Positions 1 through 64,000 of a DNA stretch of 64,000 bases are shown here, piece after piece; within the stretch, counting starts at the first letter, position 1, and each line of letters opens with the position of its first letter. Source of the DNA: Anaerofustis stercorihominis (GTDB taxonomy: Bacteria > Bacillota > Clostridia > Eubacteriales > Anaerofustaceae); the NCBI GenBank assembly GCA_015058295.1, contig SVCP01000002.1:1-64000 (forward strand). Direction: 5' to 3'. Both the position numbers and the translations under genes were made by a program. Under the pieces are notes generated by a model, which saw nothing but the letters and a program-made list of their open reading frames with translations, did no database searches and was not told the origin of the DNA.

Positions 1-1
1 T

Positions 2-2272
2 CCCTATCGTAAAAGTGCGCGTATCGTCGGGGACGTAATGGGTAAATACCACCCCCACGGAGACTCCTCCATTTATGACGCAATGGCAAGAATGGCGCAG
101 GATTTCTCATACCGTTATCCGCTTGTTGACGGTCAGGGAAACTTCGGCAGTATCGACGGAGACGGTGCCGCAGCAATGCGTTACACAGAAGCAAGAATGT
201 CCCGTCTTTCTGTTGAACTTCTCAGAGATATCGGAAAAGACACGGTTGATTTTACATCAAACTTCGATGAAAGTCTTAAAGAACCGAGCGTCCTTCCGTC
301 AAGATTCCCGAACCTTCTCGTAAACGGTTCATCGGGTATTGCCGTAGGTATGGCGACCAATATTCCGCCGCATAATCTCGGCGAAGTAATTGATGCGACA
401 ATAGCTCTTATAAAAGACGAAAACCTTTCGTCACGTGACCTTCTCAACTATGTAAAAGGTCCGGACTTCCCCACAGGCGGCATCATCATGGGTAAAAGCG
501 GACTTATTTCCGCATATACAACAGGCCGTGGCAGAGTAAAGGTAAGAGCGAAAACTCATATCGAGCAGGTTTCAAACACAAAACAGCGTATCGTCGTCAC
601 GGAAATCCCGTATATGGTCAACAAAGCGAAGCTTGTTGAAAAGATCGCAGATCTCGTAAAGGAAAAGAGAGTTGTGGGTATTTCCGATATCAACGATTAC
701 TCCGACCGCAACGGCATAAAGATCGTAATCGACCTGAAGAGAGACGCAAACGCAAATATTATCCTGAATCAGCTTTTCAAGTTCACACAGCTTCAGGATA
801 CATTCGGCATCATCATGCTTGCCCTTACGGACAACAACCAGCCGAAAGTCCTGAACTTAAAGGAAGTCCTCGAGCATTATATCGCACATCAGAAACAGGT
901 CATCGTCAGAAGAACAAAATATGACCTTGACAAAGCTCTCGCAAGAGCTCATATCCTGGAAGGATATATCATCGCTCTTGACAATATCGATGAAGTAATA
1001 AGAATCATCCGCTCATCATACAACGATGCGGAAGAAAGATTGATGGAAAGATTCAATCTTTCCGAAATACAGGCAAAAGCCATCGTCGATATGAGACTCG
1101 GAAGATTGCAGGGTCTTGAAAGAGAAAAGATCGAAAACGAATATAAGCAGCTGCAGGAACAGATCGCTTATTTCAGAGAAATCTTAAACAGCGACGAACT
1201 CGTCAAAAAGATCATCTGTGATGAGCTTACAGAGATCAAGGATAAATATTCCGACGAAAGAAGAACAGCTTTCGAAGCAGACGACGAAGATATCATCGAA
1301 GAAGATCTCATCGACAAGGAAGATGTTGTCGTAACGATAACCCATGTGGGATACGTCAAGAGAATCCCCGCAAACACATACCGTGCCCAGAGAAGAGGCG
1401 GAAAAGGAATCGCCGCCCATGCAACAAGGGACAACGACTTTGTGAAGCATCTGTTTATGACGAGCACACACGATTATCTCATGTTCTTCACAAACTCAGG
1501 CAAAGTATACCGCCTGAAAGCATACGAGATCCCCGAAGGCAGCAGAACAAGCAAAGGTACTGCAGTTGTGAATATCCTCGCCCTTGAGCCGGGAGAAAAG
1601 ATCAATGCGGTCATTCCCGTTACGGAATATAAAGATGATCAGTATCTTGTTATGGCAACAAAGAACGGCATCATTAAAAAGACATCCCTCACGGAATACA
1701 GTTCACCGAGAAAAACAGGCATCATCGGCATAAGTCTTGATGAAGGAGATGAACTCATCGACGTAATGCTTACAGACGGCAATCAGCAGATCATTCTCGG
1801 AACGGATCAGGGATATGCCATCAAGTTCCCGGAAAGCGATGTCCGTCCCACAGGCAGAGTCACAAGAGGTGTTGCGGCTATCAGGCTTACTGACGATGCA
1901 CAGGTAGTCGGTATGGGAATCGCGTCCGACGACCTTCAGCTTCTCAGCGTAACGGAAAACGGATACGGCAAGCTTACGAAATGTTCTCTGTATCCCATTC
2001 AGTCCCGTGCGGGAAAAGGCGTTCAGAACTACAAGATGACCAAAAAGACCGGAAAGGTCTGCGGCCTTGCTGTTCTTGACAAATCGCTTCACGATGTAAT
2101 GCTCATTTCCGTGGACGGAACGGTAATCCGTATGGAAGCCACAGGCATCTCCACAATGGGCAGAAGCACATCCGGCGTGAAACTTATGAGCCTTGAAGAA
2201 GATACGGCAATCGCCGCTATCGCAAAGATCCCTCACGATGACACACCTGAAGATGAAGAAACCGCAGAATAA
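2..2272 (+). CDS. gyrA: DNA gyrase subunit A (5' truncated by window edge)
   Basis: Reading frame continues upstream of the listed ATG as [21 protein letters not shown]; GyrA catalytic region and C-terminal beta-pinwheel repeats. Confidence 0.96.
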
Positions 2273-2287
2273 ATAATCTTAAAACAC

Positions 2288-2318
2288 ACGGAGGAGTTTG
2301 AGGACTTCTCCGTTTTTT
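2288..2318 (+). terminator. Rho-independent terminator of gyrA
   Basis: 10-bp stem ACGGAGGAGT/ACTTCTCCGT followed by T-run. Confidence 0.85.
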
Positions 2319-2341
2319 ATGTGAAGATCTGTATGGGGATG

Positions 2342-2435
2342 CCCCGCCGCACCCCACGGGCACTCTGTGCCCGTGGGCAGTCCGTAAAGCCGGAGCTTTA
2401 CGGACGGGCAAAGCCGCCTTTGCCCTGCGGCGGGC
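2342..2435. repeat. GC-rich cloverleaf-type intergenic repeat, copy A
   Basis: Outer stem CCCGCCGCA/TGCGGCGGG enclosing three perfect hairpins (CCCACGGGCAC, TCCGTAAAGC, GGGCAAA). Confidence 0.8.
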
Positions 2436-2527
2436 CCGCAGACAAAAATTATTTAAACTTGCGGTCAAAACTTGCCTCGGAATTACAAATATGCTAAAAT
2501 GACACTATTCAACATCCGGAGGTTCAG

Positions 2528-3046
2528 ATGAAAAGACTCGAAGCAGATGTGGCACTCAGTTATGAAGGCTACAAGACATTTTGCAAATTCAATTCAATGA
2601 GAAATAAAAATTATAAATACGCAAATGCACGTATCTATGTGATTCTTGGCGCAATATTCGCAGTAACACTTTATATGATATTATCGGGAAAATACGGTGC
2701 GAATATCTGGATCATGATAGGTCTTTGCGGTATTTTCGGCGGATATTATTATAAGGCACTTGTTACAGCACCGAAAAAACAGTATGAAACGGTAAAACAG
2801 GCATATTCGGGGAAAAAATATATCATTACGGAAGAAGCTTTTGAAGTACATGAAGGTGAAAATGCCGATATCTTCAACTTCGATGAAATTTTAAAGATAT
2901 ATGAAATAGAAAAATACTTTTATGTATATATCACCAACGCCCTGTGTCTTGTTGTTGACAAAAGTCTCTTTACTGCAGGTACACCTGAAGATTTTGCGGA
3001 ACTTGCACAGGAGGCACTCGGCAGTTTCTTTATAAAACTGGAATAA
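2528..3046 (+). CDS. YcxB-like uncharacterized membrane protein
   Basis: ORF with two TM segments and a C-terminal YcxB-like region (ITEEAFEVHEG...FNFDEILKIYEIEKYFYVYI); SD gaggttcag. Confidence 0.6.
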   Translation: MKRLEADVALSYEGYKTFCKFNSMRNKNYKYANARIYVILGAIFAVTLYMILSGKYGANIWIMIGLCGIFGGYYYKALVTAPKKQYETVKQAYSGKKYIITEEAFEVHEGENADIFNFDEILKIYEIEKYFYVYITNALCLVVDKSLFTAGTPEDFAELAQEALGSFFIKLE

Positions 3047-3061
3047 AATGCATTTTCACAC

Positions 3062-3093
3062 AAGGCTGTCAAAATATTTTGACAGCCTTTTTA
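3062..3093 (+). terminator. Rho-independent terminator
   Basis: AAGGCTGTCAAAATATTTTGACAGCCTTTTT. Confidence 0.85.
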
Positions 3094-3307
3094 TATTTAT
3101 GTATTTACAACTTCAGGCTGTACAACAAATACAGATTTTTTATTATATATGAACGTTAACTATGCCGACAAAGTGTCGTAATCCGTTTATTAAAATACAG
3201 CGATATTATTATTCTAAATTTTCAAAATTTATGATATTATATGTGTAACGACTGAAAAGTCAGGATCTTCCGATCCGCTAAAACATTATAAATAAGGAGA
3301 AAAAATA

Positions 3308-4378
3308 ATGCAGAGAATTCCATTCTATGAATGCGAAGTTAAAGTTTCAGCACTTGACGGTGTTCTCGATATCGCAACACCGGTTACACCGAAAGAAAAC
3401 TTCAAAGCCCTCTTCGAAGGCAAAAACCCCCTTTGGTTCCCGATGACATATGACAACAAAGGTATCACACCGAGAATCGAAGCTGACAACAGAGCACGTG
3501 CTTTCATCACTGACGGTGAAACTCCTGTTCCGAAAGAAGAACAGGGCGGACCGGACATGTTCGGCGTTGAATGGGTATACGTACCTGTAGCTGGCGGTTC
3601 AATGGTTAAACCGGGTAAACCGATGCTCGAAGATGCTTGCGACTGGAAAGAAGTTATCAAATTCCCGAACGTAAACGAATGGGACTGGGAAGCTTCTGCT
3701 GCAGCTAACAAAGAATTCGTTAAAACAGACAAGATCCTCACATGGACATTCCTTAACGGTACAATGTATGAAAGACTTATCTCTTTCATGGACTTCGAAG
3801 GCGCTGCTATGGCTCTTATCGACGAAGATCAGAAAGAAGCTGTTAAAGAACTCATGAACGAAATCCTTGAAAAAGTTTACTTCCCGTACCTCGAAAATAT
3901 CGCTAAGTACTTCCCGGAAGTTGACATGATTTCTCTCCACGATGACTGGGGTGCACAGAGAGCTCCGTTCTTCTCACTCGCTACAGCAAGAGAAATGTTC
4001 GTTCCGATCCTCAAAAAATTCGCTGCTAAATGTAAAGAACTCGGATTCATCTTCCAGCTCCACAGCTGTGGTGCTAACGAACTCCTCGTTCCGGCATACA
4101 TCGAAGGCGACGTTCAGATGTGGAATGGTATGGCTGTTATCAATGACAAGCTCAAATACTACAACACATGGGGACAGGATTTCGTATTCGGCGTAGATCC
4201 TCCGTCAATCGCTTCTGATCCGAACGCTGATCCGGAAGACCTCGAAATCGCTGCTAAAGATTTCTGCGAAACATACATCAGAGACGGCAAAGTTCACGCA
4301 GTTGCAAGCGTTATGAGAGCTAACCCGTACTTCATCGAATGTGTTTACAAGATTTCAAGACAGATGCTCAACGCATAA
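3308..4378 (+). CDS. Uroporphyrinogen decarboxylase (URO-D) fold family protein, methyltransferase-like, paralogue 1
   Basis: URO-D/MtaA-like sequence with HSCGANE motif; paralogous to the next four genes; SD aaggag. Confidence 0.85.
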   Translation: MQRIPFYECEVKVSALDGVLDIATPVTPKENFKALFEGKNPLWFPMTYDNKGITPRIEADNRARAFITDGETPVPKEEQGGPDMFGVEWVYVPVAGGSMVKPGKPMLEDACDWKEVIKFPNVNEWDWEASAAANKEFVKTDKILTWTFLNGTMYERLISFMDFEGAAMALIDEDQKEAVKELMNEILEKVYFPYLENIAKYFPEVDMISLHDDWGAQRAPFFSLATAREMFVPILKKFAAKCKELGFIFQLHSCGANELLVPAYIEGDVQMWNGMAVINDKLKYYNTWGQDFVFGVDPPSIASDPNADPEDLEIAAKDFCETYIRDGKVHAVASVMRANPYFIECVYKISRQMLNA

Positions 4379-4410
4379 TCTTAAATCTATACAGCATACA
4401 TAAGATTTTC

Positions 4411-4440
4411 AGACCCGACTCATTGAGTCGGGTCTTTTTT
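4411..4440 (+). terminator. Rho-independent terminator
   Basis: AGACCCGACTCATTGAGTCGGGTCTTTTTT. Confidence 0.9.
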
Positions 4441-4649
4441 GCACTATTTTTTGGATAAAAAACAATGACACAACATATTGGCGCTTTACGATATATGCAC
4501 ACTGCAAATTGCTGTGCACTTTATTTTTTTTCACTGCATTATAACAATTTAATTATTTTTGAAATTGTGTTATTATAATACTATCAAATTACATATATAC
4601 ACAAAATTCATTATGTATATGTATGAAAAACAATTAAAAGGAGAAAAAT

Positions 4650-5720
4650 ATGGAAAGAATTAAATTCGATCCCGCTGAAATTAAAGTATCAGCACTTGAC
4701 GGCGAACTCCAGATCGCTACACCTGTCACACCGAGAGAAAACTTCATCGCAGTTATCGAAGGCAAAAATCCCCTCTGGTTCCCGATGTCCCTGGAATCAA
4801 AGAGCTTTACACCGAGAATCGATCCGGACAACATCTCACGCGCATTCGTATTTGATGGAGACACACCCTATGACAAGGCTAACTATGGCGGACCGGATAT
4901 GTTCGGTATTGAGTGGGTATTCGTTCCTGTAGCAGGTGGATCAATGGTTAAACCGGGCGCTCCGGCACTTGAAGATGCAAATGACTGGAAAGAAGTTATC
5001 AAATTCCCAAACGTAAATGAGTGGGACTGGGAAGGCGCTGCTGAAGCAAACAAGGAATACCTCACATCAAACGGTATCAAGACATTGACATTCCTCAACG
5101 GCACTATGTACGAAAGACTTATCTCTTTCATGGACTTCGAAGGCGCTGCTATGGCTATCATCGACGAAGAACAGAAGGATGCTGTTAAAGAACTTATGAA
5201 CGAAATTCTTGAAAAAGTTTACTTCCCGTACCTTGAAAATGTCAAGAAATACTTCCCGCAGATTGACATGATTTCTCTGCATGATGACTGGGGTGCACAG
5301 AGAGCTCCGTTCTTCTCACTCGCTACAGCAAGAGAAATGTTCGTTCCGATCCTTCAGAAATTTGCTGCTAAATGTAAAGAACTCGGATTCATCTTCCAGC
5401 TCCACAGCTGCGGCGCTAACGAACTCCTCGTTCCGGCATACATGGAAGGTGGCGTTCAGTATTGGTCAGGTATGGCTGTTATCAACGACAAGAGAAAATA
5501 CTATGACACATGGGGACAGGATTTCGTATTCGGCGTAGATCCACCGGCAATCGCAAACGATATGAATGCTGCAAAAGAAGATCTCGAAGCAGCTGCAAAA
5601 GAATTCTGCGAATTCTTCATCCGTGACGGCAAAGTTCACGCAATTGCAAGCATCGGAAGATCAAATCCGTACTTCAAGGAATGTGTTTACAAGATTTCAA
5701 GACAGATGCTCAACGCATAG
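4650..5720 (+). CDS. URO-D fold family protein, paralogue 2
   Basis: Highly similar to paralogue 1 along its full length; SD aaaggag. Confidence 0.85.
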   Translation: MERIKFDPAEIKVSALDGELQIATPVTPRENFIAVIEGKNPLWFPMSLESKSFTPRIDPDNISRAFVFDGDTPYDKANYGGPDMFGIEWVFVPVAGGSMVKPGAPALEDANDWKEVIKFPNVNEWDWEGAAEANKEYLTSNGIKTLTFLNGTMYERLISFMDFEGAAMAIIDEEQKDAVKELMNEILEKVYFPYLENVKKYFPQIDMISLHDDWGAQRAPFFSLATAREMFVPILQKFAAKCKELGFIFQLHSCGANELLVPAYMEGGVQYWSGMAVINDKRKYYDTWGQDFVFGVDPPAIANDMNAAKEDLEAAAKEFCEFFIRDGKVHAIASIGRSNPYFKECVYKISRQMLNA

Positions 5721-5752
5721 TTTTTAATCTGCACAGCATACATAAAATTTTC

Positions 5753-5780
5753 AGACCCGACTCATTGAGTCGGGTCTTTT
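5753..5780 (+). terminator. Rho-independent terminator
   Basis: AGACCCGACTCATTGAGTCGGGTCTTTT, same hairpin as after paralogue 1. Confidence 0.88.
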
Positions 5781-5998
5781 CCGCATTTTTACAATAAAAA
5801 GGAGTTTACACACTACACTTTGCAGGATTCAAGCATTCAAACCATACATATTGAAGCATCTTTATGCCTTTTACGCTACAATGTAATAATTTATTTATTT
5901 TCTGAAATGTGTTATCATAATACCAATCTGACGGCCGTATATACATTATTTATTATGCATATACCCGTAACAATAATTATAAATTAAAGGAGAAAAAA

Positions 5999-7075
5999 AT
6001 GGAAAGAATTAAATTCGATCCCGCTGAAATTCAGGTATCAGCACTTGACGGCGAACTTAAAATCGCTACACCTATCGCACCGAAAGACAACTGGAAAGCA
6101 GTTATCGAAGGCAAAAACCCGCTTTGGTTCCCGATGGCTCTTGAATCAAAAAGCTTCACACCGAGACTTGAACCGGACAACAAATCACGTGCTTTCATCA
6201 ACGACGGTCAGCTTCCTGTAGTTCCGAAAGAAGAACAGGGCGGCCCGGACATGTTCGGTGTTGAATGGGTATACGTACCGGTAGCTGGTGGTTCAATGGT
6301 ACAGCCGGGTGCTCCGATGCTCGAAGATGCTTGCGACTGGAAAGAAGTTATCAAATTCCCGAACATCAACGATTGGGACTGGGAAACATGCGCAGCTGAA
6401 AACAGAGAACACCTCAAAGCTGAAGGTATCAAAACATGGACATTCCTCAACGGTTCTATGTATGAAAGACTTATCTCTTTCATGGACTTCGAAGGCGCTG
6501 CTATGGCTCTTATCGACGAAGATCAGAAAGAAGCTGTTATTGAACTTCTCAACAAGATCGCTGACGACGTTTACATGCCGTACATCGAAAACATTCAGAA
6601 ATACTTCGGTGACCTCATCGACGTAATCTGCCTCCACGATGACTGGGGTGCACAGAGAGCTCCGTTCTTCTCACTCGCTACAGCAAGAGAAATCTTCGTT
6701 CCGATCCTCCAGAAATTCCGTAAAAAATGCAACGAATGTGGATTCGTATTCGAACTTCACAGCTGCGGTGCAAACGAAATGCTCGTTCCGGCATACATCG
6801 AAGGTGGCGTACAGCACTGGAAAGGTATGGCTGGTATCAACGATAAGAGAAAATACTATGACACATGGGGTCAGGAATTCGTATTCGGCGTAGACGCTCC
6901 GGCAATCGCTTCTGACATGAACGCTCCGAAAGAAGAACTCGAAGCAGCTGCTAAAGAATTCTGCGAATTCTTCATCAGAGATGGTAAAGTTCACGCTATC
7001 GCTAACATCGCAAGAACAAACCCGTACTTCAAAGAATGCGTTTACAAGATCTCAAGACAGATGCTCAACGCATAA
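5999..7075 (+). CDS. URO-D fold family protein, paralogue 3
   Basis: Full-length similarity to the other paralogues; HSCGANE motif; SD aaaggag. Confidence 0.85.
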   Translation: MERIKFDPAEIQVSALDGELKIATPIAPKDNWKAVIEGKNPLWFPMALESKSFTPRLEPDNKSRAFINDGQLPVVPKEEQGGPDMFGVEWVYVPVAGGSMVQPGAPMLEDACDWKEVIKFPNINDWDWETCAAENREHLKAEGIKTWTFLNGSMYERLISFMDFEGAAMALIDEDQKEAVIELLNKIADDVYMPYIENIQKYFGDLIDVICLHDDWGAQRAPFFSLATAREIFVPILQKFRKKCNECGFVFELHSCGANEMLVPAYIEGGVQHWKGMAGINDKRKYYDTWGQEFVFGVDAPAIASDMNAPKEELEAAAKEFCEFFIRDGKVHAIANIARTNPYFKECVYKISRQMLNA

Positions 7076-7108
7076 TCTCAGATCTGCATAGTAGTACATA
7101 AAAAACTT

Positions 7109-7136
7109 AACCCGGTTCACTGAACCGGGTTTTTTT
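7109..7136 (+). terminator. Rho-independent terminator
   Basis: AACCCGGTTCACTGAACCGGGTTTTTTT. Confidence 0.88.
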
Positions 7137-7346
7137 GTTGTGTTCATCAGACAAATTGTCGACAATAGCAATAAATGCAATAAAACTCTTCATCTGTATC
7201 AATATTTTTTTGTAAATATGATATTTTATCTTGATTGTTATTTAAGAAATATGTTATTATGAATATGCTTATCAATAGTTTGCGCTTATTTAAATACGGC
7301 AATATTTTCAGCGCAGTTTGATAAAAAAATAAAAGGAGAATACATA

Positions 7347-8417
7347 ATGCAAAGAGTAAAATTCGATCCTGCAGAAATCAAAGTATCTGCACTTGACGGC
7401 ACACTTGAACTGGCTACGCCAATCACACCGAGAGAAAACTTCAGATCCATCTTCGAAGGCAAAAATCCTTTATGGTTCCCGATGATGTATGACAACAAAG
7501 GCATTTCCCCGCGATTCGACCCGGAAAACTTCCACCGTGCTCTCGTTGCAGACGGACTCCCACCCATCAACAGAGATGAATGCGGAGGAAAAGACTTATT
7601 CGGTATCGAATGGGTATATGTTCCCGTAGCAGGCGGCTCTATGGTAGCGCCGGGCAAACCGCTTATGGAAGATGCAAATGACTGGAAAGAACTCATCAAA
7701 TTCCCGGATATCAATGAACTCCCGTGGGAAGAAGGATCCGAAATAAACAAAGAATATCTCAACACAGACAAATTCGTTACATGGACACTTTATAACGGAA
7801 CAATGTTCGAAAGACTTATCACTTTCATGGACTTCGAAGGTGCTGCGCTGGCTATCATTGATGATGAACAGAAAGATGCCGTTAAAGAACTCATGAATGA
7901 GATCCTCGAAAGAGTATACTTCCCGTATCTCGAAAACATCAAAAAATACTTCCCGCAGGTTGACATGATCTGTATCCATGACGACTGGGGTTCACAGAGA
8001 GCACCGTTCTTCTCACTCGCTACAGCAAGAGAAATGTTCGTTCCCGTGCTCAAGAAACTTGCTGCAAAATGCAAAGAGCTCGGATTCCTCTTCCAGCTTC
8101 ACAGCTGTGGTGCCAATGAACTCCTCGTTCCCGCATACATCGAAGGTGATGTACAGATGTGGAGAGGTATGGCGAAAATCAACGACAAGAGAAAATACTA
8201 CGACATCTGGGGACAGGAATTTGTATTCGGCGTAGACGCTCCGGACATCGCAAATGACAAAAACGCATCAAAAGAAGAACTTGAAGAAGCTGCTAAAGAA
8301 TTCTGCGAATTCTTTATCCGTGACGGCAAAACACACGCTGTTGCAAACATCGGTACAGCAAACCCGTACTTCATCGAATGTGTTTACAAATTCTCAAGAG
8401 AAATGCTTAATGCTTAA
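7347..8417 (+). CDS. URO-D fold family protein, paralogue 4
   Basis: Full-length similarity to the other paralogues; HSCGANE motif; SD aaaggag. Confidence 0.85.
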   Translation: MQRVKFDPAEIKVSALDGTLELATPITPRENFRSIFEGKNPLWFPMMYDNKGISPRFDPENFHRALVADGLPPINRDECGGKDLFGIEWVYVPVAGGSMVAPGKPLMEDANDWKELIKFPDINELPWEEGSEINKEYLNTDKFVTWTLYNGTMFERLITFMDFEGAALAIIDDEQKDAVKELMNEILERVYFPYLENIKKYFPQVDMICIHDDWGSQRAPFFSLATAREMFVPVLKKLAAKCKELGFLFQLHSCGANELLVPAYIEGDVQMWRGMAKINDKRKYYDIWGQEFVFGVDAPDIANDKNASKEELEEAAKEFCEFFIRDGKTHAVANIGTANPYFIECVYKFSREMLNA

Positions 8418-8449
8418 TAAGTACATAAAATTAAATCAATAAATATTTC

Positions 8450-8476
8450 AACGCTCCCATATGGGAGCGTTGTTTT
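8450..8476 (+). terminator. Rho-independent terminator
   Basis: AACGCTCCCATATGGGAGCGTTGTTTT. Confidence 0.82.
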
Positions 8477-8662
8477 ATGCGTTTCAGATTAATTATTTTA
8501 ATAAATAGCAGACAATATGAACAATATAAGTTATATTATTCATACAATATGCATATTTGAAATAAATCATATTTGTGGTATATTTTTAAAGGTTATCTTT
8601 GTACAGAGAAATTCAAAATGTAACAAAGACAAAATACATAATTTTAAGGAGACTCACTAATA

Positions 8663-9712
8663 ATGGAAAGAGTAAAATTCTGTGCTTGTGAAATCGAAGG
8701 CGCTGAAATCAAAAAACCGGTTTCAAACATTGAAAACCTTCTCGAAATGGCTAAAACACACAAACCGCTTTGGATGCCGATGTCAAATGAATACAAATTC
8801 TTTGCACCGAGAATCGACCCGGACAACGTCGCTCGTGCTTTCGTAATCGACATTGCTGAACCGAAACTCACAAAAGAAGAACAGGGCGGCAAAGATATGT
8901 TCGGTATCGAATGGGAATACGTTCCGGTAGCTGGTGGCTCAATGGTAAGACCGGGTCAGCCGCTCATGGAAGATGCTAACGACTGGAAAGAATTCATCAA
9001 ATTCCCGAACGTAAACGAATGGGATTGGGCTGGTTGTGCAGAAGCTAACAAAGCTTTCGTAGAAGGCGACATCATTCCTGCATTCACAATGCTCAACGGC
9101 TTCATGTTCGAAAGACTTATTTCTTTCATGGAATTCGAAAATGCTGCTATGGCAGTAATCGATGATGATCAGGTTGACGCTGTTAAAGAACTCCTCGACA
9201 AGATCACAACAGAAGTATACATTCCGTACCTCGAAAACATCGCTAAATACTTCCCGACATGCAAAATGATCTGGATCCACGATGACTGGGGTGCACAGAG
9301 AAGCCCGTTCTTCTCAGAAGCAACAGCTATGGACGTTCTCGTTCCGAACATGCAGAAATTTGTTGCTAAAGCTCACGAACTCGGTATGTTCGTTCAGTTC
9401 CACAGCTGTGGTGCTAACGAAATGCTTATCGAAGCTTACAAAGCTACAGGCGTTGATATGTGGCAGGGTATGGGCACAATCAATGACTTCAACAAACTTT
9501 ACAAAGCTCACGGCTTCAACGTAACAGTTGAACTTCCGGCAGAAGCTATGAAAGAAGAAGTTACAGAAGAAGAAGCAGCAGCTATCGCTAAAGCATTCTG
9601 CGAAGAATTCATCGTTAACGGCGAAGTTAACGCTGTAGTTCAGGCTAGAGGCGTAAACCCGGTAGTTCTCAAACACGTTTACAAAGTTTCAAGAGAAATG
9701 CTCAACGCTTAA
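8663..9712 (+). CDS. URO-D fold family protein, paralogue 5 (divergent)
   Basis: Same architecture and HSCGANE motif, lower identity to paralogues 1-4. Confidence 0.84.
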   Translation: MERVKFCACEIEGAEIKKPVSNIENLLEMAKTHKPLWMPMSNEYKFFAPRIDPDNVARAFVIDIAEPKLTKEEQGGKDMFGIEWEYVPVAGGSMVRPGQPLMEDANDWKEFIKFPNVNEWDWAGCAEANKAFVEGDIIPAFTMLNGFMFERLISFMEFENAAMAVIDDDQVDAVKELLDKITTEVYIPYLENIAKYFPTCKMIWIHDDWGAQRSPFFSEATAMDVLVPNMQKFVAKAHELGMFVQFHSCGANEMLIEAYKATGVDMWQGMGTINDFNKLYKAHGFNVTVELPAEAMKEEVTEEEAAAIAKAFCEEFIVNGEVNAVVQARGVNPVVLKHVYKVSREMLNA

Positions 9713-9745
9713 TTTTAAGTTATACAGTATCTACTTAAACTTTAA

Positions 9746-9772
9746 AACCTCCGATTTATCGGAGGTTTTTTT
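9746..9772 (+). terminator. Rho-independent terminator
   Basis: AACCTCCGATTTATCGGAGGTTTTTTT. Confidence 0.88.
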
Positions 9773-9773
9773 C

Positions 9774-9804
9774 ACAAAAAAACAAGAGCTGTAAAACAGC
9801 TCTT
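9774..9804 (-). terminator. Rho-independent terminator of hisS-aspS
   Basis: On minus strand AAGAGCTGTTTTACAGCTCTTGTTTTTTT. Confidence 0.8.
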
Positions 9805-9814
9805 ATTTTATATA

Positions 9815-11590
9815 TTATTTTCTGATAACTCTTATACCAAGTTCTTCCAGAGCAGCAAGATCCGCTACAGCCGGAGCTTCGGACATAAGGCATCCGTGGT
9901 TCTGTGTTTTCGGGAATGCGATTACGTCACGGATGTTGTCTGAATCTGTAAGGAGCATCATGAGTCTGTCAAGGCCAAACGCAAGTCCACCATGCGGAGG
10001 TGTACCGTATTTAAGAGCTTCGAGGAGGAAGCCGAACTTCAGCTGGGCTTCTTCGTCGCTGAATCCCATAGCCTTGAATACTCTTGCCTGTACGTCTCTT
10101 GAGTGGATACGGATACTTCCGCCACCAAGCTCAATACCGTTTACAACAAGGTCATATGCCTTTGCAAGAACTTTATCCGGTTCTGTTTCCATAAGATCGA
10201 GATGTTCTTCTCTTGGGGATGTGAACGGATGGTGCATAGCATAGTATCTTCCGTCTTCTTCGTCATATTCGAACATCGGGAAGTCTGTTACCCAAAGGAA
10301 CTCAAATCCTTCCTTCATAGGAATTTCAAGCTTCTTCGCAAGCTGTAATCTCAGCTGACCGAGTGAGTTATATACCACCGTGTTCTTATCACCTACAACA
10401 AATACAACATCTCCAACTTCTGCGCCTGTTTTGTCGAAGATAGCTTTGAGTTCTTCTTCCTTGAGGAATTTCGCAACAGGAGACTTGATGTTATCTTCCT
10501 GAATTACAAACCACGCAAGGCCTTTTGCTCCGAAGTCTTTTACGAATACGCCGAGAGCATCAATTTCTTTTCTGCTGAGTTTGTCTGCGGCGCCTTTTGC
10601 CACGAGAGCTCTTACGCTGTGGTTTGCTTTTGCGTTTGATGCGAATGCGTTGAATTCACAGTCTTTTACGATATCTGTAATGTCACAGAGTTCCATACCG
10701 AAACGAAGGTCCGGTTTGTCGCTTCCGAAACGGTCCATTGCTTCCTGCCATGTCATTCTTCTGATAGGAAGTTCAATGTCATATCCTTTGATCTCTTTGA
10801 AGACTTTCTGCATAAGTCTTTCATTGATAGCCATGATGTCTTCCGGCTCAACGAATGAAAGCTCCATATCAATCTGTGTGAATTCCGGCTGTCTGTCCTG
10901 ACGGAGGTCTTCATCACGGAAGCATTTTGCAAGCTGGAAATATCTGTCGAATCCGCTTACCATAAGGATCTGTTTGAAGATCTGCGGAGACTGCGGAAGA
11001 GCAAAGAAGTTGCCCTGCTGAACACGGCTTGGAACGAGGAAGTCCCTTGCGCCTTCCGGTGTCGGTTTTGTGAGGAACGGTGTTTCTATTTCAAGGAAAC
11101 CTTCTTCTGAAAGGAAGTTTCTTACGAGCTGTGCAGTTTTATGACGAGTAATTATCTTTTTCTGCATACCCGGTTTTCTCAGGTCGAGATATCTGTACTG
11201 AAGACGGAGGCTTTCACCTGCTTTGTCATCATCTTCGATATAGATAGGCGGTGTGTTTGCCGTATCAAGAATTTTTATTGCTTCACAGATAACTTCGATC
11301 TTGCCTGTGGGAATATTAAGGTTATAGTTGTTTTCGTCTCTGTTTACGACTTTACCTGTAACCTGAATAACGTATTCACTTCTTACTGACGATGCCTTTT
11401 CGAATACATCTCTTTCGCAGTCATCGTTGAAAGTTACCTGAACGATACCGCTGCGGTCTCTCAGATGAACGAAAATAACCCCGCCCAGGTCTCTCATTTT
11501 CTGTACCCATCCTGCGAGGGTAACATGCTGTCCGACATGTGCTTCTGAAATTTCAGCACATCTGTGTGTTCTATATGATGTTTTACTCAT
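9815..11590 (-). CDS. aspS: Aspartyl-tRNA synthetase
   Basis: Class II aa[32 protein letters not shown]-terminus, [14 protein letters not shown] motif. Confidence 0.96.
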
Positions 11591-11608
11591 TTTTCTCCTC
11601 CGTAAAAA

Positions 11609-12868
11609 CTACTTTATAAATTCTGCAAGTTTATCAAACGGCACTTCCGTCTGTTCCTTTGTGTTCATATCCCTTACAAGGAAAACGCCTTTGTCTGCTT
11701 CGTCCTCGCCTACCATCGCAACGAATTTTGCGTTGATCTTGTCAGCATATTTCATCTGCGCTTTGAGGCTTCTGTTCATGACATCTGTCAGGACAGTGAT
11801 ACCTTCTCTTCTGAGAAGTGTGGAATATTTAAGGGCAATCTCTTTTGCACCTTCTCCGAGAGGAGCGATATATAAATCAGTATATTCTTCCGTATCGATT
11901 TCGATGCCCTGTTCTTCGAGCTGAATGAGGATTCTTTCAATACCCATCGCAAGGCCGATTCCCGCTGTTTTCGGGCCGCCGAGTGTTTCCACAAGGCCGT
12001 TGTATCTTCCGCCTGCGGCAATGGCAGCCTGGGATTTTGTGCTGTCTTTGGGAATGAATTCAAACGCTGTGTTTGTGTAATAGTCCAGTCCTCTTACGAT
12101 CTTCGGATCCACTTCATACTCAACTCCCATACAGTCAAGATACGTCTTTACCTTTTCGAAGTGATCCTTACAGTCTGTGCAGAGTTCGTCCAGCATCAGC
12201 GGAGCGCCTTCAATGTGTTCTTTACATGTCTCAACCTTGCAGTCGATAAGTCTCATGGGGTTCTTGTCAAAACGGTTCTTGCAGTCATCACAGAGCTTGT
12301 CCAGCTTCGGAGCAATAAATGCCTTCAGCTTCTCGTAATACGCTTTTCTGCAGGTAGGGCAACCGACGGAATTGACCTTTGCAATTACATCTTTGATTCC
12401 GAGCTCTCTGAGGAATTCATACGCAAGGCTGATTACTTCCGCATCGCTTGATGCATCTTCAGCACCGAAAACTTCGATTCCGAACTGGTGGAACTGACGG
12501 TATCTTCCTTTCTGCGGGTTTTCACAGCGGAAGCAGTTCGTAAGATAGAAAAGCTTCACCGGCTGTGCGGCACTTGCCATACCGTTTTCAATAAAGCTTC
12601 TTACAACAGGAGCTGTTCCTTCCGGCTTGAGAGTGAGAGATTCTTTACCCTTGTGAGTAAATGTATACATCTCTTTCTGTACAATATCCGTAGTATCCCC
12701 TACGCCTCTCTCGAAGAGATTTGTGCTTTCAAATTCCGGCGTACGGATCTGTTTGAAGCCGTAACGTGCGGCAATATTCTTTGCCTGTGATTCTATTTTC
12801 TCCCACAAGGCGATCTTTTCAGGTAATATATCGTTTGTCCCCTTGGGAGCGAAGATTTTATTGCTCAT
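11609..12868 (-). CDS. hisS: Histidyl-tRNA synthetase (start placed at MSNKIFAPKGTND)
   Basis: APKGTNDILPE and GRYNGL motifs; SD ggaggaaat before the internal ATG, so the supplied ORF start at 12916 is probably too long. Confidence 0.95.
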   Translation of the reverse strand: MSNKIFAPKGTNDILPEKIALWEKIESQAKNIAARYGFKQIRTPEFESTNLFERGVGDTTDIVQKEMYTFTHKGKESLTLKPEGTAPVVRSFIENGMASAAQPVKLFYLTNCFRCENPQKGRYRQFHQFGIEVFGAEDASSDAEVISLAYEFLRELGIKDVIAKVNSVGCPTCRKAYYEKLKAFIAPKLDKLCDDCKNRFDKNPMRLIDCKVETCKEHIEGAPLMLDELCTDCKDHFEKVKTYLDCMGVEYEVDPKIVRGLDYYTNTAFEFIPKDSTKSQAAIAAGGRYNGLVETLGGPKTAGIGLAMGIERILIQLEEQGIEIDTEEYTDLYIAPLGEGAKEIALKYSTLLRREGITVLTDVMNRSLKAQMKYADKINAKFVAMVGEDEADKGVFLVRDMNTKEQTEVPFDKLAEFIK

Positions 12869-12892
12869 TATTTCCTCCAAATTCTGCGTAAA

Positions 12893-13158
12893 TAAAAAAA
12901 CTGACACAAAATGCAATCAACACATTCCGTGTCAGGGACGAGCATTGCCCGCGGTGCCACCCTGATTGACTAAAAGTCCGTAGCCCTCTTTATGACATTA
13001 ACGCTGCCCACGTCAGCGGGTACTCTGTTCCCCGATGATGCTCCGAGTGTCTTTCATTCATATCATCCTCAGACGGGCTTGCAGTCACGACCCGTCCTCC
13101 CTGTCAGGATTCCGTAAATTACTTCCTCTTCATAGCCTTTATTATGTGTATTTGTCAG
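12893..13158 (-). ncRNA. T-box riboswitch leader of hisS-aspS
   Basis: Minus strand AGGGTGGCACCGCGGGC T-box/antiterminator motif, stem I region AAGAGGAAGTAA..., terminator CTGACACGGAATGTG...TTTTGTGTCAGTTTTTTT before hisS. Confidence 0.92.
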
Positions 13159-13161
13159 ATA

Positions 13162-13190
13162 ATTATACAAATTTGCCACGAATTTGTCAA
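13162..13190 (-). promoter_or_regulatory. Sigma-A promoter for T-box/hisS-aspS
   Basis: Perfect TTGACA (13185-13190), 17-bp spacer, TATAAT (13162-13167) on minus strand. Confidence 0.88.
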
Positions 13191-13297
13191 CGGAATTTAC
13201 TAAATTTTCTAACTTCGGGCATAATGAAAAAAATTTGTCTTAAAATGAAAAAAAAGCTTTACTTTTTCTCAAACCTGTATTATAATATCACTTGCGT

Positions 13298-13374
13298 CGG
13301 GATGTGGCTCAGCTTGGTAGAGCGCTTGGTTCGGGACCAAGAGGCCGGAGGTTCGAATCCTCTCATTCCGACCA
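13298..13374 (+). tRNA. tRNA-Pro (anticodon CGG), CCA encoded
   Basis: Acceptor CGGGATG/CATTCCG, anticodon loop TTCGGGA, T-arm GGAGGTTCGAATCCTC, CCA end. Confidence 0.95.
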
Positions 13375-13510
13375 TTTTTTTATGATAAAATAATATAACG
13401 TGGTTTCACCACGTTATTATTTTTATACCCGACCATTTTCTGTGATAAAACAATATAACGTGGTTTCACCACGTTAGTGTTTTTATACCCGACCATTTTT
13501 TTATGGTAAA
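13368..13510 (+). repeat. Tandem units of tRNA-Pro 3' tail (CCGACCATTTT) plus hairpin terminator
   Basis: CCGACCATTTT at 13368, 13429 and 13489, each followed by a hairpin and T-run; units 1 and 2 nearly identical (AACGTGGTTTCACCACGTT). Confidence 0.85.
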
Positions 13511-13535
13511 ACGTGTGTATGCACGTTATTTTTTA

Positions 13536-13703
13536 TTTAACGGAAGTCCGTGAGAGGATTCGAAGCTTGAGAAGGCCGGAGGCGTTAAGAAAACGATTGA
13601 TAATCGTTTTTAGCCGAGTGCGTGAGGAGTGTAAGCGTAGCGTCGACGAGCGCGGCAGACCGAGCCCTTGCGGCGAAGGGATGCAGGACTCTCATTCCGA
13701 CCA
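13536..13703 (+). repeat. Structured element ending in a fourth tRNA-Pro tail (CTCTCATTCCGACCA)
   Basis: Starts with GAGAGGATTCGAA (reverse complement of tRNA T-arm TTCGAATCCTCTC), contains hairpins, ends with a 15-nt match to the tRNA 3' end. Confidence 0.7.
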
Positions 13704-14053
13704 TTTTATTTTTTGTATAGATAACTGCACGCATACTACTGCGTGTTTTTATATTTTGGGAGGATTCGAACCTCAAGGAGGTCCGTTGAGATCTTTTTCA
13801 TCTTCCACGACAAGTATCCTCATACACAACCTCCGGATAAATTTTCCCGATATTATCCTATAGTAATTTTATTAGAAAATCTTTAAATTTTAAAGGGGTT
13901 TCACCTATTTATTAATACTACAAACACAATTAATAAAATATCCGCATTTTAATATTCAATTATTCACATACCCCCTTGCCAAACCACAGGGGAATACGAT
14001 AAAATCAGTGTATAAGTTTATTCTTGCCTGTATGGTGAGAGAAAGGAAAAATT

Positions 14054-14467
14054 ATGATCAGACAGATATCTGTATTTATGGAAAACAAATCCGGAAGGCT
14101 CAACCAGCTTCTCAGGGTCCTTGCGGAAAACAATATAAACATCACCGCTCTCTCCATTGCGGACACAGGTGAATACGGCATTACAAGAATAATCGTAAAA
14201 GAACACGAAAAAGCTCTTGCGGCAATCAAGCAGTCCGGCATGACCGCAAGCAGTACAGATGTTATCGCTCTTGAGGTGGATGACAAACCGGGCACACTTT
14301 TCGAAGCATCGGACCTCCTCGCCGCAAACGGAGTAAACGTGGAGTATCTTTATATGGCAACACCTGTAAAAGAAAATACGGCACTCATCATTATCAAGAT
14401 CGAGAACATAGATTCCGCCATAGATATCATCAAAAATATCGACGGTATCACAATAATTGAATTGTAA
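14054..14467 (+). CDS. Tandem ACT-domain protein
   Basis: Two ACT modules (FMENKSGRLNQLLRVLAENNINI... and LEVDDKPGTLFEASDLLAANGVNV...). Confidence 0.88.
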   Translation: MIRQISVFMENKSGRLNQLLRVLAENNINITALSIADTGEYGITRIIVKEHEKALAAIKQSGMTASSTDVIALEVDDKPGTLFEASDLLAANGVNVEYLYMATPVKENTALIIIKIENIDSAIDIIKNIDGITIIEL

Positions 14468-14471
14468 TCTC

Positions 14472-14503
14472 AAAACGGCTTCCCATAAAGAAGCCGTTTT
14501 TTT
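14472..14503 (+). terminator. Rho-independent terminator
   Basis: AAAACGGCTTCCCATAAAGAAGCCGTTTTTTT. Confidence 0.85.
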
Positions 14504-14560
14504 ATTTCCCTTCATAATCCTGCCTTAACGAAAATATAATTTAGTATAAAGGAGGTCATT

Positions 14561-15424
14561 ATGAAAAAAATATTATCCCATATAGCCGGTTTCGTCTCGC
14601 AGTCCGTAAACAAAATAAAGAACGGAAAAAATATTCCACTGAACAGGCAGTCCGCACTCATAGCAGTGCTTGTCTGTGCACTTTTAGTGCAGGGAACTGT
14701 GCTTGGAAGAAATGTGTATATTGATGTATTCGGTGAATGTACGGACTGGGGGCTCAGCTTCCCGGAAGAAGGAAAAACTCCCGTCGGCAATTCTTCCATA
14801 GAATTTCTCAGGCAGTACGACGCATATTTCGTAAATGAGGCCGCAAAAGGAAAGATATACCTCACATTTGATGCGGGATACGAAAACGGATACACGGAAA
14901 CTATACTGGATACGCTGAAGGAAAAGAATGTAAAGGCCGCATTCTTTATCGTCGGGCATTATGTAAAGACTAATCCCGATCTTGTAAAGAGAATGACAGA
15001 AGAAGGCCATCTTGTATGCAATCATACCCTTGATCACCCTGATATGACATCTCTCGGGGAAAGAGAATTTACTCTGCAGCTTACGGATATGGAAAAGACA
15101 TTTGAAGAGACTGTGGGCTGTCCCATAAATAAATTCTACCGTCCGCCCAGCGGAAAGTACAACGAAGACAATCTTTCCTGGGCGAAAAATGCAGGATATA
15201 CAACAGTATTATGGTCCCTTGCATATGCAGACTGGGACAACGAAAAACAACCCACAAAAGCAACCGCTTTCGAAAAGATACTCCCGAGGCTTCACGATGG
15301 ATGCATACTGCTTCTTCACAGTACATCAAAGACAAACTCTCTCATTCTCGGTGAACTCATAGACAATATCCGGGCAAAGGGCTACAGCTTTTCCACTCTT
15401 GACGAACTGGGGGCAGATTCTTGA
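14561..15424 (+). CDS. Polysaccharide deacetylase family protein (PdaA-like)
   Basis: NodB-type motifs YLTFDAGYENG, FFIVGHYV, NHTLDHP, YRPPSGKYN. Confidence 0.85.
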   Translation: MKKILSHIAGFVSQSVNKIKNGKNIPLNRQSALIAVLVCALLVQGTVLGRNVYIDVFGECTDWGLSFPEEGKTPVGNSSIEFLRQYDAYFVNEAAKGKIYLTFDAGYENGYTETILDTLKEKNVKAAFFIVGHYVKTNPDLVKRMTEEGHLVCNHTLDHPDMTSLGEREFTLQLTDMEKTFEETVGCPINKFYRPPSGKYNEDNLSWAKNAGYTTVLWSLAYADWDNEKQPTKATAFEKILPRLHDGCILLLHSTSKTNSLILGELIDNIRAKGYSFSTLDELGADS

Positions 15425-16275
15425 TAATAAAGCGAAGAACCATTGAAAACATTATCATTGTGCTTCTTGTGTGCGTGATAATCTGCTCGTTTTCAAGATT
15501 TTCGCTGACAACAGGCGCAGATGTATCGGAAAGCTATGACGTACCCATAATTATGTATCACGCCATAATGAAAGACTCTTCCCGAAGCGGAAAATATGTC
15601 ATTACTCCGGATACCTTGAGACGCGACATTGAATATATTCTTAAAAAAGGCTACACTCCCGTACATATGTCGGAAATCATAGATTATGTTGACGGATGCG
15701 GCACCCTTCCCGAAAAGCCCATTGTGCTTACTTTCGATGACGGATATTACAACAACTACCTTTATGCGTACCCCATCACAAAAGAATACGGAGTCAAAGC
15801 AGTCATATCCATTATCGGAACTTACACACGGCAGGCATCGGAAACGGGAGAAAAACAGGTGGAATATTATTCCCATGTCACATGGTCACAGCTAAAAGAG
15901 ATGACAGACTCAGCTCTCTGGGAAGTACAGAACCACACATACGATATGCACCGCACAGGAGATAAAAACGGTCTTCTGGAAGTCAAAGGCGATACGGTGG
16001 AGCAAAAGAACAGACTCATAGAAGAAGACATAATGAAACTGCAGGAGCTTATCACTCAGCATACGGGAAAAACCCCGGACACATTCACATATCCCTTCGG
16101 AAGCTTCGACAGCGATACAAGAGAGCTTATCAAAAAGCTCGGATTCCGTGCAACGCTGTCATGTCATGAAGGCATAAACAATATTTATCCCGGCGCAAGC
16201 CTTGATCTTCTGTGCCGCTACAACAGGGATTCGGGGTTGTCAAGTGAAGACTTTTTTGATGATATACTTAATTAA
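15421..16275 (+). CDS. Polysaccharide deacetylase family protein, TTG start overlapping previous stop
   Basis: VLTFDDGYYNNY, TYPFGSFDSDT motifs; 4-bp TTGA overlap with upstream CDS. Confidence 0.82.
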   Translation: MIIKRRTIENIIIVLLVCVIICSFSRFSLTTGADVSESYDVPIIMYHAIMKDSSRSGKYVITPDTLRRDIEYILKKGYTPVHMSEIIDYVDGCGTLPEKPIVLTFDDGYYNNYLYAYPITKEYGVKAVISIIGTYTRQASETGEKQVEYYSHVTWSQLKEMTDSALWEVQNHTYDMHRTGDKNGLLEVKGDTVEQKNRLIEEDIMKLQELITQHTGKTPDTFTYPFGSFDSDTRELIKKLGFRATLSCHEGINNIYPGASLDLLCRYNRDSGLSSEDFFDDILN

Positions 16276-16299
16276 ATTTCCCTGCGTTTTGGGTGTGTA

Positions 16300-16342
16300 T
16301 AATCCACATATGCTGTGGATAACTTGTGGACAATGTTGATAA
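16300..16342. promoter_or_regulatory. Array of DnaA-box-like 9-mers
   Basis: TAATCCACA, TGTGGATAA (perfect), TGTGGACAA, TGTTGATAA within 43 bp. Confidence 0.55.
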
Positions 16343-16577
16343 CTGTTGACGAATCGTTAAAAACTCACGGATTTTTGCCAAAAAATTACTGTGAAAACTT
16401 TGCTGTATTGTAAATAACTTCGTTGAAAAGTGCTCTTTACAGTGAATACATAAAAATTGATCGTTTTTTTAAAGTGAATTATATAAACCGATCCGCAAAA
16501 AACTTTACAATAATATATATCATATGAACGCTCTCCGTGATATAATTTTATCAGGAAAATTACGGAGGAACATATAT

Positions 16578-17483
16578 ATGAATACGGCAAAATTATACGA
16601 TCAATATACTCTTTCGCAAACAATCGACACAGAGATTTTGTCCCAATACCCTGACAAAACAACATCCCTCACGGCACTGGGAGAGTTTATAAACGAAAAA
16701 AACATCACCGACAGCAGTTTCGTCATTGATTTTATGAAAGCTCTCGGATATGAAGGTTCAAAAGAAGAAACAGCCATTGCGTTTCTTTCGGAGTGCCCGG
16801 ATAAATCCGCCGCAAAGGTATTCCGTGATAATGCTCACTTACGGGAAGCAATAATCAACAACTACTGCTCGGTCATGGCGAATTTCATCGTCTTTTCCAC
16901 TGCACAGAGAAAAAATCTCAAGGATACCGCTTCCTATAACAGACATATCGACAAAGCTCTGCCCGAAATGCGCGACAGCCTTATGATACTGTTTGAACTC
17001 GGTGCAAAGGAAGGAGAATATCTCACTTCACTGGAAAAATACTTTGAGTTCACATATTATGTAAACACCCGTGACAGCTGGAGTTTATTCAATTCCCTGT
17101 ATGTATACGAAGATTTCGCAAAATATGTGCAAAACATACGGGAGCAGTTTCTTGGCATATACCTCAGAAGCAACCTGCTTCCCGAGTCAATCGAAAAATT
17201 CGTGCTTGACGGAAATGAAGCCTTCACAAATGCTTTTATTACGGCACTTTCAGAGCTTGCGTCAGAAAATATCGCATCAGCAAGAAAGAATTATGCACAC
17301 CCGGTTACCGTTGAAGGAGACGAAAACTTTATCGAAGGGGTCATCGACCTTTACGATACGGCAAAATACAAAAACGCCATCTCATCATTCAAGGCAAACG
17401 GCGGAAAATTCCATATGGCAGCCCTCTCAGAAGCGAAAAAATTCTACGAATACGAAGAAAGCCCCAGGGCAAATGAGTTCTGA
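16578..17483 (+). CDS. Hypothetical protein (start at MNTAKLYDQY preceded by acggagga)
   Basis: Long ORF with SD at internal ATG; no family recognised. Confidence 0.65.
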   Translation: MNTAKLYDQYTLSQTIDTEILSQYPDKTTSLTALGEFINEKNITDSSFVIDFMKALGYEGSKEETAIAFLSECPDKSAAKVFRDNAHLREAIINNYCSVMANFIVFSTAQRKNLKDTASYNRHIDKALPEMRDSLMILFELGAKEGEYLTSLEKYFEFTYYVNTRDSWSLFNSLYVYEDFAKYVQNIREQFLGIYLRSNLLPESIEKFVLDGNEAFTNAFITALSELASENIASARKNYAHPVTVEGDENFIEGVIDLYDTAKYKNAISSFKANGGKFHMAALSEAKKFYEYEESPRANEF

Positions 17484-17541
17484 GAAGTTTTGCTTATAAG
17501 TTAAATACTTCCGGTAAATAATCATTTGGCGAGGTACCCAG

Positions 17542-17871
17542 ATGAATGAGAGAGTAAAAGAGTATATAGACATATATCCGGATGAAATTATTGATATGTA
17601 CAGTACATTAAGAAAAATGCTTTTCGACTGCGTATCATCTGAACCACAGGAAATCCTGTGGGCTAAACTCCCAAGTTATTATGTAGGAGAATCTTTTGTA
17701 AGGCTTATCCCATTCAAAGATCATATCAACATTGAAGCAAAGGCAGTATCAGATCATAAAGAATTGTTATCCGGGTATAAAATAACACCTAAGGGAATGT
17801 TGCAGATCTTTTTAAAGCAAGAAATTCCTGTTGTTGTGCTGAAGCAGATATTTACTGAGACATTAGGATGA
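17542..17871 (+). CDS. DUF1801-like protein
   Basis: ORF similar in feel to YdhG/DUF1801 small proteins (WAKLPSYYVGESFVRLIPFKDHINIEAKA). Confidence 0.6.
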   Translation: MNERVKEYIDIYPDEIIDMYSTLRKMLFDCVSSEPQEILWAKLPSYYVGESFVRLIPFKDHINIEAKAVSDHKELLSGYKITPKGMLQIFLKQEIPVVVLKQIFTETLG

Positions 17872-17916
17872 TAAATTCCATTTATCGGACAGATTATTTA
17901 AATCAGGAATAACATA

Positions 17917-17950
17917 AAAGCCGTGCTGTATATGAAGCACGGCTTTTACT
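17917..17950 (+). terminator. Rho-independent terminator
   Basis: AAAAGCCGTGCTGTATATGAAGCACGGCTTTTA. Confidence 0.8.
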
Positions 17951-17995
17951 GTCCATGAAGTCTCCTGCTAATCCTTCGGTTTACTCTCAATGCAA

Positions 17996-18232
17996 ATATA
18001 AATTTTCGTAAGCTGTGCGGCTTTTGGAGCGACGAATGGCGCGTACTGCAGTACGTAACCGCCGGCGATTCAAAAACAACGCGACATAAAAGGATTGACA
18101 GACATTTTAATGCGAAGTATAAATCCTTTTTAGGCAAGGCGGCTTTGGATTTTTTGTAAGCGTGGCGTACTTTAGGCGTACGCGAGCGCGCAAAAATCCA
18201 AAATAACGCAGCATAAAAGGATTTAGACGAGC
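17996..18232. repeat. Two adjacent related hairpin-module repeats
   Basis: Both carry GTAC...GTAC inner hairpins inside TTTTGGA/TCCAAAA-type arms and end in AACGC(AG/GA)CATAAAAGGATT. Confidence 0.7.
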
Positions 18233-18233
18233 A

Positions 18234-18899
18234 TTAACAGAGGTCTCCCGGGAAGAACTGCGGGAAGGGAGTCAACGTCTCATCAAGAAATTTCTCGCAG
18301 AAATTCTCGTCGCAGACTTCATCACATTCGGGAGGAATCTCGCAGTATCCGTAGTTTGGAATTCTGAGATGTACGTCGGAAACCACTCTGACAATGAGGA
18401 ATATGCCCAGGGAAAGGTTGAGGCTGTCACAACCGCATGCCATGTTCACACATCCGGTCTCAACATATGTTTCAGCCTGTGCTTCAAATCTGCCCTGTCG
18501 GAGAAATTCTCTTGGTGCATAAACAGTGCTGTCCACAGGTATGCGTATTATGTTGTCTTTCTGCACAACTCCGCAGCTGACGGGATGTGCGGGAAGAACG
18601 AATACCCTTCTGTCGCTTCTTCTTTTAAGAACCACATATACGGGTATACCAACAATAAGCCTCATCCGGGCATACTGATCATCTTTTTCCGTAAATACAG
18701 GTTCGCAGTCATACTGAAATACTTCAGCCCTGCCGAACTGAGTATTGCAGAACACATAATCGCCGAGCGAACCTCCCGGAAGCTGTACTTCAAATGGAAT
18801 ATTTTCAAGGCACTCTCTTCTGCTGAGAGCATCGTATACTTTTTTTACAACGAGGCAATCTATGCCTCTTACGCCGTTCATGGTAATATTTTCGTCCAA
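18234..18899 (-). CDS. Uncharacterized Cys-rich protein (possible spore-coat type), TTG start
   Basis: 221-aa ORF, C-terminal YCEIPPECDEVCDENFCEKF; SD ggag before TTG. Confidence 0.6.
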   Translation of the reverse strand: MDENITMNGVRGIDCLVVKKVYDALSRRECLENIPFEVQLPGGSLGDYVFCNTQFGRAEVFQYDCEPVFTEKDDQYARMRLIVGIPVYVVLKRRSDRRVFVLPAHPVSCGVVQKDNIIRIPVDSTVYAPREFLRQGRFEAQAETYVETGCVNMACGCDSLNLSLGIFLIVRVVSDVHLRIPNYGYCEIPPECDEVCDENFCEKFLDETLTPFPQFFPGDLC

Positions 18900-19055
18900 G
18901 CTTACTGCTCCTTTCCGTTAATCGTTAATATAATATGATTTTACATTTTTCTTGTTACAGGCAAATATGCGGGATATTGCATTAACGGGATTTATCGGTT
19001 ATAATGAAGAATAATCAATGTAACGCTTCAGTACATTTTACGCAGGGAGGCGCAA

Positions 19056-20540
19056 ATGAAATACATAATAGCACTGGATCAGGGCACCACGAGCTGCCGC
19101 AGTATCGTATTTGATGAAAAGTTCAATATGATCGCCATGAGCCAGAAAGAATTCACACAGATATATCCCCATCCCACATGGGTGGAACACGACGGAGAGG
19201 AGATACTCTCCACACAGATCGAAACACTCAGAGATGTAATAAAAAAAGCAAAAATAAACACAGAAGATATCCTTTCGGTGGGGATTACAAACCAGAGGGA
19301 AAGTACCATCATCTGGAACAGGGAAACGGGAAAACCTGTATATAATTCTATCGTATGGCAGTGCCGCAGAACTGCGGATTATTGCGATGAACTTGAAGCT
19401 TCGGGATACACCGCATACATAAAAGAGACCACAGGCCTCACCATCGATGCATATTTTTCAGCAACGAAGATAAAATGGATTCTTGACAATGTTGAAGGCG
19501 CAAGAGAAGATGCACTTAAGGGAAAACTCGCTTTCGGAACAATGGACAGCTGGCTGATATATAATCTCAGTGGCGGGAAATATCATATAACGGATTATAC
19601 CAATGCTTCCAGAACCATGCTTTATGACATAAACAATCTCTGCTGGGACGAAAAGCTTATGTCGGTAATGGATATTCCCTCTTCACTTATGCCGTGTGTT
19701 GTTCCTTCAAGCGGACAGCTTGCGTATATTGACGAAAGTATTCTCGGCAGAAAAATTCCCATTACGGGAATCGCAGGAGACCAGCAGTCCGCACTTTTCG
19801 GACAGAACTGCGTAAATTTCGGAGAAGTAAAAAATACATACGGCACAGGATGCTTCCTTCTCGCGAACACACTCGATGAAAAGATCAATTCCACAAGCGG
19901 CCTTGTAACGACTCTGGCATGTAAAGCTGACGGAAGCGTATGCTATGCACTGGAAGGAAGTGTGTTCATCGCAGGAGCTTTAATTCAATGGCTCAGGGAC
20001 GAAATGGGACTTCTCACCACAGCGGCAGAGTCTGAAAAATATGCAAATATGGTTGACAGCTCCGACGGAGTATATATCGTGCCGGCATTCTCGGGCCTCG
20101 GTGCACCGCACTGGGATATGAGAGCAAAGGCTGTAATCGTAGGGCTCAGCAGAGGCTCCAACAGAAACCACCTTATCAGAGCTTCCCTGGAAGCAATAGC
20201 ATATCAGCTGAATGATCTTATGCAGGCGCTTAATACGGATCTCAATGCGAAAGCCGCATATATCAAAGCTGACGGAGGCGCAAGCGCAAATGACCTTCTT
20301 ATGCAGCTTACGGCAGATATGGCAGATACTGACGTAATCAGGCCGAAAAATATAGAATCCACAGCTCTGGGAGCAGCAATGCTTGCAGCCATCGGCATCG
20401 GGTTGTATAATAGTACGGATGAAATGAATTTTGCAGATTCAACAGACAGAGTATTCACTCCGTCAATAGACAAAGATAAAAGAAACGCACTTCTCAAAGG
20501 CTGGAACGAAGCCGTAAGAATGTGCATATCACACGATTAG
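19056..20540 (+). CDS. glpK: Glycerol kinase
   Basis: ALDQGTTSCRSIVFD, GIAGDQQSALFGQ, KADGGAS motifs. Confidence 0.96.
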   Translation: MKYIIALDQGTTSCRSIVFDEKFNMIAMSQKEFTQIYPHPTWVEHDGEEILSTQIETLRDVIKKAKINTEDILSVGITNQRESTIIWNRETGKPVYNSIVWQCRRTADYCDELEASGYTAYIKETTGLTIDAYFSATKIKWILDNVEGAREDALKGKLAFGTMDSWLIYNLSGGKYHITDYTNASRTMLYDINNLCWDEKLMSVMDIPSSLMPCVVPSSGQLAYIDESILGRKIPITGIAGDQQSALFGQNCVNFGEVKNTYGTGCFLLANTLDEKINSTSGLVTTLACKADGSVCYALEGSVFIAGALIQWLRDEMGLLTTAAESEKYANMVDSSDGVYIVPAFSGLGAPHWDMRAKAVIVGLSRGSNRNHLIRASLEAIAYQLNDLMQALNTDLNAKAAYIKADGGASANDLLMQLTADMADTDVIRPKNIESTALGAAMLAAIGIGLYNSTDEMNFADSTDRVFTPSIDKDKRNALLKGWNEAVRMCISHD

Positions 20541-20558
20541 GAGGAACATATTAAGAAT

Positions 20559-20975
20559 ATGAGAGAAAAAGCACTGGTAACGGAACTTAAAGCAAATAAT
20601 ATGGCTGTCGTACAGGTACAGCGTTCCACAGCCTGCGAAAACTGCGGAGCCTGCAGTGTCGGAAAAGAAAAGCTTGTTGTTTCCGCAGAAGTTGAAAACC
20701 TTGTTGGAGCAAACGTAGGCGATGAAGTGGATGTTGAAATGGAATTTTCAGGAGTAATGGGAGCATCATTCTTCGGATACGGTGTTCCGTTCATTGCATT
20801 TATCACGGGATTGTTCCTCGGATTTTATGTTATGCCGAAGATAATTCCTCTTGATGCAAACTTCCTCGGTTTCGCATTCGGCGCATTGTTTATGGCGGCA
20901 GGATACCTCGGCGTTAAATTTATGGACAAAAAAGGCGCTTTCAAAGAAAAATTCAAGATCAGGATCATTAAATAA
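20559..20975 (+). CDS. RseC/MucC-family SoxR-reducing system protein
   Basis: CENCGACS Cys motif followed by two TM helices. Confidence 0.82.
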
Positions 20976-21646
20976 TGGGTGTATTGTTTGAAAACGACTG
21001 GCGTGAGCTTCTTGAAGGCGAATTTGAAAAGCCGTATTACAAAGAACTCCGAACAAAGCTTGCGAGAGAATATAAAGAGCATACTGTCTTTCCGGATATG
21101 TATGACATATTCAATGCTTTTCATCTGACTTCCTACGAAGATACAAAGGTAGTAATTTTAGGGCAGGATCCGTATCACGATGATTTTCAGGCACACGGGC
21201 TGAGCTTTTCCGTAATGAAAGGCATCGCAATTCCTCCTTCACTCAGAAATATCTATAAGGAGCTGAGAGACGACCTCGGCTGCAGCATACCCTCTCACGG
21301 TTGTCTGACAAAGTGGGCGGAGGAAGGCGTTCTGCTTTTAAACAGCGTACTTACAGTAAGGGCGCATACTCCCGCATCGCATAAGAATCTCGGATGGGAA
21401 ACATTTACGGATACGATAATATCTCTTCTCAACGACAGAGAAAAACCTGTTGTATTTATGTTGTGGGGAGCTTTTGCGCAGAGTAAGGAATATCTTATCT
21501 CTTCGCCCCGGCATCTCATAATAAAATCGGCACATCCGTCTCCTCTTTCCGCAAGCAGAGGCTTTCTCGGCAGCCGTCCGTTTTCAAAAGCAAATGCATT
21601 TCTTGCAGATAACGGCATAACACCCGTCGACTGGCAAATTGATTGA
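20975..21646 (+). CDS. ung: Uracil-DNA glycosylase
   Basis: GQDPYHD and [11 protein letters not shown] motifs. Confidence 0.96.
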
Positions 21647-21665
21647 TAAAAAATATAAAAAGTAC

Positions 21666-21693
21666 TTGACATTTTACCTGAAAAGTGTATAAT
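21666..21693 (+). promoter_or_regulatory. Sigma-A promoter of tRNA-Glu
   Basis: TTGACA, 16-bp spacer, TATAAT. Confidence 0.8.
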
Positions 21694-21706
21694 TAAGCAA
21701 GTCAGT

Positions 21707-21781
21707 GGCCCCTTGGTCAAGCGGTTAAGACATCGCCCTTTCACGGCGGTAACAGGGGTTCGATTCCCCTAGGGGTCACCA
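21707..21781 (+). tRNA. tRNA-Glu (anticodon TTC), CCA encoded
   Basis: Acceptor GGCCCCT/AGGGGTC, anticodon loop CTTTCAC, T-arm AGGGGTTCGATTCCCCT. Confidence 0.95.
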
Positions 21782-21844
21782 TTCAGAGTCATTGACAGCT
21801 GTCGTTCCGACAGCTTTTTTATTTTCAGTCGTAATTTAACATAG

Positions 21845-22456
21845 TCAATATCCGCTGATTCTTAAAAATCTCACTGCAATACGATATCCCCCTCCCGGAG
21901 TGCAGGTGAAAAGGGTCATATCCCATTCTCCCGATATCATTTCTTCTGCCTGTGTCGGCTTGAGAATCTCAACGCAGAACATCTCATACTCAAACACATT
22001 CCCGTTCATATCCGTAAATACAGCCACAGCACCTGTCTGTATATTTTTCAATTCTGCGAAGAATCTTTTGTAATTATGTGCGGAAATGACCATGTCATCT
22101 TTATATACACTGCCGTAGTATCTGCACGGTGCGTTTTTCAGTGCAGCAGGACTACATTCGTTTATAACGGGAAGAGTAATATCAAGAGACGGAATACTTA
22201 TTGTCCCCACATAATCCCATCCGTCGATCCCGTTCAGAGGCATTTGCATTCCGGGATTTCTGACATATTCGGGAATAATCTTATCCTGTTTATTTTCCTG
22301 CCTGTCCTCCATAATTATTTCCACAGCAGACAATGCTTCTGCCGCGTTTTTAATTGCCCTGTTTTCGTCCCATATGTTATAACAAGCGAGCAAAAGGGCC
22401 GATATTATCAGAATCAGCCCCATATTTATCATATATTTTCCTTTATTACTTTTCAA
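21845..22456 (-). CDS. Sortase family protein (non-class-C)
   Basis: N-terminal TM, MVISAHNY (His) and TLFTCTPGGGYRIAVRF (Cys, Arg) catalytic motifs. Confidence 0.8.
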   Translation of the reverse strand: MKSNKGKYMINMGLILIISALLLACYNIWDENRAIKNAAEALSAVEIIMEDRQENKQDKIIPEYVRNPGMQMPLNGIDGWDYVGTISIPSLDITLPVINECSPAALKNAPCRYYGSVYKDDMVISAHNYKRFFAELKNIQTGAVAVFTDMNGNVFEYEMFCVEILKPTQAEEMISGEWDMTLFTCTPGGGYRIAVRFLRISGY

Positions 22457-23381
22457 TGATGTTTCTCCTGTTTTCTATATATCCGAGGAGCATAAGTACC
22501 ACCCCCGCAAACGTAAGCAGCGCAACCGGCCACCATAAAACACCCGTATAAGGCAGTTCAGGTTCCGCAGGCTCATCGGGACGGTGATTTGTGATAATAA
22601 ATGTGTTTGCATCTTTTTCAACGGAAACCGTATATCCTTCGGGAACATTTTTTTCGATTACTGAGTATGACGCTCCGCCATAAAGTTCTTCCCAACAATA
22701 TGACCAGTCGTTTGTACTGTCCAGGATTACCGTATCCAGAAGAATACCCCCGTCATAAAGCTCAACCGTAATGCTTTCCGGGCGGTTATTGCCCTCGCCG
22801 TCATCCCATATTTTGATTACTTTCAGATCAATACTCTCACTGCCCGGGCGGCTTTCATATTTGACATTTACGGATACATCATACACCCATATTCCGTTTT
22901 CATCGGTAGCCGGAAGGAAAATTATAAATGTTTCGGGAGTATATATTTTCCTGCCGGAATCGAACTCTTCTCCCATAACGAGATAAAGTCCTGCGGAGAG
23001 GTCTTTGAATGCAGCTATACCTTCATAATTTGTAACAGCCATTTCATCGGGCCCGATGCCGTCGGCAGCTATATATGCAGAGAGCGTATCTGCGAGAGTT
23101 TTCCTGTCCGTGCTGCCTGAATCAAGATCGGTGTCAATATCATATGCAGCATATTTTTCAAGCAGAGTATATCCACCTGTATTATCCATATCCGCAATTC
23201 TGTAAAGGGAAAATGTCACACCTTCAGCAACCGCTTCTCCTTCGGGACAAAACCTGATCGCAAGACTTGCGGATTCTGTCAGCGAAATTCCGTCATCTGC
23301 GAAAGCCGAAGGTATGAATATATGTATCATAAACAAAACCGCAAGTATAAGAATGCCCCATCGTTTAATTCTGTGTCCCAT
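22446..23381 (-). CDS. LPXTG-type minor pilin/surface protein with Cna_B-like domain
   Basis: Signal peptide, Cna_B-type region (DLKVIKIWDDGEGNNRPESITVELYDGG), LPYTG + TM + positive tail. Confidence 0.85.
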   Translation of the reverse strand: MGHRIKRWGILILAVLFMIHIFIPSAFADDGISLTESASLAIRFCPEGEAVAEGVTFSLYRIADMDNTGGYTLLEKYAAYDIDTDLDSGSTDRKTLADTLSAYIAADGIGPDEMAVTNYEGIAAFKDLSAGLYLVMGEEFDSGRKIYTPETFIIFLPATDENGIWVYDVSVNVKYESRPGSESIDLKVIKIWDDGEGNNRPESITVELYDGGILLDTVILDSTNDWSYCWEELYGGASYSVIEKNVPEGYTVSVEKDANTFIITNHRPDEPAEPELPYTGVLWWPVALLTFAGVVLMLLGYIENRRNIIEK

Positions 23382-24219
23382 AAATATCTCCTCCGTTTTT
23401 CTTTGCTCGTCTTTTCAGCATATCTGAGATCAGTATTACCGCAAGCAATACCAAGAGTATGATCGCTTCAGCTATTACCATAGTAATCATCGGCTCTGCC
23501 TGCACAGCATCTGCCGTTATGTTTATTATATTTTCGTTTTCCGTCCTGTGCGCCCTTACGAGAAGGCGGTGTGTGTTTATCCCGTATGGTGTGCAGGTTA
23601 CAAGCGTGCAATAATCTTTCCCTTCCTCAATAAGAAGCGGATCTGTTTCTTCCGGCTCAACGATAAGTATCCTGTCCACTTCGTATGTAAGGGTTTCGTT
23701 GAGTATCTTAAGCACAAATCTGTCTCCTTCGGAAAGTTTATCAAGGTCAGTAAACAACCTTGCGCTCGGAAGCCCTCTGTGCCCGGAAAGAACACAGTGC
23801 GAGCTTTCTCCCCCTACAGGAAGCGAACTCCACTCAAGATGCCCTGCTCCCACCTGCAGTACAGCTTCATCAGAGCCGTGATATATGGGCAGTACACAGT
23901 TTATGGAAGGAATATCTATATATCCCATTATGCCGTTGCCTGAAAGATTCAGAAGTGACTCGTATTCTGTTTTCTGCGACTTCGGAAGATAAAATCCGTT
24001 GTCTTTTCCCCAAAGGGAAGCGTTATACTCCTCCGCCGCATTCCATATATCAGCATATTTATCTTCATCAAGGCTGTCTGCTTTCTCCGAATAGGCAGAT
24101 ACAGCCTGCGACTGATGAAATGAATTCCACCGGTTACTTACCGTGGGATACAGCAGTAAAGACAACCCTATGAAAAAAATGACCGTCAATATTTTTCCCG
24201 TATTGTCCTTTCTTCGCAT
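23365..24219 (-). CDS. Class C (pilin) sortase (start at MRRKDNTGK)
   Basis: CVLSGHRGLPSARLFTDLDKL, TLVTCTPYGINTHRLLVRAHR; C-terminal TM; SD AGGAG before internal ATG. Confidence 0.9.
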   Translation of the reverse strand: MRRKDNTGKILTVIFFIGLSLLLYPTVSNRWNSFHQSQAVSAYSEKADSLDEDKYADIWNAAEEYNASLWGKDNGFYLPKSQKTEYESLLNLSGNGIMGYIDIPSINCVLPIYHGSDEAVLQVGAGHLEWSSLPVGGESSHCVLSGHRGLPSARLFTDLDKLSEGDRFVLKILNETLTYEVDRILIVEPEETDPLLIEEGKDYCTLVTCTPYGINTHRLLVRAHRTENENIINITADAVQAEPMITMVIAEAIILLVLLAVILISDMLKRRAKKNGGDIYGTQN

Positions 24220-24281
24220 AAAGCTCTCCTTACCGCTGTGAGCCGCATTAACGGCCCACAACGTAATTGTAATGTTTTTAA

Positions 24282-25709
24282 TTATTCTTCCGGTGATACT
24301 GACATTCTCTTTCTTACAAAGAGCATTACAGCAGCACCCATAACCATAATTCCTCCGAAAGTATAGAACAGAGTCGTGCCCATGCCGCCTGTTGACGGAA
24401 GCTCTGTACCTGTTTTGTTTGTGATCTGAACTCCGCCGTCACCGTCCTGCCATGTATCGCCTGTCATTGTCGTTGTTATACTGCCGTCTTTAAGATCAAC
24501 CTCAACACGTGCGGGAAGCTTGTTATATCCTTCGGGAGCCTTGATTTCTTCAAGCCAGTATGTTTTATCATCGAGGCCGATGATATTAGCCCGACCTGCT
24601 TTGATTACAGCGGAAACGAATCCTTCTGCAGAAATTTCTTCAGCTGTTGCAACACGGTAAACTCCGTTTTCTTCGACAAGAGCGATCTTGTTTCCTGCAG
24701 TCTGTGCATCATAAAGTTCAAACTGCGCTCCTTCAAGAAGCTTTTTATCGCTGTCAGTCTTTACGATATCAAATTCATATGTATATGTCTTTGTTTCGTC
24801 TTCTACGGTCGTATCATCACCATATTCGAGTTTTGTTTTGTTTGTGTTGGGCATTTCTGTTACTTCGGCATTTTCGTTGAGAACTGCGCTGTAATTGACA
24901 GCTATATCCGTATCTGTCGTAATGCTGTCAAGATAATCCTGCGTAAAGATAATCTCAAAATCACAGCCGTCTTCAAATCCTGCAGTTACAACAGTGTAAT
25001 TTTCAGCGGCAAGTTCTTCTTCACCGACTGTAACTTTAATTGTTTCCGGCTTCAGTGTCAGTCCTTCGGACATATCATCGTGAAGAACATATTTTTCTGC
25101 ACCTGCCTTTGCGCAGATCGTGATCTTAAAGTCCACTGTATCGCCGATTTCGCTCACATTTTCATCCTTTTCAATTCCGTCTTCAACGATCACCTTATCA
25201 ACCGTTGTCTCTTCGTTCTTTTCCTTTATCACAACATCGGGATTTGTTGTATCAAGAGAGCAGATCGTACCAAGTGATGTGTCAACAAGATAGTATCCCA
25301 GATCAAGTCCCGTAAATGTAACGGTTGCGGCGTCTGCAGTTTTTTCACCCTGAGATACTGTGCCGTTTGCCTTTGCATATGCCTGTGCGGCTTTTGCAAA
25401 CGCTGCCGCATCAGCACCTTCTACCCAGCTCACATATCCCTGGGAGTCTGTTGTAAGGTAAATACCTGCAACATCTTCGCTTTCAACGAAAGCCTTCCAT
25501 GCATCGGATGCTTTGTAGGAATATGCGCCTGTTGCCGCATTGTAGCTTTCAAGATCGAGGATCTGATAAATTGTATAGGTCTGATTCACAACTGCATTGT
25601 CAACAGTAATCGTCCCTGTGGTTTCTTCCGCCGCATACACACCGAAGCATACGGAGAAGATCATCGTAACAGCCAGAAGAAGGCTGAACACTTTTTTTAA
25701 ATTCTTCAT
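24282..25709 (-). CDS. Major pilin backbone protein, isopeptide-forming, LPXTG
   Basis: Signal peptide, pilin-type domain, Cna_B region (FDIVKTDSDKKLLEGAQFELYD), LPSTGGMG + TM. Confidence 0.88.
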   Translation of the reverse strand: MKNLKKVFSLLLAVTMIFSVCFGVYAAEETTGTITVDNAVVNQTYTIYQILDLESYNAATGAYSYKASDAWKAFVESEDVAGIYLTTDSQGYVSWVEGADAAAFAKAAQAYAKANGTVSQGEKTADAATVTFTGLDLGYYLVDTSLGTICSLDTTNPDVVIKEKNEETTVDKVIVEDGIEKDENVSEIGDTVDFKITICAKAGAEKYVLHDDMSEGLTLKPETIKVTVGEEELAAENYTVVTAGFEDGCDFEIIFTQDYLDSITTDTDIAVNYSAVLNENAEVTEMPNTNKTKLEYGDDTTVEDETKTYTYEFDIVKTDSDKKLLEGAQFELYDAQTAGNKIALVEENGVYRVATAEEISAEGFVSAVIKAGRANIIGLDDKTYWLEEIKAPEGYNKLPARVEVDLKDGSITTTMTGDTWQDGDGGVQITNKTGTELPSTGGMGTTLFYTFGGIMVMGAAVMLFVRKRMSVSPEE

Positions 25710-25754
25710 TTTTGTTCCTTTCTTTATTGGAATGTGCTTTTTGTCTGAAGGTTA

Positions 25755-28700
25755 TTACCTTCTGTTTTTGTAAGCGTCGGAAAATGTCCGATGCTCTTTT
25801 TTATACCAAAGGAGGGCAGCCACCACAATAAACATTCCTCCCATAGTAAACCACTCTGTCCCCCTGCCACCGGTCTCGGGCAACATATAACTCATCTTGT
25901 TCGTGAATTCCACTGTCATAGCGTCTGATGAAAAATACACATTTACGCTGTCACCGCCCACAGCTTCAGCGTCAATACCGTCTACCCGATAGTGCGGTAT
26001 AAACCCGTCATGGGAAATTTCTTTTACCGTAACCACAGCGTTATACGGTATACCGGGGATAACCATTACATCACCGTCACCGAGTTCAAAAGATATGACA
26101 TGACCCGTTGTGGTGTAATCCGCTCCATTCTGCGGCCGGGGCATTTCAAACGGCTTTCCGTCAAGCATCACTGTCACGGAAAACGGGAACAACACATTGT
26201 TTCCGTCAGCGATAACTCTCTTTGTTACCGTCAGAGACGTTGTCTTTCTGTTCACAAACGAAAGTGTGTCTGTGGGAGATATTTCTTCAGTGCCGTTTTT
26301 CCATATGTGTGAGATAACCGCATCTTTACCGTTCACATCGGTCTGTACGATATAAAATGTATCGTCAAATATATAATCTCCACCTGTCTTTTCTTCGCTT
26401 ATTCTGTAAAAGAATGTTCCCGATGTGCCGTCATTGTATCCGATGAGTATTCTTCCTCCCACAGTACTTTCGTCGGTTACTGTGATGATTGTTCCCGGAA
26501 GAGAATCTCCTTCTATGAAGGACTCACCATCTTTTATGAGCTCAACCACACCAAATGAGAAATTCACATCAGCATCATTGTCAATACATTGTTTGCTTAT
26601 GGGAATGCCCGCCGCGAAATCATAGCTTGCATTCGTGACTGTAACTCCTATAGTGCTGTTAAGGGCAAATTCTCCCGTAACACCATTGGACCCTGCAGAT
26701 ATTTTACAGTCATCGGAAGAAGCTTCCCCGGTATAGCTTGCGTTGAAGCTTCCGTCTTCCGCACCAAGCTCCGTAATCTCAAAATATGTACCTGACAAGA
26801 TGCCTCCGATAACCGCAGTCTCGTCTGTATGAAGCTCAATTATGCCTTCTTCGGCCACTTTATGCGCTGTCCCATTTATGGTATACCCTGTTCCTGCAGG
26901 CAAAAGCTCATCTCCGAGCTGTATTCTCATACGGAAAATATCTTCCGGAGAAAACTCTGATCCCTGTGCCTGCCGTTTGGTTATTTTCAGAGTGCATAAT
27001 TCGGATATATCGACTTTGTTTCTGTAGACAACCGTCTGCGACTGCTGTGCAGACAGCACTTTCGTATGAAAATATGTAAAGTCCTCTTTTTCCTCACCTT
27101 CCGTAACTGTACTTCCCGTATCACTGCTGACGGAATACTCCACCCCGCCGTACTGACCTGTGAGTGCATTGGGAAGAACCTCCTCGACGATATAATCCGT
27201 GTGTCCGTTTCCTTTACCCAGCATTTCCGTAAACTGAGCGCTCTGCCCTGCTTTCAGGGAAAAATATCCGTCACTGTCAACTGCTCCTTCAGCGATTTTC
27301 ACACCACTTTGCATAATGTCATAAGCTGTGCCGGGAAGGATAAACAGTTCATCGGTCGGAGCAGAATCTTCTGCCTTTACGACCCTGAATCTATAAGAAA
27401 GACTGCTTTCGATAAATTCCTCAACAGCACCTTCCTGCACAGTAGAGGAATCTTTTGTAAGGTCCTTTGAGACTGTCAGGGATTTGTCCGGAAGTGTGGG
27501 AAGCCTGAAGTCGAGATGACAGTTTGCCACCGCACTGCCCCTCTCAAGATAGAAAAACTTCAGCGTGTGCTTTGTATAATCCGCAAATGTCTTCCCGTCT
27601 TCACTCCAGCCCCCTGACGGAGTTCTTGCTGCGGCATCGAAACATTCTTTTATGCTCGTGGGGAATGATGTCGCCGAGCCTTCTTTCTTAGCCGCATCTG
27701 TGCTGTTTGCGTCATTCCAGCTCAGATACTGCAGAATTTCTCCCGTAGCGAAGTTTACGGATCCGTCAACAGTCCCGTGAGTTCCTCCGAGATCAAGGAC
27801 GAGAACATCATCAACAAACACCCACACATCGTCATCTCCCGAAAAGCTGAATATCATTTCTTCCTCGGAACCTGTCTCTTCGTTCAGAACGATACCGTCT
27901 TTCGTCTGAAAAAACTCCACTTCCATGCTCATGCCGAACCAGTAATCCGTATTCTCCGATTCCACATGATATTCATATCCTGTGTCGGTATCAGTACCGA
28001 CAGTTTCTCCTCCCGTGTATGTGAACGGAATAAAATCCCCATAAGGCCGTACAGACGAACTTCCGTCAGCATTTTGTACAGTCCTCGAGTTTGCGGCAGT
28101 GGTTGAATTGCGTTCCGCATAACTTCTTACACGGAATATGCCTTCATCAATGTCATAATCAACTGCATTGTCCATACTGTTGTACCAGTAGTGTGTGCCG
28201 CTTCTTTGCAGGACAGTATTTGCGGGAGTATATGCGGTTACTGCGTGATCTCCCATATCCGAAAACAGATACGCAAGACTCAGTACGCTGTCATCAACTC
28301 CGGGATCAATCCTTGATGTGCCGTCTGCATTTCTCGTAAGATCAAGAACAGGATATCCGTCCTCATCAAGTACACGTCGGACGGTTGCGTGCTTTGCTGT
28401 AAATCCGTCTACGTCGTGCTCTGCATTCATGTTTGGTGATGGGATATTAATCTCATCCGACGGAGTCACTCCCGCACTCATGGATGAATTACGGAAGGTG
28501 AAATACTGTGAAATCTCCCTCCATGCCGACTTATCCGCAGTTTTATTTATGTCAGTGCTGTAATTGAATAACCTGAATGTAATGCCTTCTCCCGAGACAG
28601 TGTTTATATCACCGCTCATCTCGGAAGAATCGTATGAATTCAATATTACGGGAGCTTCTGACATCAATACTGCGTTTTCCGTGCTCTCAGTAATTATTTC

Positions 28701-29129
28701 CGTCACAGTATCATCTGTAAATATTTCACCGCACTCATCTGAGTGAATATGCTCCTCATACTCACATATGAGCACTTTTGTGCTATAGCAGGAAATATCG
28801 TGAGTATGTACTTCGTATTCGTCATCACCACAGACATAAATTCCATCTTCCCCGATACATTCCTCACGGTGTATATGCCCTTCGCCTTCCTTTGCTGTGC
28901 ATACAAGTTCGTCACTGTCTGTAAGCTCTTCAACTGATAAAGCCGATACAGCTGTATATCCGTAACATTCATTCGTATGAGTATGCTCCGCAAGAGCGCA
29001 GGGCACTGCTTCCATAGTTATTGCCGGAAGCATCAGGGCATACGCCGTCACAAATGCCGCTATGATCCCAAGGCAGCAGATTATATTATTTCTTTTTGAT
29101 GTTTCAGGTCTGTTCTGAGTGTCTTTCAT
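25755..29129 (-). CDS. Large pilus tip adhesin with fibro-slime-like domain, LPXTG
   Basis: 1124 aa; SFSGDDDVWVFVDDVLVLDLGGTHG...FFYLERGSAVANCHLDFRLP; Cna_B-like repeats; LPETGG + TM. Confidence 0.87.
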   Translation of the reverse strand: MKDTQNRPETSKRNNIICCLGIIAAFVTAYALMLPAITMEAVPCALAEHTHTNECYGYTAVSALSVEELTDSDELVCTAKEGEGHIHREECIGEDGIYVCGDDEYEVHTHDISCYSTKVLICEYEEHIHSDECGEIFTDDTVTEIITESTENAVLMSEAPVILNSYDSSEMSGDINTVSGEGITFRLFNYSTDINKTADKSAWREISQYFTFRNSSMSAGVTPSDEINIPSPNMNAEHDVDGFTAKHATVRRVLDEDGYPVLDLTRNADGTSRIDPGVDDSVLSLAYLFSDMGDHAVTAYTPANTVLQRSGTHYWYNSMDNAVDYDIDEGIFRVRSYAERNSTTAANSRTVQNADGSSSVRPYGDFIPFTYTGGETVGTDTDTGYEYHVESENTDYWFGMSMEVEFFQTKDGIVLNEETGSEEEMIFSFSGDDDVWVFVDDVLVLDLGGTHGTVDGSVNFATGEILQYLSWNDANSTDAAKKEGSATSFPTSIKECFDAAARTPSGGWSEDGKTFADYTKHTLKFFYLERGSAVANCHLDFRLPTLPDKSLTVSKDLTKDSSTVQEGAVEEFIESSLSYRFRVVKAEDSAPTDELFILPGTAYDIMQSGVKIAEGAVDSDGYFSLKAGQSAQFTEMLGKGNGHTDYIVEEVLPNALTGQYGGVEYSVSSDTGSTVTEGEEKEDFTYFHTKVLSAQQSQTVVYRNKVDISELCTLKITKRQAQGSEFSPEDIFRMRIQLGDELLPAGTGYTINGTAHKVAEEGIIELHTDETAVIGGILSGTYFEITELGAEDGSFNASYTGEASSDDCKISAGSNGVTGEFALNSTIGVTVTNASYDFAAGIPISKQCIDNDADVNFSFGVVELIKDGESFIEGDSLPGTIITVTDESTVGGRILIGYNDGTSGTFFYRISEEKTGGDYIFDDTFYIVQTDVNGKDAVISHIWKNGTEEISPTDTLSFVNRKTTSLTVTKRVIADGNNVLFPFSVTVMLDGKPFEMPRPQNGADYTTTGHVISFELGDGDVMVIPGIPYNAVVTVKEISHDGFIPHYRVDGIDAEAVGGDSVNVYFSSDAMTVEFTNKMSYMLPETGGRGTEWFTMGGMFIVVAALLWYKKEHRTFSDAYKNRR

Positions 29130-29147
29130 AATATTCCTTCCTCATTT

Positions 29148-29735
29148 TCAGCGTATCCCTCCGAAATCTTCAAAAGGCATAACCCTGAAAATAACCTTGC
29201 CGATGATCTGTTCCTCCGAAATACATCCGACAGACGAATGCCTGCTGTCCAGGGATGTCCCTCTGTGATCTCCCATAAAAAACCATCTGTTTTCGGGCAC
29301 CTGATATGGCAGTTGTATATCGCACTGACCAAATGTTTTTTCACTTATATACGGCTCCGAAAGAGCTTCTCCGTTTACATATACGGTTCCGTCTTCCGTA
29401 ATATTCACCCAGTCCGAAGGACCTGCGATACACCGCTTGATAAGTATTTTGTTTCCTATGTAAAATGCCACTGTGTCTCCACGGTCGGGTTTCGTTGTTT
29501 TCAACGCAACCACAATGTCCCCTTCCCGCAGTGTGGGGCTCATTGAGGAGCCATATATTCTGAGTACGGGAAGCCACACATTTGCAATCAGTACCGCTAC
29601 TGCTGAAGCCACAATGAGAGAATACACTGTGCTCTTCAGCACATTTATATATCTTTTCTTATAAAGCTCCCTGTTCAGTTCCGCCTTCAGGTACTCTGTA
29701 CTTATTTCCTGCGGCGGCGTTTGTTTCTTCTTCAT
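29148..29735 (-). CDS. lepB: Signal peptidase I
   Basis: YGSSMSPTLREGDIV (Ser), KILIKRCIAGPSDWV (Lys), MGDHRGTSLDSRH motifs. Confidence 0.9.
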   Translation of the reverse strand: MKKKQTPPQEISTEYLKAELNRELYKKRYINVLKSTVYSLIVASAVAVLIANVWLPVLRIYGSSMSPTLREGDIVVALKTTKPDRGDTVAFYIGNKILIKRCIAGPSDWVNITEDGTVYVNGEALSEPYISEKTFGQCDIQLPYQVPENRWFFMGDHRGTSLDSRHSSVGCISEEQIIGKVIFRVMPFEDFGGIR

Positions 29736-30181
29736 TTTATATCTGCCTGTTCCACGGAAAATTCCGTATTTTTCATCTGAAGCAACATGATCTCACGGGC
29801 TTTTTCTTCCGCTTCCGAGATTATCTCAGCAGCCTTCGTATTTGCTTCATTTATTATTTCTTCTCTTACGGCTTCGCTGTCTTTTATGATACGGAGAATT
29901 TCATCCGTATATATCCTGACCGCATTGTCTGCCGCTTCGAACACACCACTGAGTGCAAGTGCCGCTTCCGACAAAGTCCCTGCGTTTTTAATGCAGAGCC
30001 GCCGGTCACGAAGCTCCTCCTCCAATTTTTCAATACGAAGGATAAGTGCATCATTTTCTTCTGTTTTTTTTATCAGCATCGCAAGAAGCTCTGCACGGCT
30101 GAGCTTTCTGTGATCTTTAACGGTTCCTGCCACAGCTTTCCTCCCGTATTTGAATATTTGCAGAAATTCCATTCTGCACAT
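29732..30181 (-). CDS. Coiled-coil protein, first gene of pilus operon
   Basis: ORF overlapping lepB by 4 bp; long charged heptad region (EEIINEANTKAAEIISEAEEKAREIM). Confidence 0.7.
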   Translation of the reverse strand: MCRMEFLQIFKYGRKAVAGTVKDHRKLSRAELLAMLIKKTEENDALILRIEKLEEELRDRRLCIKNAGTLSEAALALSGVFEAADNAVRIYTDEILRIIKDSEAVREEIINEANTKAAEIISEAEEKAREIMLLQMKNTEFSVEQADIK

Positions 30182-30318
30182 TACACTTTATGAGACAGGC
30201 AGAAAGAATATGCACAAAATCATTTCATTCAGGATAAATACACCGTGAGGTAAACTGTATTTGCAATTTTCTTCAAAGGGTGGTATAATCAGTGCAGTTC
30301 AGTCTATGGAGCACATAA

Positions 30319-31008
30319 ATGAAATCAAGAGAAAGAATAAAAGAACTTAACGCAATATTTGAAGAAAGACAAGGCAGAATAAAAAAGGAAAACGCAAAGG
30401 TATTTTCCGCTGCCGCACAGGTTGTGGGCAAATACAACCTCAACCCCGTATCATACAGGGAAGTAATGATAGATGTAATGGATCATATAATCGCCCAGCA
30501 GAGAAAGAAGGTCTCCCCGGAAAGAATGTTCGGCGGAGACATGAACAGGTTCATACACGAAGCCTGCAAAGGCAAAGCAACAAAAAGCACAGCTGAAACA
30601 ATTCTCGAAGCTGTGGGCATTATGGGAATCATCTTCGCAATCGGCTTTTGCATGATGCTTGTTCTCGGAGTTTTCTCAAAAGAACAGCCTCTTTCCCTTC
30701 TTGAAATTACCCGCTGGGGAATACTGTTTGTTATGAGTATAGGAATGATGTTGTTTTTCCGCACCCGTCAGATCAAAAATCAGTTCTGGTTTATGATTGC
30801 GCTGGTATTTTCATATTCTGCAGTTTCCACAGGTATGGAAATGCTGTTTGAAGGAAACACATCTGTTGCAATCACAGTAAATACATACATCGCCATCCCC
30901 GTATCCCTTATCTGCGGGCTTGGTTGCTTCGTTCTCAGAAGCATTATCGCCGACAAGCGCTATGTTGCCGCAAAAGAAGCGGAAGATATAATGAGACATA
31001 AGAAATAA
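30319..31008 (+). CDS. Uncharacterized membrane protein
   Basis: Soluble N-terminus followed by several TM helices. Confidence 0.65.
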   Translation: MKSRERIKELNAIFEERQGRIKKENAKVFSAAAQVVGKYNLNPVSYREVMIDVMDHIIAQQRKKVSPERMFGGDMNRFIHEACKGKATKSTAETILEAVGIMGIIFAIGFCMMLVLGVFSKEQPLSLLEITRWGILFVMSIGMMLFFRTRQIKNQFWFMIALVFSYSAVSTGMEMLFEGNTSVAITVNTYIAIPVSLICGLGCFVLRSIIADKRYVAAKEAEDIMRHKK

Positions 31009-31013
31009 AAATT

Positions 31014-31045
31014 ATGCCCTGTCCACACGGACAGGGCGTTTTTCG
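31014..31045 (+). terminator. Rho-independent terminator
   Basis: GCCCTGTCCACACGGACAGGGCGTTTTTCG. Confidence 0.78.
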
Positions 31046-31080
31046 TTCAATTATTATCATTTTTGTGTTTCAGGGATTAA

Positions 31081-31275
31081 TCATATTTCAACCCACTCAG
31101 TTTTGTAAGGATACACAGTTCTCATCTGAACATACTGAACCTCACCAGGCTCCAGTACAAATTCACAATTTCTATATTTCTGAAATGTTATTTCGAGGGC
31201 CTCCTCTTCATTTTCCGCAATGACCTCAAACTCGCCAACAACCGTTTCCTCAACGACAACAATATATTTTTTCAT
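31081..31275 (-). CDS. DpnD/PcfM-like small protein
   Basis: MKKYIVVVEETVVGEFEVIAENEEEALEITFQKYRNCEFVLEPGEVQY pattern. Confidence 0.65.
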   Translation of the reverse strand: MKKYIVVVEETVVGEFEVIAENEEEALEITFQKYRNCEFVLEPGEVQYVQMRTVYPYKTEWVEI

Positions 31276-31997
31276 TAAATCACCCTTTCTGCCAGATTAT
31301 GCTCCGCATTGTACTGAGCAATCAAAGAATCATAATTCACAAAATCCACCAGATTCTTTATTGGACGGTATATGGAGTTACTCATTATATCTTCAAACTG
31401 ATTTTTACGTTCATGTGCTGCTACGATATAAAACTTTGCTCTGAAATCTTGCAGTTCATAAAATTTATCAAGCGAATTTCTAATGTTTGTTGAATGTTCA
31501 ACCTCATAAAATGCGCATGGCATTTTTCTTTCATTGAACCATATGGTATCCACAGTTTTTGCTTTTCTGAGAATTTCAGGATAAGTAAAATCGTATATAG
31601 TATTTGTTGTGGCGATTTCACACAGTTTTCTTTCAAGAAACAATTTATTTTTATCCTGAGCAGGAACATACGTATCAAGATTGCGCATGTTTCCTATCTC
31701 AACAATAATCCCCTGAAAATAAGAGTGAGTAAATTCCTGCACACTTTCTTTGTCTTTTGCATCTATCCTGAATTTCTCCAAAACTTCCTTTTCACATTCT
31801 TTAAGAGCCCACAGTCCCGGCTGGATTCTGAAAAACTCACTGTTTGTCTGCACAATCCGGCGTATGGATGCAAATGGTGTTCTGGTTTTCCATGCAGAAA
31901 AATCCACAAGTGTATTCAACTGCTGAAATGTAGCATATCCACCATTTATTCTCATAGCTTCGATAACATTATCCTTTTGTTTCATATATAACTCCAA
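31275..31997 (-). CDS. Putative HTH plus restriction-endonuclease-like protein
   Basis: N-terminal winged-helix-like segment; VDTIWFNERKMPCAFYEVEHS resembles a PD-(D/E)XK-like core; stop abuts downstream start. Confidence 0.55.
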   Translation of the reverse strand: MELYMKQKDNVIEAMRINGGYATFQQLNTLVDFSAWKTRTPFASIRRIVQTNSEFFRIQPGLWALKECEKEVLEKFRIDAKDKESVQEFTHSYFQGIIVEIGNMRNLDTYVPAQDKNKLFLERKLCEIATTNTIYDFTYPEILRKAKTVDTIWFNERKMPCAFYEVEHSTNIRNSLDKFYELQDFRAKFYIVAAHERKNQFEDIMSNSIYRPIKNLVDFVNYDSLIAQYNAEHNLAERVI

Positions 31998-32118
31998 CTT
32001 TGCGTTTTGCCATCAATTTATGCTAATTATATTCTTTATACAAGACCTTAGCAACAAAATTCTTATTAATTTAAACCAAGCAAAAAGAGCAGCTGAAGCC
32101 GCTCTTTGTATTTAATCT

Positions 32119-34491
32119 TTACTCAAATTTCTTTCTGAGGATTCTCATTGCGTTCAATGTCGCAAGAAGCGCTGTTCCTACGTCTGCAAACACGCCGTGT
32201 GCCATTGATACAAACGGTGTGAACGCGGAAAGTCCCAGGAAGAGGAATTTTACCGCAAGGACGAATACGATGTTTTCGATGACGATCTTTCTGGAGTATT
32301 TTGCAAGGCGGAGAACCTTTTCCACTTCGGAAAGATTGTCTGTCATAATTACTACGTCTGCCGCTTCGATCGCTGCATCGCTTCCGAGAGCTCCCATTGC
32401 AACGCCTACATCTGAAAGTGCAAGAACAGGTGCGTCATTGATGCCGTCGCCCACATAGATCTTTGTGCCTTTTGACTGAATCTTCTTGTACGCGTCAACC
32501 TTTTCATTGGGAAGAAGCTCGGAGTGCACATAGTCGATATGTGCTTTTGATGCGATGTATTCCGCAGTTTCCTTGTTGTCGCCTGTGAGCATATATGTAG
32601 CTTTGATGCCTGCGGATTTCATCTTGTCGATGGCTGCGATGCTGTCCGGTTTGATCTCATCTTCGAGAACAACATGACCTGCATATTTGCCGTCAACGTT
32701 GAGGTATACGACTGTGCCGAAGCTGACGACTTCGTCTGTAACGCAGAGTTCGTCGTTGCCGGCTTTGAGTTCAACGCCCTTATATTTAAGTGTTACGCCT
32801 TTGCCGGATACTTCTTTATATTCGCTTACATCGCTTGTCTTGATCTCTTTATGGAACGCATGAGTGATTGCTTTCGCGATGGGGTGATTGGAAGAAGATT
32901 CCGCTGCGCAGAGGTATTCTCTGAAAAGTTCCCGGTCGATCACCGCTTTTTCCGTTGTGATGTTGAAATCACCTTTTGTCACTGTACCTGTTTTGTCGAG
33001 GATAACCGTATCAGCCTTACAAAGTGCTTCGATGTATGTAGCGCCTTTGATAAGTATACCCTTTGCGCTTGCCGCACCGATTGCTGCGAAGTAGCTGAGA
33101 GGAATACTCAGTACAAGTGCGCACGGGCAGGAGATTACCAGGAATACAAGACCTTTTCTGATCCAGTATGCGTATTCACCCATTCCCATCATCGGCGGAA
33201 TGATTCCCAGAAGGAGTGCGGAGATAACTACAGCAGGTGTGTAGTAACGGGCAAATGTTGTGATGAATTTTTCTGTCTTTGCCTTGTTCTGCGCCGCATC
33301 TTTTGTCATTGTGATGATCTTTGCCACCATACTGTTTTCGAATGTGTTCTTCGCCCTGATGGTGACAGATGCGTCTGTAACGATATATCCTGCATAAACA
33401 GTGCTGCCTCTGTCAACGTGCCTTGCGACAGATTCGCCTGTTACGGATTTTGTGTCAACATATGCGCTTCCCTTTACGATCTTACCGTCTACGGGAACGG
33501 ATTCGCCTGCTTTTACGATGAGAAGGTCGTTCACCTGAACTTCTTCGCAGGGGATCTGCTCTGTTCCTCTTTCGGAGAGACGTGTTGCATAAGGAACTTT
33601 AAGGTCAAGAAGCGCATTGATGCTTCTGATGCTCTTCTGCTGAGCATATTCGCTGAGTGATTCGCCGACTTTGTAGAAAAGCATTACCGCAACGCTTTCG
33701 ACGAAGTCCCCGAGGCATATTGCGCCGACGGTGGCCACACTCATAAGGAAGTTTTCGTCAAATACCTGACCTTTGCCGATGTTTTTGATGGAGATTTTAA
33801 GTACGTCATATCCGATAAGAACATATGCCGCAAGGAATAATCCGACTTTAAGATACTGCGGTTCGATAACAAGAATAGCTATAGCAAAAAGCATTATGCC
33901 GATAAGTTCCATTGCGAACTTTTCGACAAATCCCTTAAAGCCGCTTTTTTCTTCCGCTTCGTTTACTTCATATTTTACTTCCGCTTTTTTCTTTTCAACT
34001 TCCGGCGGAATTACCGTAACGCCCGATTCGTATTTGTTGACGATTCTCGTAACATCTTCAATGATACCGTCAAGGTCTTTAAGACCGAGATGCTCCATCT
34101 TCAGCTGCTGTGTTACGAGGTTATACGAAGCAACCTTTACATAATCGAGCTTGTTGATATCTCTTTCGATCTTTGCGGAACAGTTTGCACAGGTAAGATC
34201 TTTAAGAGTGATGAGCAGTGTTCCTGCGCCTGCAAGTACGGGTGCTGAAGATACTGTTTTCTTCTTTTCTTCAGCCGGCGGGATAACAGTAACACCTGAT
34301 TCGTATTTGTTGACAATTTTTGTGACATCGTCGATGATCGTTTTCAGATCCTTTGTGCCGTTGTCATTCAGGCGAAGCTGCTGTGTTACGAGATTATATG
34401 TAGCTTCATTTACATATTCAAGCTTGTTGATGTCTCTTTCGATCTTCGCAGAGCAGTTTGCACAAGTGAGTCCTTTCAGTGTAATTATCAT
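32119..34491 (-). CDS. Heavy-metal (Zn/Cd/Pb-type) translocating P-type ATPase with two HMA domains
   Basis: Two TCANCSAKIERDINKL repeats, SCPCALVLS, DKTGTVTKG, GDGINDAPVL. Confidence 0.93.
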   Translation of the reverse strand: MIITLKGLTCANCSAKIERDINKLEYVNEATYNLVTQQLRLNDNGTKDLKTIIDDVTKIVNKYESGVTVIPPAEEKKKTVSSAPVLAGAGTLLITLKDLTCANCSAKIERDINKLDYVKVASYNLVTQQLKMEHLGLKDLDGIIEDVTRIVNKYESGVTVIPPEVEKKKAEVKYEVNEAEEKSGFKGFVEKFAMELIGIMLFAIAILVIEPQYLKVGLFLAAYVLIGYDVLKISIKNIGKGQVFDENFLMSVATVGAICLGDFVESVAVMLFYKVGESLSEYAQQKSIRSINALLDLKVPYATRLSERGTEQIPCEEVQVNDLLIVKAGESVPVDGKIVKGSAYVDTKSVTGESVARHVDRGSTVYAGYIVTDASVTIRAKNTFENSMVAKIITMTKDAAQNKAKTEKFITTFARYYTPAVVISALLLGIIPPMMGMGEYAYWIRKGLVFLVISCPCALVLSIPLSYFAAIGAASAKGILIKGATYIEALCKADTVILDKTGTVTKGDFNITTEKAVIDRELFREYLCAAESSSNHPIAKAITHAFHKEIKTSDVSEYKEVSGKGVTLKYKGVELKAGNDELCVTDEVVSFGTVVYLNVDGKYAGHVVLEDEIKPDSIAAIDKMKSAGIKATYMLTGDNKETAEYIASKAHIDYVHSELLPNEKVDAYKKIQSKGTKIYVGDGINDAPVLALSDVGVAMGALGSDAAIEAADVVIMTDNLSEVEKVLRLAKYSRKIVIENIVFVLAVKFLFLGLSAFTPFVSMAHGVFADVGTALLATLNAMRILRKKFE

Positions 34492-34820
34492 TCCTTTTCC
34501 TCCTCATAAGGGTCCTGTGTATGCGAAACATGGGCAAGACCAATTTCAAAAATATCAAAGATATGTTCATCATTCAGTGAATAGTATATATTTTTTCCGT
34601 CACGGCGGGATTTGACGATGTTGTTGGTCTTCAGCACTTTAAGCTGATGACTTACAGCTGACTGGCTTAGCCCCACAGCCTCCGCAAGGTGGCTCACGCA
34701 GTATTCGCCTCCGATAAGGGTATTTATTATCTTTACCCTTCCCGTATCCCCGAGTACGGAGAAAAATATCGCAAGCTTCTGCAGTGAAAATTCCTGCATG
34801 TCTTTTTCATTCATACTCAT
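34488..34820 (-). CDS. ArsR/SmtB-family metal-responsive repressor
   Basis: wHTH with ...GEYCVSHLAEAVGLSQSAVSHQLKVLKTNNIVKSRRDGKNIYYSL; SD ggagg before ATGAGTATG. Confidence 0.9.
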   Translation of the reverse strand: MSMNEKDMQEFSLQKLAIFFSVLGDTGRVKIINTLIGGEYCVSHLAEAVGLSQSAVSHQLKVLKTNNIVKSRRDGKNIYYSLNDEHIFDIFEIGLAHVSHTQDPYEEEKE

Positions 34821-34830
34821 ATTTACCTCC

Positions 34831-34874
34831 ATTCATATGAATACTCATTCATATGAAGATTCGTTCATATGATA
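34831..34874 (-). promoter_or_regulatory. Triple ArsR-type operator
   Basis: Three TTCATATGA palindromes with 16-bp centre-to-centre spacing directly upstream of the repressor gene. Confidence 0.75.
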
Positions 34875-35010
34875 ACATTAAAGTTAAAAAAAAGCAACAT
34901 ATATATTTCCTTTTCCGACAATATTTTTATTCTCGCAAACATTTGATAAATACAATGACAAATATCATATTTATGATGTATAATACAGATAAGTATAAAA
35001 TAATAAGGAT

Positions 35011-35355
35011 ATGAGTATGATTGAAGGTAAAGTGCACTATCACTTTCTGATACCGTCAAAGACACAGCTTAAAAAAGGCGAATCACTGAATGTGCTCGTA
35101 GGTGTGGCGTATAAAGACGAGGAGCCCATATACCACGAATTTGTATTTTATGGTGATGACGGGACAGGTGTCAAAAAAATATATTCCGAAACCCGCATAA
35201 TCGAATCGGGAGGGAATCCGCACTTTTACTTTAATATTCCCGCAGAATGTTTCACTGCAGAATTCTGGGGCGAAGACCCGGAAGAAATATTCATTTATAT
35301 ATCTGATACGTCACCGGATAAACATACAGACGGCAGCATGATATTTATTTACTGA
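35011..35355 (+). CDS. Hypothetical protein
   Basis: Compact 114-aa ORF, no family recognised. Confidence 0.55.
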   Translation: MSMIEGKVHYHFLIPSKTQLKKGESLNVLVGVAYKDEEPIYHEFVFYGDDGTGVKKIYSETRIIESGGNPHFYFNIPAECFTAEFWGEDPEEIFIYISDTSPDKHTDGSMIFIY

Positions 35356-35364
35356 AATATACAC

Positions 35365-35452
35365 CCCGCCGCAGGCTGCTCACGCAGCGTGAGCGCTCAT
35401 AGGCGAAGCCTCTGAGCAGGCAAGCCGCAAAGCGGCTTGCGCCTGCGGCGGG
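35365..35452. repeat. GC-rich cloverleaf-type intergenic repeat, copy B
   Basis: Outer stem CCCGCCGCAGGC/GCCTGCGGCGGG enclosing three hairpins. Confidence 0.8.
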
Positions 35453-35481
35453 CGGACAATATGCAAAAGGACAACAAATTT

Positions 35482-36267
35482 ATGAAAAATCTACCCGTTG
35501 GAATACTCGATTCAGGAGTCGGAGGACTCACGGCACTCTCTCCCATGCAGGAAATACTGCCTGATGAATCCGTAATATATTTCGGAGACTCCCTCAGGAT
35601 GCCTTACGGCAACAGAACAAAGGAAGAGATTGTATTCTATGCACAGAAAATGATAGACTATCTCGAAAACAAAGGAGTAAAAGCCATACTCCTCGCCTGC
35701 AACACAATATCTTCACATATCGACAGCCTGCACTCAAACGTAAAGCTGTTTTCAATCGTACAGGCAGGAGTTGAGGAAGTAAAACAAAGCGTAAAAGGTG
35801 ATTCCCTGGGAATAATCGCAACCTGTGCAACCGTAAACAGCGGAGTATACGAAAATGCACTGAGCGAAGTCTGCCCGGATATGAAGGTTACGCTGAATTC
35901 AAGCATCTCCCTTCCGAAGATAATCGACAGTCAGATGGAAAACGAACCTCTTCTGAGAGAGAACATAAAAGAATGTATAGAACCGATAGTTACAAAGGAC
36001 CCTGCCATAAAAGACCTTGTGCTCGGCTGTTCCCACTTCCCGATCATAAAAAATGAGATTAACGGTCTGTATCCGAAGCTTAATCTCATTGATCCTGCGA
36101 TCCGTCAGGTAAAGATGCTCAAGGAATATCTTGATGCAAACGAGCTGAACAACAAATCGAAAAAGACCATTACTTTATATACTACCGCCGAAACATACGA
36201 ATTCGCCGCAGCCATAAAAAGACTGAAGCTTGAAATAGATACATTAATGAAAGTGGAGCTTATATAA
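35482..36267 (+). CDS. murI: Glutamate racemase (start at MKNLPVGILDSG)
   Basis: ILDSGVGGLT, ACNTISS, LGCSHFP motifs. Confidence 0.92.
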   Translation: MKNLPVGILDSGVGGLTALSPMQEILPDESVIYFGDSLRMPYGNRTKEEIVFYAQKMIDYLENKGVKAILLACNTISSHIDSLHSNVKLFSIVQAGVEEVKQSVKGDSLGIIATCATVNSGVYENALSEVCPDMKVTLNSSISLPKIIDSQMENEPLLRENIKECIEPIVTKDPAIKDLVLGCSHFPIIKNEINGLYPKLNLIDPAIRQVKMLKEYLDANELNNKSKKTITLYTTAETYEFAAAIKRLKLEIDTLMKVELI

Positions 36268-39200
36268 TGATCAATTTTGTAATCGGAAGAGCAGGTCAGA
36301 AATGCAGTGAACCGGTTTATAAAGTACTCGAAAGCCTTCCAAAAGAAAAGAAGGCTTTTGTTGTAGTGCCGGAACAGTTCTCCTACGAAACAGAAAGAAA
36401 GATCCTCGGAGAAAGTCTCTGCAATATGCAGACAGAGGTTCTGAGCCTGAAGAGACTTGCGTACCGTCTGAGCTCAGAAACAGATATTGATATTAACGTG
36501 CTTTCCAAAGAAGGCTTTGCCATACTCATAAAAAGAGCCGTCTGTCTTTGTGCGGAAGAACTGAATATATTTAAAAGCACGAGCGGCTCTGCGGGATTCG
36601 TGGACGAAGTACGAAATTTCATTGATGAAATCAAAAAAGGAGGGCTGTCTCATACGGATCTGATCTGTGATGAAAAGGACACCCCCTCCGTAAAAATGAA
36701 GCTCAATGACATACGCAGAATTTACGAAACATACGAGTCTCTTGTGGGAGAATCCGTAATAAATACTGATGACTATTTTTCTTTTGTTGCCGAAAATGCA
36801 AAAGACAACAGACTGATAAAAGATTCCGTATTTATATTCGACGGCTTCTACTCCTTCGATGCCTGTGAATATCCGCTCATATCCCTCGTAATGAGAGATG
36901 CGGAAAATACAAGCTTCATTCTCCACTGCGATGATGAGCCATTCTTTAAGTGCAGTATGCAGACACTCAATGAACTTATATCCGTAGCAAAAGAAAATTC
37001 CCTTGATTATAAGATAACAAAAATAAAGAATGATTCTATGCTCAGTGCCCCTGTGGCATTTCTCGAAGAGCATCTTATGAGTTATGATGCGGTGGCTTAT
37101 ACGGAAAGTACGGATGTCATAAATCTTGCCCGTGCAGATGACATTAATGAAGAATGTGACTTTGTTGCATGCGAGATAAATCGTCTGATAAAAGAAAAAA
37201 ACTACCGTTTCGGAGATTTCCGCATCATATGTACGGACAAAAGTTATTTCACCGTGCTGTCCGATGTTATGAAACGGCATGATATAGATCATTTTATCGA
37301 CGAAAACAGGGCTGTTTCTTCAACATCTGCAGTGAGGGCTTTTCTGGGCTTACTGAGTATGCTTGATAAAAGCTACACAACCACAGAGCTTATTTCATTT
37401 GCAAAAACAGGCTTTTCCTCTCTTGATGAAAGAGAATATATGCTACTTGAAAACTATGTACTGGAAATGGGCATAAAAAACAGAATGTGGGAAAGCCCGT
37501 TTGAGAGAAACAATACCGAACAGAGCTACGACCTCAAAGAAATCAATGCGCTGAGGGAAAAACTTACGGAACCAATAAATAAGATCAGAAAAGAAGTTCT
37601 CGGGTATAATAACGTGTCTGAGTTTGTGAAAAGCTTTACCGGCAGTCTTGAAACAGTATCCTTCGAAGAAAAACTGCAGGAATGTATCGACAGATTCATT
37701 TCCGATGAGGATTACGAAAACGCAAATATATATGCACAGATAAACAACAAGATACTGCTCATTCTCTCCCAGCTCGAAAGCTTTTTCGGTAACGATATGA
37801 TGAGCATAAAGGAAATTTATGATGTTCTCTCGTATGCCCTTTCCGCAAGTACCGTAGGTATCATCCCCGCAAGAGTGGATGCGGTGAGTATAGGAGATGT
37901 AATAAGAAGCACCACATCAGAAAACAAAGTCCTGTTCTTCATGGGCTGCAACGAAGGCAAAATGCCTTCAAATTCATACGAACAGCCTGTATTCACCGAT
38001 CAGGAAAGAAAACAGATGCATTCACTGAAGCTGAAAAACAATTCGGACTATCAGCGTATCAGGGATAATTTCGTATGCTATCTGCATATATGTTTTCCCA
38101 AGGAACTGCTGTATCTGACAAGAACAACAAAAGACGGTTCCGAAGAAGTGTATCCTTCGGTAATTTACGAAAGAGTGGACGAGCTGTTCCCGGACGGAAG
38201 GAAAATAATATGTTCGGAAGAACTTCTTCGCCCGGACATGATAGACACAGACCGTTTCGCTTTCAGAAAAATGACGGACCTTCTCTCGGAAATGATCTCG
38301 CAGGGCATAAACGAGGACAAACAGAAGACTCTTTCCTCCATGATAAGTGTGCTGGATGATGACGGAACAAGAAGCCTTCTTTCCATCTCAAAAGACGGAT
38401 TTGCATTTGACAACGGAGCGAAAATATACAATAGAAAGTTGTATTCTTCCCTGCTTCCCGATCCGTTCGTAACGTCCGTAAGTATGCTGGAAACATACGG
38501 GAAATGCCCGTTTTCCTTCTTTATGAGATATGTCATAAAACCAAAAGAAAGGCGCCTTAAAAATATCCGTTCCACAGATACGGGAAACATACTTCATATG
38601 GTGGTGGAAGAATTCTCAAGAGCCATCATAGAATGCCGCTTTGACTGTATCACCTGCAGTGACGAAGATATTGAACTTATCGCAAAAGAGATCGTGGATA
38701 AAGTTCTCAGAGAATACAAAGACGGCATCGTCCACACGGTGAGCAACAGTATATATCTTTACAGAAAACTTGTTTCCAACGCAACTGCCGCAATAAAGGA
38801 AATAATTTCGCAGATACGCATTTCCGATTTCAGGATCGGTGAAAGCGAGATGTATTTCGGATTTGATGCACGGTATGATGCAATAGAAATAAAGACAAAA
38901 GATGAGATCAGTGTTTTTGTAAGGGGAATAATCGACAGAATCGATTTTGCAAGCATACAAAACGGCAGATTCCTGAAGATAGTGGACTATAAAAGCTCGA
39001 AAACAAGTTTTGATCTTTCCAAATGTCTGGAGGGAATAAACGTACAGCTTCCTGTATACGCAATGGCGGTGAGAGACGACACTCAGGATGTTGCGGGAGT
39101 ATTTTACTTCAGATTATCCCCGGGTCTTGTGGATGTGAAAAAGCAATCCGATATGGACAAACTTGAAACCTCCGTCAGAAAGGAACTGCAGCTTCGGGGT

Positions 39201-39563
39201 ATAACCCTTAAAGATATCAGCATCGTTGAAGCACTCGACAACAAAGTCCGTGAAGGTTCATATATTGCGGATGTTGCCGTAGACAAAAAGACAGAGGAAC
39301 TGAAAGACTCCCAGAGTCTTCTTACGAGAGATGAATTCAATATTCTTCTTGAAAAGACAAAACAAAGTATCGCTTCCGCAGCGGAAGGGATACTCGGTGC
39401 GGATATAGAAATATTACCTTACAGATACGCAAAGACAGAAAATGCCTGCACATACTGTGAGTACTCACATATATGCAAGTTCTCCGTGATCTTCGACAAA
39501 AATGCATACAGGATCATTGAGAAAAAAGACAAAAGCATTCTGCAGAAAGGAGAAGACAAATGA
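36267..39563 (+). CDS. addB: AddAB recombination helicase-nuclease subunit AddB
   Basis: FVIGRAGQKCSEPVY N-terminus, C-terminal nuclease (RIDF...KIVDYKSSK, QLPVYAMAV) and CTYCEYSHICKF Fe-S motif. Confidence 0.9.
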   Translation: MINFVIGRAGQKCSEPVYKVLESLPKEKKAFVVVPEQFSYETERKILGESLCNMQTEVLSLKRLAYRLSSETDIDINVLSKEGFAILIKRAVCLCAEELNIFKSTSGSAGFVDEVRNFIDEIKKGGLSHTDLICDEKDTPSVKMKLNDIRRIYETYESLVGESVINTDDYFSFVAENAKDNRLIKDSVFIFDGFYSFDACEYPLISLVMRDAENTSFILHCDDEPFFKCSMQTLNELISVAKENSLDYKITKIKNDSMLSAPVAFLEEHLMSYDAVAYTESTDVINLARADDINEECDFVACEINRLIKEKNYRFGDFRIICTDKSYFTVLSDVMKRHDIDHFIDENRAVSSTSAVRAFLGLLSMLDKSYTTTELISFAKTGFSSLDEREYMLLENYVLEMGIKNRMWESPFERNNTEQSYDLKEINALREKLTEPINKIRKEVLGYNNVSEFVKSFTGSLETVSFEEKLQECIDRFISDEDYENANIYAQINNKILLILSQLESFFGNDMMSIKEIYDVLSYALSASTVGIIPARVDAVSIGDVIRSTTSENKVLFFMGCNEGKMPSNSYEQPVFTDQERKQMHSLKLKNNSDYQRIRDNFVCYLHICFPKELLYLTRTTKDGSEEVYPSVIYERVDELFPDGRKIICSEELLRPDMIDTDRFAFRKMTDLLSEMISQGINEDKQKTLSSMISVLDDDGTRSLLSISKDGFAFDNGAKIYNRKLYSSLLPDPFVTSVSMLETYGKCPFSFFMRYVIKPKERRLKNIRSTDTGNILHMVVEEFSRAIIECRFDCITCSDEDIELIAKEIVDKVLREYKDGIVHTVSNSIYLYRKLVSNATAAIKEIISQIRISDFRIGESEMYFGFDARYDAIEIKTKDEISVFVRGIIDRIDFASIQNGRFLKIVDYKSSKTSFDLSKCLEGINVQLPVYAMAVRDDTQDVAGVFYFRLSPGLVDVKKQSDMDKLETSVRKELQLRGITLKDISIVEALDNKVREGSYIADVAVDKKTEELKDSQSLLTRDEFNILLEKTKQSIASAAEGILGADIEILPYRYAKTENACTYCEYSHICKFSVIFDKNAYRIIEKKDKSILQKGEDK

Positions 39564-42500
39564 GTGTGAACTGGACAAAAGAACAGCTCCTTGCCATAGA
39601 AACCACAGACAAAAATCTTCTCGTAAGCGCATCTGCAGGAAGCGGAAAAACTGCGGTTCTCGTGGAGAGGATAATCCGTCTTATTCAGAATAAGTTTTTG
39701 CAGACGGATGAACTCCTCGCCATAACATTCACAAAAGCCGCCGCAGGTGAACTGAAACAGAGGATCCGCAAAGCCATAAGAGAAAAGATCAGGGAATCTT
39801 CCGATGAAGATGTCATCTATTATTCACAGCAGGCGGAAAAGCTGGAAAGCGCTTCAATATCGACACTGCATTCATTCTGCTTTTCAGTAATAAAAAAATA
39901 TTACTATCTCATCGGAGTCGATCCCGGCTCAAGAATAATGCGTGATGAGGAACGCCTCATTATGTACGGTGAATGTATAGATGATATCTGCGAAGAATAT
40001 TACGAAAGAGGCGACAGCGAATTTGAGGAATTTGCCGTCACACTCGCTTCCGGAAGAGATGATTCGGATATAAAGGAAAACATCATAAGTGCATACGACT
40101 CACTCAGAAATCTCGATGATTATCGGGATAAGCTGAGAGAATTTGCGGAAAATTACCCGAAAGACGAAGAGATGTTTCTTCGCAGCAGTGCCGTAGAGTT
40201 TATTATGCAGAAAGTCCGTGAGGTCCTCACAGAAGCAAGACAGAAATACTCCGATGCCCTTCAAATATCTGCATCCTGCGATGAAAAGGGTAAAGTTACG
40301 GACAACCTCGCTGTTTTCGTGGAAAACATAGATTTACTTCTGAAAAAGCTCGATGAAGGATTCCGTGAATTTGTCATCTGCTACGAAAGCACCGTTTTCC
40401 CCAGAGCATTAAGCGCAAACAAGCTTGAAAGAGGCGAAGAGATCGCATTTTACAGAGATGCGGGAAAAGCTCTGATAAGTGATCTTGAAGGACTTATTCC
40501 TTTTGATTATGAGACACTGCTCACGCATACACTGAAGATGCGCCCTTATGTGCTGAAATTCCGTGAAGTTACGGAAAAATATGAAGAATTGCTCAGAAGC
40601 AGAAAAAGCGAAAACAAGGTTCTCGATTATTCGGACCTGGAGCATCTTTGCCTTGAGATTCTCAAAAACGACGATGCGAGGGAGGAAATAAAAAGCTCAT
40701 TCAAACAGATACTCGTCGATGAATATCAGGATATCAACGGAGTGCAGGAAGCAATAATACAAAAGCTTGCATCAGAAAACAATCTTTTCTGCGTCGGAGA
40801 CATAAAGCAGTCCATTTACGGTTTCCGTCAGGCTGATCCGGGGATTTTTGCGGAAAAATACGAACGCTATAAAAGCGGAGAAGATGAAAACAATCTGCTT
40901 GTGCACCTGAACAAAAACTTCCGCTCTGTACCCACTATAATAGATTTTGTAAACATTGTTTTCTCGAAGGTTATGTTTGCAAATACAGGCGGCATTGATT
41001 TTTATCCGGATGAGATGATGAAAACCGATAATATCAAGGAAGAGGACTGCCCCGTAAGCATAAGAATAATCGACTGCAGTGAATATCAGGGTACGGATAT
41101 GGAAGACCATAAAGACGCGGAGGCAATGTATGTAGCAAATCTCATAAAAAATGAGATCCTTCCCACAGGTAAATTCACAGCAGAAAATATCGCTGTCATA
41201 GACAGGGCAATGAATTCAAAGGCCGATTATTTTGTCAGGGCTTTTGAGACTGTGGGGCTTGATGCGGATATAAGGGAGAATACCAGATATTACGATGCGT
41301 TCGAGGTATCCCTCATAATAAACCTGCTGAATCTCATCGACAACGAATACAATGACATTGCACTTCTTACGGTAATGAGAAGCTTTATCTGCAATTTCTC
41401 CGAAGATGAACTGACGATGATACGTGCAAAGAACAATAATACTATGTACTATCATCAGGCAGTCTCGGAATATGCCGTAAGCGGAGAAAATATCCGTCTA
41501 AAAGAAAAAATATGCTCGATGTATGACGACATAAGAAGATACCGATACCTTTCACGGCACATATCCATAAGTCGTCTTATACGCACCATATACGAAGAGA
41601 AGCATATTCTGCAGTTTGTGGGCGCTATGAGAGAAGGGGAAAAGAGAATATCCAACCTCGAAGAACTCATAAACATCGCATCAGGCTATGAGGAAGAAAA
41701 CCTCAAAGGGCTTTATGACTTCATAATCTATGCGGACAAGTGCAAAGAAAAGATGCAGGTACAGAACTCATCATCGAAAAAAGGCGGTATAAAGCTTATG
41801 ACCACCCATTCATCCAAAGGACTTGAGTTCGATGTTGTCATAGTTACAGGATGTGCAACAGCCATACGAAACAAAGACCACACTTATGGAATTACCGCAG
41901 ACAAGGATTTCGGCATCTGCACGAAATTCACCGATACTGCTATGGGATATAAAGCCAGTACACTCGAACTTATTGCAAACAAAGAAAACCGCAAGGACAA
42001 AAACAAAGCGGAAGAAATGCGTATCTTGTATGTTGCCGCAACAAGGGCGAAAAAACGTCTTTACATGACGGCGGCAATGAAGCAGTACAAGCCGGAAAAA
42101 TACACTTACACCCGTGATATGGGAACTTACGAGATATCAAAGGCATCATCCTATCTTGAGTGGATAAAATATGCGGTTGATACTTATCCCGGTGATATTT
42201 CGGAAGTGGCGGAAATACTCGTGGAGCAGCCCATGGATATGCTTCCGGTAAATACGAAACGAAAAGGGGCAGACATTTTTGACGGTAAAGATGCGGTTGC
42301 GGGTTATGTTGAGACCATAAGAGAAAATCTCGCATACACATATCCGTATAATTCCGTTGCGGTCCCTTCAAAACTCAGCGTAAGTTCCCTCAAAGATGAT
42401 GTGGGAATGCTCAACGAACGCATTGTGGAAAGAATCTCCATAAAGGATACATTCATAGATTCCGCAGACAAAAAAGACATCACACGCAGAGGAAACCTTA

Positions 42501-42991
42501 TACACAAAGTTCTTGAGCTTATAGATCTGAAAGATGCAGGAAACAATGATATAGAAAGTATCATTGAAGAAATGCGTCTCAGCGGTAAGTTCGGATTCGG
42601 AGAGCTCACATCGTATGATATAAATATGGTGAAGAAATTTTTCTCGGGCGACATCGGTAAGATGCTCCTTTCTGCGGACAGGGTATATCGTGAACAACCG
42701 TTTATACTCAGTGTAAAGGCAAAAGATGTAAATGAGAGATGGGCGGATTCATCCGACAGCATACTTATTCAGGGGATAATCGACTGTTATTTCGAATATG
42801 ACGGTGAAATTTATCTGCTTGATTTCAAGACAGACAGAATAAAGGACGATGATCATTTTGCGTATCTGAACGAAAAGTACACAAAACAGCTTTCATATTA
42901 TAAAACAGCCATAGAACATTCCCTCGGAAGGAAAGTTTACAGAACTTACATATGTTATCTGCGCAAAAACATCATAAAGGAAGTTCTTTAG
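39560..42991 (+). CDS. addA: AddAB helicase-nuclease subunit AddA
   Basis: WTKEQLLAIETTDKNLLVSASAGSGKTAVLVERI, UvrD-type motifs, C-terminal YLLDFKTDR nuclease. Confidence 0.95.
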   Translation: MSVNWTKEQLLAIETTDKNLLVSASAGSGKTAVLVERIIRLIQNKFLQTDELLAITFTKAAAGELKQRIRKAIREKIRESSDEDVIYYSQQAEKLESASISTLHSFCFSVIKKYYYLIGVDPGSRIMRDEERLIMYGECIDDICEEYYERGDSEFEEFAVTLASGRDDSDIKENIISAYDSLRNLDDYRDKLREFAENYPKDEEMFLRSSAVEFIMQKVREVLTEARQKYSDALQISASCDEKGKVTDNLAVFVENIDLLLKKLDEGFREFVICYESTVFPRALSANKLERGEEIAFYRDAGKALISDLEGLIPFDYETLLTHTLKMRPYVLKFREVTEKYEELLRSRKSENKVLDYSDLEHLCLEILKNDDAREEIKSSFKQILVDEYQDINGVQEAIIQKLASENNLFCVGDIKQSIYGFRQADPGIFAEKYERYKSGEDENNLLVHLNKNFRSVPTIIDFVNIVFSKVMFANTGGIDFYPDEMMKTDNIKEEDCPVSIRIIDCSEYQGTDMEDHKDAEAMYVANLIKNEILPTGKFTAENIAVIDRAMNSKADYFVRAFETVGLDADIRENTRYYDAFEVSLIINLLNLIDNEYNDIALLTVMRSFICNFSEDELTMIRAKNNNTMYYHQAVSEYAVSGENIRLKEKICSMYDDIRRYRYLSRHISISRLIRTIYEEKHILQFVGAMREGEKRISNLEELINIASGYEEENLKGLYDFIIYADKCKEKMQVQNSSSKKGGIKLMTTHSSKGLEFDVVIVTGCATAIRNKDHTYGITADKDFGICTKFTDTAMGYKASTLELIANKENRKDKNKAEEMRILYVAATRAKKRLYMTAAMKQYKPEKYTYTRDMGTYEISKASSYLEWIKYAVDTYPGDISEVAEILVEQPMDMLPVNTKRKGADIFDGKDAVAGYVETIRENLAYTYPYNSVAVPSKLSVSSLKDDVGMLNERIVERISIKDTFIDSADKKDITRRGNLIHKVLELIDLKDAGNNDIESIIEEMRLSGKFGFGELTSYDINMVKKFFSGDIGKMLLSADRVYREQPFILSVKAKDVNERWADSSDSILIQGIIDCYFEYDGEIYLLDFKTDRIKDDDHFAYLNEKYTKQLSYYKTAIEHSLGRKVYRTYICYLRKNIIKEVL

Positions 42992-43039
42992 AATACTGCA
43001 CCTGCCTTCGGAAATAATAAAAACGAAAGCAGGTGTTTT

Positions 43040-43252
43040 ATGAAAGAGAGTATTGATATTTTTGCACGGGTGGGAGTCAACTGTCCGTCATTCTATCCGG
43101 ATTTTGCATCCGGAAAAACCTGCCCGGATATAAGCAGGGCAAGCTGCAAAAACTGCAGGAATTTTTCTGTCGGCGACAACAGATGCATCATAAATATGTT
43201 CGACAAAGTCGTTGACACGGTCTATATGAAAAAAACTGACAGATTTGAGTGA
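43040..43252 (+). CDS. Small Cys-rich protein
   Basis: 70-aa ORF with SD-like upstream; six Cys. Confidence 0.5.
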   Translation: MKESIDIFARVGVNCPSFYPDFASGKTCPDISRASCKNCRNFSVGDNRCIINMFDKVVDTVYMKKTDRFE

Positions 43253-43266
43253 AGTGTTTCTGACGG

Positions 43267-43355
43267 GCCGCAGGCAGGCCGCGACAAACGCGGCCACCGC
43301 AAAGGCTTCGCGGAAGCCTTTGCGGCAGGAAGAGCTCCGCTCTTCCGCCTGCGGC
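43267..43355. repeat. GC-rich cloverleaf-type intergenic repeat, copy C
   Basis: Outer stem GCCGCAGGC/GCCTGCGGC enclosing three hairpins (GGCCGCG, CCGCAAAGGCTT, GGAAGAGC). Confidence 0.82.
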
Positions 43356-43528
43356 GTACATATACAGACAAAAACAACGCAGTCGTTACAAAACCGTTTG
43401 CAAAAAAAGGATTTTTACACATCTAAAATTGCTTTTAATCATAAGAATTAAGCAATAATACTTGACAAATACCCCTTTGGTGTGTAAAATACTTAGGCAT
43501 ATGTTTTAAGGAAAGGTGGGATTTTACA

Positions 43529-43663
43529 ATGAAAAGAACATTCCAGCCCAATAACCATAAAAGAAAAAAGAATCACGGATTCAGAGCAAGAATGGCATCT
43601 GCAGGTGGCAGAAAAGTGCTTTCAGCAAGAAGACGCAAAGGAAGAGCGAAACTTTCAGCGTAA
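43529..43663 (+). CDS. rpmH: 50S ribosomal protein L34 (44 aa, absent from supplied ORF list)
   Basis: [46 protein letters not shown] aaggaaaggtggg. Confidence 0.97.
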
Positions 43664-43809
43664 TAGCCGTGATGATCACTTTATTGTTATTGAAAAAACA
43701 GGCAGGGTATCTGAGTGTATTTTAGGATGCTTTAACTATTGCATCGGTTAAAAATATCCGGATACCTTGTTTTGTATGCAAACGATGAATAACAGAAAGC
43801 TGACACAAA

Positions 43810-44154
43810 ATGCAACTGAATTTTATTAAGAAAAACAGGGAGTTCCGTTACATATACAATCACGGAGAGTCCCTTGCAAACAAGTATCTTGTATGCTATA
43901 AACACCCCAAAAGAGAAGAACATCCCCGCTTCGGTGTATCCATATCGGGCAAAGTAGGACATGCTGTCGTAAGGAATAAGATAAAACGACAGATTAAAGA
44001 AATTTTAAGAGAATTTTATGATGTTATCAGCGAAGATTATGATATTATATTCATAGTCCGCGTCAGATGCAATGAGGCTGATTTTCAGCAGATAAGAAAA
44101 AGCACCTACGACATTCTCAAAAGGCAGAAGCTTATCGTGAGGAAACAGAGTTGA
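43810..44154 (+). CDS. rnpA: Ribonuclease P protein component
   Basis: FRYIYNHGESLANKYLV, RNKIKRQIKEILR. Confidence 0.92.
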   Translation: MQLNFIKKNREFRYIYNHGESLANKYLVCYKHPKREEHPRFGVSISGKVGHAVVRNKIKRQIKEILREFYDVISEDYDIIFIVRVRCNEADFQQIRKSTYDILKRQKLIVRKQS

Positions 44155-44360
44155 AAAAGATAGTACTGTTTTTAATATCTTTGTATCAGAAATACATTTC
44201 CCCGAATATGCGTCCTCATTGCCGGTATTATCCGACATGTTCGGAGTATGCCCGTCAGGCGTTCACAAAATATAACTTTTTCAAAGGACTTTATCTGTCA
44301 ATAAAAAGGATATTGAAATGCAATCCTTTTTCCAACGGCGGATATGATCCTTTGCCATAA
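44151..44360 (+). CDS. yidD: Membrane protein insertion efficiency factor YidD
   Basis: LISLYQKYISPNMRPHCRYYPTCSEYARQAF. Confidence 0.94.
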   Translation: MKKIVLFLISLYQKYISPNMRPHCRYYPTCSEYARQAFTKYNFFKGLYLSIKRILKCNPFSNGGYDPLP

Positions 44361-44392
44361 ACAATCCCAAACTCACCGGAGGATATTATCAG

Positions 44393-45175
44393 ATGAATCA
44401 ATTGTTCGGAAGTATTATGAGAGGGATCTACGATATGGTAGGCAATTACGGCCTTGCCATCGTGGTATTCACATTACTTTCAAAACTTATCTTGCTTCCT
44501 CTGTCAATAAAACAGACGAAGACAACAAAACTCACATCAATGCTGCAGCCGAAGATCCAGGAGCTGCAGAAAAAGTACGCACATGACCAGCAAAAGCAAA
44601 GCGAAGAACTCATGAAGCTGTATCAGAAATACAACTTCAATCCTATGAGCAGCTGTCTTCCGTTGCTTATTCAGTTCCCGATAATCATCGGTCTGTTCAA
44701 TGTACTCAGACAGCCCACGGAATATGTATTCACACCGGAAGAATACGCGGCAATCAACCGGGCGTTCCTCTGGATCGAAGATCTTTCCGCTTCAGCTATC
44801 GAAGTTATAAAGGCTAACGGAGTAAGCATCGTAAGTGCTCTGGCTCTTATTCTCCCGCTCGTAAACTTCTTTGCAATGATCCTTACACAGAAACAGACTT
44901 CTGCACAGACAGATATGTCTCAGGCAGGAAGCATGGGCGCATTCATGAAATTTATGCCGTATCTTATCGGATATTCTGCACTGTCATTTGCTCAGGGACT
45001 TTCTCTTTACTGGGCGCTTTCAACACTGCTCAGCATGGCTATCACAGCAGTACTGAACAACTTCCTCAATGTGGAAGTTGTTGAAGAAGTGAAAACTCCC
45101 GCAAAGAAATCGGCAACCAATTCTTCAGGCAGAAAATACAGCACGGACGGCAGCAAGAAAGGTGGCAACAGATAA
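44393..45175 (+). CDS. yidC: Membrane protein insertase YidC/OxaA family
   Basis: GLAIVVFTLLSKLILLPLSIKQTKTTKLTSMLQPKIQELQKKY. Confidence 0.94.
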   Translation: MNQLFGSIMRGIYDMVGNYGLAIVVFTLLSKLILLPLSIKQTKTTKLTSMLQPKIQELQKKYAHDQQKQSEELMKLYQKYNFNPMSSCLPLLIQFPIIIGLFNVLRQPTEYVFTPEEYAAINRAFLWIEDLSASAIEVIKANGVSIVSALALILPLVNFFAMILTQKQTSAQTDMSQAGSMGAFMKFMPYLIGYSALSFAQGLSLYWALSTLLSMAITAVLNNFLNVEVVEEVKTPAKKSATNSSGRKYSTDGSKKGGNR

Positions 45176-45811
45176 ATGAGAACAGTAACAGCTAAAGGTA
45201 AGACCATCGACGAAGCTATCCAGAACGCTCTGGAAATGCTCAATACAACAAAAGATAAAGTTACTTTTAAGGTAATCGACCTTCCCTCTGCGGGATTTAT
45301 GGGTGTTTTCGGCTCAAAACCTGCAAAAGTAGAAGTTTCTGTAAATGACGAAACAGATGACATTATCAGGGATTTCCTTACAGAAGTGTTTGAAAAGATG
45401 CAGATCAAAGCTGAATTCGAAATCAAATTCGACGAAGAAGAAGGCATGATCGTTGTTGACATCAAGAGCGAACAGACAGGCGTCATCATCGGCAAAAGAG
45501 GCGCTACGCTTGATGCACTTCAGTATCTTGTAAGCCTTGTTGTAAATAAAGACAAGGAAGAATACACAAAGGTAACTCTCGATGTTGAAAACTACAGGGA
45601 AAAACGCAAACGTGCCCTTCAGGACCTTGCGGACAAGATCGCTCAGAACGTACAGAGAAAAAGAGGCCGTTATGCACTTGAGCCGATGAATCCGTACGAA
45701 AGACGCATCATTCATGCTTCACTTCAGAATTACAAAAACATCATCACATATTCCGAAGGTGAAGAACCGAACAGACATATCGTTATCGAATACAAAAGAG
45801 ACAAAGTCTGA
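45176..45811 (+). CDS. jag: RNA-binding protein Jag/KhpB
   Basis: Jag-N domain, KH (GVIIGKRGATLDALQYLVSLV), R3H (LEPMNPYERRIIHASLQ). Confidence 0.93.
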   Translation: MRTVTAKGKTIDEAIQNALEMLNTTKDKVTFKVIDLPSAGFMGVFGSKPAKVEVSVNDETDDIIRDFLTEVFEKMQIKAEFEIKFDEEEGMIVVDIKSEQTGVIIGKRGATLDALQYLVSLVVNKDKEEYTKVTLDVENYREKRKRALQDLADKIAQNVQRKRGRYALEPMNPYERRIIHASLQNYKNIITYSEGEEPNRHIVIEYKRDKV

Positions 45812-45856
45812 GAATAAATACTTATTGAATCAATAAAAGCGGCTGAACAGCCGCTT

Positions 45857-46414
45857 TTATTTTATGATGTTAAGTATGATTTTCAGTGAATCAATACTGA
45901 AATTTTCATTCAGGCGGAGATCTATGCAGTACTCTGTGAAATTGATCAGATCTGTCACCGCATTCGGATAAAGGCTACCGAATTTACCGAGTATCTCCTC
46001 TTCGCCTGCAAGAATTGCAAGTCCGTCATCACGAAGCTCTGAAAGTACCATCACCCATCTGAACGAGTCCGAAAAGATTATGATCATGTCGGAAGAAGCG
46101 AGTTTCGTATATTCCTCATAATCAAACGGGTGGGGTATCTCCCGTATTGAAAAGAATGTATTCCTGCCTGCCGGTTTAGGCTCCTCAAGAGCAGAATTGT
46201 ATCCGTCGGAAAGAATATATACTCTTTCGTCAGGTGATATTATACCGGTCAGTGCCGCAAACTGTTCACGAAGCAGGAGCGTGTTGTCTGTGGGATAAAT
46301 AAGCTGTTTTTTAAGCCCCTGTGCAAAGATGACATCTTCCATATTATACATTTTATCCGTTCCGAAAAGCTTTCCCAGCTGTTTTATCAGAAAGCTGTAC
46401 ATACTGTTATCCAT
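45857..46414 (-). CDS. Hypothetical protein
   Basis: 185-aa ORF, upstream SD-like ggagg; no family recognised. Confidence 0.6.
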   Translation of the reverse strand: MDNSMYSFLIKQLGKLFGTDKMYNMEDVIFAQGLKKQLIYPTDNTLLLREQFAALTGIISPDERVYILSDGYNSALEEPKPAGRNTFFSIREIPHPFDYEEYTKLASSDMIIIFSDSFRWVMVLSELRDDGLAILAGEEEILGKFGSLYPNAVTDLINFTEYCIDLRLNENFSIDSLKIILNIIK

Positions 46415-46501
46415 AAATCCTCCATAAGTGATCTCAATACAGATTATAACATTACGGATAAGGCAAAGGGAATCCGCAAATAAAAAAAATTAAATTTAGG
46501 G

Positions 46502-46530
46502 TTGACAGAATATTTCACCGGTGCTATAAT
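46502..46530 (+). promoter_or_regulatory. Sigma-A promoter of attenuator/ABC transporter operon
   Basis: TTGACA, 17-bp spacer, TATAAT. Confidence 0.9.
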
Positions 46531-46588
46531 AACCGCAATCGGAAGCATTTTCCGAATATTCAGAGAATTCATGAAAGGAGCAGTACAA

Positions 46589-46663
46589 ATGAAACGCAGA
46601 TTTTTCTATTACTATTATTATTATTTTAGCCCTGCGGTGGAATGTTGTGCTGCAAATATCTGA
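46589..46663 (+). CDS. Leader peptide MKRRFFYYYYYYFSPAVECCAANI
   Basis: SD AAAGGAG 8 nt upstream; run of aromatic codons; located between promoter and terminator. Confidence 0.85.
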   Translation: MKRRFFYYYYYYFSPAVECCAANI

Positions 46664-46692
46664 TCATCGATTCTGTCAGTTCTTTGTAAAAT

Positions 46693-46746
46693 AACATCCA
46701 TCGTCTCGTTTGCGTATTGAACGGTACGGCGGATGTTTTTTTATTA
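46693..46746 (+). terminator. Attenuator terminator hairpin
   Basis: AACATCC.TCGT.TCGTT...AACGG.ACGG.GGATGTT followed by TTTTTATT; competing GGAATGTT at 46639-46646. Confidence 0.85.
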
Positions 46747-46770
46747 TAAAATATCGGAGGAATAATATTT

Positions 46771-47772
46771 ATGAAAATGAAAAAAACTCTCGGCATTATC
46801 ATGTCAGTCCTCATGGTAATGTGCTTATTCACAGGATGCGGCTCAGATGATTCTGAAACTATCAAGATTGGCATTATGCAGTTCGGCGAATTCGACGCTT
46901 TGCAGAATGCACACAAAGGCTTCGTAGACGGCCTTGCAGAAGCAGGATATAAAGATGGCGAAAACATCACTATCAACTACCTCTCAGCAGCAGCTGACAC
47001 AGCAAACTGCCCGACAATCGCCGATACACTTATCAACGACGGAAGCGACCTTATCCTCGCTATCGCAACACCCAGCGTATCTGCACTCAAAGAAAAGACA
47101 ACAACAATTCCTGTTCTCTTCACAGCAGTTACAGACCCGGTAGCAAGCGGAATCATCGCTGACAACAAAGTTCCCGGCGGAAATATTTCAGGTTCTTCAG
47201 ACCTTAACCCGGTAAAAGAACAGATCGACCTTATCAAACAGATCATCCCCGATGCAAAGACAGTAGCTGTTATGTACTGCTCAAGTGAATCAAACTCAGC
47301 AGCACAGTACGAACTTGCAAAGGCTGAAATCACAGCTCTCGGTATGACATGCGTACAGAAAACGATCGCTGACGTATCAGAAATCAAATCTGCAGTAGAA
47401 TCCCTCGCAGGAAAAGTTGATGCTGTATACATTCCTACAGACAACACTCTTGCAGACGCAATGACAACAGTTGCCGCAGCTGCCAACGAATCAAAACTCC
47501 CTGTAATCACAGGTGAACCGGGCATGGTTAAAAACGGCGGACTTGCAACATTCGGTATTGATTACTACTCACTCGGCAAACAGACAGCACAGATGGCAGT
47601 TGAAATCCTCACAGCAGAAGATCCTCTCGCTGCAGTTGCAAATATGCCGGTAGTATACCAGACAGATGCTGAAGACTGCGAAACAGCTGTAAATACAGAC
47701 ACAGCGGCAGCTATCGGTATCACAATTCCGCAGGAAGTTCTCGATATCGCTGTTACATACCCTGCAGAATAA
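46771..47772 (+). CDS. ABC transporter substrate-binding lipoprotein (PF04392/TrpX-like)
   Basis: Lipobox LFTGCG; IKIGIMQFGEFDALQNAHKGFVDGL; TAVTDPVASG. Confidence 0.9.
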   Translation: MKMKKTLGIIMSVLMVMCLFTGCGSDDSETIKIGIMQFGEFDALQNAHKGFVDGLAEAGYKDGENITINYLSAAADTANCPTIADTLINDGSDLILAIATPSVSALKEKTTTIPVLFTAVTDPVASGIIADNKVPGGNISGSSDLNPVKEQIDLIKQIIPDAKTVAVMYCSSESNSAAQYELAKAEITALGMTCVQKTIADVSEIKSAVESLAGKVDAVYIPTDNTLADAMTTVAAAANESKLPVITGEPGMVKNGGLATFGIDYYSLGKQTAQMAVEILTAEDPLAAVANMPVVYQTDAEDCETAVNTDTAAAIGITIPQEVLDIAVTYPAE

Positions 47773-47921
47773 TAAAGAAACCTTATAAAAAAATAAACAA
47801 ATACCTCAGAAGTCAGAGTGCCGCAAACGGCACTCTGATTTGCGGACAGAGATATCCGTACTTGAAATTCAACTGTTTTTAAGATAAAATACAACAAAAT
47901 GACATTCGGAGATAAAGCACT

Positions 47922-48839
47922 ATGATCAAACTTGTAACTATTCAGAGCGGGATCGCTCAGGGGCTGTTGTGGGCTGTCCTGACGATAGGCGTATACATAA
48001 CCTACCGTGTCCTCGACTTTGCGGACCTGACAATCGAAGGAACATTCCCTCTCGGAGCGGCAGTAACCGTTGTTCTCATTAATGCGGGAGTAAATCCTTT
48101 CCTTGCAACACTCATTGCCATGGCTGCAGGCGTTGTCGCAGGACTTTCAACAGGGATCCTCAACACTGTACTCAAAATCCCTGCGATCCTTTCGGGTATT
48201 CTTACCATGATCGCTCTGTATTCCGTAAACATACGAATAATGAGCGACAAGGCAACCGTCGCCATTGCCGGAAATTCCATCAAGAAGATCGTTGCTGCTT
48301 TATTCCCTGCAGGAACAGTATCCAACACTCTTTCCACCGTAACGGGAGTTATCGTATGCGCGTTGCTTATCATATTCCTTTACATATTCTTCGGAACAGA
48401 GATCGGATGCGCAATAAGAGCAACAGGCAATAACCCTAAAATGTCCCGTTCAGTAGGCATCAACACAGACCTTATGACAATCATTGGTCTTATGCTTTCA
48501 AATGCCATCGTAGCTCTTTCGGGAAGCCTTATTGCACAGTTCGACTATGGTTCAGCACTTGTAAATATGGGTCAGGGAACTATCGTAATAGGTCTTGCTT
48601 CCGTAATCATAGGTGAAGTAATTCTTATTCACAAAGAACATAACTTTGCGTACAGACTGTTCTCCGTAGTGTTCGGTGCTATACTTTACAGAACGATAAT
48701 TGCGTGCGTTCTTACTATCAGCGGATTCAAAGCTACTGACATCAAGATCATCACGGCAATAATCGTTGCCATTGCACTTTCTGTACCTGTATTCAAAGAA
48801 AAAGCAGCTCTCACAAAGAAAAGAAAATCAGCAAAATAA
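47922..48839 (+). CDS. ABC transporter permease (TrpY-like)
   Basis: Branched-chain-type permease; FADLTIEGTFPLGAAV, GCAIRATGNNPKMSRSVGIN. Confidence 0.9.
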   Translation: MIKLVTIQSGIAQGLLWAVLTIGVYITYRVLDFADLTIEGTFPLGAAVTVVLINAGVNPFLATLIAMAAGVVAGLSTGILNTVLKIPAILSGILTMIALYSVNIRIMSDKATVAIAGNSIKKIVAALFPAGTVSNTLSTVTGVIVCALLIIFLYIFFGTEIGCAIRATGNNPKMSRSVGINTDLMTIIGLMLSNAIVALSGSLIAQFDYGSALVNMGQGTIVIGLASVIIGEVILIHKEHNFAYRLFSVVFGAILYRTIIACVLTISGFKATDIKIITAIIVAIALSVPVFKEKAALTKKRKSAK

Positions 48840-48851
48840 GGAGGAAATAAA

Positions 48852-49646
48852 ATGCTTGAAATAAAAAACATGAACAAGTCATTCAATGTAGGCACAGTAA
48901 ATGAAAAGCAAGTTATTTCCGACTTGTCAATTACCGTAAATGACGGCGATTTCATTACGATAATCGGTTCAAACGGCGCAGGCAAATCCACACTTCTCAA
49001 CCTCATCGCAGGAACATATATGCCGGACAGCGGAAGTATGGCACTTGACGGAGAAGACATCACATATCATTCCGAAATCAAAAAAGCGAGATATATCGGC
49101 CGTGTATTTCAGGATCCGATGATGGGTACTGCGGCGGATATGTGGATCGAAGAAAACCTTGCCCTTGCATACAGAAGAACAAAGACCCGTGGGATCAAAT
49201 GGGGAATGTCCAACAAAGAAAGAGAAATATACAGAAAACAGCTCTCAAGACTCGGCCTGGGCCTTGAAAACAGTCTCAACAAAAAGATGGGTCTTCTCTC
49301 CGGCGGACAGCGTCAGGCCGTAACACTCCTTATGGCGACGCTTCAGAAACCGAAAGTGCTCCTTTTAGATGAACACACAGCGGCACTTGACCCGAAGACA
49401 GCGGCAATCGTTCTTGAGCTTACGAAACAGATCATAGAAGAAGACAATCTCACAGCTCTTATGGTAACGCACAATATGCAGAATGCCATCGACATCGGAA
49501 ATCGTCTTATAATGATGCACAACGGAAAAATAATTATGGACATCAGCGGAGAAGATAAGAAAAAACTTACGGTTGAAATGCTTCTGCGCAAGTTCTCCGA
49601 AGTAAGCGGTGAAGAGTTTGCAAACGACAGAGCTTTATTATCTTAA
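48852..49646 (+). CDS. ABC transporter ATP-binding protein (TrpZ-like)
   Basis: GSNGAGKST Walker A, LLSGGQRQAV signature, LLLDEHTAALDP Walker B. Confidence 0.93.
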   Translation: MLEIKNMNKSFNVGTVNEKQVISDLSITVNDGDFITIIGSNGAGKSTLLNLIAGTYMPDSGSMALDGEDITYHSEIKKARYIGRVFQDPMMGTAADMWIEENLALAYRRTKTRGIKWGMSNKEREIYRKQLSRLGLGLENSLNKKMGLLSGGQRQAVTLLMATLQKPKVLLLDEHTAALDPKTAAIVLELTKQIIEEDNLTALMVTHNMQNAIDIGNRLIMMHNGKIIMDISGEDKKKLTVEMLLRKFSEVSGEEFANDRALLS

Positions 49647-49662
49647 AAATATTCGCCTCAAA

Positions 49663-49696
49663 CCGTCAAAAGTTTTTTGACGGTTTGTTTTTTATT
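49663..49696 (+). terminator. Rho-independent terminator
   Basis: AACCGTCAAAAGTTTTTTGACGGTTTGTTTTTTATT. Confidence 0.85.
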
Positions 49697-49708
49697 CGCA
49701 GGTTGTTC

Positions 49709-49858
49709 GAAAAGGCCAAAGGCAAGGCATAATTTTTATGCGGAAAAGCGTGGTTTACTACCTGTAAATGAGCTTTTCCGCATGAAAATTTAACACAGCA
49801 AGGCAAATCTCCACAAAAATCAAATCAAAGATTTGCCGGTTTGGGCTTTTTCGACAAG
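49709..49858. repeat. Nested hairpin-module repeat
   Basis: Outer arms TTCGAAAAGGCCAAA/TTTGGGCTTTTTCGA; inner 19-bp arms AATTTTTATGCGGAAAAGC/GCTTTTCCGCATGAAAATT; core GTGGTTTACTACCTGTAAATGAGC. Confidence 0.75.
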
Positions 49859-49887
49859 CTGAGGCGAAGAAAATCTTCGCCTTTTTA

Positions 49888-50616
49888 TTATTTTCCGCAA
49901 TATATTTCAATAGCTTTTTTCACAAATTCAGCAGTGCCTTCCCCACCAGCTTTGTCTATGTTATTTTTAAATCTTTCGTCCATAACATACATCTGTCCGA
50001 GTCCGTAAAGTATTTCGTCTGTACAGGTATAGAAGTTGTCGGTGATGTGTTTCTGAAGTTTCATAACGCCGTTTCTGACTTCTTCGCTGTCGGCGCCTTT
50101 GTCGCGCAGCTGTCCGATCTCTGAAAGGATGTTCATGAGTTGTTCGCCGGCGTTATTGAAATAATCTGCATTTTTTTCTTTTGTTTTCTGTTCGTATTCG
50201 CTGTATGCAGCTGTATTTCCCCATTTTTCTTTCGCTTCGGCTTTGTATTTTTCCATTTCTGTGTTATCGAATGCATCAAATGTCATATCTGTAATCACTC
50301 CTTCTTTTATCTCACGGGCAAAGGTTATAAGTTTTCCGATCCTTTCATACTGAAGTTCCAGAAGGGCTATCTGTTGCTCAAGTGCCCTGTCTCTGTCATA
50401 ACCGGGACTGTCAAGTATCTGTTTTATTTCCTTCAGAGAAAACTTCAGTTCACGAAATAAAAGTATACTCTGCAGTCTTTCAACAGCCGCATCATCATAC
50501 AGTCTGTACCCCGCCTGTGTTATAACAGAAGGTTTCAATAATCCGATGGCATCATAATGATGCAGTGTCCTTACGCTTATACCTGCAAGTCTGCTTACTT
50601 CGTTTACTGTTTTCAT
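49888..50616 (-). CDS. MerR-family regulator with TipAS-like C-terminal domain
   Basis: VNEVSRLAGISVRTLHHYDAIGLLKPS; C-terminal TipAS-type helical domain. Confidence 0.88.
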   Translation of the reverse strand: MKTVNEVSRLAGISVRTLHHYDAIGLLKPSVITQAGYRLYDDAAVERLQSILLFRELKFSLKEIKQILDSPGYDRDRALEQQIALLELQYERIGKLITFAREIKEGVITDMTFDAFDNTEMEKYKAEAKEKWGNTAAYSEYEQKTKEKNADYFNNAGEQLMNILSEIGQLRDKGADSEEVRNGVMKLQKHITDNFYTCTDEILYGLGQMYVMDERFKNNIDKAGGEGTAEFVKKAIEIYCGK

Positions 50617-50736
50617 ATTTTTCCCCCCGCATTTATATAATAAACTATTACGTTAAGTCAGAGTCAAGGATATTTTATCATTTCTCCGAAAATATTTACA
50701 GATTTTTCTGCTATAGTTTACACATTTCAAGCCCCG

Positions 50737-50930
50737 CCCCGCTCGCTTCGCTCGCCCCCCCGCCGCAGGCTGCAAGCCGTGATATACACGGCTTGCGTTC
50801 AGAAGCATCGCTTCTGAACTGCCCACGGGCAAGCCCGTGGGCGCCTGCGGCGCCGCCACGCCGACGAAGTCGGCGGTCCAAAAGCGGAGCTTTTGGGTGC
50901 GCTGTGTCCCTCACAGCGCAGGCGGCGGGG
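50737..50930. repeat. GC-rich cloverleaf-type repeat, double copy D
   Basis: GCCGCAGGC (50762)...GCCTGCGGC (50851) enclosing three hairpins, followed by CGCCGCC (50851)...GGCGGCG (50927) enclosing three more. Confidence 0.82.
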
Positions 50931-50984
50931 GAGGTGGGTGGGAGTAGCATAAAAACAAACCGTCAGGTTATGACGGTTTGCAAT

Positions 50985-51251
50985 TTATTCTTTCTTAGTC
51001 AACTCGTCGATTTTCTCCTCCAGTTTCGTTATTTTTTCACTCAAATCTGCAAATGCTGAATAAATCACTGCACAAGTAATCAACAATGGAAAAGTAATCA
51101 GGAAGAGTATCTCTTTATTATCAAAAAAGCTGTAAAGATAATGCTCCTTATCAATGCTCAGTACAAGATCAAGAAGTATACCCGTATTATTTATATACAA
51201 TATAAGTAATACTGCCACAAGAATACTTATCCATACTTTTAGTATCTTCAT
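50985..51251 (-). CDS. Small membrane protein with C-terminal coiled coil
   Basis: 88-aa ORF, two TM segments, LSEKITKLEEKIDELTKKE tail. Confidence 0.55.
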   Translation of the reverse strand: MKILKVWISILVAVLLILYINNTGILLDLVLSIDKEHYLYSFFDNKEILFLITFPLLITCAVIYSAFADLSEKITKLEEKIDELTKKE

Positions 51252-51476
51252 AATTTAATCCCCCTCCCGATTCGGATTTGTCAAATTTATACTCAGAGCC
51301 AACTATTTATACTGTCATTATATTATACATAACCATAATAAACAATATTTTCAACAAAAATAATCCAAATAATGTATAAAATCATAAATATCGGCCTGTC
51401 CCATATTCGGGACAGGGTTTATTACGGCAATTAATCCACAAAAAAGAACAGCAATATATGCTGTTCTTACGCAAAT

Positions 51477-52886
51477 TTACATAATTTTTTCAACCCTGAT
51501 GGTATTCGTCGTTCCCTTTACATTCATGGGAAGGCCTGCGGTAATTACTACGGTGTCGCCCGGTTCCACATATCCAAGTCCTTTTACTTTTGTGATACAT
51601 TCTTCAAGAAGGCTTTCAAAATCATCTTTCTTTGTGATCTTTACGGGAATTACTCCGTAGGTGAGCATAAGCTGATTTATCACATGATCTTCGCTCGAAA
51701 GCGCTATGACTTTTGAGTTCGGACGGTATTTCGCCACCATACGTGCCGTATAGCCGGATGTTGTGGGGGTGAGTATCGCTTCCGAACCGATTATTTCAGC
51801 TGTGCGGTATGATGAATAAGCAATAGTCTCGGAAATGTCCGCATGGCTTCTTATATCATATCTCGGAACGAGATAGCTTTCTCCTTCTGCCATAAGAACG
51901 ATCTCTTTCATTGTTCTGAGAGAGGCCACAGGATATTCCCCTGCCGCTGTTTCCCCTGAAAGCATGACCGCATCGCTTCCGTCAAATACTGCGTTTGCAA
52001 CATCCCCGACTTCCGCTCTTGTGGGGCGTGGATTACGTATCATGCTGTCGAGCATCTGTGTAGCGGTGATTACAGGTTTTCCTGCCATATTGCATTTTTT
52101 TATCATTCTCTTCTGAACGATTGGAACTTCCCTTGCAGGGATCTCCACTCCCAGATCTCCCCTTGCAACCATTACTCCGTCGCTTGCCTGAATGATCTCG
52201 TCGAGATTGTCAACGCCCTGACGGTTTTCTATCTTGGAGATCACCATTATATGTTCCGCTCCGTTTTCTTTGAGCAATCTTTTGATGTTAAGCACATCGT
52301 CCTTACATCTGATAAATGATGCTGCGATAAAATCAACACCGTTTTCGATTCCGAACAGAATGTCATCTATATCCTTTTCCGTAAGTGCGGGAAGATTGAT
52401 GCTTACTCCGGGAATATTGATGGATTTGTTGTTTGAAAGCTCTCCTTCGTCCATTACAGTGCAGATAATGTCTTTCTCTTTTATTTCTTTTACTCTGATG
52501 CGCACAAGACCGTCATCGATGAGAATGTCATTTCCAACGGAAAGCTCTTTATATAATTCTGTATATGTTACGGATACTTTACTGTTATCACCTTCTGTGT
52601 CATAACAGCAAAGGGTAAATTCTTCACCCTGACAGAGAGTTGCGTTTCCGGAAACAAACTGTTTTATTCTGATTTCGGGGCCTTTTGTATCAAGCATAAG
52701 CGCAACGTTGACGCCCAGTCTTTCTCTTACTCTTTTTACTCTGTCGATTCTTTCCTTCTGTTCTTCATGTGTACCGTGTGAGAAATTGAAACGGGCAACA
52801 TTCAGCCCTTCGTTCATAAGCTCTTCAAGGATCTTCTCATCATCACATGCAGGGCCCATTGTTGCGACTATTCTCGTGTTTTTCAT
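51477..52886 (-). CDS. pyk: Pyruvate kinase
   Basis: TRIVATMGPACDDEKIL, MVARGDLGVEIP, MLSGETAAG. Confidence 0.96.
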   Translation of the reverse strand: MKNTRIVATMGPACDDEKILEELMNEGLNVARFNFSHGTHEEQKERIDRVKRVRERLGVNVALMLDTKGPEIRIKQFVSGNATLCQGEEFTLCCYDTEGDNSKVSVTYTELYKELSVGNDILIDDGLVRIRVKEIKEKDIICTVMDEGELSNNKSINIPGVSINLPALTEKDIDDILFGIENGVDFIAASFIRCKDDVLNIKRLLKENGAEHIMVISKIENRQGVDNLDEIIQASDGVMVARGDLGVEIPAREVPIVQKRMIKKCNMAGKPVITATQMLDSMIRNPRPTRAEVGDVANAVFDGSDAVMLSGETAAGEYPVASLRTMKEIVLMAEGESYLVPRYDIRSHADISETIAYSSYRTAEIIGSEAILTPTTSGYTARMVAKYRPNSKVIALSSEDHVINQLMLTYGVIPVKITKKDDFESLLEECITKVKGLGYVEPGDTVVITAGLPMNVKGTTNTIRVEKIM

Positions 52887-52895
52887 AATAACCTC

Positions 52896-53852
52896 CTATA
52901 TGGAAAGTCTCATTGCCACGTTGTAATTTTCCTCGTCGAAAACACCTTCCATACTGAGTGCTTCCTCAAGGTCCATTGCAACATACTCTCCGCCTCTGAG
53001 GCATATCGCCTTGTTCTTTTCACCTTTGATAAGGAGATTTACTGCCATAGAACCCATCCTTGCCGCAAGGATTCTGTCAAAGGCCGTGGGAGAGCCGCCT
53101 CTCTGGATATATCCTAGATCTGTTACGTTTACGGTGAGGGAAGTAAGCTCTTCAACCCTTTTAGCAAACTCATTTATATCTCCTGCGCCTTCAGCATAGA
53201 CAATAATGCTGTGAAGTTTTCCTCTGTCCTTGCCTTTGAGCATCTTTTCGCAGATAGCTTCAACGCTGTACTCCCTTTCGGGAACAACGATTGCTTCCGC
53301 ACCGCCTGCGAGACCTGCGGAGATCGCAAGATTGCCGCAGTTTCTTCCCATTACCTCAACCACGCTTACACGGTTATGTGAAAGAGAAGTATCTCTTATT
53401 TTTGAGATGGCTTCAACCGCCGTATTTACAGCTGTGTCAAAACCGATGGTATAATCCGTACATGCAACGTCATTATCAATAGTTCCGGGAATCGCCATTA
53501 CGTTTATGCCATATTTTGAAAGAGACAGCGCACCTTTATACGAGCCGTCTCCGCCGATGACTACAAGATTTTCGATCTTGTTGGCGAGAAGAGTTTCTGC
53601 AGCCTTCTTTACCCCTGCTTCTTCGTACATTTCCTGACAGCGGGATGTTTTTATCATAGTTCCGCCGCGCTGAATAATATCCGCTACGGAATATACATTC
53701 ATTTTGTAAAGATTATTGTCAATAAGACCCTGATAGCCGAATTTTACTCCGTAAGGATCAATACCGTTATAAATACATTCTCTTACTACCGCCCTTACAG
53801 CAGCATTCATGCCGGGAGAATCTCCGCCGCTTGTCAAAACCGCAATTTTCAT
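52896..53852 (-). CDS. pfkA: ATP-dependent 6-phosphofructokinase
   Basis: IAVLTSGGDSPGMNAAVRAVVR, GGDGSYKGA, GTIDNDVACTDYTIGFDTA. Confidence 0.96.
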   Translation of the reverse strand: MKIAVLTSGGDSPGMNAAVRAVVRECIYNGIDPYGVKFGYQGLIDNNLYKMNVYSVADIIQRGGTMIKTSRCQEMYEEAGVKKAAETLLANKIENLVVIGGDGSYKGALSLSKYGINVMAIPGTIDNDVACTDYTIGFDTAVNTAVEAISKIRDTSLSHNRVSVVEVMGRNCGNLAISAGLAGGAEAIVVPEREYSVEAICEKMLKGKDRGKLHSIIVYAEGAGDINEFAKRVEELTSLTVNVTDLGYIQRGGSPTAFDRILAARMGSMAVNLLIKGEKNKAICLRGGEYVAMDLEEALSMEGVFDEENYNVAMRLSI

Positions 53853-53863
53853 AATTCCTCCTT

Positions 53864-54322
53864 TTATTTATGATAAGATTCGTTGTTGTTTATCTTGAAA
53901 GCCCTGTATATCTGTTCCGCAAGAAATACCCGGAAAAGCTGATGGGCAAAAGTCATCTTTGAGAAAGAAAGTGCAAGATCACTTCTTTCCTTCACGCTGT
54001 CATCAAGACCACAGCTTCCGCCGATTATAAAGCATATATCCGGCGAATTATAAGTATAGATGTCACTGAGCTTTGAAGCAAATTCTTCGCTTGAGAGCAT
54101 CTTTCCTTCTATTTCTGTCGTGATTACAAAAGCCTTTTTCGGTATCTTTTCGAGGATCCTTTCCGCTTCTTTCTTTTTTGCGATCCTCGCATCGTCCGTA
54201 TTTTCATCTTTCAGCTCGATAAGTTCCACTTTATCGAACCGTGAGATCATCTTTTTATAATTGTCGAAGGCATCTTTGAGAAACTTCTCCTTCATTTTCC
54301 CTACAGCAATTATATATATCAC
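53864..54322 (-). CDS. rlmH: 23S rRNA pseudouridine(1915) N3-methyltransferase RlmH
   Basis: IIAVGKMKEKFLKDAFDNYKKMI, FIIGGSCGLDDSV, RVFLAEQIYRAFKI. Confidence 0.95.
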   Translation of the reverse strand: MIYIIAVGKMKEKFLKDAFDNYKKMISRFDKVELIELKDENTDDARIAKKKEAERILEKIPKKAFVITTEIEGKMLSSEEFASKLSDIYTYNSPDICFIIGGSCGLDDSVKERSDLALSFSKMTFAHQLFRVFLAEQIYRAFKINNNESYHK

Positions 54323-55062
54323 TTCTTCCTCCAGTAACTTTCAATCTGTGCCGCTGTTGATGAATCGCCGCAGAGTATTTTCTGGCTGAGCTTTACATAT
54401 TCGCCTGTATCTTCCAATGCGTACATCATGGTGTTTGCCGTTTTGTCGTTTATTCCGCCGACAAAATTCAGCAGAACTTCCGACAGCTCATACTTTTCAT
54501 AATCCATTATATCATCACATTCATACAGAAACGAAAAATATCTCGCATTGTTGACATGCATATTCGTGTCGAAATCATCACTCCGTATATAAAGAGGATC
54601 AGTATGTGTATACTGCGGATTTTTAGCCATTTTTTTGTCTGTCTTTTCCGTAATCCCTTCCGTATATGTGAACTGAGCATATTCTTCCGGGACACTGACT
54701 ATCTTCATAGCACTGAAGTCCCTCAGAGACCAGTAGCTTACTATCCTGATGAGAAGCTCCCCGTTTTCATCATATAATGCAAATATCCTCTCGCAGAAAT
54801 GTCTTGTGTATCTGCTCTGATATGTTTTCAATGTGACTTCGGAAAGATACTCCGGAAGTGAATATATCTTCACATCGTATTTGTTGATTATCCAGCATAT
54901 GCCTGTGTTGTCGTTATTGAGGGAAATATATTTTTCCCAGAGCTTTGTCTGTTCGTCAGTCAGATCGACAAATCTTTCGATAATGGATGAAAGTTTCATA
55001 TTTCCGTATTTGTCACAAAGAGAGCTTGTAAGGCGGATCTTTGTTTCATAAAGTTCATACAT
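54319..55062 (-). CDS. Acyl-ACP thioesterase family protein (start at MYELYETK)
   Basis: Hotdog-fold thioesterase pattern; SD ggagg before internal ATG. Confidence 0.8.
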   Translation of the reverse strand: MYELYETKIRLTSSLCDKYGNMKLSSIIERFVDLTDEQTKLWEKYISLNNDNTGICWIINKYDVKIYSLPEYLSEVTLKTYQSRYTRHFCERIFALYDENGELLIRIVSYWSLRDFSAMKIVSVPEEYAQFTYTEGITEKTDKKMAKNPQYTHTDPLYIRSDDFDTNMHVNNARYFSFLYECDDIMDYEKYELSEVLLNFVGGINDKTANTMMYALEDTGEYVKLSQKILCGDSSTAAQIESYWRKK

Positions 55063-55182
55063 AGGTATTCCTCCGTGTATGTTCATATTTTACCATAAAC
55101 TTCGCTTTTATTAAATAGTCCTGAGCACTTCTGATATTGTTTTAATGAATTATATATGCTAAAATTCCGTTAAGGAGTAATT

Positions 55183-57453
55183 ATGAAAGCTATTGGCGTA
55201 TCCGTAAAAAATCTTGTGCAGACAGCTCTCAGAAAAGGCCACATAGACAACCGCTATGTAGCCAGAAACAGAGCCGAAGAAGGAAGCATTGTTCACAGAA
55301 TCATACAGAAAACCTATTCCGAAGATGACAGGAGAGAAGTAAGTGTATCGTATTCATGGGAGAAAAATGATATAAATCTTATTATCGGCGGAAGAATAGA
55401 CGGTATTTTAAATGTAAATACAGATCCGACAATCGAAGAGATAAAATCCACAAACCTGCAAGCGGAAGATATTGAAGAACCTTTCCGGACGCATCTTGCC
55501 CAGGCTAAGGCATATGCGTTTATTTATGCTGCGGACAACTCTCTCGGGAAGATAAAAGTACGCATGAACTATTACTCATTATCGGAGAAAGTATCGAAAT
55601 ATTTTCTTTACGAGTATACATTCACAGAACTGGAAGAGTTTTTCAACGACATATGCGAAAAATATTTTATGTATGTTGAACTGAAGCTGTCTTTGTCGGA
55701 TGATATAAACAAAAGTATAGAGGAATGCACCTTTCCTTTCGAATACAGAAAATACCAAAGACAGGTCATCGCAAAAATATATACCGCACAGAACGAAGGA
55801 AAAAATATTTTCATCTGTGCCCCTACAGGAACAGGAAAGACAATAAACGCACTTTTCCCTTCACTGAAAAAGTATCCCTCGCTCAGAGAAGGCAAGATAT
55901 TTTATCTTACGGCAAAATCCACGCAGAAAAACGTCGCACTTTACAATCTGTCTCTGTTGAAAGACAGAGGCCTCAAAGCCGTAACAGTAGAAATAACAGC
56001 AAAAGAAAAAGCCTGCAGAATGGATACTCCTTCATGTAACCCGGATGATTGTCCGTATGCAAGAGATTATTATGACAAGCTCTGGGAAGTTACAAATGAT
56101 ATTCTGAAAAACGAAACACTCATAGATAAGAACGTAATAAATGAATATGCGGAAAAATACACCGTGTGTCCATTTGAACTGTCCCTTGATATGAGTGACT
56201 GGTCGGATATTATCGTATGCGATTACAATTATGTGTTCGACCCCGCGGCAGCTCTCAGAAGATACTTTGAAGAAAAAGGCGGCGAGTATATATTTCTCAT
56301 TGATGAAGCTCATAATCTTATCAGCCGCTCAAGGGAAATGTACTCCGCACAGTTGTCAAAGAAAAAAATATTCTCTGCGGCAAATAAAGTAAAAGCAAAC
56401 AAAAAACTCAATCCGCACTTACGGAAGATCCACGCAAAGTTTGCGGAGTATCAGAAGTCTGCAGAAGAGGACGGAATCCTCATTCTCGAAGGCGTGGAGG
56501 AATATATAATCTCACTTTTATATAAATTTCAGGCAGAAGCAGATAAATTCCTGACGGGCAATCCGCAGGCAGATGGATATGACGAGATATATGAGCTGTA
56601 TTTTGATATGGTGGCATTCCTCAGAATATATGATCTTATGAGCGACAGTCACATCGTATATTATGATATGGAAGAAGAATCTCTCATACTCTTCTGCACC
56701 GATGCAAAGGAATATCTTTCATCCCGCCTGAAAACGGCAAAAAGCGCTGTATTCTTTTCGGCAACACTTTCTCCGCTGAGTTACTACTGCGAGCTTCTGG
56801 GGGGAGAAAGCACAGATTATCTTCTTAATGTGCCGTCGTCATTTGATAAAGACAAGTTTGAGATAACCGCAGACCTGTCTGTAAAGACAACATATGCGCA
56901 CAGAAATGCCTATTACCCGGTTATTGCCGATAAAATATATAAGATAATAAATGAAAAACCCGCTAACTATATGGTATTCTTTCCGTCATACGAATTTATG
57001 CAGAAAGTCTATGATATTTACGAAGAGAAATATCCCACGCTTAATATAGTCATGACAAAACGTGGTCTTACTGAAAAAGAAAGAGATGAGATAATATCTT
57101 TAATGACTCCCGATGCTGATCTCAGTTTATTTGCTGTCTCCGGCGGAGTATTTTCCGAAGGAATCGACCTGACGGGAGAAAAACTGTACGGGGCAATAAT
57201 CGTCGGCTGCGCCCTTCCTATGGTATCTGTAAAGAATGAACTTATAAGATCTCACTTTGAGGAAAACGGACGGGACGGATTTGAATACGCATATATCATA
57301 CCTGCCATGAACAAAGTGCTGCAGTCTATGGGAAGAGTAATACGTACTTCCGATGACGAAGGCATCGCATATCTGATGGATGAGCGGTTTGCCCACGCAA
57401 AATACAGGCGTTGTTTCCCGCAACATTATGATAATATCAGATTTGTCAGGTAA
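55183..57453 (+). CDS. DinG/XPD-like helicase with N-terminal RecB/Cas4-like nuclease domain
   Basis: N-term GGRIDGI...IEEIKS...QAKAYA nuclease motifs; Walker A APTGTGKT; DEAH (IDEAHN); Cys cluster CRMDTPSCNPDDCPYA...CPF. Confidence 0.85.
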   Translation: MKAIGVSVKNLVQTALRKGHIDNRYVARNRAEEGSIVHRIIQKTYSEDDRREVSVSYSWEKNDINLIIGGRIDGILNVNTDPTIEEIKSTNLQAEDIEEPFRTHLAQAKAYAFIYAADNSLGKIKVRMNYYSLSEKVSKYFLYEYTFTELEEFFNDICEKYFMYVELKLSLSDDINKSIEECTFPFEYRKYQRQVIAKIYTAQNEGKNIFICAPTGTGKTINALFPSLKKYPSLREGKIFYLTAKSTQKNVALYNLSLLKDRGLKAVTVEITAKEKACRMDTPSCNPDDCPYARDYYDKLWEVTNDILKNETLIDKNVINEYAEKYTVCPFELSLDMSDWSDIIVCDYNYVFDPAAALRRYFEEKGGEYIFLIDEAHNLISRSREMYSAQLSKKKIFSAANKVKANKKLNPHLRKIHAKFAEYQKSAEEDGILILEGVEEYIISLLYKFQAEADKFLTGNPQADGYDEIYELYFDMVAFLRIYDLMSDSHIVYYDMEEESLILFCTDAKEYLSSRLKTAKSAVFFSATLSPLSYYCELLGGESTDYLLNVPSSFDKDKFEITADLSVKTTYAHRNAYYPVIADKIYKIINEKPANYMVFFPSYEFMQKVYDIYEEKYPTLNIVMTKRGLTEKERDEIISLMTPDADLSLFAVSGGVFSEGIDLTGEKLYGAIIVGCALPMVSVKNELIRSHFEENGRDGFEYAYIIPAMNKVLQSMGRVIRTSDDEGIAYLMDERFAHAKYRRCFPQHYDNIRFVR

Positions 57454-57581
57454 TTCCGTCAAAATAATACTCAATCTTACAGAATTCTCAAAATGGCTTA
57501 TTTAAAGCAAAAAACAGCCTGTCCCATTTACGGGACAGGCCTCTTTTTATGGAAAAACATATCGGAAATATGCAATTTTTG

Positions 57582-58454
57582 TCATTTATGAAGAAAATCA
57601 TACACGCAGTCGCTGAGTTTTCCAAGCTCTTCCATAGAAAGACTTTCAGCCCGTGTATTTTCTTTGATACCTGCGTTTTCCATAATTATGCGTACATCGT
57701 CTTTTGATAAAGACAGTCCGCTTGACAGGCAATTAAGCAGTGTCTTTCTTCTCATGGCAAATCCTGCACGGACAGTTTTGAAGAATGTCTCTTCGTCTTT
57801 TATATCTATGACAGGAGTCTTTCTCGGCGTAAGCTGAATCACCGCAGAATCCACATTCGGCGCAGGCATAAATACGTTTCTGGATACATCGAACAGATAC
57901 TCCACCTCAGCGTAATAATGCACGGCGATGGTGAAAGACGAATAGTCTTTTGTTCCGACCTTTGCCGCAAGACGTTTCGCAACTTCCTTCTGGAGCATTA
58001 CAGTGATATTTTTAAACTTGATGCCGCTCTCCAGGAATTTAAGGATAACGGGAGAAGTGATATAATACGGCAGGTTCGACACAACGGATACCTTCTCCGG
58101 TGTGTTCACATATTCCCCGAGAAGCTCATCAAGATCCACTTTAAGTATGTCGGAATGTACGAACTCTACATTCTCCGTCAGTTCAAACAAATCTCTGAGC
58201 ATTGTCAGGGCAAACGGGTCGATTTCCACAGCGATTACTTTCTTCGCATAATCCGCAAGAAGCTCTGTAAGGGCACCGATGCCCGGGCCTACTTCGATTG
58301 CGATCTCTTCTCCCGTAAAATCGGGAGCCGAAGCTATCTTATCCGCAACATTACCGTCAATAAGAAAGTTCTGTCCGAGATCTTTTTTAAAGTAGAAATT
58401 ATATTTGTTCATTATTTCTTTTATTGCAGCGGGGTTTGTAAGTGTAGATGCCAT
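57582..58454 (-). CDS. rsmA: 16S rRNA dimethyladenosine transferase RsmA/KsgA
   Basis: KDLGQNFLIDGNVADKI, EVGPGIGALTELL, SNLPYYITSPV. Confidence 0.95.
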   Translation of the reverse strand: MASTLTNPAAIKEIMNKYNFYFKKDLGQNFLIDGNVADKIASAPDFTGEEIAIEVGPGIGALTELLADYAKKVIAVEIDPFALTMLRDLFELTENVEFVHSDILKVDLDELLGEYVNTPEKVSVVSNLPYYITSPVILKFLESGIKFKNITVMLQKEVAKRLAAKVGTKDYSSFTIAVHYYAEVEYLFDVSRNVFMPAPNVDSAVIQLTPRKTPVIDIKDEETFFKTVRAGFAMRRKTLLNCLSSGLSLSKDDVRIIMENAGIKENTRAESLSMEELGKLSDCVYDFLHK

Positions 58455-60022
58455 TAGCCCAGAATCTCCTTGATGTCCTCTTTTGTTACTGTTTTTGTTA
58501 TAAGCAGGAGTGCCACATATACTACTGCGCTGAGCGCAATAGCTACAAGAACGCCGATCTTCTCACCGATGAGCGAAGATATAAATATAAATGAGTAATT
58601 TGCAAAGACTCCCATAAGAACCGCGCAGATCACTGTCTTCATTATACTCGCAAAAACTTTGCCGATACCTACATATTTCTTCACAAGTGCGAAGTTCATG
58701 ACAAACAGGAATATCGTTGAAACCATTGAGGCGAGAATCGCACCGTAAATGTTCAGCGCCGGGATCCTTACAAACACTATATTTGCGATAACTTTAACCA
58801 CTGCTGTACATACAAGTGTCATAAGTGCCTTATAAAAATACCCTGATCCCTGAAGGATTGCCTGAAGATTACTTCCTGCGATTGTGAAGATTCCTACAAG
58901 TGCAGAGTATCTCAGAAGCATTCCTCCGAGATAGTTGTCAATATTCGGATACAGAAGACCGAATATTGGTCTTGAAAGTACATAAAGTCCGATGGCGCAT
59001 GGCAACGAAACGAGGAATGATGTTCTCATTGCCGTTGCTGTCTGAACGCCGATAACCTCTTTTTTCTCTCCTCTTGCATACGCTGCGGCGATAAACGGAA
59101 CAAGACTTGTGGAGAGTGCGCTTCCCAAAACAAGTGGTACGTTTGTCAGGGTGCTTGTTGGACCGAGTGTGCCGATGAGTTTTGTTGCCTCCTCAACAGT
59201 GTATCCTATCGAGGCAAGGCTGTTGGGAATCGTCACTGAGTTGATGAGCTCCATTGCCGTATTCACGAAACTCCCCATCATCATAGGGATTGCAGTGATC
59301 ACTAATGTTCTGATTATGACCTTTGCATCCTCGGGAGCACGACCTCTCTGTGTCGCTTTTATGAGATGCTCATGTTTCTTTCGCGTTTTGCTGATGCTGA
59401 ATGCAAGATATCCCAGCCCGAAAAGTCCGCCGGAAACAGCTCCGAATGTTGCACCTGCAGCACCAAGGGCGACTCCGTATGCATTTGTGAGAGTGTAGGC
59501 AAGGAGCAGACCGAAGCTTACCCTTCCCACCTGCTCAAACACCTGAGATGTAGAAGAAGGTCCCATCATCTGCATACCCTGGAAAAATCCCCTGATTGCA
59601 GAAATGAGGGAAACGAGAAACGGTGCAAGCGAAACTGCGACAATAGAGTAATACGTATCCTGTGGCCAGCCGCTGAGCGTGATGATTATATTTGCGGACA
59701 GGAACATAGTTACTGATATCACCGCACCTAAAAGACCCATAGTCTTTGTGGACACATCAAATATCCTGTATGCGCCGAAGTAATCGTCGGAAGACATCTT
59801 CTCCGATACCATTTTTGAAATGGCAATGGGAAGCCCTGTTGTGGAGATAGCAAGGAATGTATTGTAAAGCGGATAAGCGTATTCATACAATCCGTTGCCG
59901 TAGTCGCCGAGAATGTTGATTACAGGGATTCTGAAAAATATCCCGAGAAATTTTGCTATAAGGGACCCGGCCGCAAGCACGACAGCTCCCGATATAAAAC
60001 TTTTTTTGCGTTTTTCGCTCAT
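58454..60022 (-). CDS. SpoVB/MurJ-like polysaccharide flippase
   Basis: MATE/MOP-type multi-TM protein; GNGLYEYAYPLYNTFLAISTTGLPIAISKMVSE. Confidence 0.85.
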   Translation of the reverse strand: MSEKRKKSFISGAVVLAAGSLIAKFLGIFFRIPVINILGDYGNGLYEYAYPLYNTFLAISTTGLPIAISKMVSEKMSSDDYFGAYRIFDVSTKTMGLLGAVISVTMFLSANIIITLSGWPQDTYYSIVAVSLAPFLVSLISAIRGFFQGMQMMGPSSTSQVFEQVGRVSFGLLLAYTLTNAYGVALGAAGATFGAVSGGLFGLGYLAFSISKTRKKHEHLIKATQRGRAPEDAKVIIRTLVITAIPMMMGSFVNTAMELINSVTIPNSLASIGYTVEEATKLIGTLGPTSTLTNVPLVLGSALSTSLVPFIAAAYARGEKKEVIGVQTATAMRTSFLVSLPCAIGLYVLSRPIFGLLYPNIDNYLGGMLLRYSALVGIFTIAGSNLQAILQGSGYFYKALMTLVCTAVVKVIANIVFVRIPALNIYGAILASMVSTIFLFVMNFALVKKYVGIGKVFASIMKTVICAVLMGVFANYSFIFISSLIGEKIGVLVAIALSAVVYVALLLITKTVTKEDIKEILG

Positions 60023-60133
60023 ATATCCTCCCGTACCGATATGACGGTCACAGTAATTCTTTTTTAATCTTAAAGTTTATTATAACACAATTGCCGCATT
60101 ATTCATAATATGTTTATCGGAGGAATACAAAAA

Positions 60134-60895
60134 ATGATAGATAATACGGCTTTTGAAGCCCTGAAACTGAGCTTTGTTGCGGGAATGGCGCCGATGTGCG
60201 CAATGTTTCTTGTATATGTACCACAAAAACACCACCAAAAAGCACTTATTTTGTCGTCTTCCTTTGCTGCGGGAGTAATGCTCTTCATTTCTCTCGGAGA
60301 ACTTCTCTCAAACAGTATGGACATATTCACGTCCGGTTACGGCACAGGCGGCGCATTTGTATGTATGCTGATATTTTCCGCAGGATTTATGATAATGAAT
60401 ATGGCAGACAGAATTCCCGACAGAATATATTATGAAAAATCTTCTTCAAATAATCCGGATATGAAAAAAGGATTATTATTTTTGATCGCTATCACTCTGC
60501 ACAACTTCCCTGAGGGAATGGCTACATTTTCCGCGGCGCTGGAAAACCTTGAGTTCGGCAGAAACATAGCTCTCGCAATCGCCCTTCACAATATTCCCGA
60601 AGGAATGGTGGTCGTATCAAACGTATACTATTCCTCAGCGGATAAAAAGAAAGCATTTTTCTATGCGCTTTTATCATCTGTTGCGGAGCCTCTCGGAGCG
60701 CTGTGTGCTTATATATTTTTTTATAAGTATCTGTCGGGATTGTTTATGGGTGCTGTATTTTCATTTATAGCGGGAATCATGATGTATATCTGCGCAGAAG
60801 AAATGAGCGTGAATTACGGAGAAGGCACACAAGTACTGAAAAATTATCTTATTCTTACAGGGATATGTTTTATGTGTATAGTCAATGCCCTTTAG
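60134..60895 (+). CDS. ZIP-family metal transporter (start at MIDNTAFEAL)
   Basis: HNFPEGMATF and HNIPEGMVV motifs; SD ggagg before internal ATG. Confidence 0.92.
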   Translation: MIDNTAFEALKLSFVAGMAPMCAMFLVYVPQKHHQKALILSSSFAAGVMLFISLGELLSNSMDIFTSGYGTGGAFVCMLIFSAGFMIMNMADRIPDRIYYEKSSSNNPDMKKGLLFLIAITLHNFPEGMATFSAALENLEFGRNIALAIALHNIPEGMVVVSNVYYSSADKKKAFFYALLSSVAEPLGALCAYIFFYKYLSGLFMGAVFSFIAGIMMYICAEEMSVNYGEGTQVLKNYLILTGICFMCIVNAL

Positions 60896-60948
60896 CATAA
60901 GAAATTATGGTATAATATTGCAGTAATTAACAATGATCGGATGAAAAT

Positions 60949-61683
60949 ATGAAGAAAAGTTCCTGTTTAGCTGCAATAATAGTAATTATACTTCTTGTTT
61001 TAGTGAGCAGTGTCGCGACAGACATAATAAAAACCCCTTCGGGAGAGTTAATCAGTGACCTCATCTACGGAAAAGAGCATGATATTTCTCTTCTCCCGGA
61101 ATATACGGACAAGCCATATGATGAAATAAACAACAATATACCTTATTTCCCGCCACTCGGAAAAGATATTCTCTCGGAACTTGATTCTTATGAATATTAT
61201 TCTCAGCATGACAGCTTCGGACGATGTGGCATTGCTTTTGCGGTACTGTCAGAAGATACTCTGCCCACTGAAGAGCGCACAGATATAGGAATGATTAGGC
61301 CAAGCGGTTGGCACACAGTGAGATATGATGATATTATCGAAGGGAAATATCTGTATAACCGTTGTCATCTTATCGGCTATCAGCTGAGCGGAGAAAACGC
61401 AAACGAAAAAAACCTCATTACGGGAACAAGATATTTTAATGTATCAGGAATGCTTCCACTTGAGAATATGACGGAAAATTACATCAAAAAAACGGGTAAT
61501 CACGTTCTTTACAGAGTAACTCCCGTATTTTACGGTAATGATCTTGTATGCCGTGGTGTTATCATGGAAGCAAAGTCCGTCGAGGACCACGGCAGAGGGC
61601 TTTCTTTCAATGTGTTTGTGCATAATATTCAGCCGGGCATAAAAATAGATTACAGAACAGGCGAAAGTAAGGCCTCAGACTAA
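60949..61683 (+). CDS. Secreted/anchored DNA/RNA non-specific endonuclease
   Basis: N-terminal TM/signal; YNRCHLIGYQLSGENANEKNLITGTRYFN nuclease core. Confidence 0.85.
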   Translation: MKKSSCLAAIIVIILLVLVSSVATDIIKTPSGELISDLIYGKEHDISLLPEYTDKPYDEINNNIPYFPPLGKDILSELDSYEYYSQHDSFGRCGIAFAVLSEDTLPTEERTDIGMIRPSGWHTVRYDDIIEGKYLYNRCHLIGYQLSGENANEKNLITGTRYFNVSGMLPLENMTENYIKKTGNHVLYRVTPVFYGNDLVCRGVIMEAKSVEDHGRGLSFNVFVHNIQPGIKIDYRTGESKASD

Positions 61684-62099
61684 ATAAAGGCCGCAACAAA
61701 CATTATCACAAAAACAACTCCGAAAACAACAAAGATTATGCTGTTGGATAATTCCCTGTCTTCAACAGCACGGAGTCGTGCCCGCACAGAAGATGCGCCC
61801 ATCAGTGACTGTTCCCGGGTAAATCCTTCGCCAAGAAGATATTGCATTACTTCACTGTATGTGTATTTTTCCGAGTGATTGAGTGTTACAAGTGCGAGAG
61901 CTGTTTTTACGGCCATAAGCTCCCAATCTATATCTGCTTTTTCCACTGCATATAATGCTGTTTCAATACTGTACCCTTCGGAAACAAGTTTTTCCGTCAG
62001 GGATTTTTGTGAGTATGCCTTGTTTGTGTTTTTCAGATAGCTTCTGATCCGCATATCTGCATTTGTTATATCTCTGACTTCGCTTTTAATACCCTTCAT
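61680..62099 (-). CDS. Ltp-like domain protein with C-terminal TM helix
   Basis: Two repeats YSQKSLTEKLVSEGYSIETALYAVEKADIDW... and YSEVMQYLLGEGFTREQSLMGASSV. Confidence 0.65.
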   Translation of the reverse strand: MKGIKSEVRDITNADMRIRSYLKNTNKAYSQKSLTEKLVSEGYSIETALYAVEKADIDWELMAVKTALALVTLNHSEKYTYSEVMQYLLGEGFTREQSLMGASSVRARLRAVEDRELSNSIIFVVFGVVFVIMFVAAFI

Positions 62100-62145
62100 A
62101 ACTTCACCTTTTTATATTCAATCCGAGTAAGTCGAACAGAAAAGA

Positions 62146-62547
62146 TCAGAAATTTCCAAGAGAACGCAATATCCACACAATTATACCGCCGATTACAAGC
62201 GCACCGACTCTGCATACTATTCCAAATACAAACTCTCTTCTTGTGAAAGAATCGAAAAGTCTGTACTCATCCACGGCCTTTTCCGCTGCGGCAACAGCTT
62301 CATCGTACATAAAGCCACTTTCCGTAAGATATGCCGTAACATCTTTTACGCTCTTTTTATTTGTCTTTAAGTACTCATTTGCCATATCGTAAGCACGCAT
62401 TAATCTTTTTGTCGCTTCGTCAGGCTCTTCAAATCCGCTCAGTTGTACTTTTATCTTTTTTGAACCGCAGACAGGACATCGCGTCTCCCCTTTGGCAAGT
62501 TTATTTCCGCACTTCCGGCAGATGATCGTTTCAACAAATTCTTTCAT
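62146..62547 (-). CDS. Zinc-ribbon, Ltp-like, single-TM protein (start probably MKEFVETI)
   Basis: CRKCGNKLAKGETRCPVCGSKK; VKDVTAYLTESGFMYDEAVAAAEKA; C-terminal TM. Confidence 0.65.
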   Translation of the reverse strand: MKEFVETIICRKCGNKLAKGETRCPVCGSKKIKVQLSGFEEPDEATKRLMRAYDMANEYLKTNKKSVKDVTAYLTESGFMYDEAVAAAEKAVDEYRLFDSFTRREFVFGIVCRVGALVIGGIIVWILRSLGNF

Positions 62548-62636
62548 AGCAGTCTCCTTTGTCAGTTGTTTCAAAACAGACCGGATATGTAATAATCTTT
62601 ATTCACCGTCATACTCTGTCGGTAACCGACAGCAGA

Positions 62637-63011
62637 TCAGCGTGAGTGTTTATGGCGGGAAAGGATATACGCCGCAATAAACACTCCGAACGGACCCGTA
62701 AACATTACGGCAAGAACAGATACAATGATTTTCACAATCGTGTCGGCAGAAGCATCCGATACTGTTTTTCTGTCGCTTGTGTTTCGTGTCGTATTGAAAG
62801 CAGGACGGGCTTTTGCGGCAGGTTTGCTGTTTTCTTTTTTTGAATTCTGCCTGCTATCCCTTTCGCCGTACGGATCCTCCTTTTTCGATGTGAGTGATAC
62901 AAATATATTAAATTTTCTGTTTTTAACTCCGCAAAGAGGGCATCTCTTCTCCCCTTCTGAGTATTGAAGCCCGCAGGCAGAGCATGTAACGGTGTTTAAT
63001 TTATCGCTCAT
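62637..63011 (-). CDS. Zinc-ribbon membrane protein (start probably MSDKLNTV)
   Basis: CSACGLQYSEGEKRCPLCGVK; C-terminal TM. Confidence 0.65.
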   Translation of the reverse strand: MSDKLNTVTCSACGLQYSEGEKRCPLCGVKNRKFNIFVSLTSKKEDPYGERDSRQNSKKENSKPAAKARPAFNTTRNTSDRKTVSDASADTIVKIIVSVLAVMFTGPFGVFIAAYILSRHKHSR

Positions 63012-63169
63012 ATTTTCCTCGCTGTCCAAATATTTAAAGCATATGCTATCTGTTGTATTATTTATTTAATTATACCGTAAACTGTGCTTTTTTCATATAG
63101 ATTACAGCCGAAAAGTTTCCGTATTCAGAAAATTCAGTAAAAATTTTTCGTTTTTTTCATATTTTGCTA

Positions 63170-63198
63170 TTGACAAGGCCGTATCTTTATTGTACAAT
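63170..63198 (+). promoter_or_regulatory. Sigma-A promoter of lysine riboswitch
   Basis: TTGACA, 17-bp spacer, TACAAT. Confidence 0.82.
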
Positions 63199-63221
63199 GG
63201 CACAAAATCAGAAACAAAGAA

Positions 63222-63391
63222 TCGCTCGGATAGAGGCGCGGAATTCATCAGTACCTGAAAGGTAACAGGCTATCGCCTTCAGTGAAAGGGACTTCCGCCG
63301 AAGGGTGCGAACTTGCCTAAGTTCGCATTGCTGGGTCGTCAGGGAATACCTGCCGGACTGTCACATTGTAAACTTTGTGAAGCGCTATCGA
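63222..63391 (+). ncRNA. Lysine riboswitch (L box)
   Basis: GATAGAGGCGCGGA...CAGTA...GGGACTTCCGCCGAAG...TTGCTGGG...CTGTCAC...GTGAAGCGCTATC. Confidence 0.93.
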
Positions 63392-63437
63392 AATTCGGTG
63401 TTGGCATAATTTTATTTTTGCTTGCTTCGTATTTATC

Positions 63438-63473
63438 AGGATCGCTTGACAGAGCGGTCCTGTTTCGGTTTTA
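63438..63473 (+). terminator. Riboswitch expression-platform terminator
   Basis: CAGGATCGCT/AGCGGTCCTG 10-bp stem followed by TTTCGGTTTT. Confidence 0.8.
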
Positions 63474-63509
63474 AGACAAAATTACCCAATACAGGAAGGA
63501 AGTAAAAAA

Positions 63510-64000
63510 ATGAAAAGAATCACAGCAATCTTACTCTCAATCATGATGCTCTTCACTTTCGCTGCATGCGGCGGTGATGACGAACCCACAACAGGCGTTG
63601 AAGACGGCGTACTTACAGTAGCTATGGAATGTGCTTATGCACCGTACAACTGGACACAGGCTGACGACTCAAACGGCGCTGTTCCCATTAAAGATTCAAA
63701 CGACTATGCAAACGGCTATGACGTAATGATGGCTAAAAAGATCTGCGAAGCTAACGGCTGGGATCTGGAAATCGTTCGTCTTGACTGGGATTCACTCGTT
63801 CCCGCAGTTCAGTCAGGAAAAGTTGATGCTGTTATCGCAGGTCAGTCAATGACTCCGGACAGAGAAGAACAGGTTGACTTTGCCGGCCCGTACCTTTATG
63901 CAACAATCGTTTGCGTAACAAAAGCAGACAGTGCATACGCAAATGCTGCAGGAATCAATGACCTTGCAGGCGGAAGATGTACTTCACAGCTCGGAACGAT
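63510..64000 (+). CDS. Amino-acid ABC transporter substrate-binding lipoprotein, likely lysine (3' truncated by window edge)
   Basis: Lipobox FAACGG; ANGYDVMMAKKICEANGWDLEIVRLDWDSLVPAVQSGKVDAVIAGQSMTPDR; downstream of lysine riboswitch. Confidence 0.9.
   Translation, partial: MKRITAILLSIMMLFTFAACGGDDEPTTGVEDGVLTVAMECAYAPYNWTQADDSNGAVPIKDSNDYANGYDVMMAKKICEANGWDLEIVRLDWDSLVPAVQSGKVDAVIAGQSMTPDREEQVDFAGPYLYATIVCVTKADSAYANAAGINDLAGGRCTSQLGT

Follow-up and report, generated by a model that had tools for sequence, protein, structure and literature searches.

A putative tyrosine-codon leader-peptide attenuator upstream of a PF04392-type ABC importer operon in Anaerofustis stercorihominis

Introduction

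How does a bacterium of the Clostridia adjust the transcription of an amino acid importer to the supply of its substrate? Ribosome stalling in leader genes is the classic solution for tryptophan, histidine, and phenylalanine. The question is raised here by an ABC importer operon in a window of 64,000 nucleotides (contig SVCP01000002.1 of A. stercorihominis, positions 1 to 64,000), where a short aromatic open reading frame (ORF) and a terminator are inserted between the promoter and the gene of the substrate-binding protein. The leader is very probably a ribosome-mediated transcription attenuator of the trp/his/phe type, which would sense charged tRNA-Tyr and control a tyrosine importer.

Results and Discussion

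Anatomy of the leader region

The elements of the leader region and of the operon are listed in Table 1. A sequence-only reading of the window had named the promoter, the 24-codon ORF with a good Shine-Dalgarno sequence, and the terminator followed by a U-run; all of these are present, and the positions and translation given for the ORF are exact. The ORF starts with an ATG at 46589-46591 and ends with a stop codon at 46661-46663. With its Shine-Dalgarno sequence, conserved in homologues, it is a putative translatable leader as found in trp/his/phe-type attenuators. The intrinsic terminator expected between such a leader and the first gene is formed by the pairing of AACATCC (46693-46699) with GGATGTT (46731-46737), complemented by inner stems. 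The folding z-score is -3.55 for the terminator and -2.69 for the whole leader. The control codons also appear to be cognate to the operon, the six Tyr codons preceding a binding protein most closely related to a tyrosine binder. A run of five Tyr codons is found at only one place in the 1.83-Mb genome, both strands being searched.

Table 1. Features of the leader region and of the importer operon (window coordinates)
Feature	Position	Strand	Basis or remark
Sigma-70-type promoter, TTGACA-17-TATAAT	46502-46530	+	12/12 consensus matches; TG precedes the -10 box
Shine-Dalgarno sequence of the leader ORF, AAGGAG	46575-46580	+	Sequence
Region 1, GCAGTACAA, candidate protector by pairing with 46645-46653	46580-46588	+	Full-length minimum free energy (MFE) fold
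Leader peptide ORF, MKRRFFYYYYYYFSPAVECCAANI, 24 codons	46589-46663	+	Position and aromatic run conserved in homologous loci
Control codons, six consecutive Tyr (codons 7-12)	46607-46624	+	Only TAYx5 run in the genome
Region 2, GCGGTGGAATGTTG, 5' strand of the antiterminator	46634-46647	+	Hairpin energy; co-variation with region 3 in L002
Antiterminator hairpin	46634-46704	+	About -25 kcal/mol; 0/300 shuffles as low
Intrinsic terminator hairpin (regions 3 and 4), then T7 at 46736-46742	46693-46737	+	Folding; terminators in homologous loci too
PF04392 lipoprotein substrate-binding protein, probably tyrosine-binding	46771-47772	+	Glu249/Tyr265 at the CD0873 specificity positions
ABC permease, PF02653	47922-48839	+	Profile match
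ABC ATPase, PF00005	48852-49646	+	Profile match

On the other side, the leader adjoins a divergent ORF of 185 amino acids (45857-46414, minus strand), which has no Pfam or NCBIfam match. Within the operon, an inverted repeat (GAGTGCCGCAAACGGCACTC, 47815-47842) lies between the binding-protein and permease genes and is followed by a promoter-like site at 47862. Through these two elements, the binding protein may be made in excess of the permease.

Ribosome position and choice of the fold

As alternative partner of AACATCC, the sequence-only reading had proposed GGAATGTT (46639-46646), within the leader ORF. The two are indeed complementary, with one bulged A, but the actual pairing is longer: the whole of region 2 pairs with 46691-46704 in the antiterminator hairpin. 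The energy of this hairpin is well below that of shuffled sequences (mean -15.1 kcal/mol, sd 2.7). For the window, the duplex of regions 2 and 3 taken alone is unremarkable, with 123 of 1000 shuffles having an energy as low, the unusual part being the hairpin as a whole. An antiterminator exclusive with the terminator is thus present, and co-variation in the sister species L002 concerns the same hairpin.

The RNA downstream of the ribosome was folded while the ribosome was moved codon by codon, assuming that its footprint extends 12 nt beyond the A-site and that the RNA behind it is blocked. In this model, the antiterminator is predicted to be whole at every A-site position through Y12, preventing the terminator even in the full-length RNA, and the terminator is predicted to be whole from S14 onward. 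The modelled equilibrium probability of the terminator is 0.966 without ribosome, 0.004 (about 0.01 or less) with the ribosome in the middle of the Tyr codons, and 0.966 at the stop codon; it is in the folding model, specifically, that the position of the ribosome picks the fold. The claim that a ribosome stalled on the Tyr codons leaves region 2 free agrees with these values.

The same calculation for homologous loci gives, for no ribosome, mid-Tyr, and stop, respectively, predicted probabilities of 0.83, 0.002, and 0.99 (L007), 0.80, 0.12, and 0.99 (L009), and 0.97, 0.31, and 0.98 (L053). When the intervening RNA was shuffled, an equally low mid-Tyr value was reached in 3, 4, 10, and 1 of 500 shuffles for the window, L007, L009, and L053. 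L008 is modelled to switch between the Tyr and stop positions, but its ribosome-free leader favours antitermination. In L002, L052, and L006, the terminator would still be favoured at equilibrium despite a stalled ribosome, and the antiterminator is predicted to form only before region 4 is made; hence, a kinetic argument is needed for these three. No clean switch was obtained in the folding model for L031 and L251.

It had also been proposed that a ribosome at the stop codon covers GGAATGTT. The modelled outcome, termination, stands, but the geometry is different. Region 2 precedes the stop codon by 14-27 nt; a ribosome at the stop would sit just 3' of GGAATGTT rather than on it and reach only the 3' edge of region 2. 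It would occupy the stretch 46646-46675 of the antiterminator hairpin, including some of the 5' arm, and would stand between region 2 and region 3. The classical attenuators are more closely matched by L006, L007, L008, and L009, where the counterpart of region 2 overlaps the stop codon or lies near it. The pairing of region 1 in the window is retained in L002 by one-sided changes (GCAGTATAA:TTGTACTGC) and partly in L052 and L053 (AGTACA:TGTACT). It may act as a protector when the leader is untranslated.

Conservation and co-variation of the leader

Six genomes in three genera of the window's family (the window and orthologues with 83 to 44% identity) all carry the leader, i.e., a short ORF with a Shine-Dalgarno sequence, a run of Tyr and Phe codons, and a terminator, all before the binding-protein gene. 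The order of aromatic leader, terminator, and PF04392 gene is the same in the sister species L002, as well as in L006, L007, L008, L009, L052, L053, and L031, the last one belonging to another family of the order. Moreover, when 80 further upstream regions were sampled across the class, it was found in the genomes L226 and L251, which belong to the same genus of a more distant family. Aromatic leaders hence precede homologous genes in ten genomes besides that of the window. Loss of the codon run in homologous leaders had been named beforehand as a refutation; instead, the run is conserved in these ten genomes, and the suggested search upstream of related PF04392 operons yielded leaders rich in Phe and Tyr codons, with terminators.

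The leaders of L052 (MRNLNMNFGYYYCLSQVDRCTTLG) and L053 (MTNSRKYYYYYCYAQVDRCCTSLD) have 24 codons each, equal to those of the window and L002. The leader of L031 is MKPSEQMHSLFHSCSFYFYYFYRRTDAL, and those of L226 and L251 are MRKFTNIYYYYFAYYI and MLGFINGRYYYYFGYYI, both with terminators. Together, the 11 leaders contain 59 Tyr codons, 34 Phe codons, and one Trp codon, Tyr being present in 11 of 11. At eight loci, the window included, a region 2 at the end of the leader is able to pair with the 5' part of the terminator. The window and L002 differ in a concerted manner by one base in each of regions 2, 3, and 4 (U-A-U to C-G-C), and a further pair differs on both of its sides (T5-A67 to C5-G67); these co-changes come from a group with only four alignable sequences.

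The leader is not universal even among the near relatives of the window. Three genomes of a further genus in the same family have neither leader nor T-box before the gene, and no such leader was found upstream of the close orthologues L054, L055, and L056.

Two arrangements deviate from the common scheme. In L226 and L251, several GGxTTGTArC-like elements and a tandem pair of terminators come after the short Tyr leader, which resembles an extended cascade (2:3, 3:4, 4:5) of the same polarity. L031 (1112-1462) carries the FYFYYFY leader and a region, GAAGAACC, able to pair with GGTTCTT, with no clear path to the terminator.

Several candidates were discarded. In the order-wide DNA-pattern search, recurrent matches of TACTACTATTACTAT in two families proved to be DnaA-trio-like repeats between dnaA and dnaN; these conserved origin repeats, which mimic runs of Tyr codons, were seen in L140, L141, L145, L152-L154, L156, L163, and L168. 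The presumed leader MGLILLLFYFWDLWHMV of L003 and L012 was rejected, as it is part of an upstream coding region. Phe/Tyr-run ORFs in L034, L047, L051, L183, and L244 overlap T-boxes, and the match in L230 is a terminator read as codons. A T-box flagged in L055 by regular expression was not confirmed by Rfam.

Binding protein and probable ligand

The binding protein scores 251.1 bits against PF04392, ABC_sub_bind (gathering score 25.9). With 305.4 bits, it stays below the cut-off of 390 of the NCBIfam TrpX model (NF041285, tryptophan substrate-binding protein equivalog) and is therefore not called TrpX. The closest solved chain is CD0873 of Clostridioides difficile (6hni, tyrosine-bound), followed by the Phe-bound VC_1101 and the Trp-bound SP1069. 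Two residues are named as determinants of specificity in CD0873: Glu263 binds the hydroxyl group of tyrosine, and Tyr279 keeps tryptophan out (PMC6816091). The window protein and all its close orthologues share both residues (Glu249 and Tyr265 in the window). This signature is also shared by some paralogues under Trp T-boxes; hence, it supports tyrosine as ligand and is not diagnostic (necessary at best).

Independent support for the ligand comes from the T-boxes of relatives, of which the specifiers were read from Rfam alignments at ten loci and by regular expression for the remainder. In another family of the order, the orthologues of a large genus have the specifier UAC. Further orthologues have UUC, among them those of two other genomes of L031's genus, which carry a Phe (UUC) T-box instead of the leader. 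Distant paralogues, including that of this genome itself (L020), have the specifier UGG. The ligand is thus probably tyrosine, judging from the relation to CD0873 and the orthologue T-boxes.

The same attenuator could respond to phenylalanine, or to both amino acids, with a Phe or broad aromatic importer downstream. The Phe codons spread across the leaders and the UUC specifiers in L031's genus point in this direction, as does a precedent: the Phe-Tyr-Phe leader AroR responds to Phe, not Tyr (PMC11802643). Against this, Tyr outnumbers Phe six to three in the window, the leader of L053 has six Tyr codons and no Phe codon, a Glu is present at the CD0873 position that binds the tyrosine hydroxyl, and UAC T-boxes precede orthologues in another family. 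A phenylalanine signal is therefore considered unlikely. The proposal that the transporter carries tyrosine and/or phenylalanine agrees with the predicted ligand, with tyrosine the better supported of the two, as every leader contains Tyr and one is devoid of Phe.

Binding-protein genes are tandemly duplicated within one importer operon in L053 (772-3160), L003, L004, and L005. In Anaerofustis-type genomes, the second binding-protein copy has Ala replacing Glu.

Peptide arrest, chance, and T-box explanations

Alternatively, a small molecule or an antibiotic could trigger arrest of the ribosome by the nascent peptide itself, in a TnaC- or Erm-like manner. Poly-aromatic peptides could exit slowly, and Firmicutes do have stalling leader peptides (erm leaders). 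However, the peptides, ranging from 16 to 54 residues, are not conserved between lineages outside the aromatic run, whereas the codon run and the RNA pairing are, as expected of codon-level sensing. This makes peptide arrest very unlikely. Even less credit is due to a chance ORF in AT-rich DNA before an ordinary terminator: short ORFs with Shine-Dalgarno-like sequences are common, and TAT/TAC repeats arise elsewhere for other reasons, such as the DnaA-trio-like repeats at oriC of relatives, but the co-variation, the switch statistics, and the uniqueness of the run in the genome speak against it, and the homologous leaders in ten other genomes have refuted it in practice. Equally improbable is an unrecognised T-box or metabolite riboswitch, since, even though orthologues and paralogues are under T-box control, no Rfam family matches 46450-46800 at E-values up to 1, and neither a Stem I with a specifier nor a T-box sequence is present at the leader.

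The genome uses T-boxes as well. One (Rfam, 107.8 bits) is located at 12931-13142 on the minus strand of the window, upstream of hisS-aspS, its specifier being probably GAC (Asp). A lysine riboswitch (Rfam, 98 bits) is found at 63223-63395 on the plus strand.

Proposed mechanism of the tyrosine attenuator

Leader conservation, co-variation, and the agreeing ligand prediction support the trp/phe-type circuit of the sequence-only reading. Transcription would start near 46537, and a ribosome would begin the 24-codon leader. If Tyr-tRNA is scarce, the ribosome is predicted to stall at codons 7-12, leaving region 2 and the following RNA free. Region 2 could then pair with region 3 as soon as the RNA polymerase makes it, so that the terminator is blocked and the importer transcribed. 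If Tyr-tRNA is plentiful, the ribosome would run through region 2 to the stop codon, where it would act mainly by occupying the RNA that separates regions 2 and 3; with these kept apart, the terminator would form. After ribosome release, the pairing of region 1 could hold region 2, and in an untranslated leader, region 1 would pair with part of region 2, leading to termination again. We infer that stalling, termination, and readthrough take place in this way in the cell, in response to tyrosine starvation, and that the importer binds tyrosine.

Relation to known systems

The E. coli leaders trpL, hisL, pheL, and pheST share with the window a leader ORF, a run of control codons, a terminator, an exclusive antiterminator, and, at the window, a predicted switch by ribosome position. 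The window differs by its Tyr (and Phe) control codons, by the control of an importer, by its occurrence in Clostridia, and by the position of region 2, five codons ahead of the stop codon and within the leader ORF.

In Firmicutes, His leader peptides have been described for hisZ/hisS of Bacilli (PMC2965389) and in the Bacillus cereus group, Peptostreptococcaceae, and Erysipelotrichales (PMC9413887). These are regular leader-peptide attenuators placed where relatives use T-boxes, like the window, but with histidine codons, his genes, and other lineages. The sequence-only reading had expected a ribosome-stalling Tyr attenuator to be unusual in Firmicutes; leader peptides as such have precedents there. 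As to the tyrosine type, a text search of openly licensed papers, which is weak evidence of novelty, returned no Tyr leader peptide or Tyr-codon attenuator beyond AroR, and such a leader appears to be undescribed, also for a PF04392 importer, in the literature searched. AroR of Corynebacterium glutamicum likewise has Phe and Tyr codons and enhances transcription upon ribosome stalling; unlike the window, it comprises Phe-Tyr-Phe only, controls DAHP synthase in response to Phe, and belongs to Actinobacteria (PMC11802643).

T-boxes control importers of the same family, for example trpXYZ of Streptococcus suis (PMC9382623), and Tyr T-boxes are known (PMC2494555). They sense tRNA charging through a terminator and an antiterminator as well, but the RNA reads the tRNA directly, without leader peptide or ribosome. 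The best reading is that, at a tyrosine importer, the leader attenuator fills the place of a T-box.

In a quick tree of 81 binding proteins, from which L226 and L251 are absent, the distribution of leaders takes no fewer than three changes, which well-supported branches enforce, and L031 is placed beside the T-box clade. These changes could be gains or losses. Repeated origin of the leader, with exchange for T-boxes, is the most natural reading, and such exchange has already been reported for His genes (PMC2965389, PMC9413887). On balance, we favour the view that Tyr-codon leader attenuators form an undescribed class in Clostridia, with several independent origins on the same family of aromatic amino acid importers and exchanging with Tyr and Phe T-boxes.

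Biological significance

The literature searched yielded no ribosome-mediated attenuator with a demonstrated response to tyrosine; AroR has a Tyr codon and ignores Tyr. As T-box and leader occur in different species of one genus of the order, the swap of a tRNA-reading for a ribosome-reading RNA is testable. If the class reading is true, both strategies for sensing tRNA would be comparable on orthologous operons. Furthermore, the leaders provide a ligand prediction for many importers annotated merely as ABC_sub_bind or TrpX-like, which is relevant to how gut Clostridia metabolise tyrosine and p-cresol.
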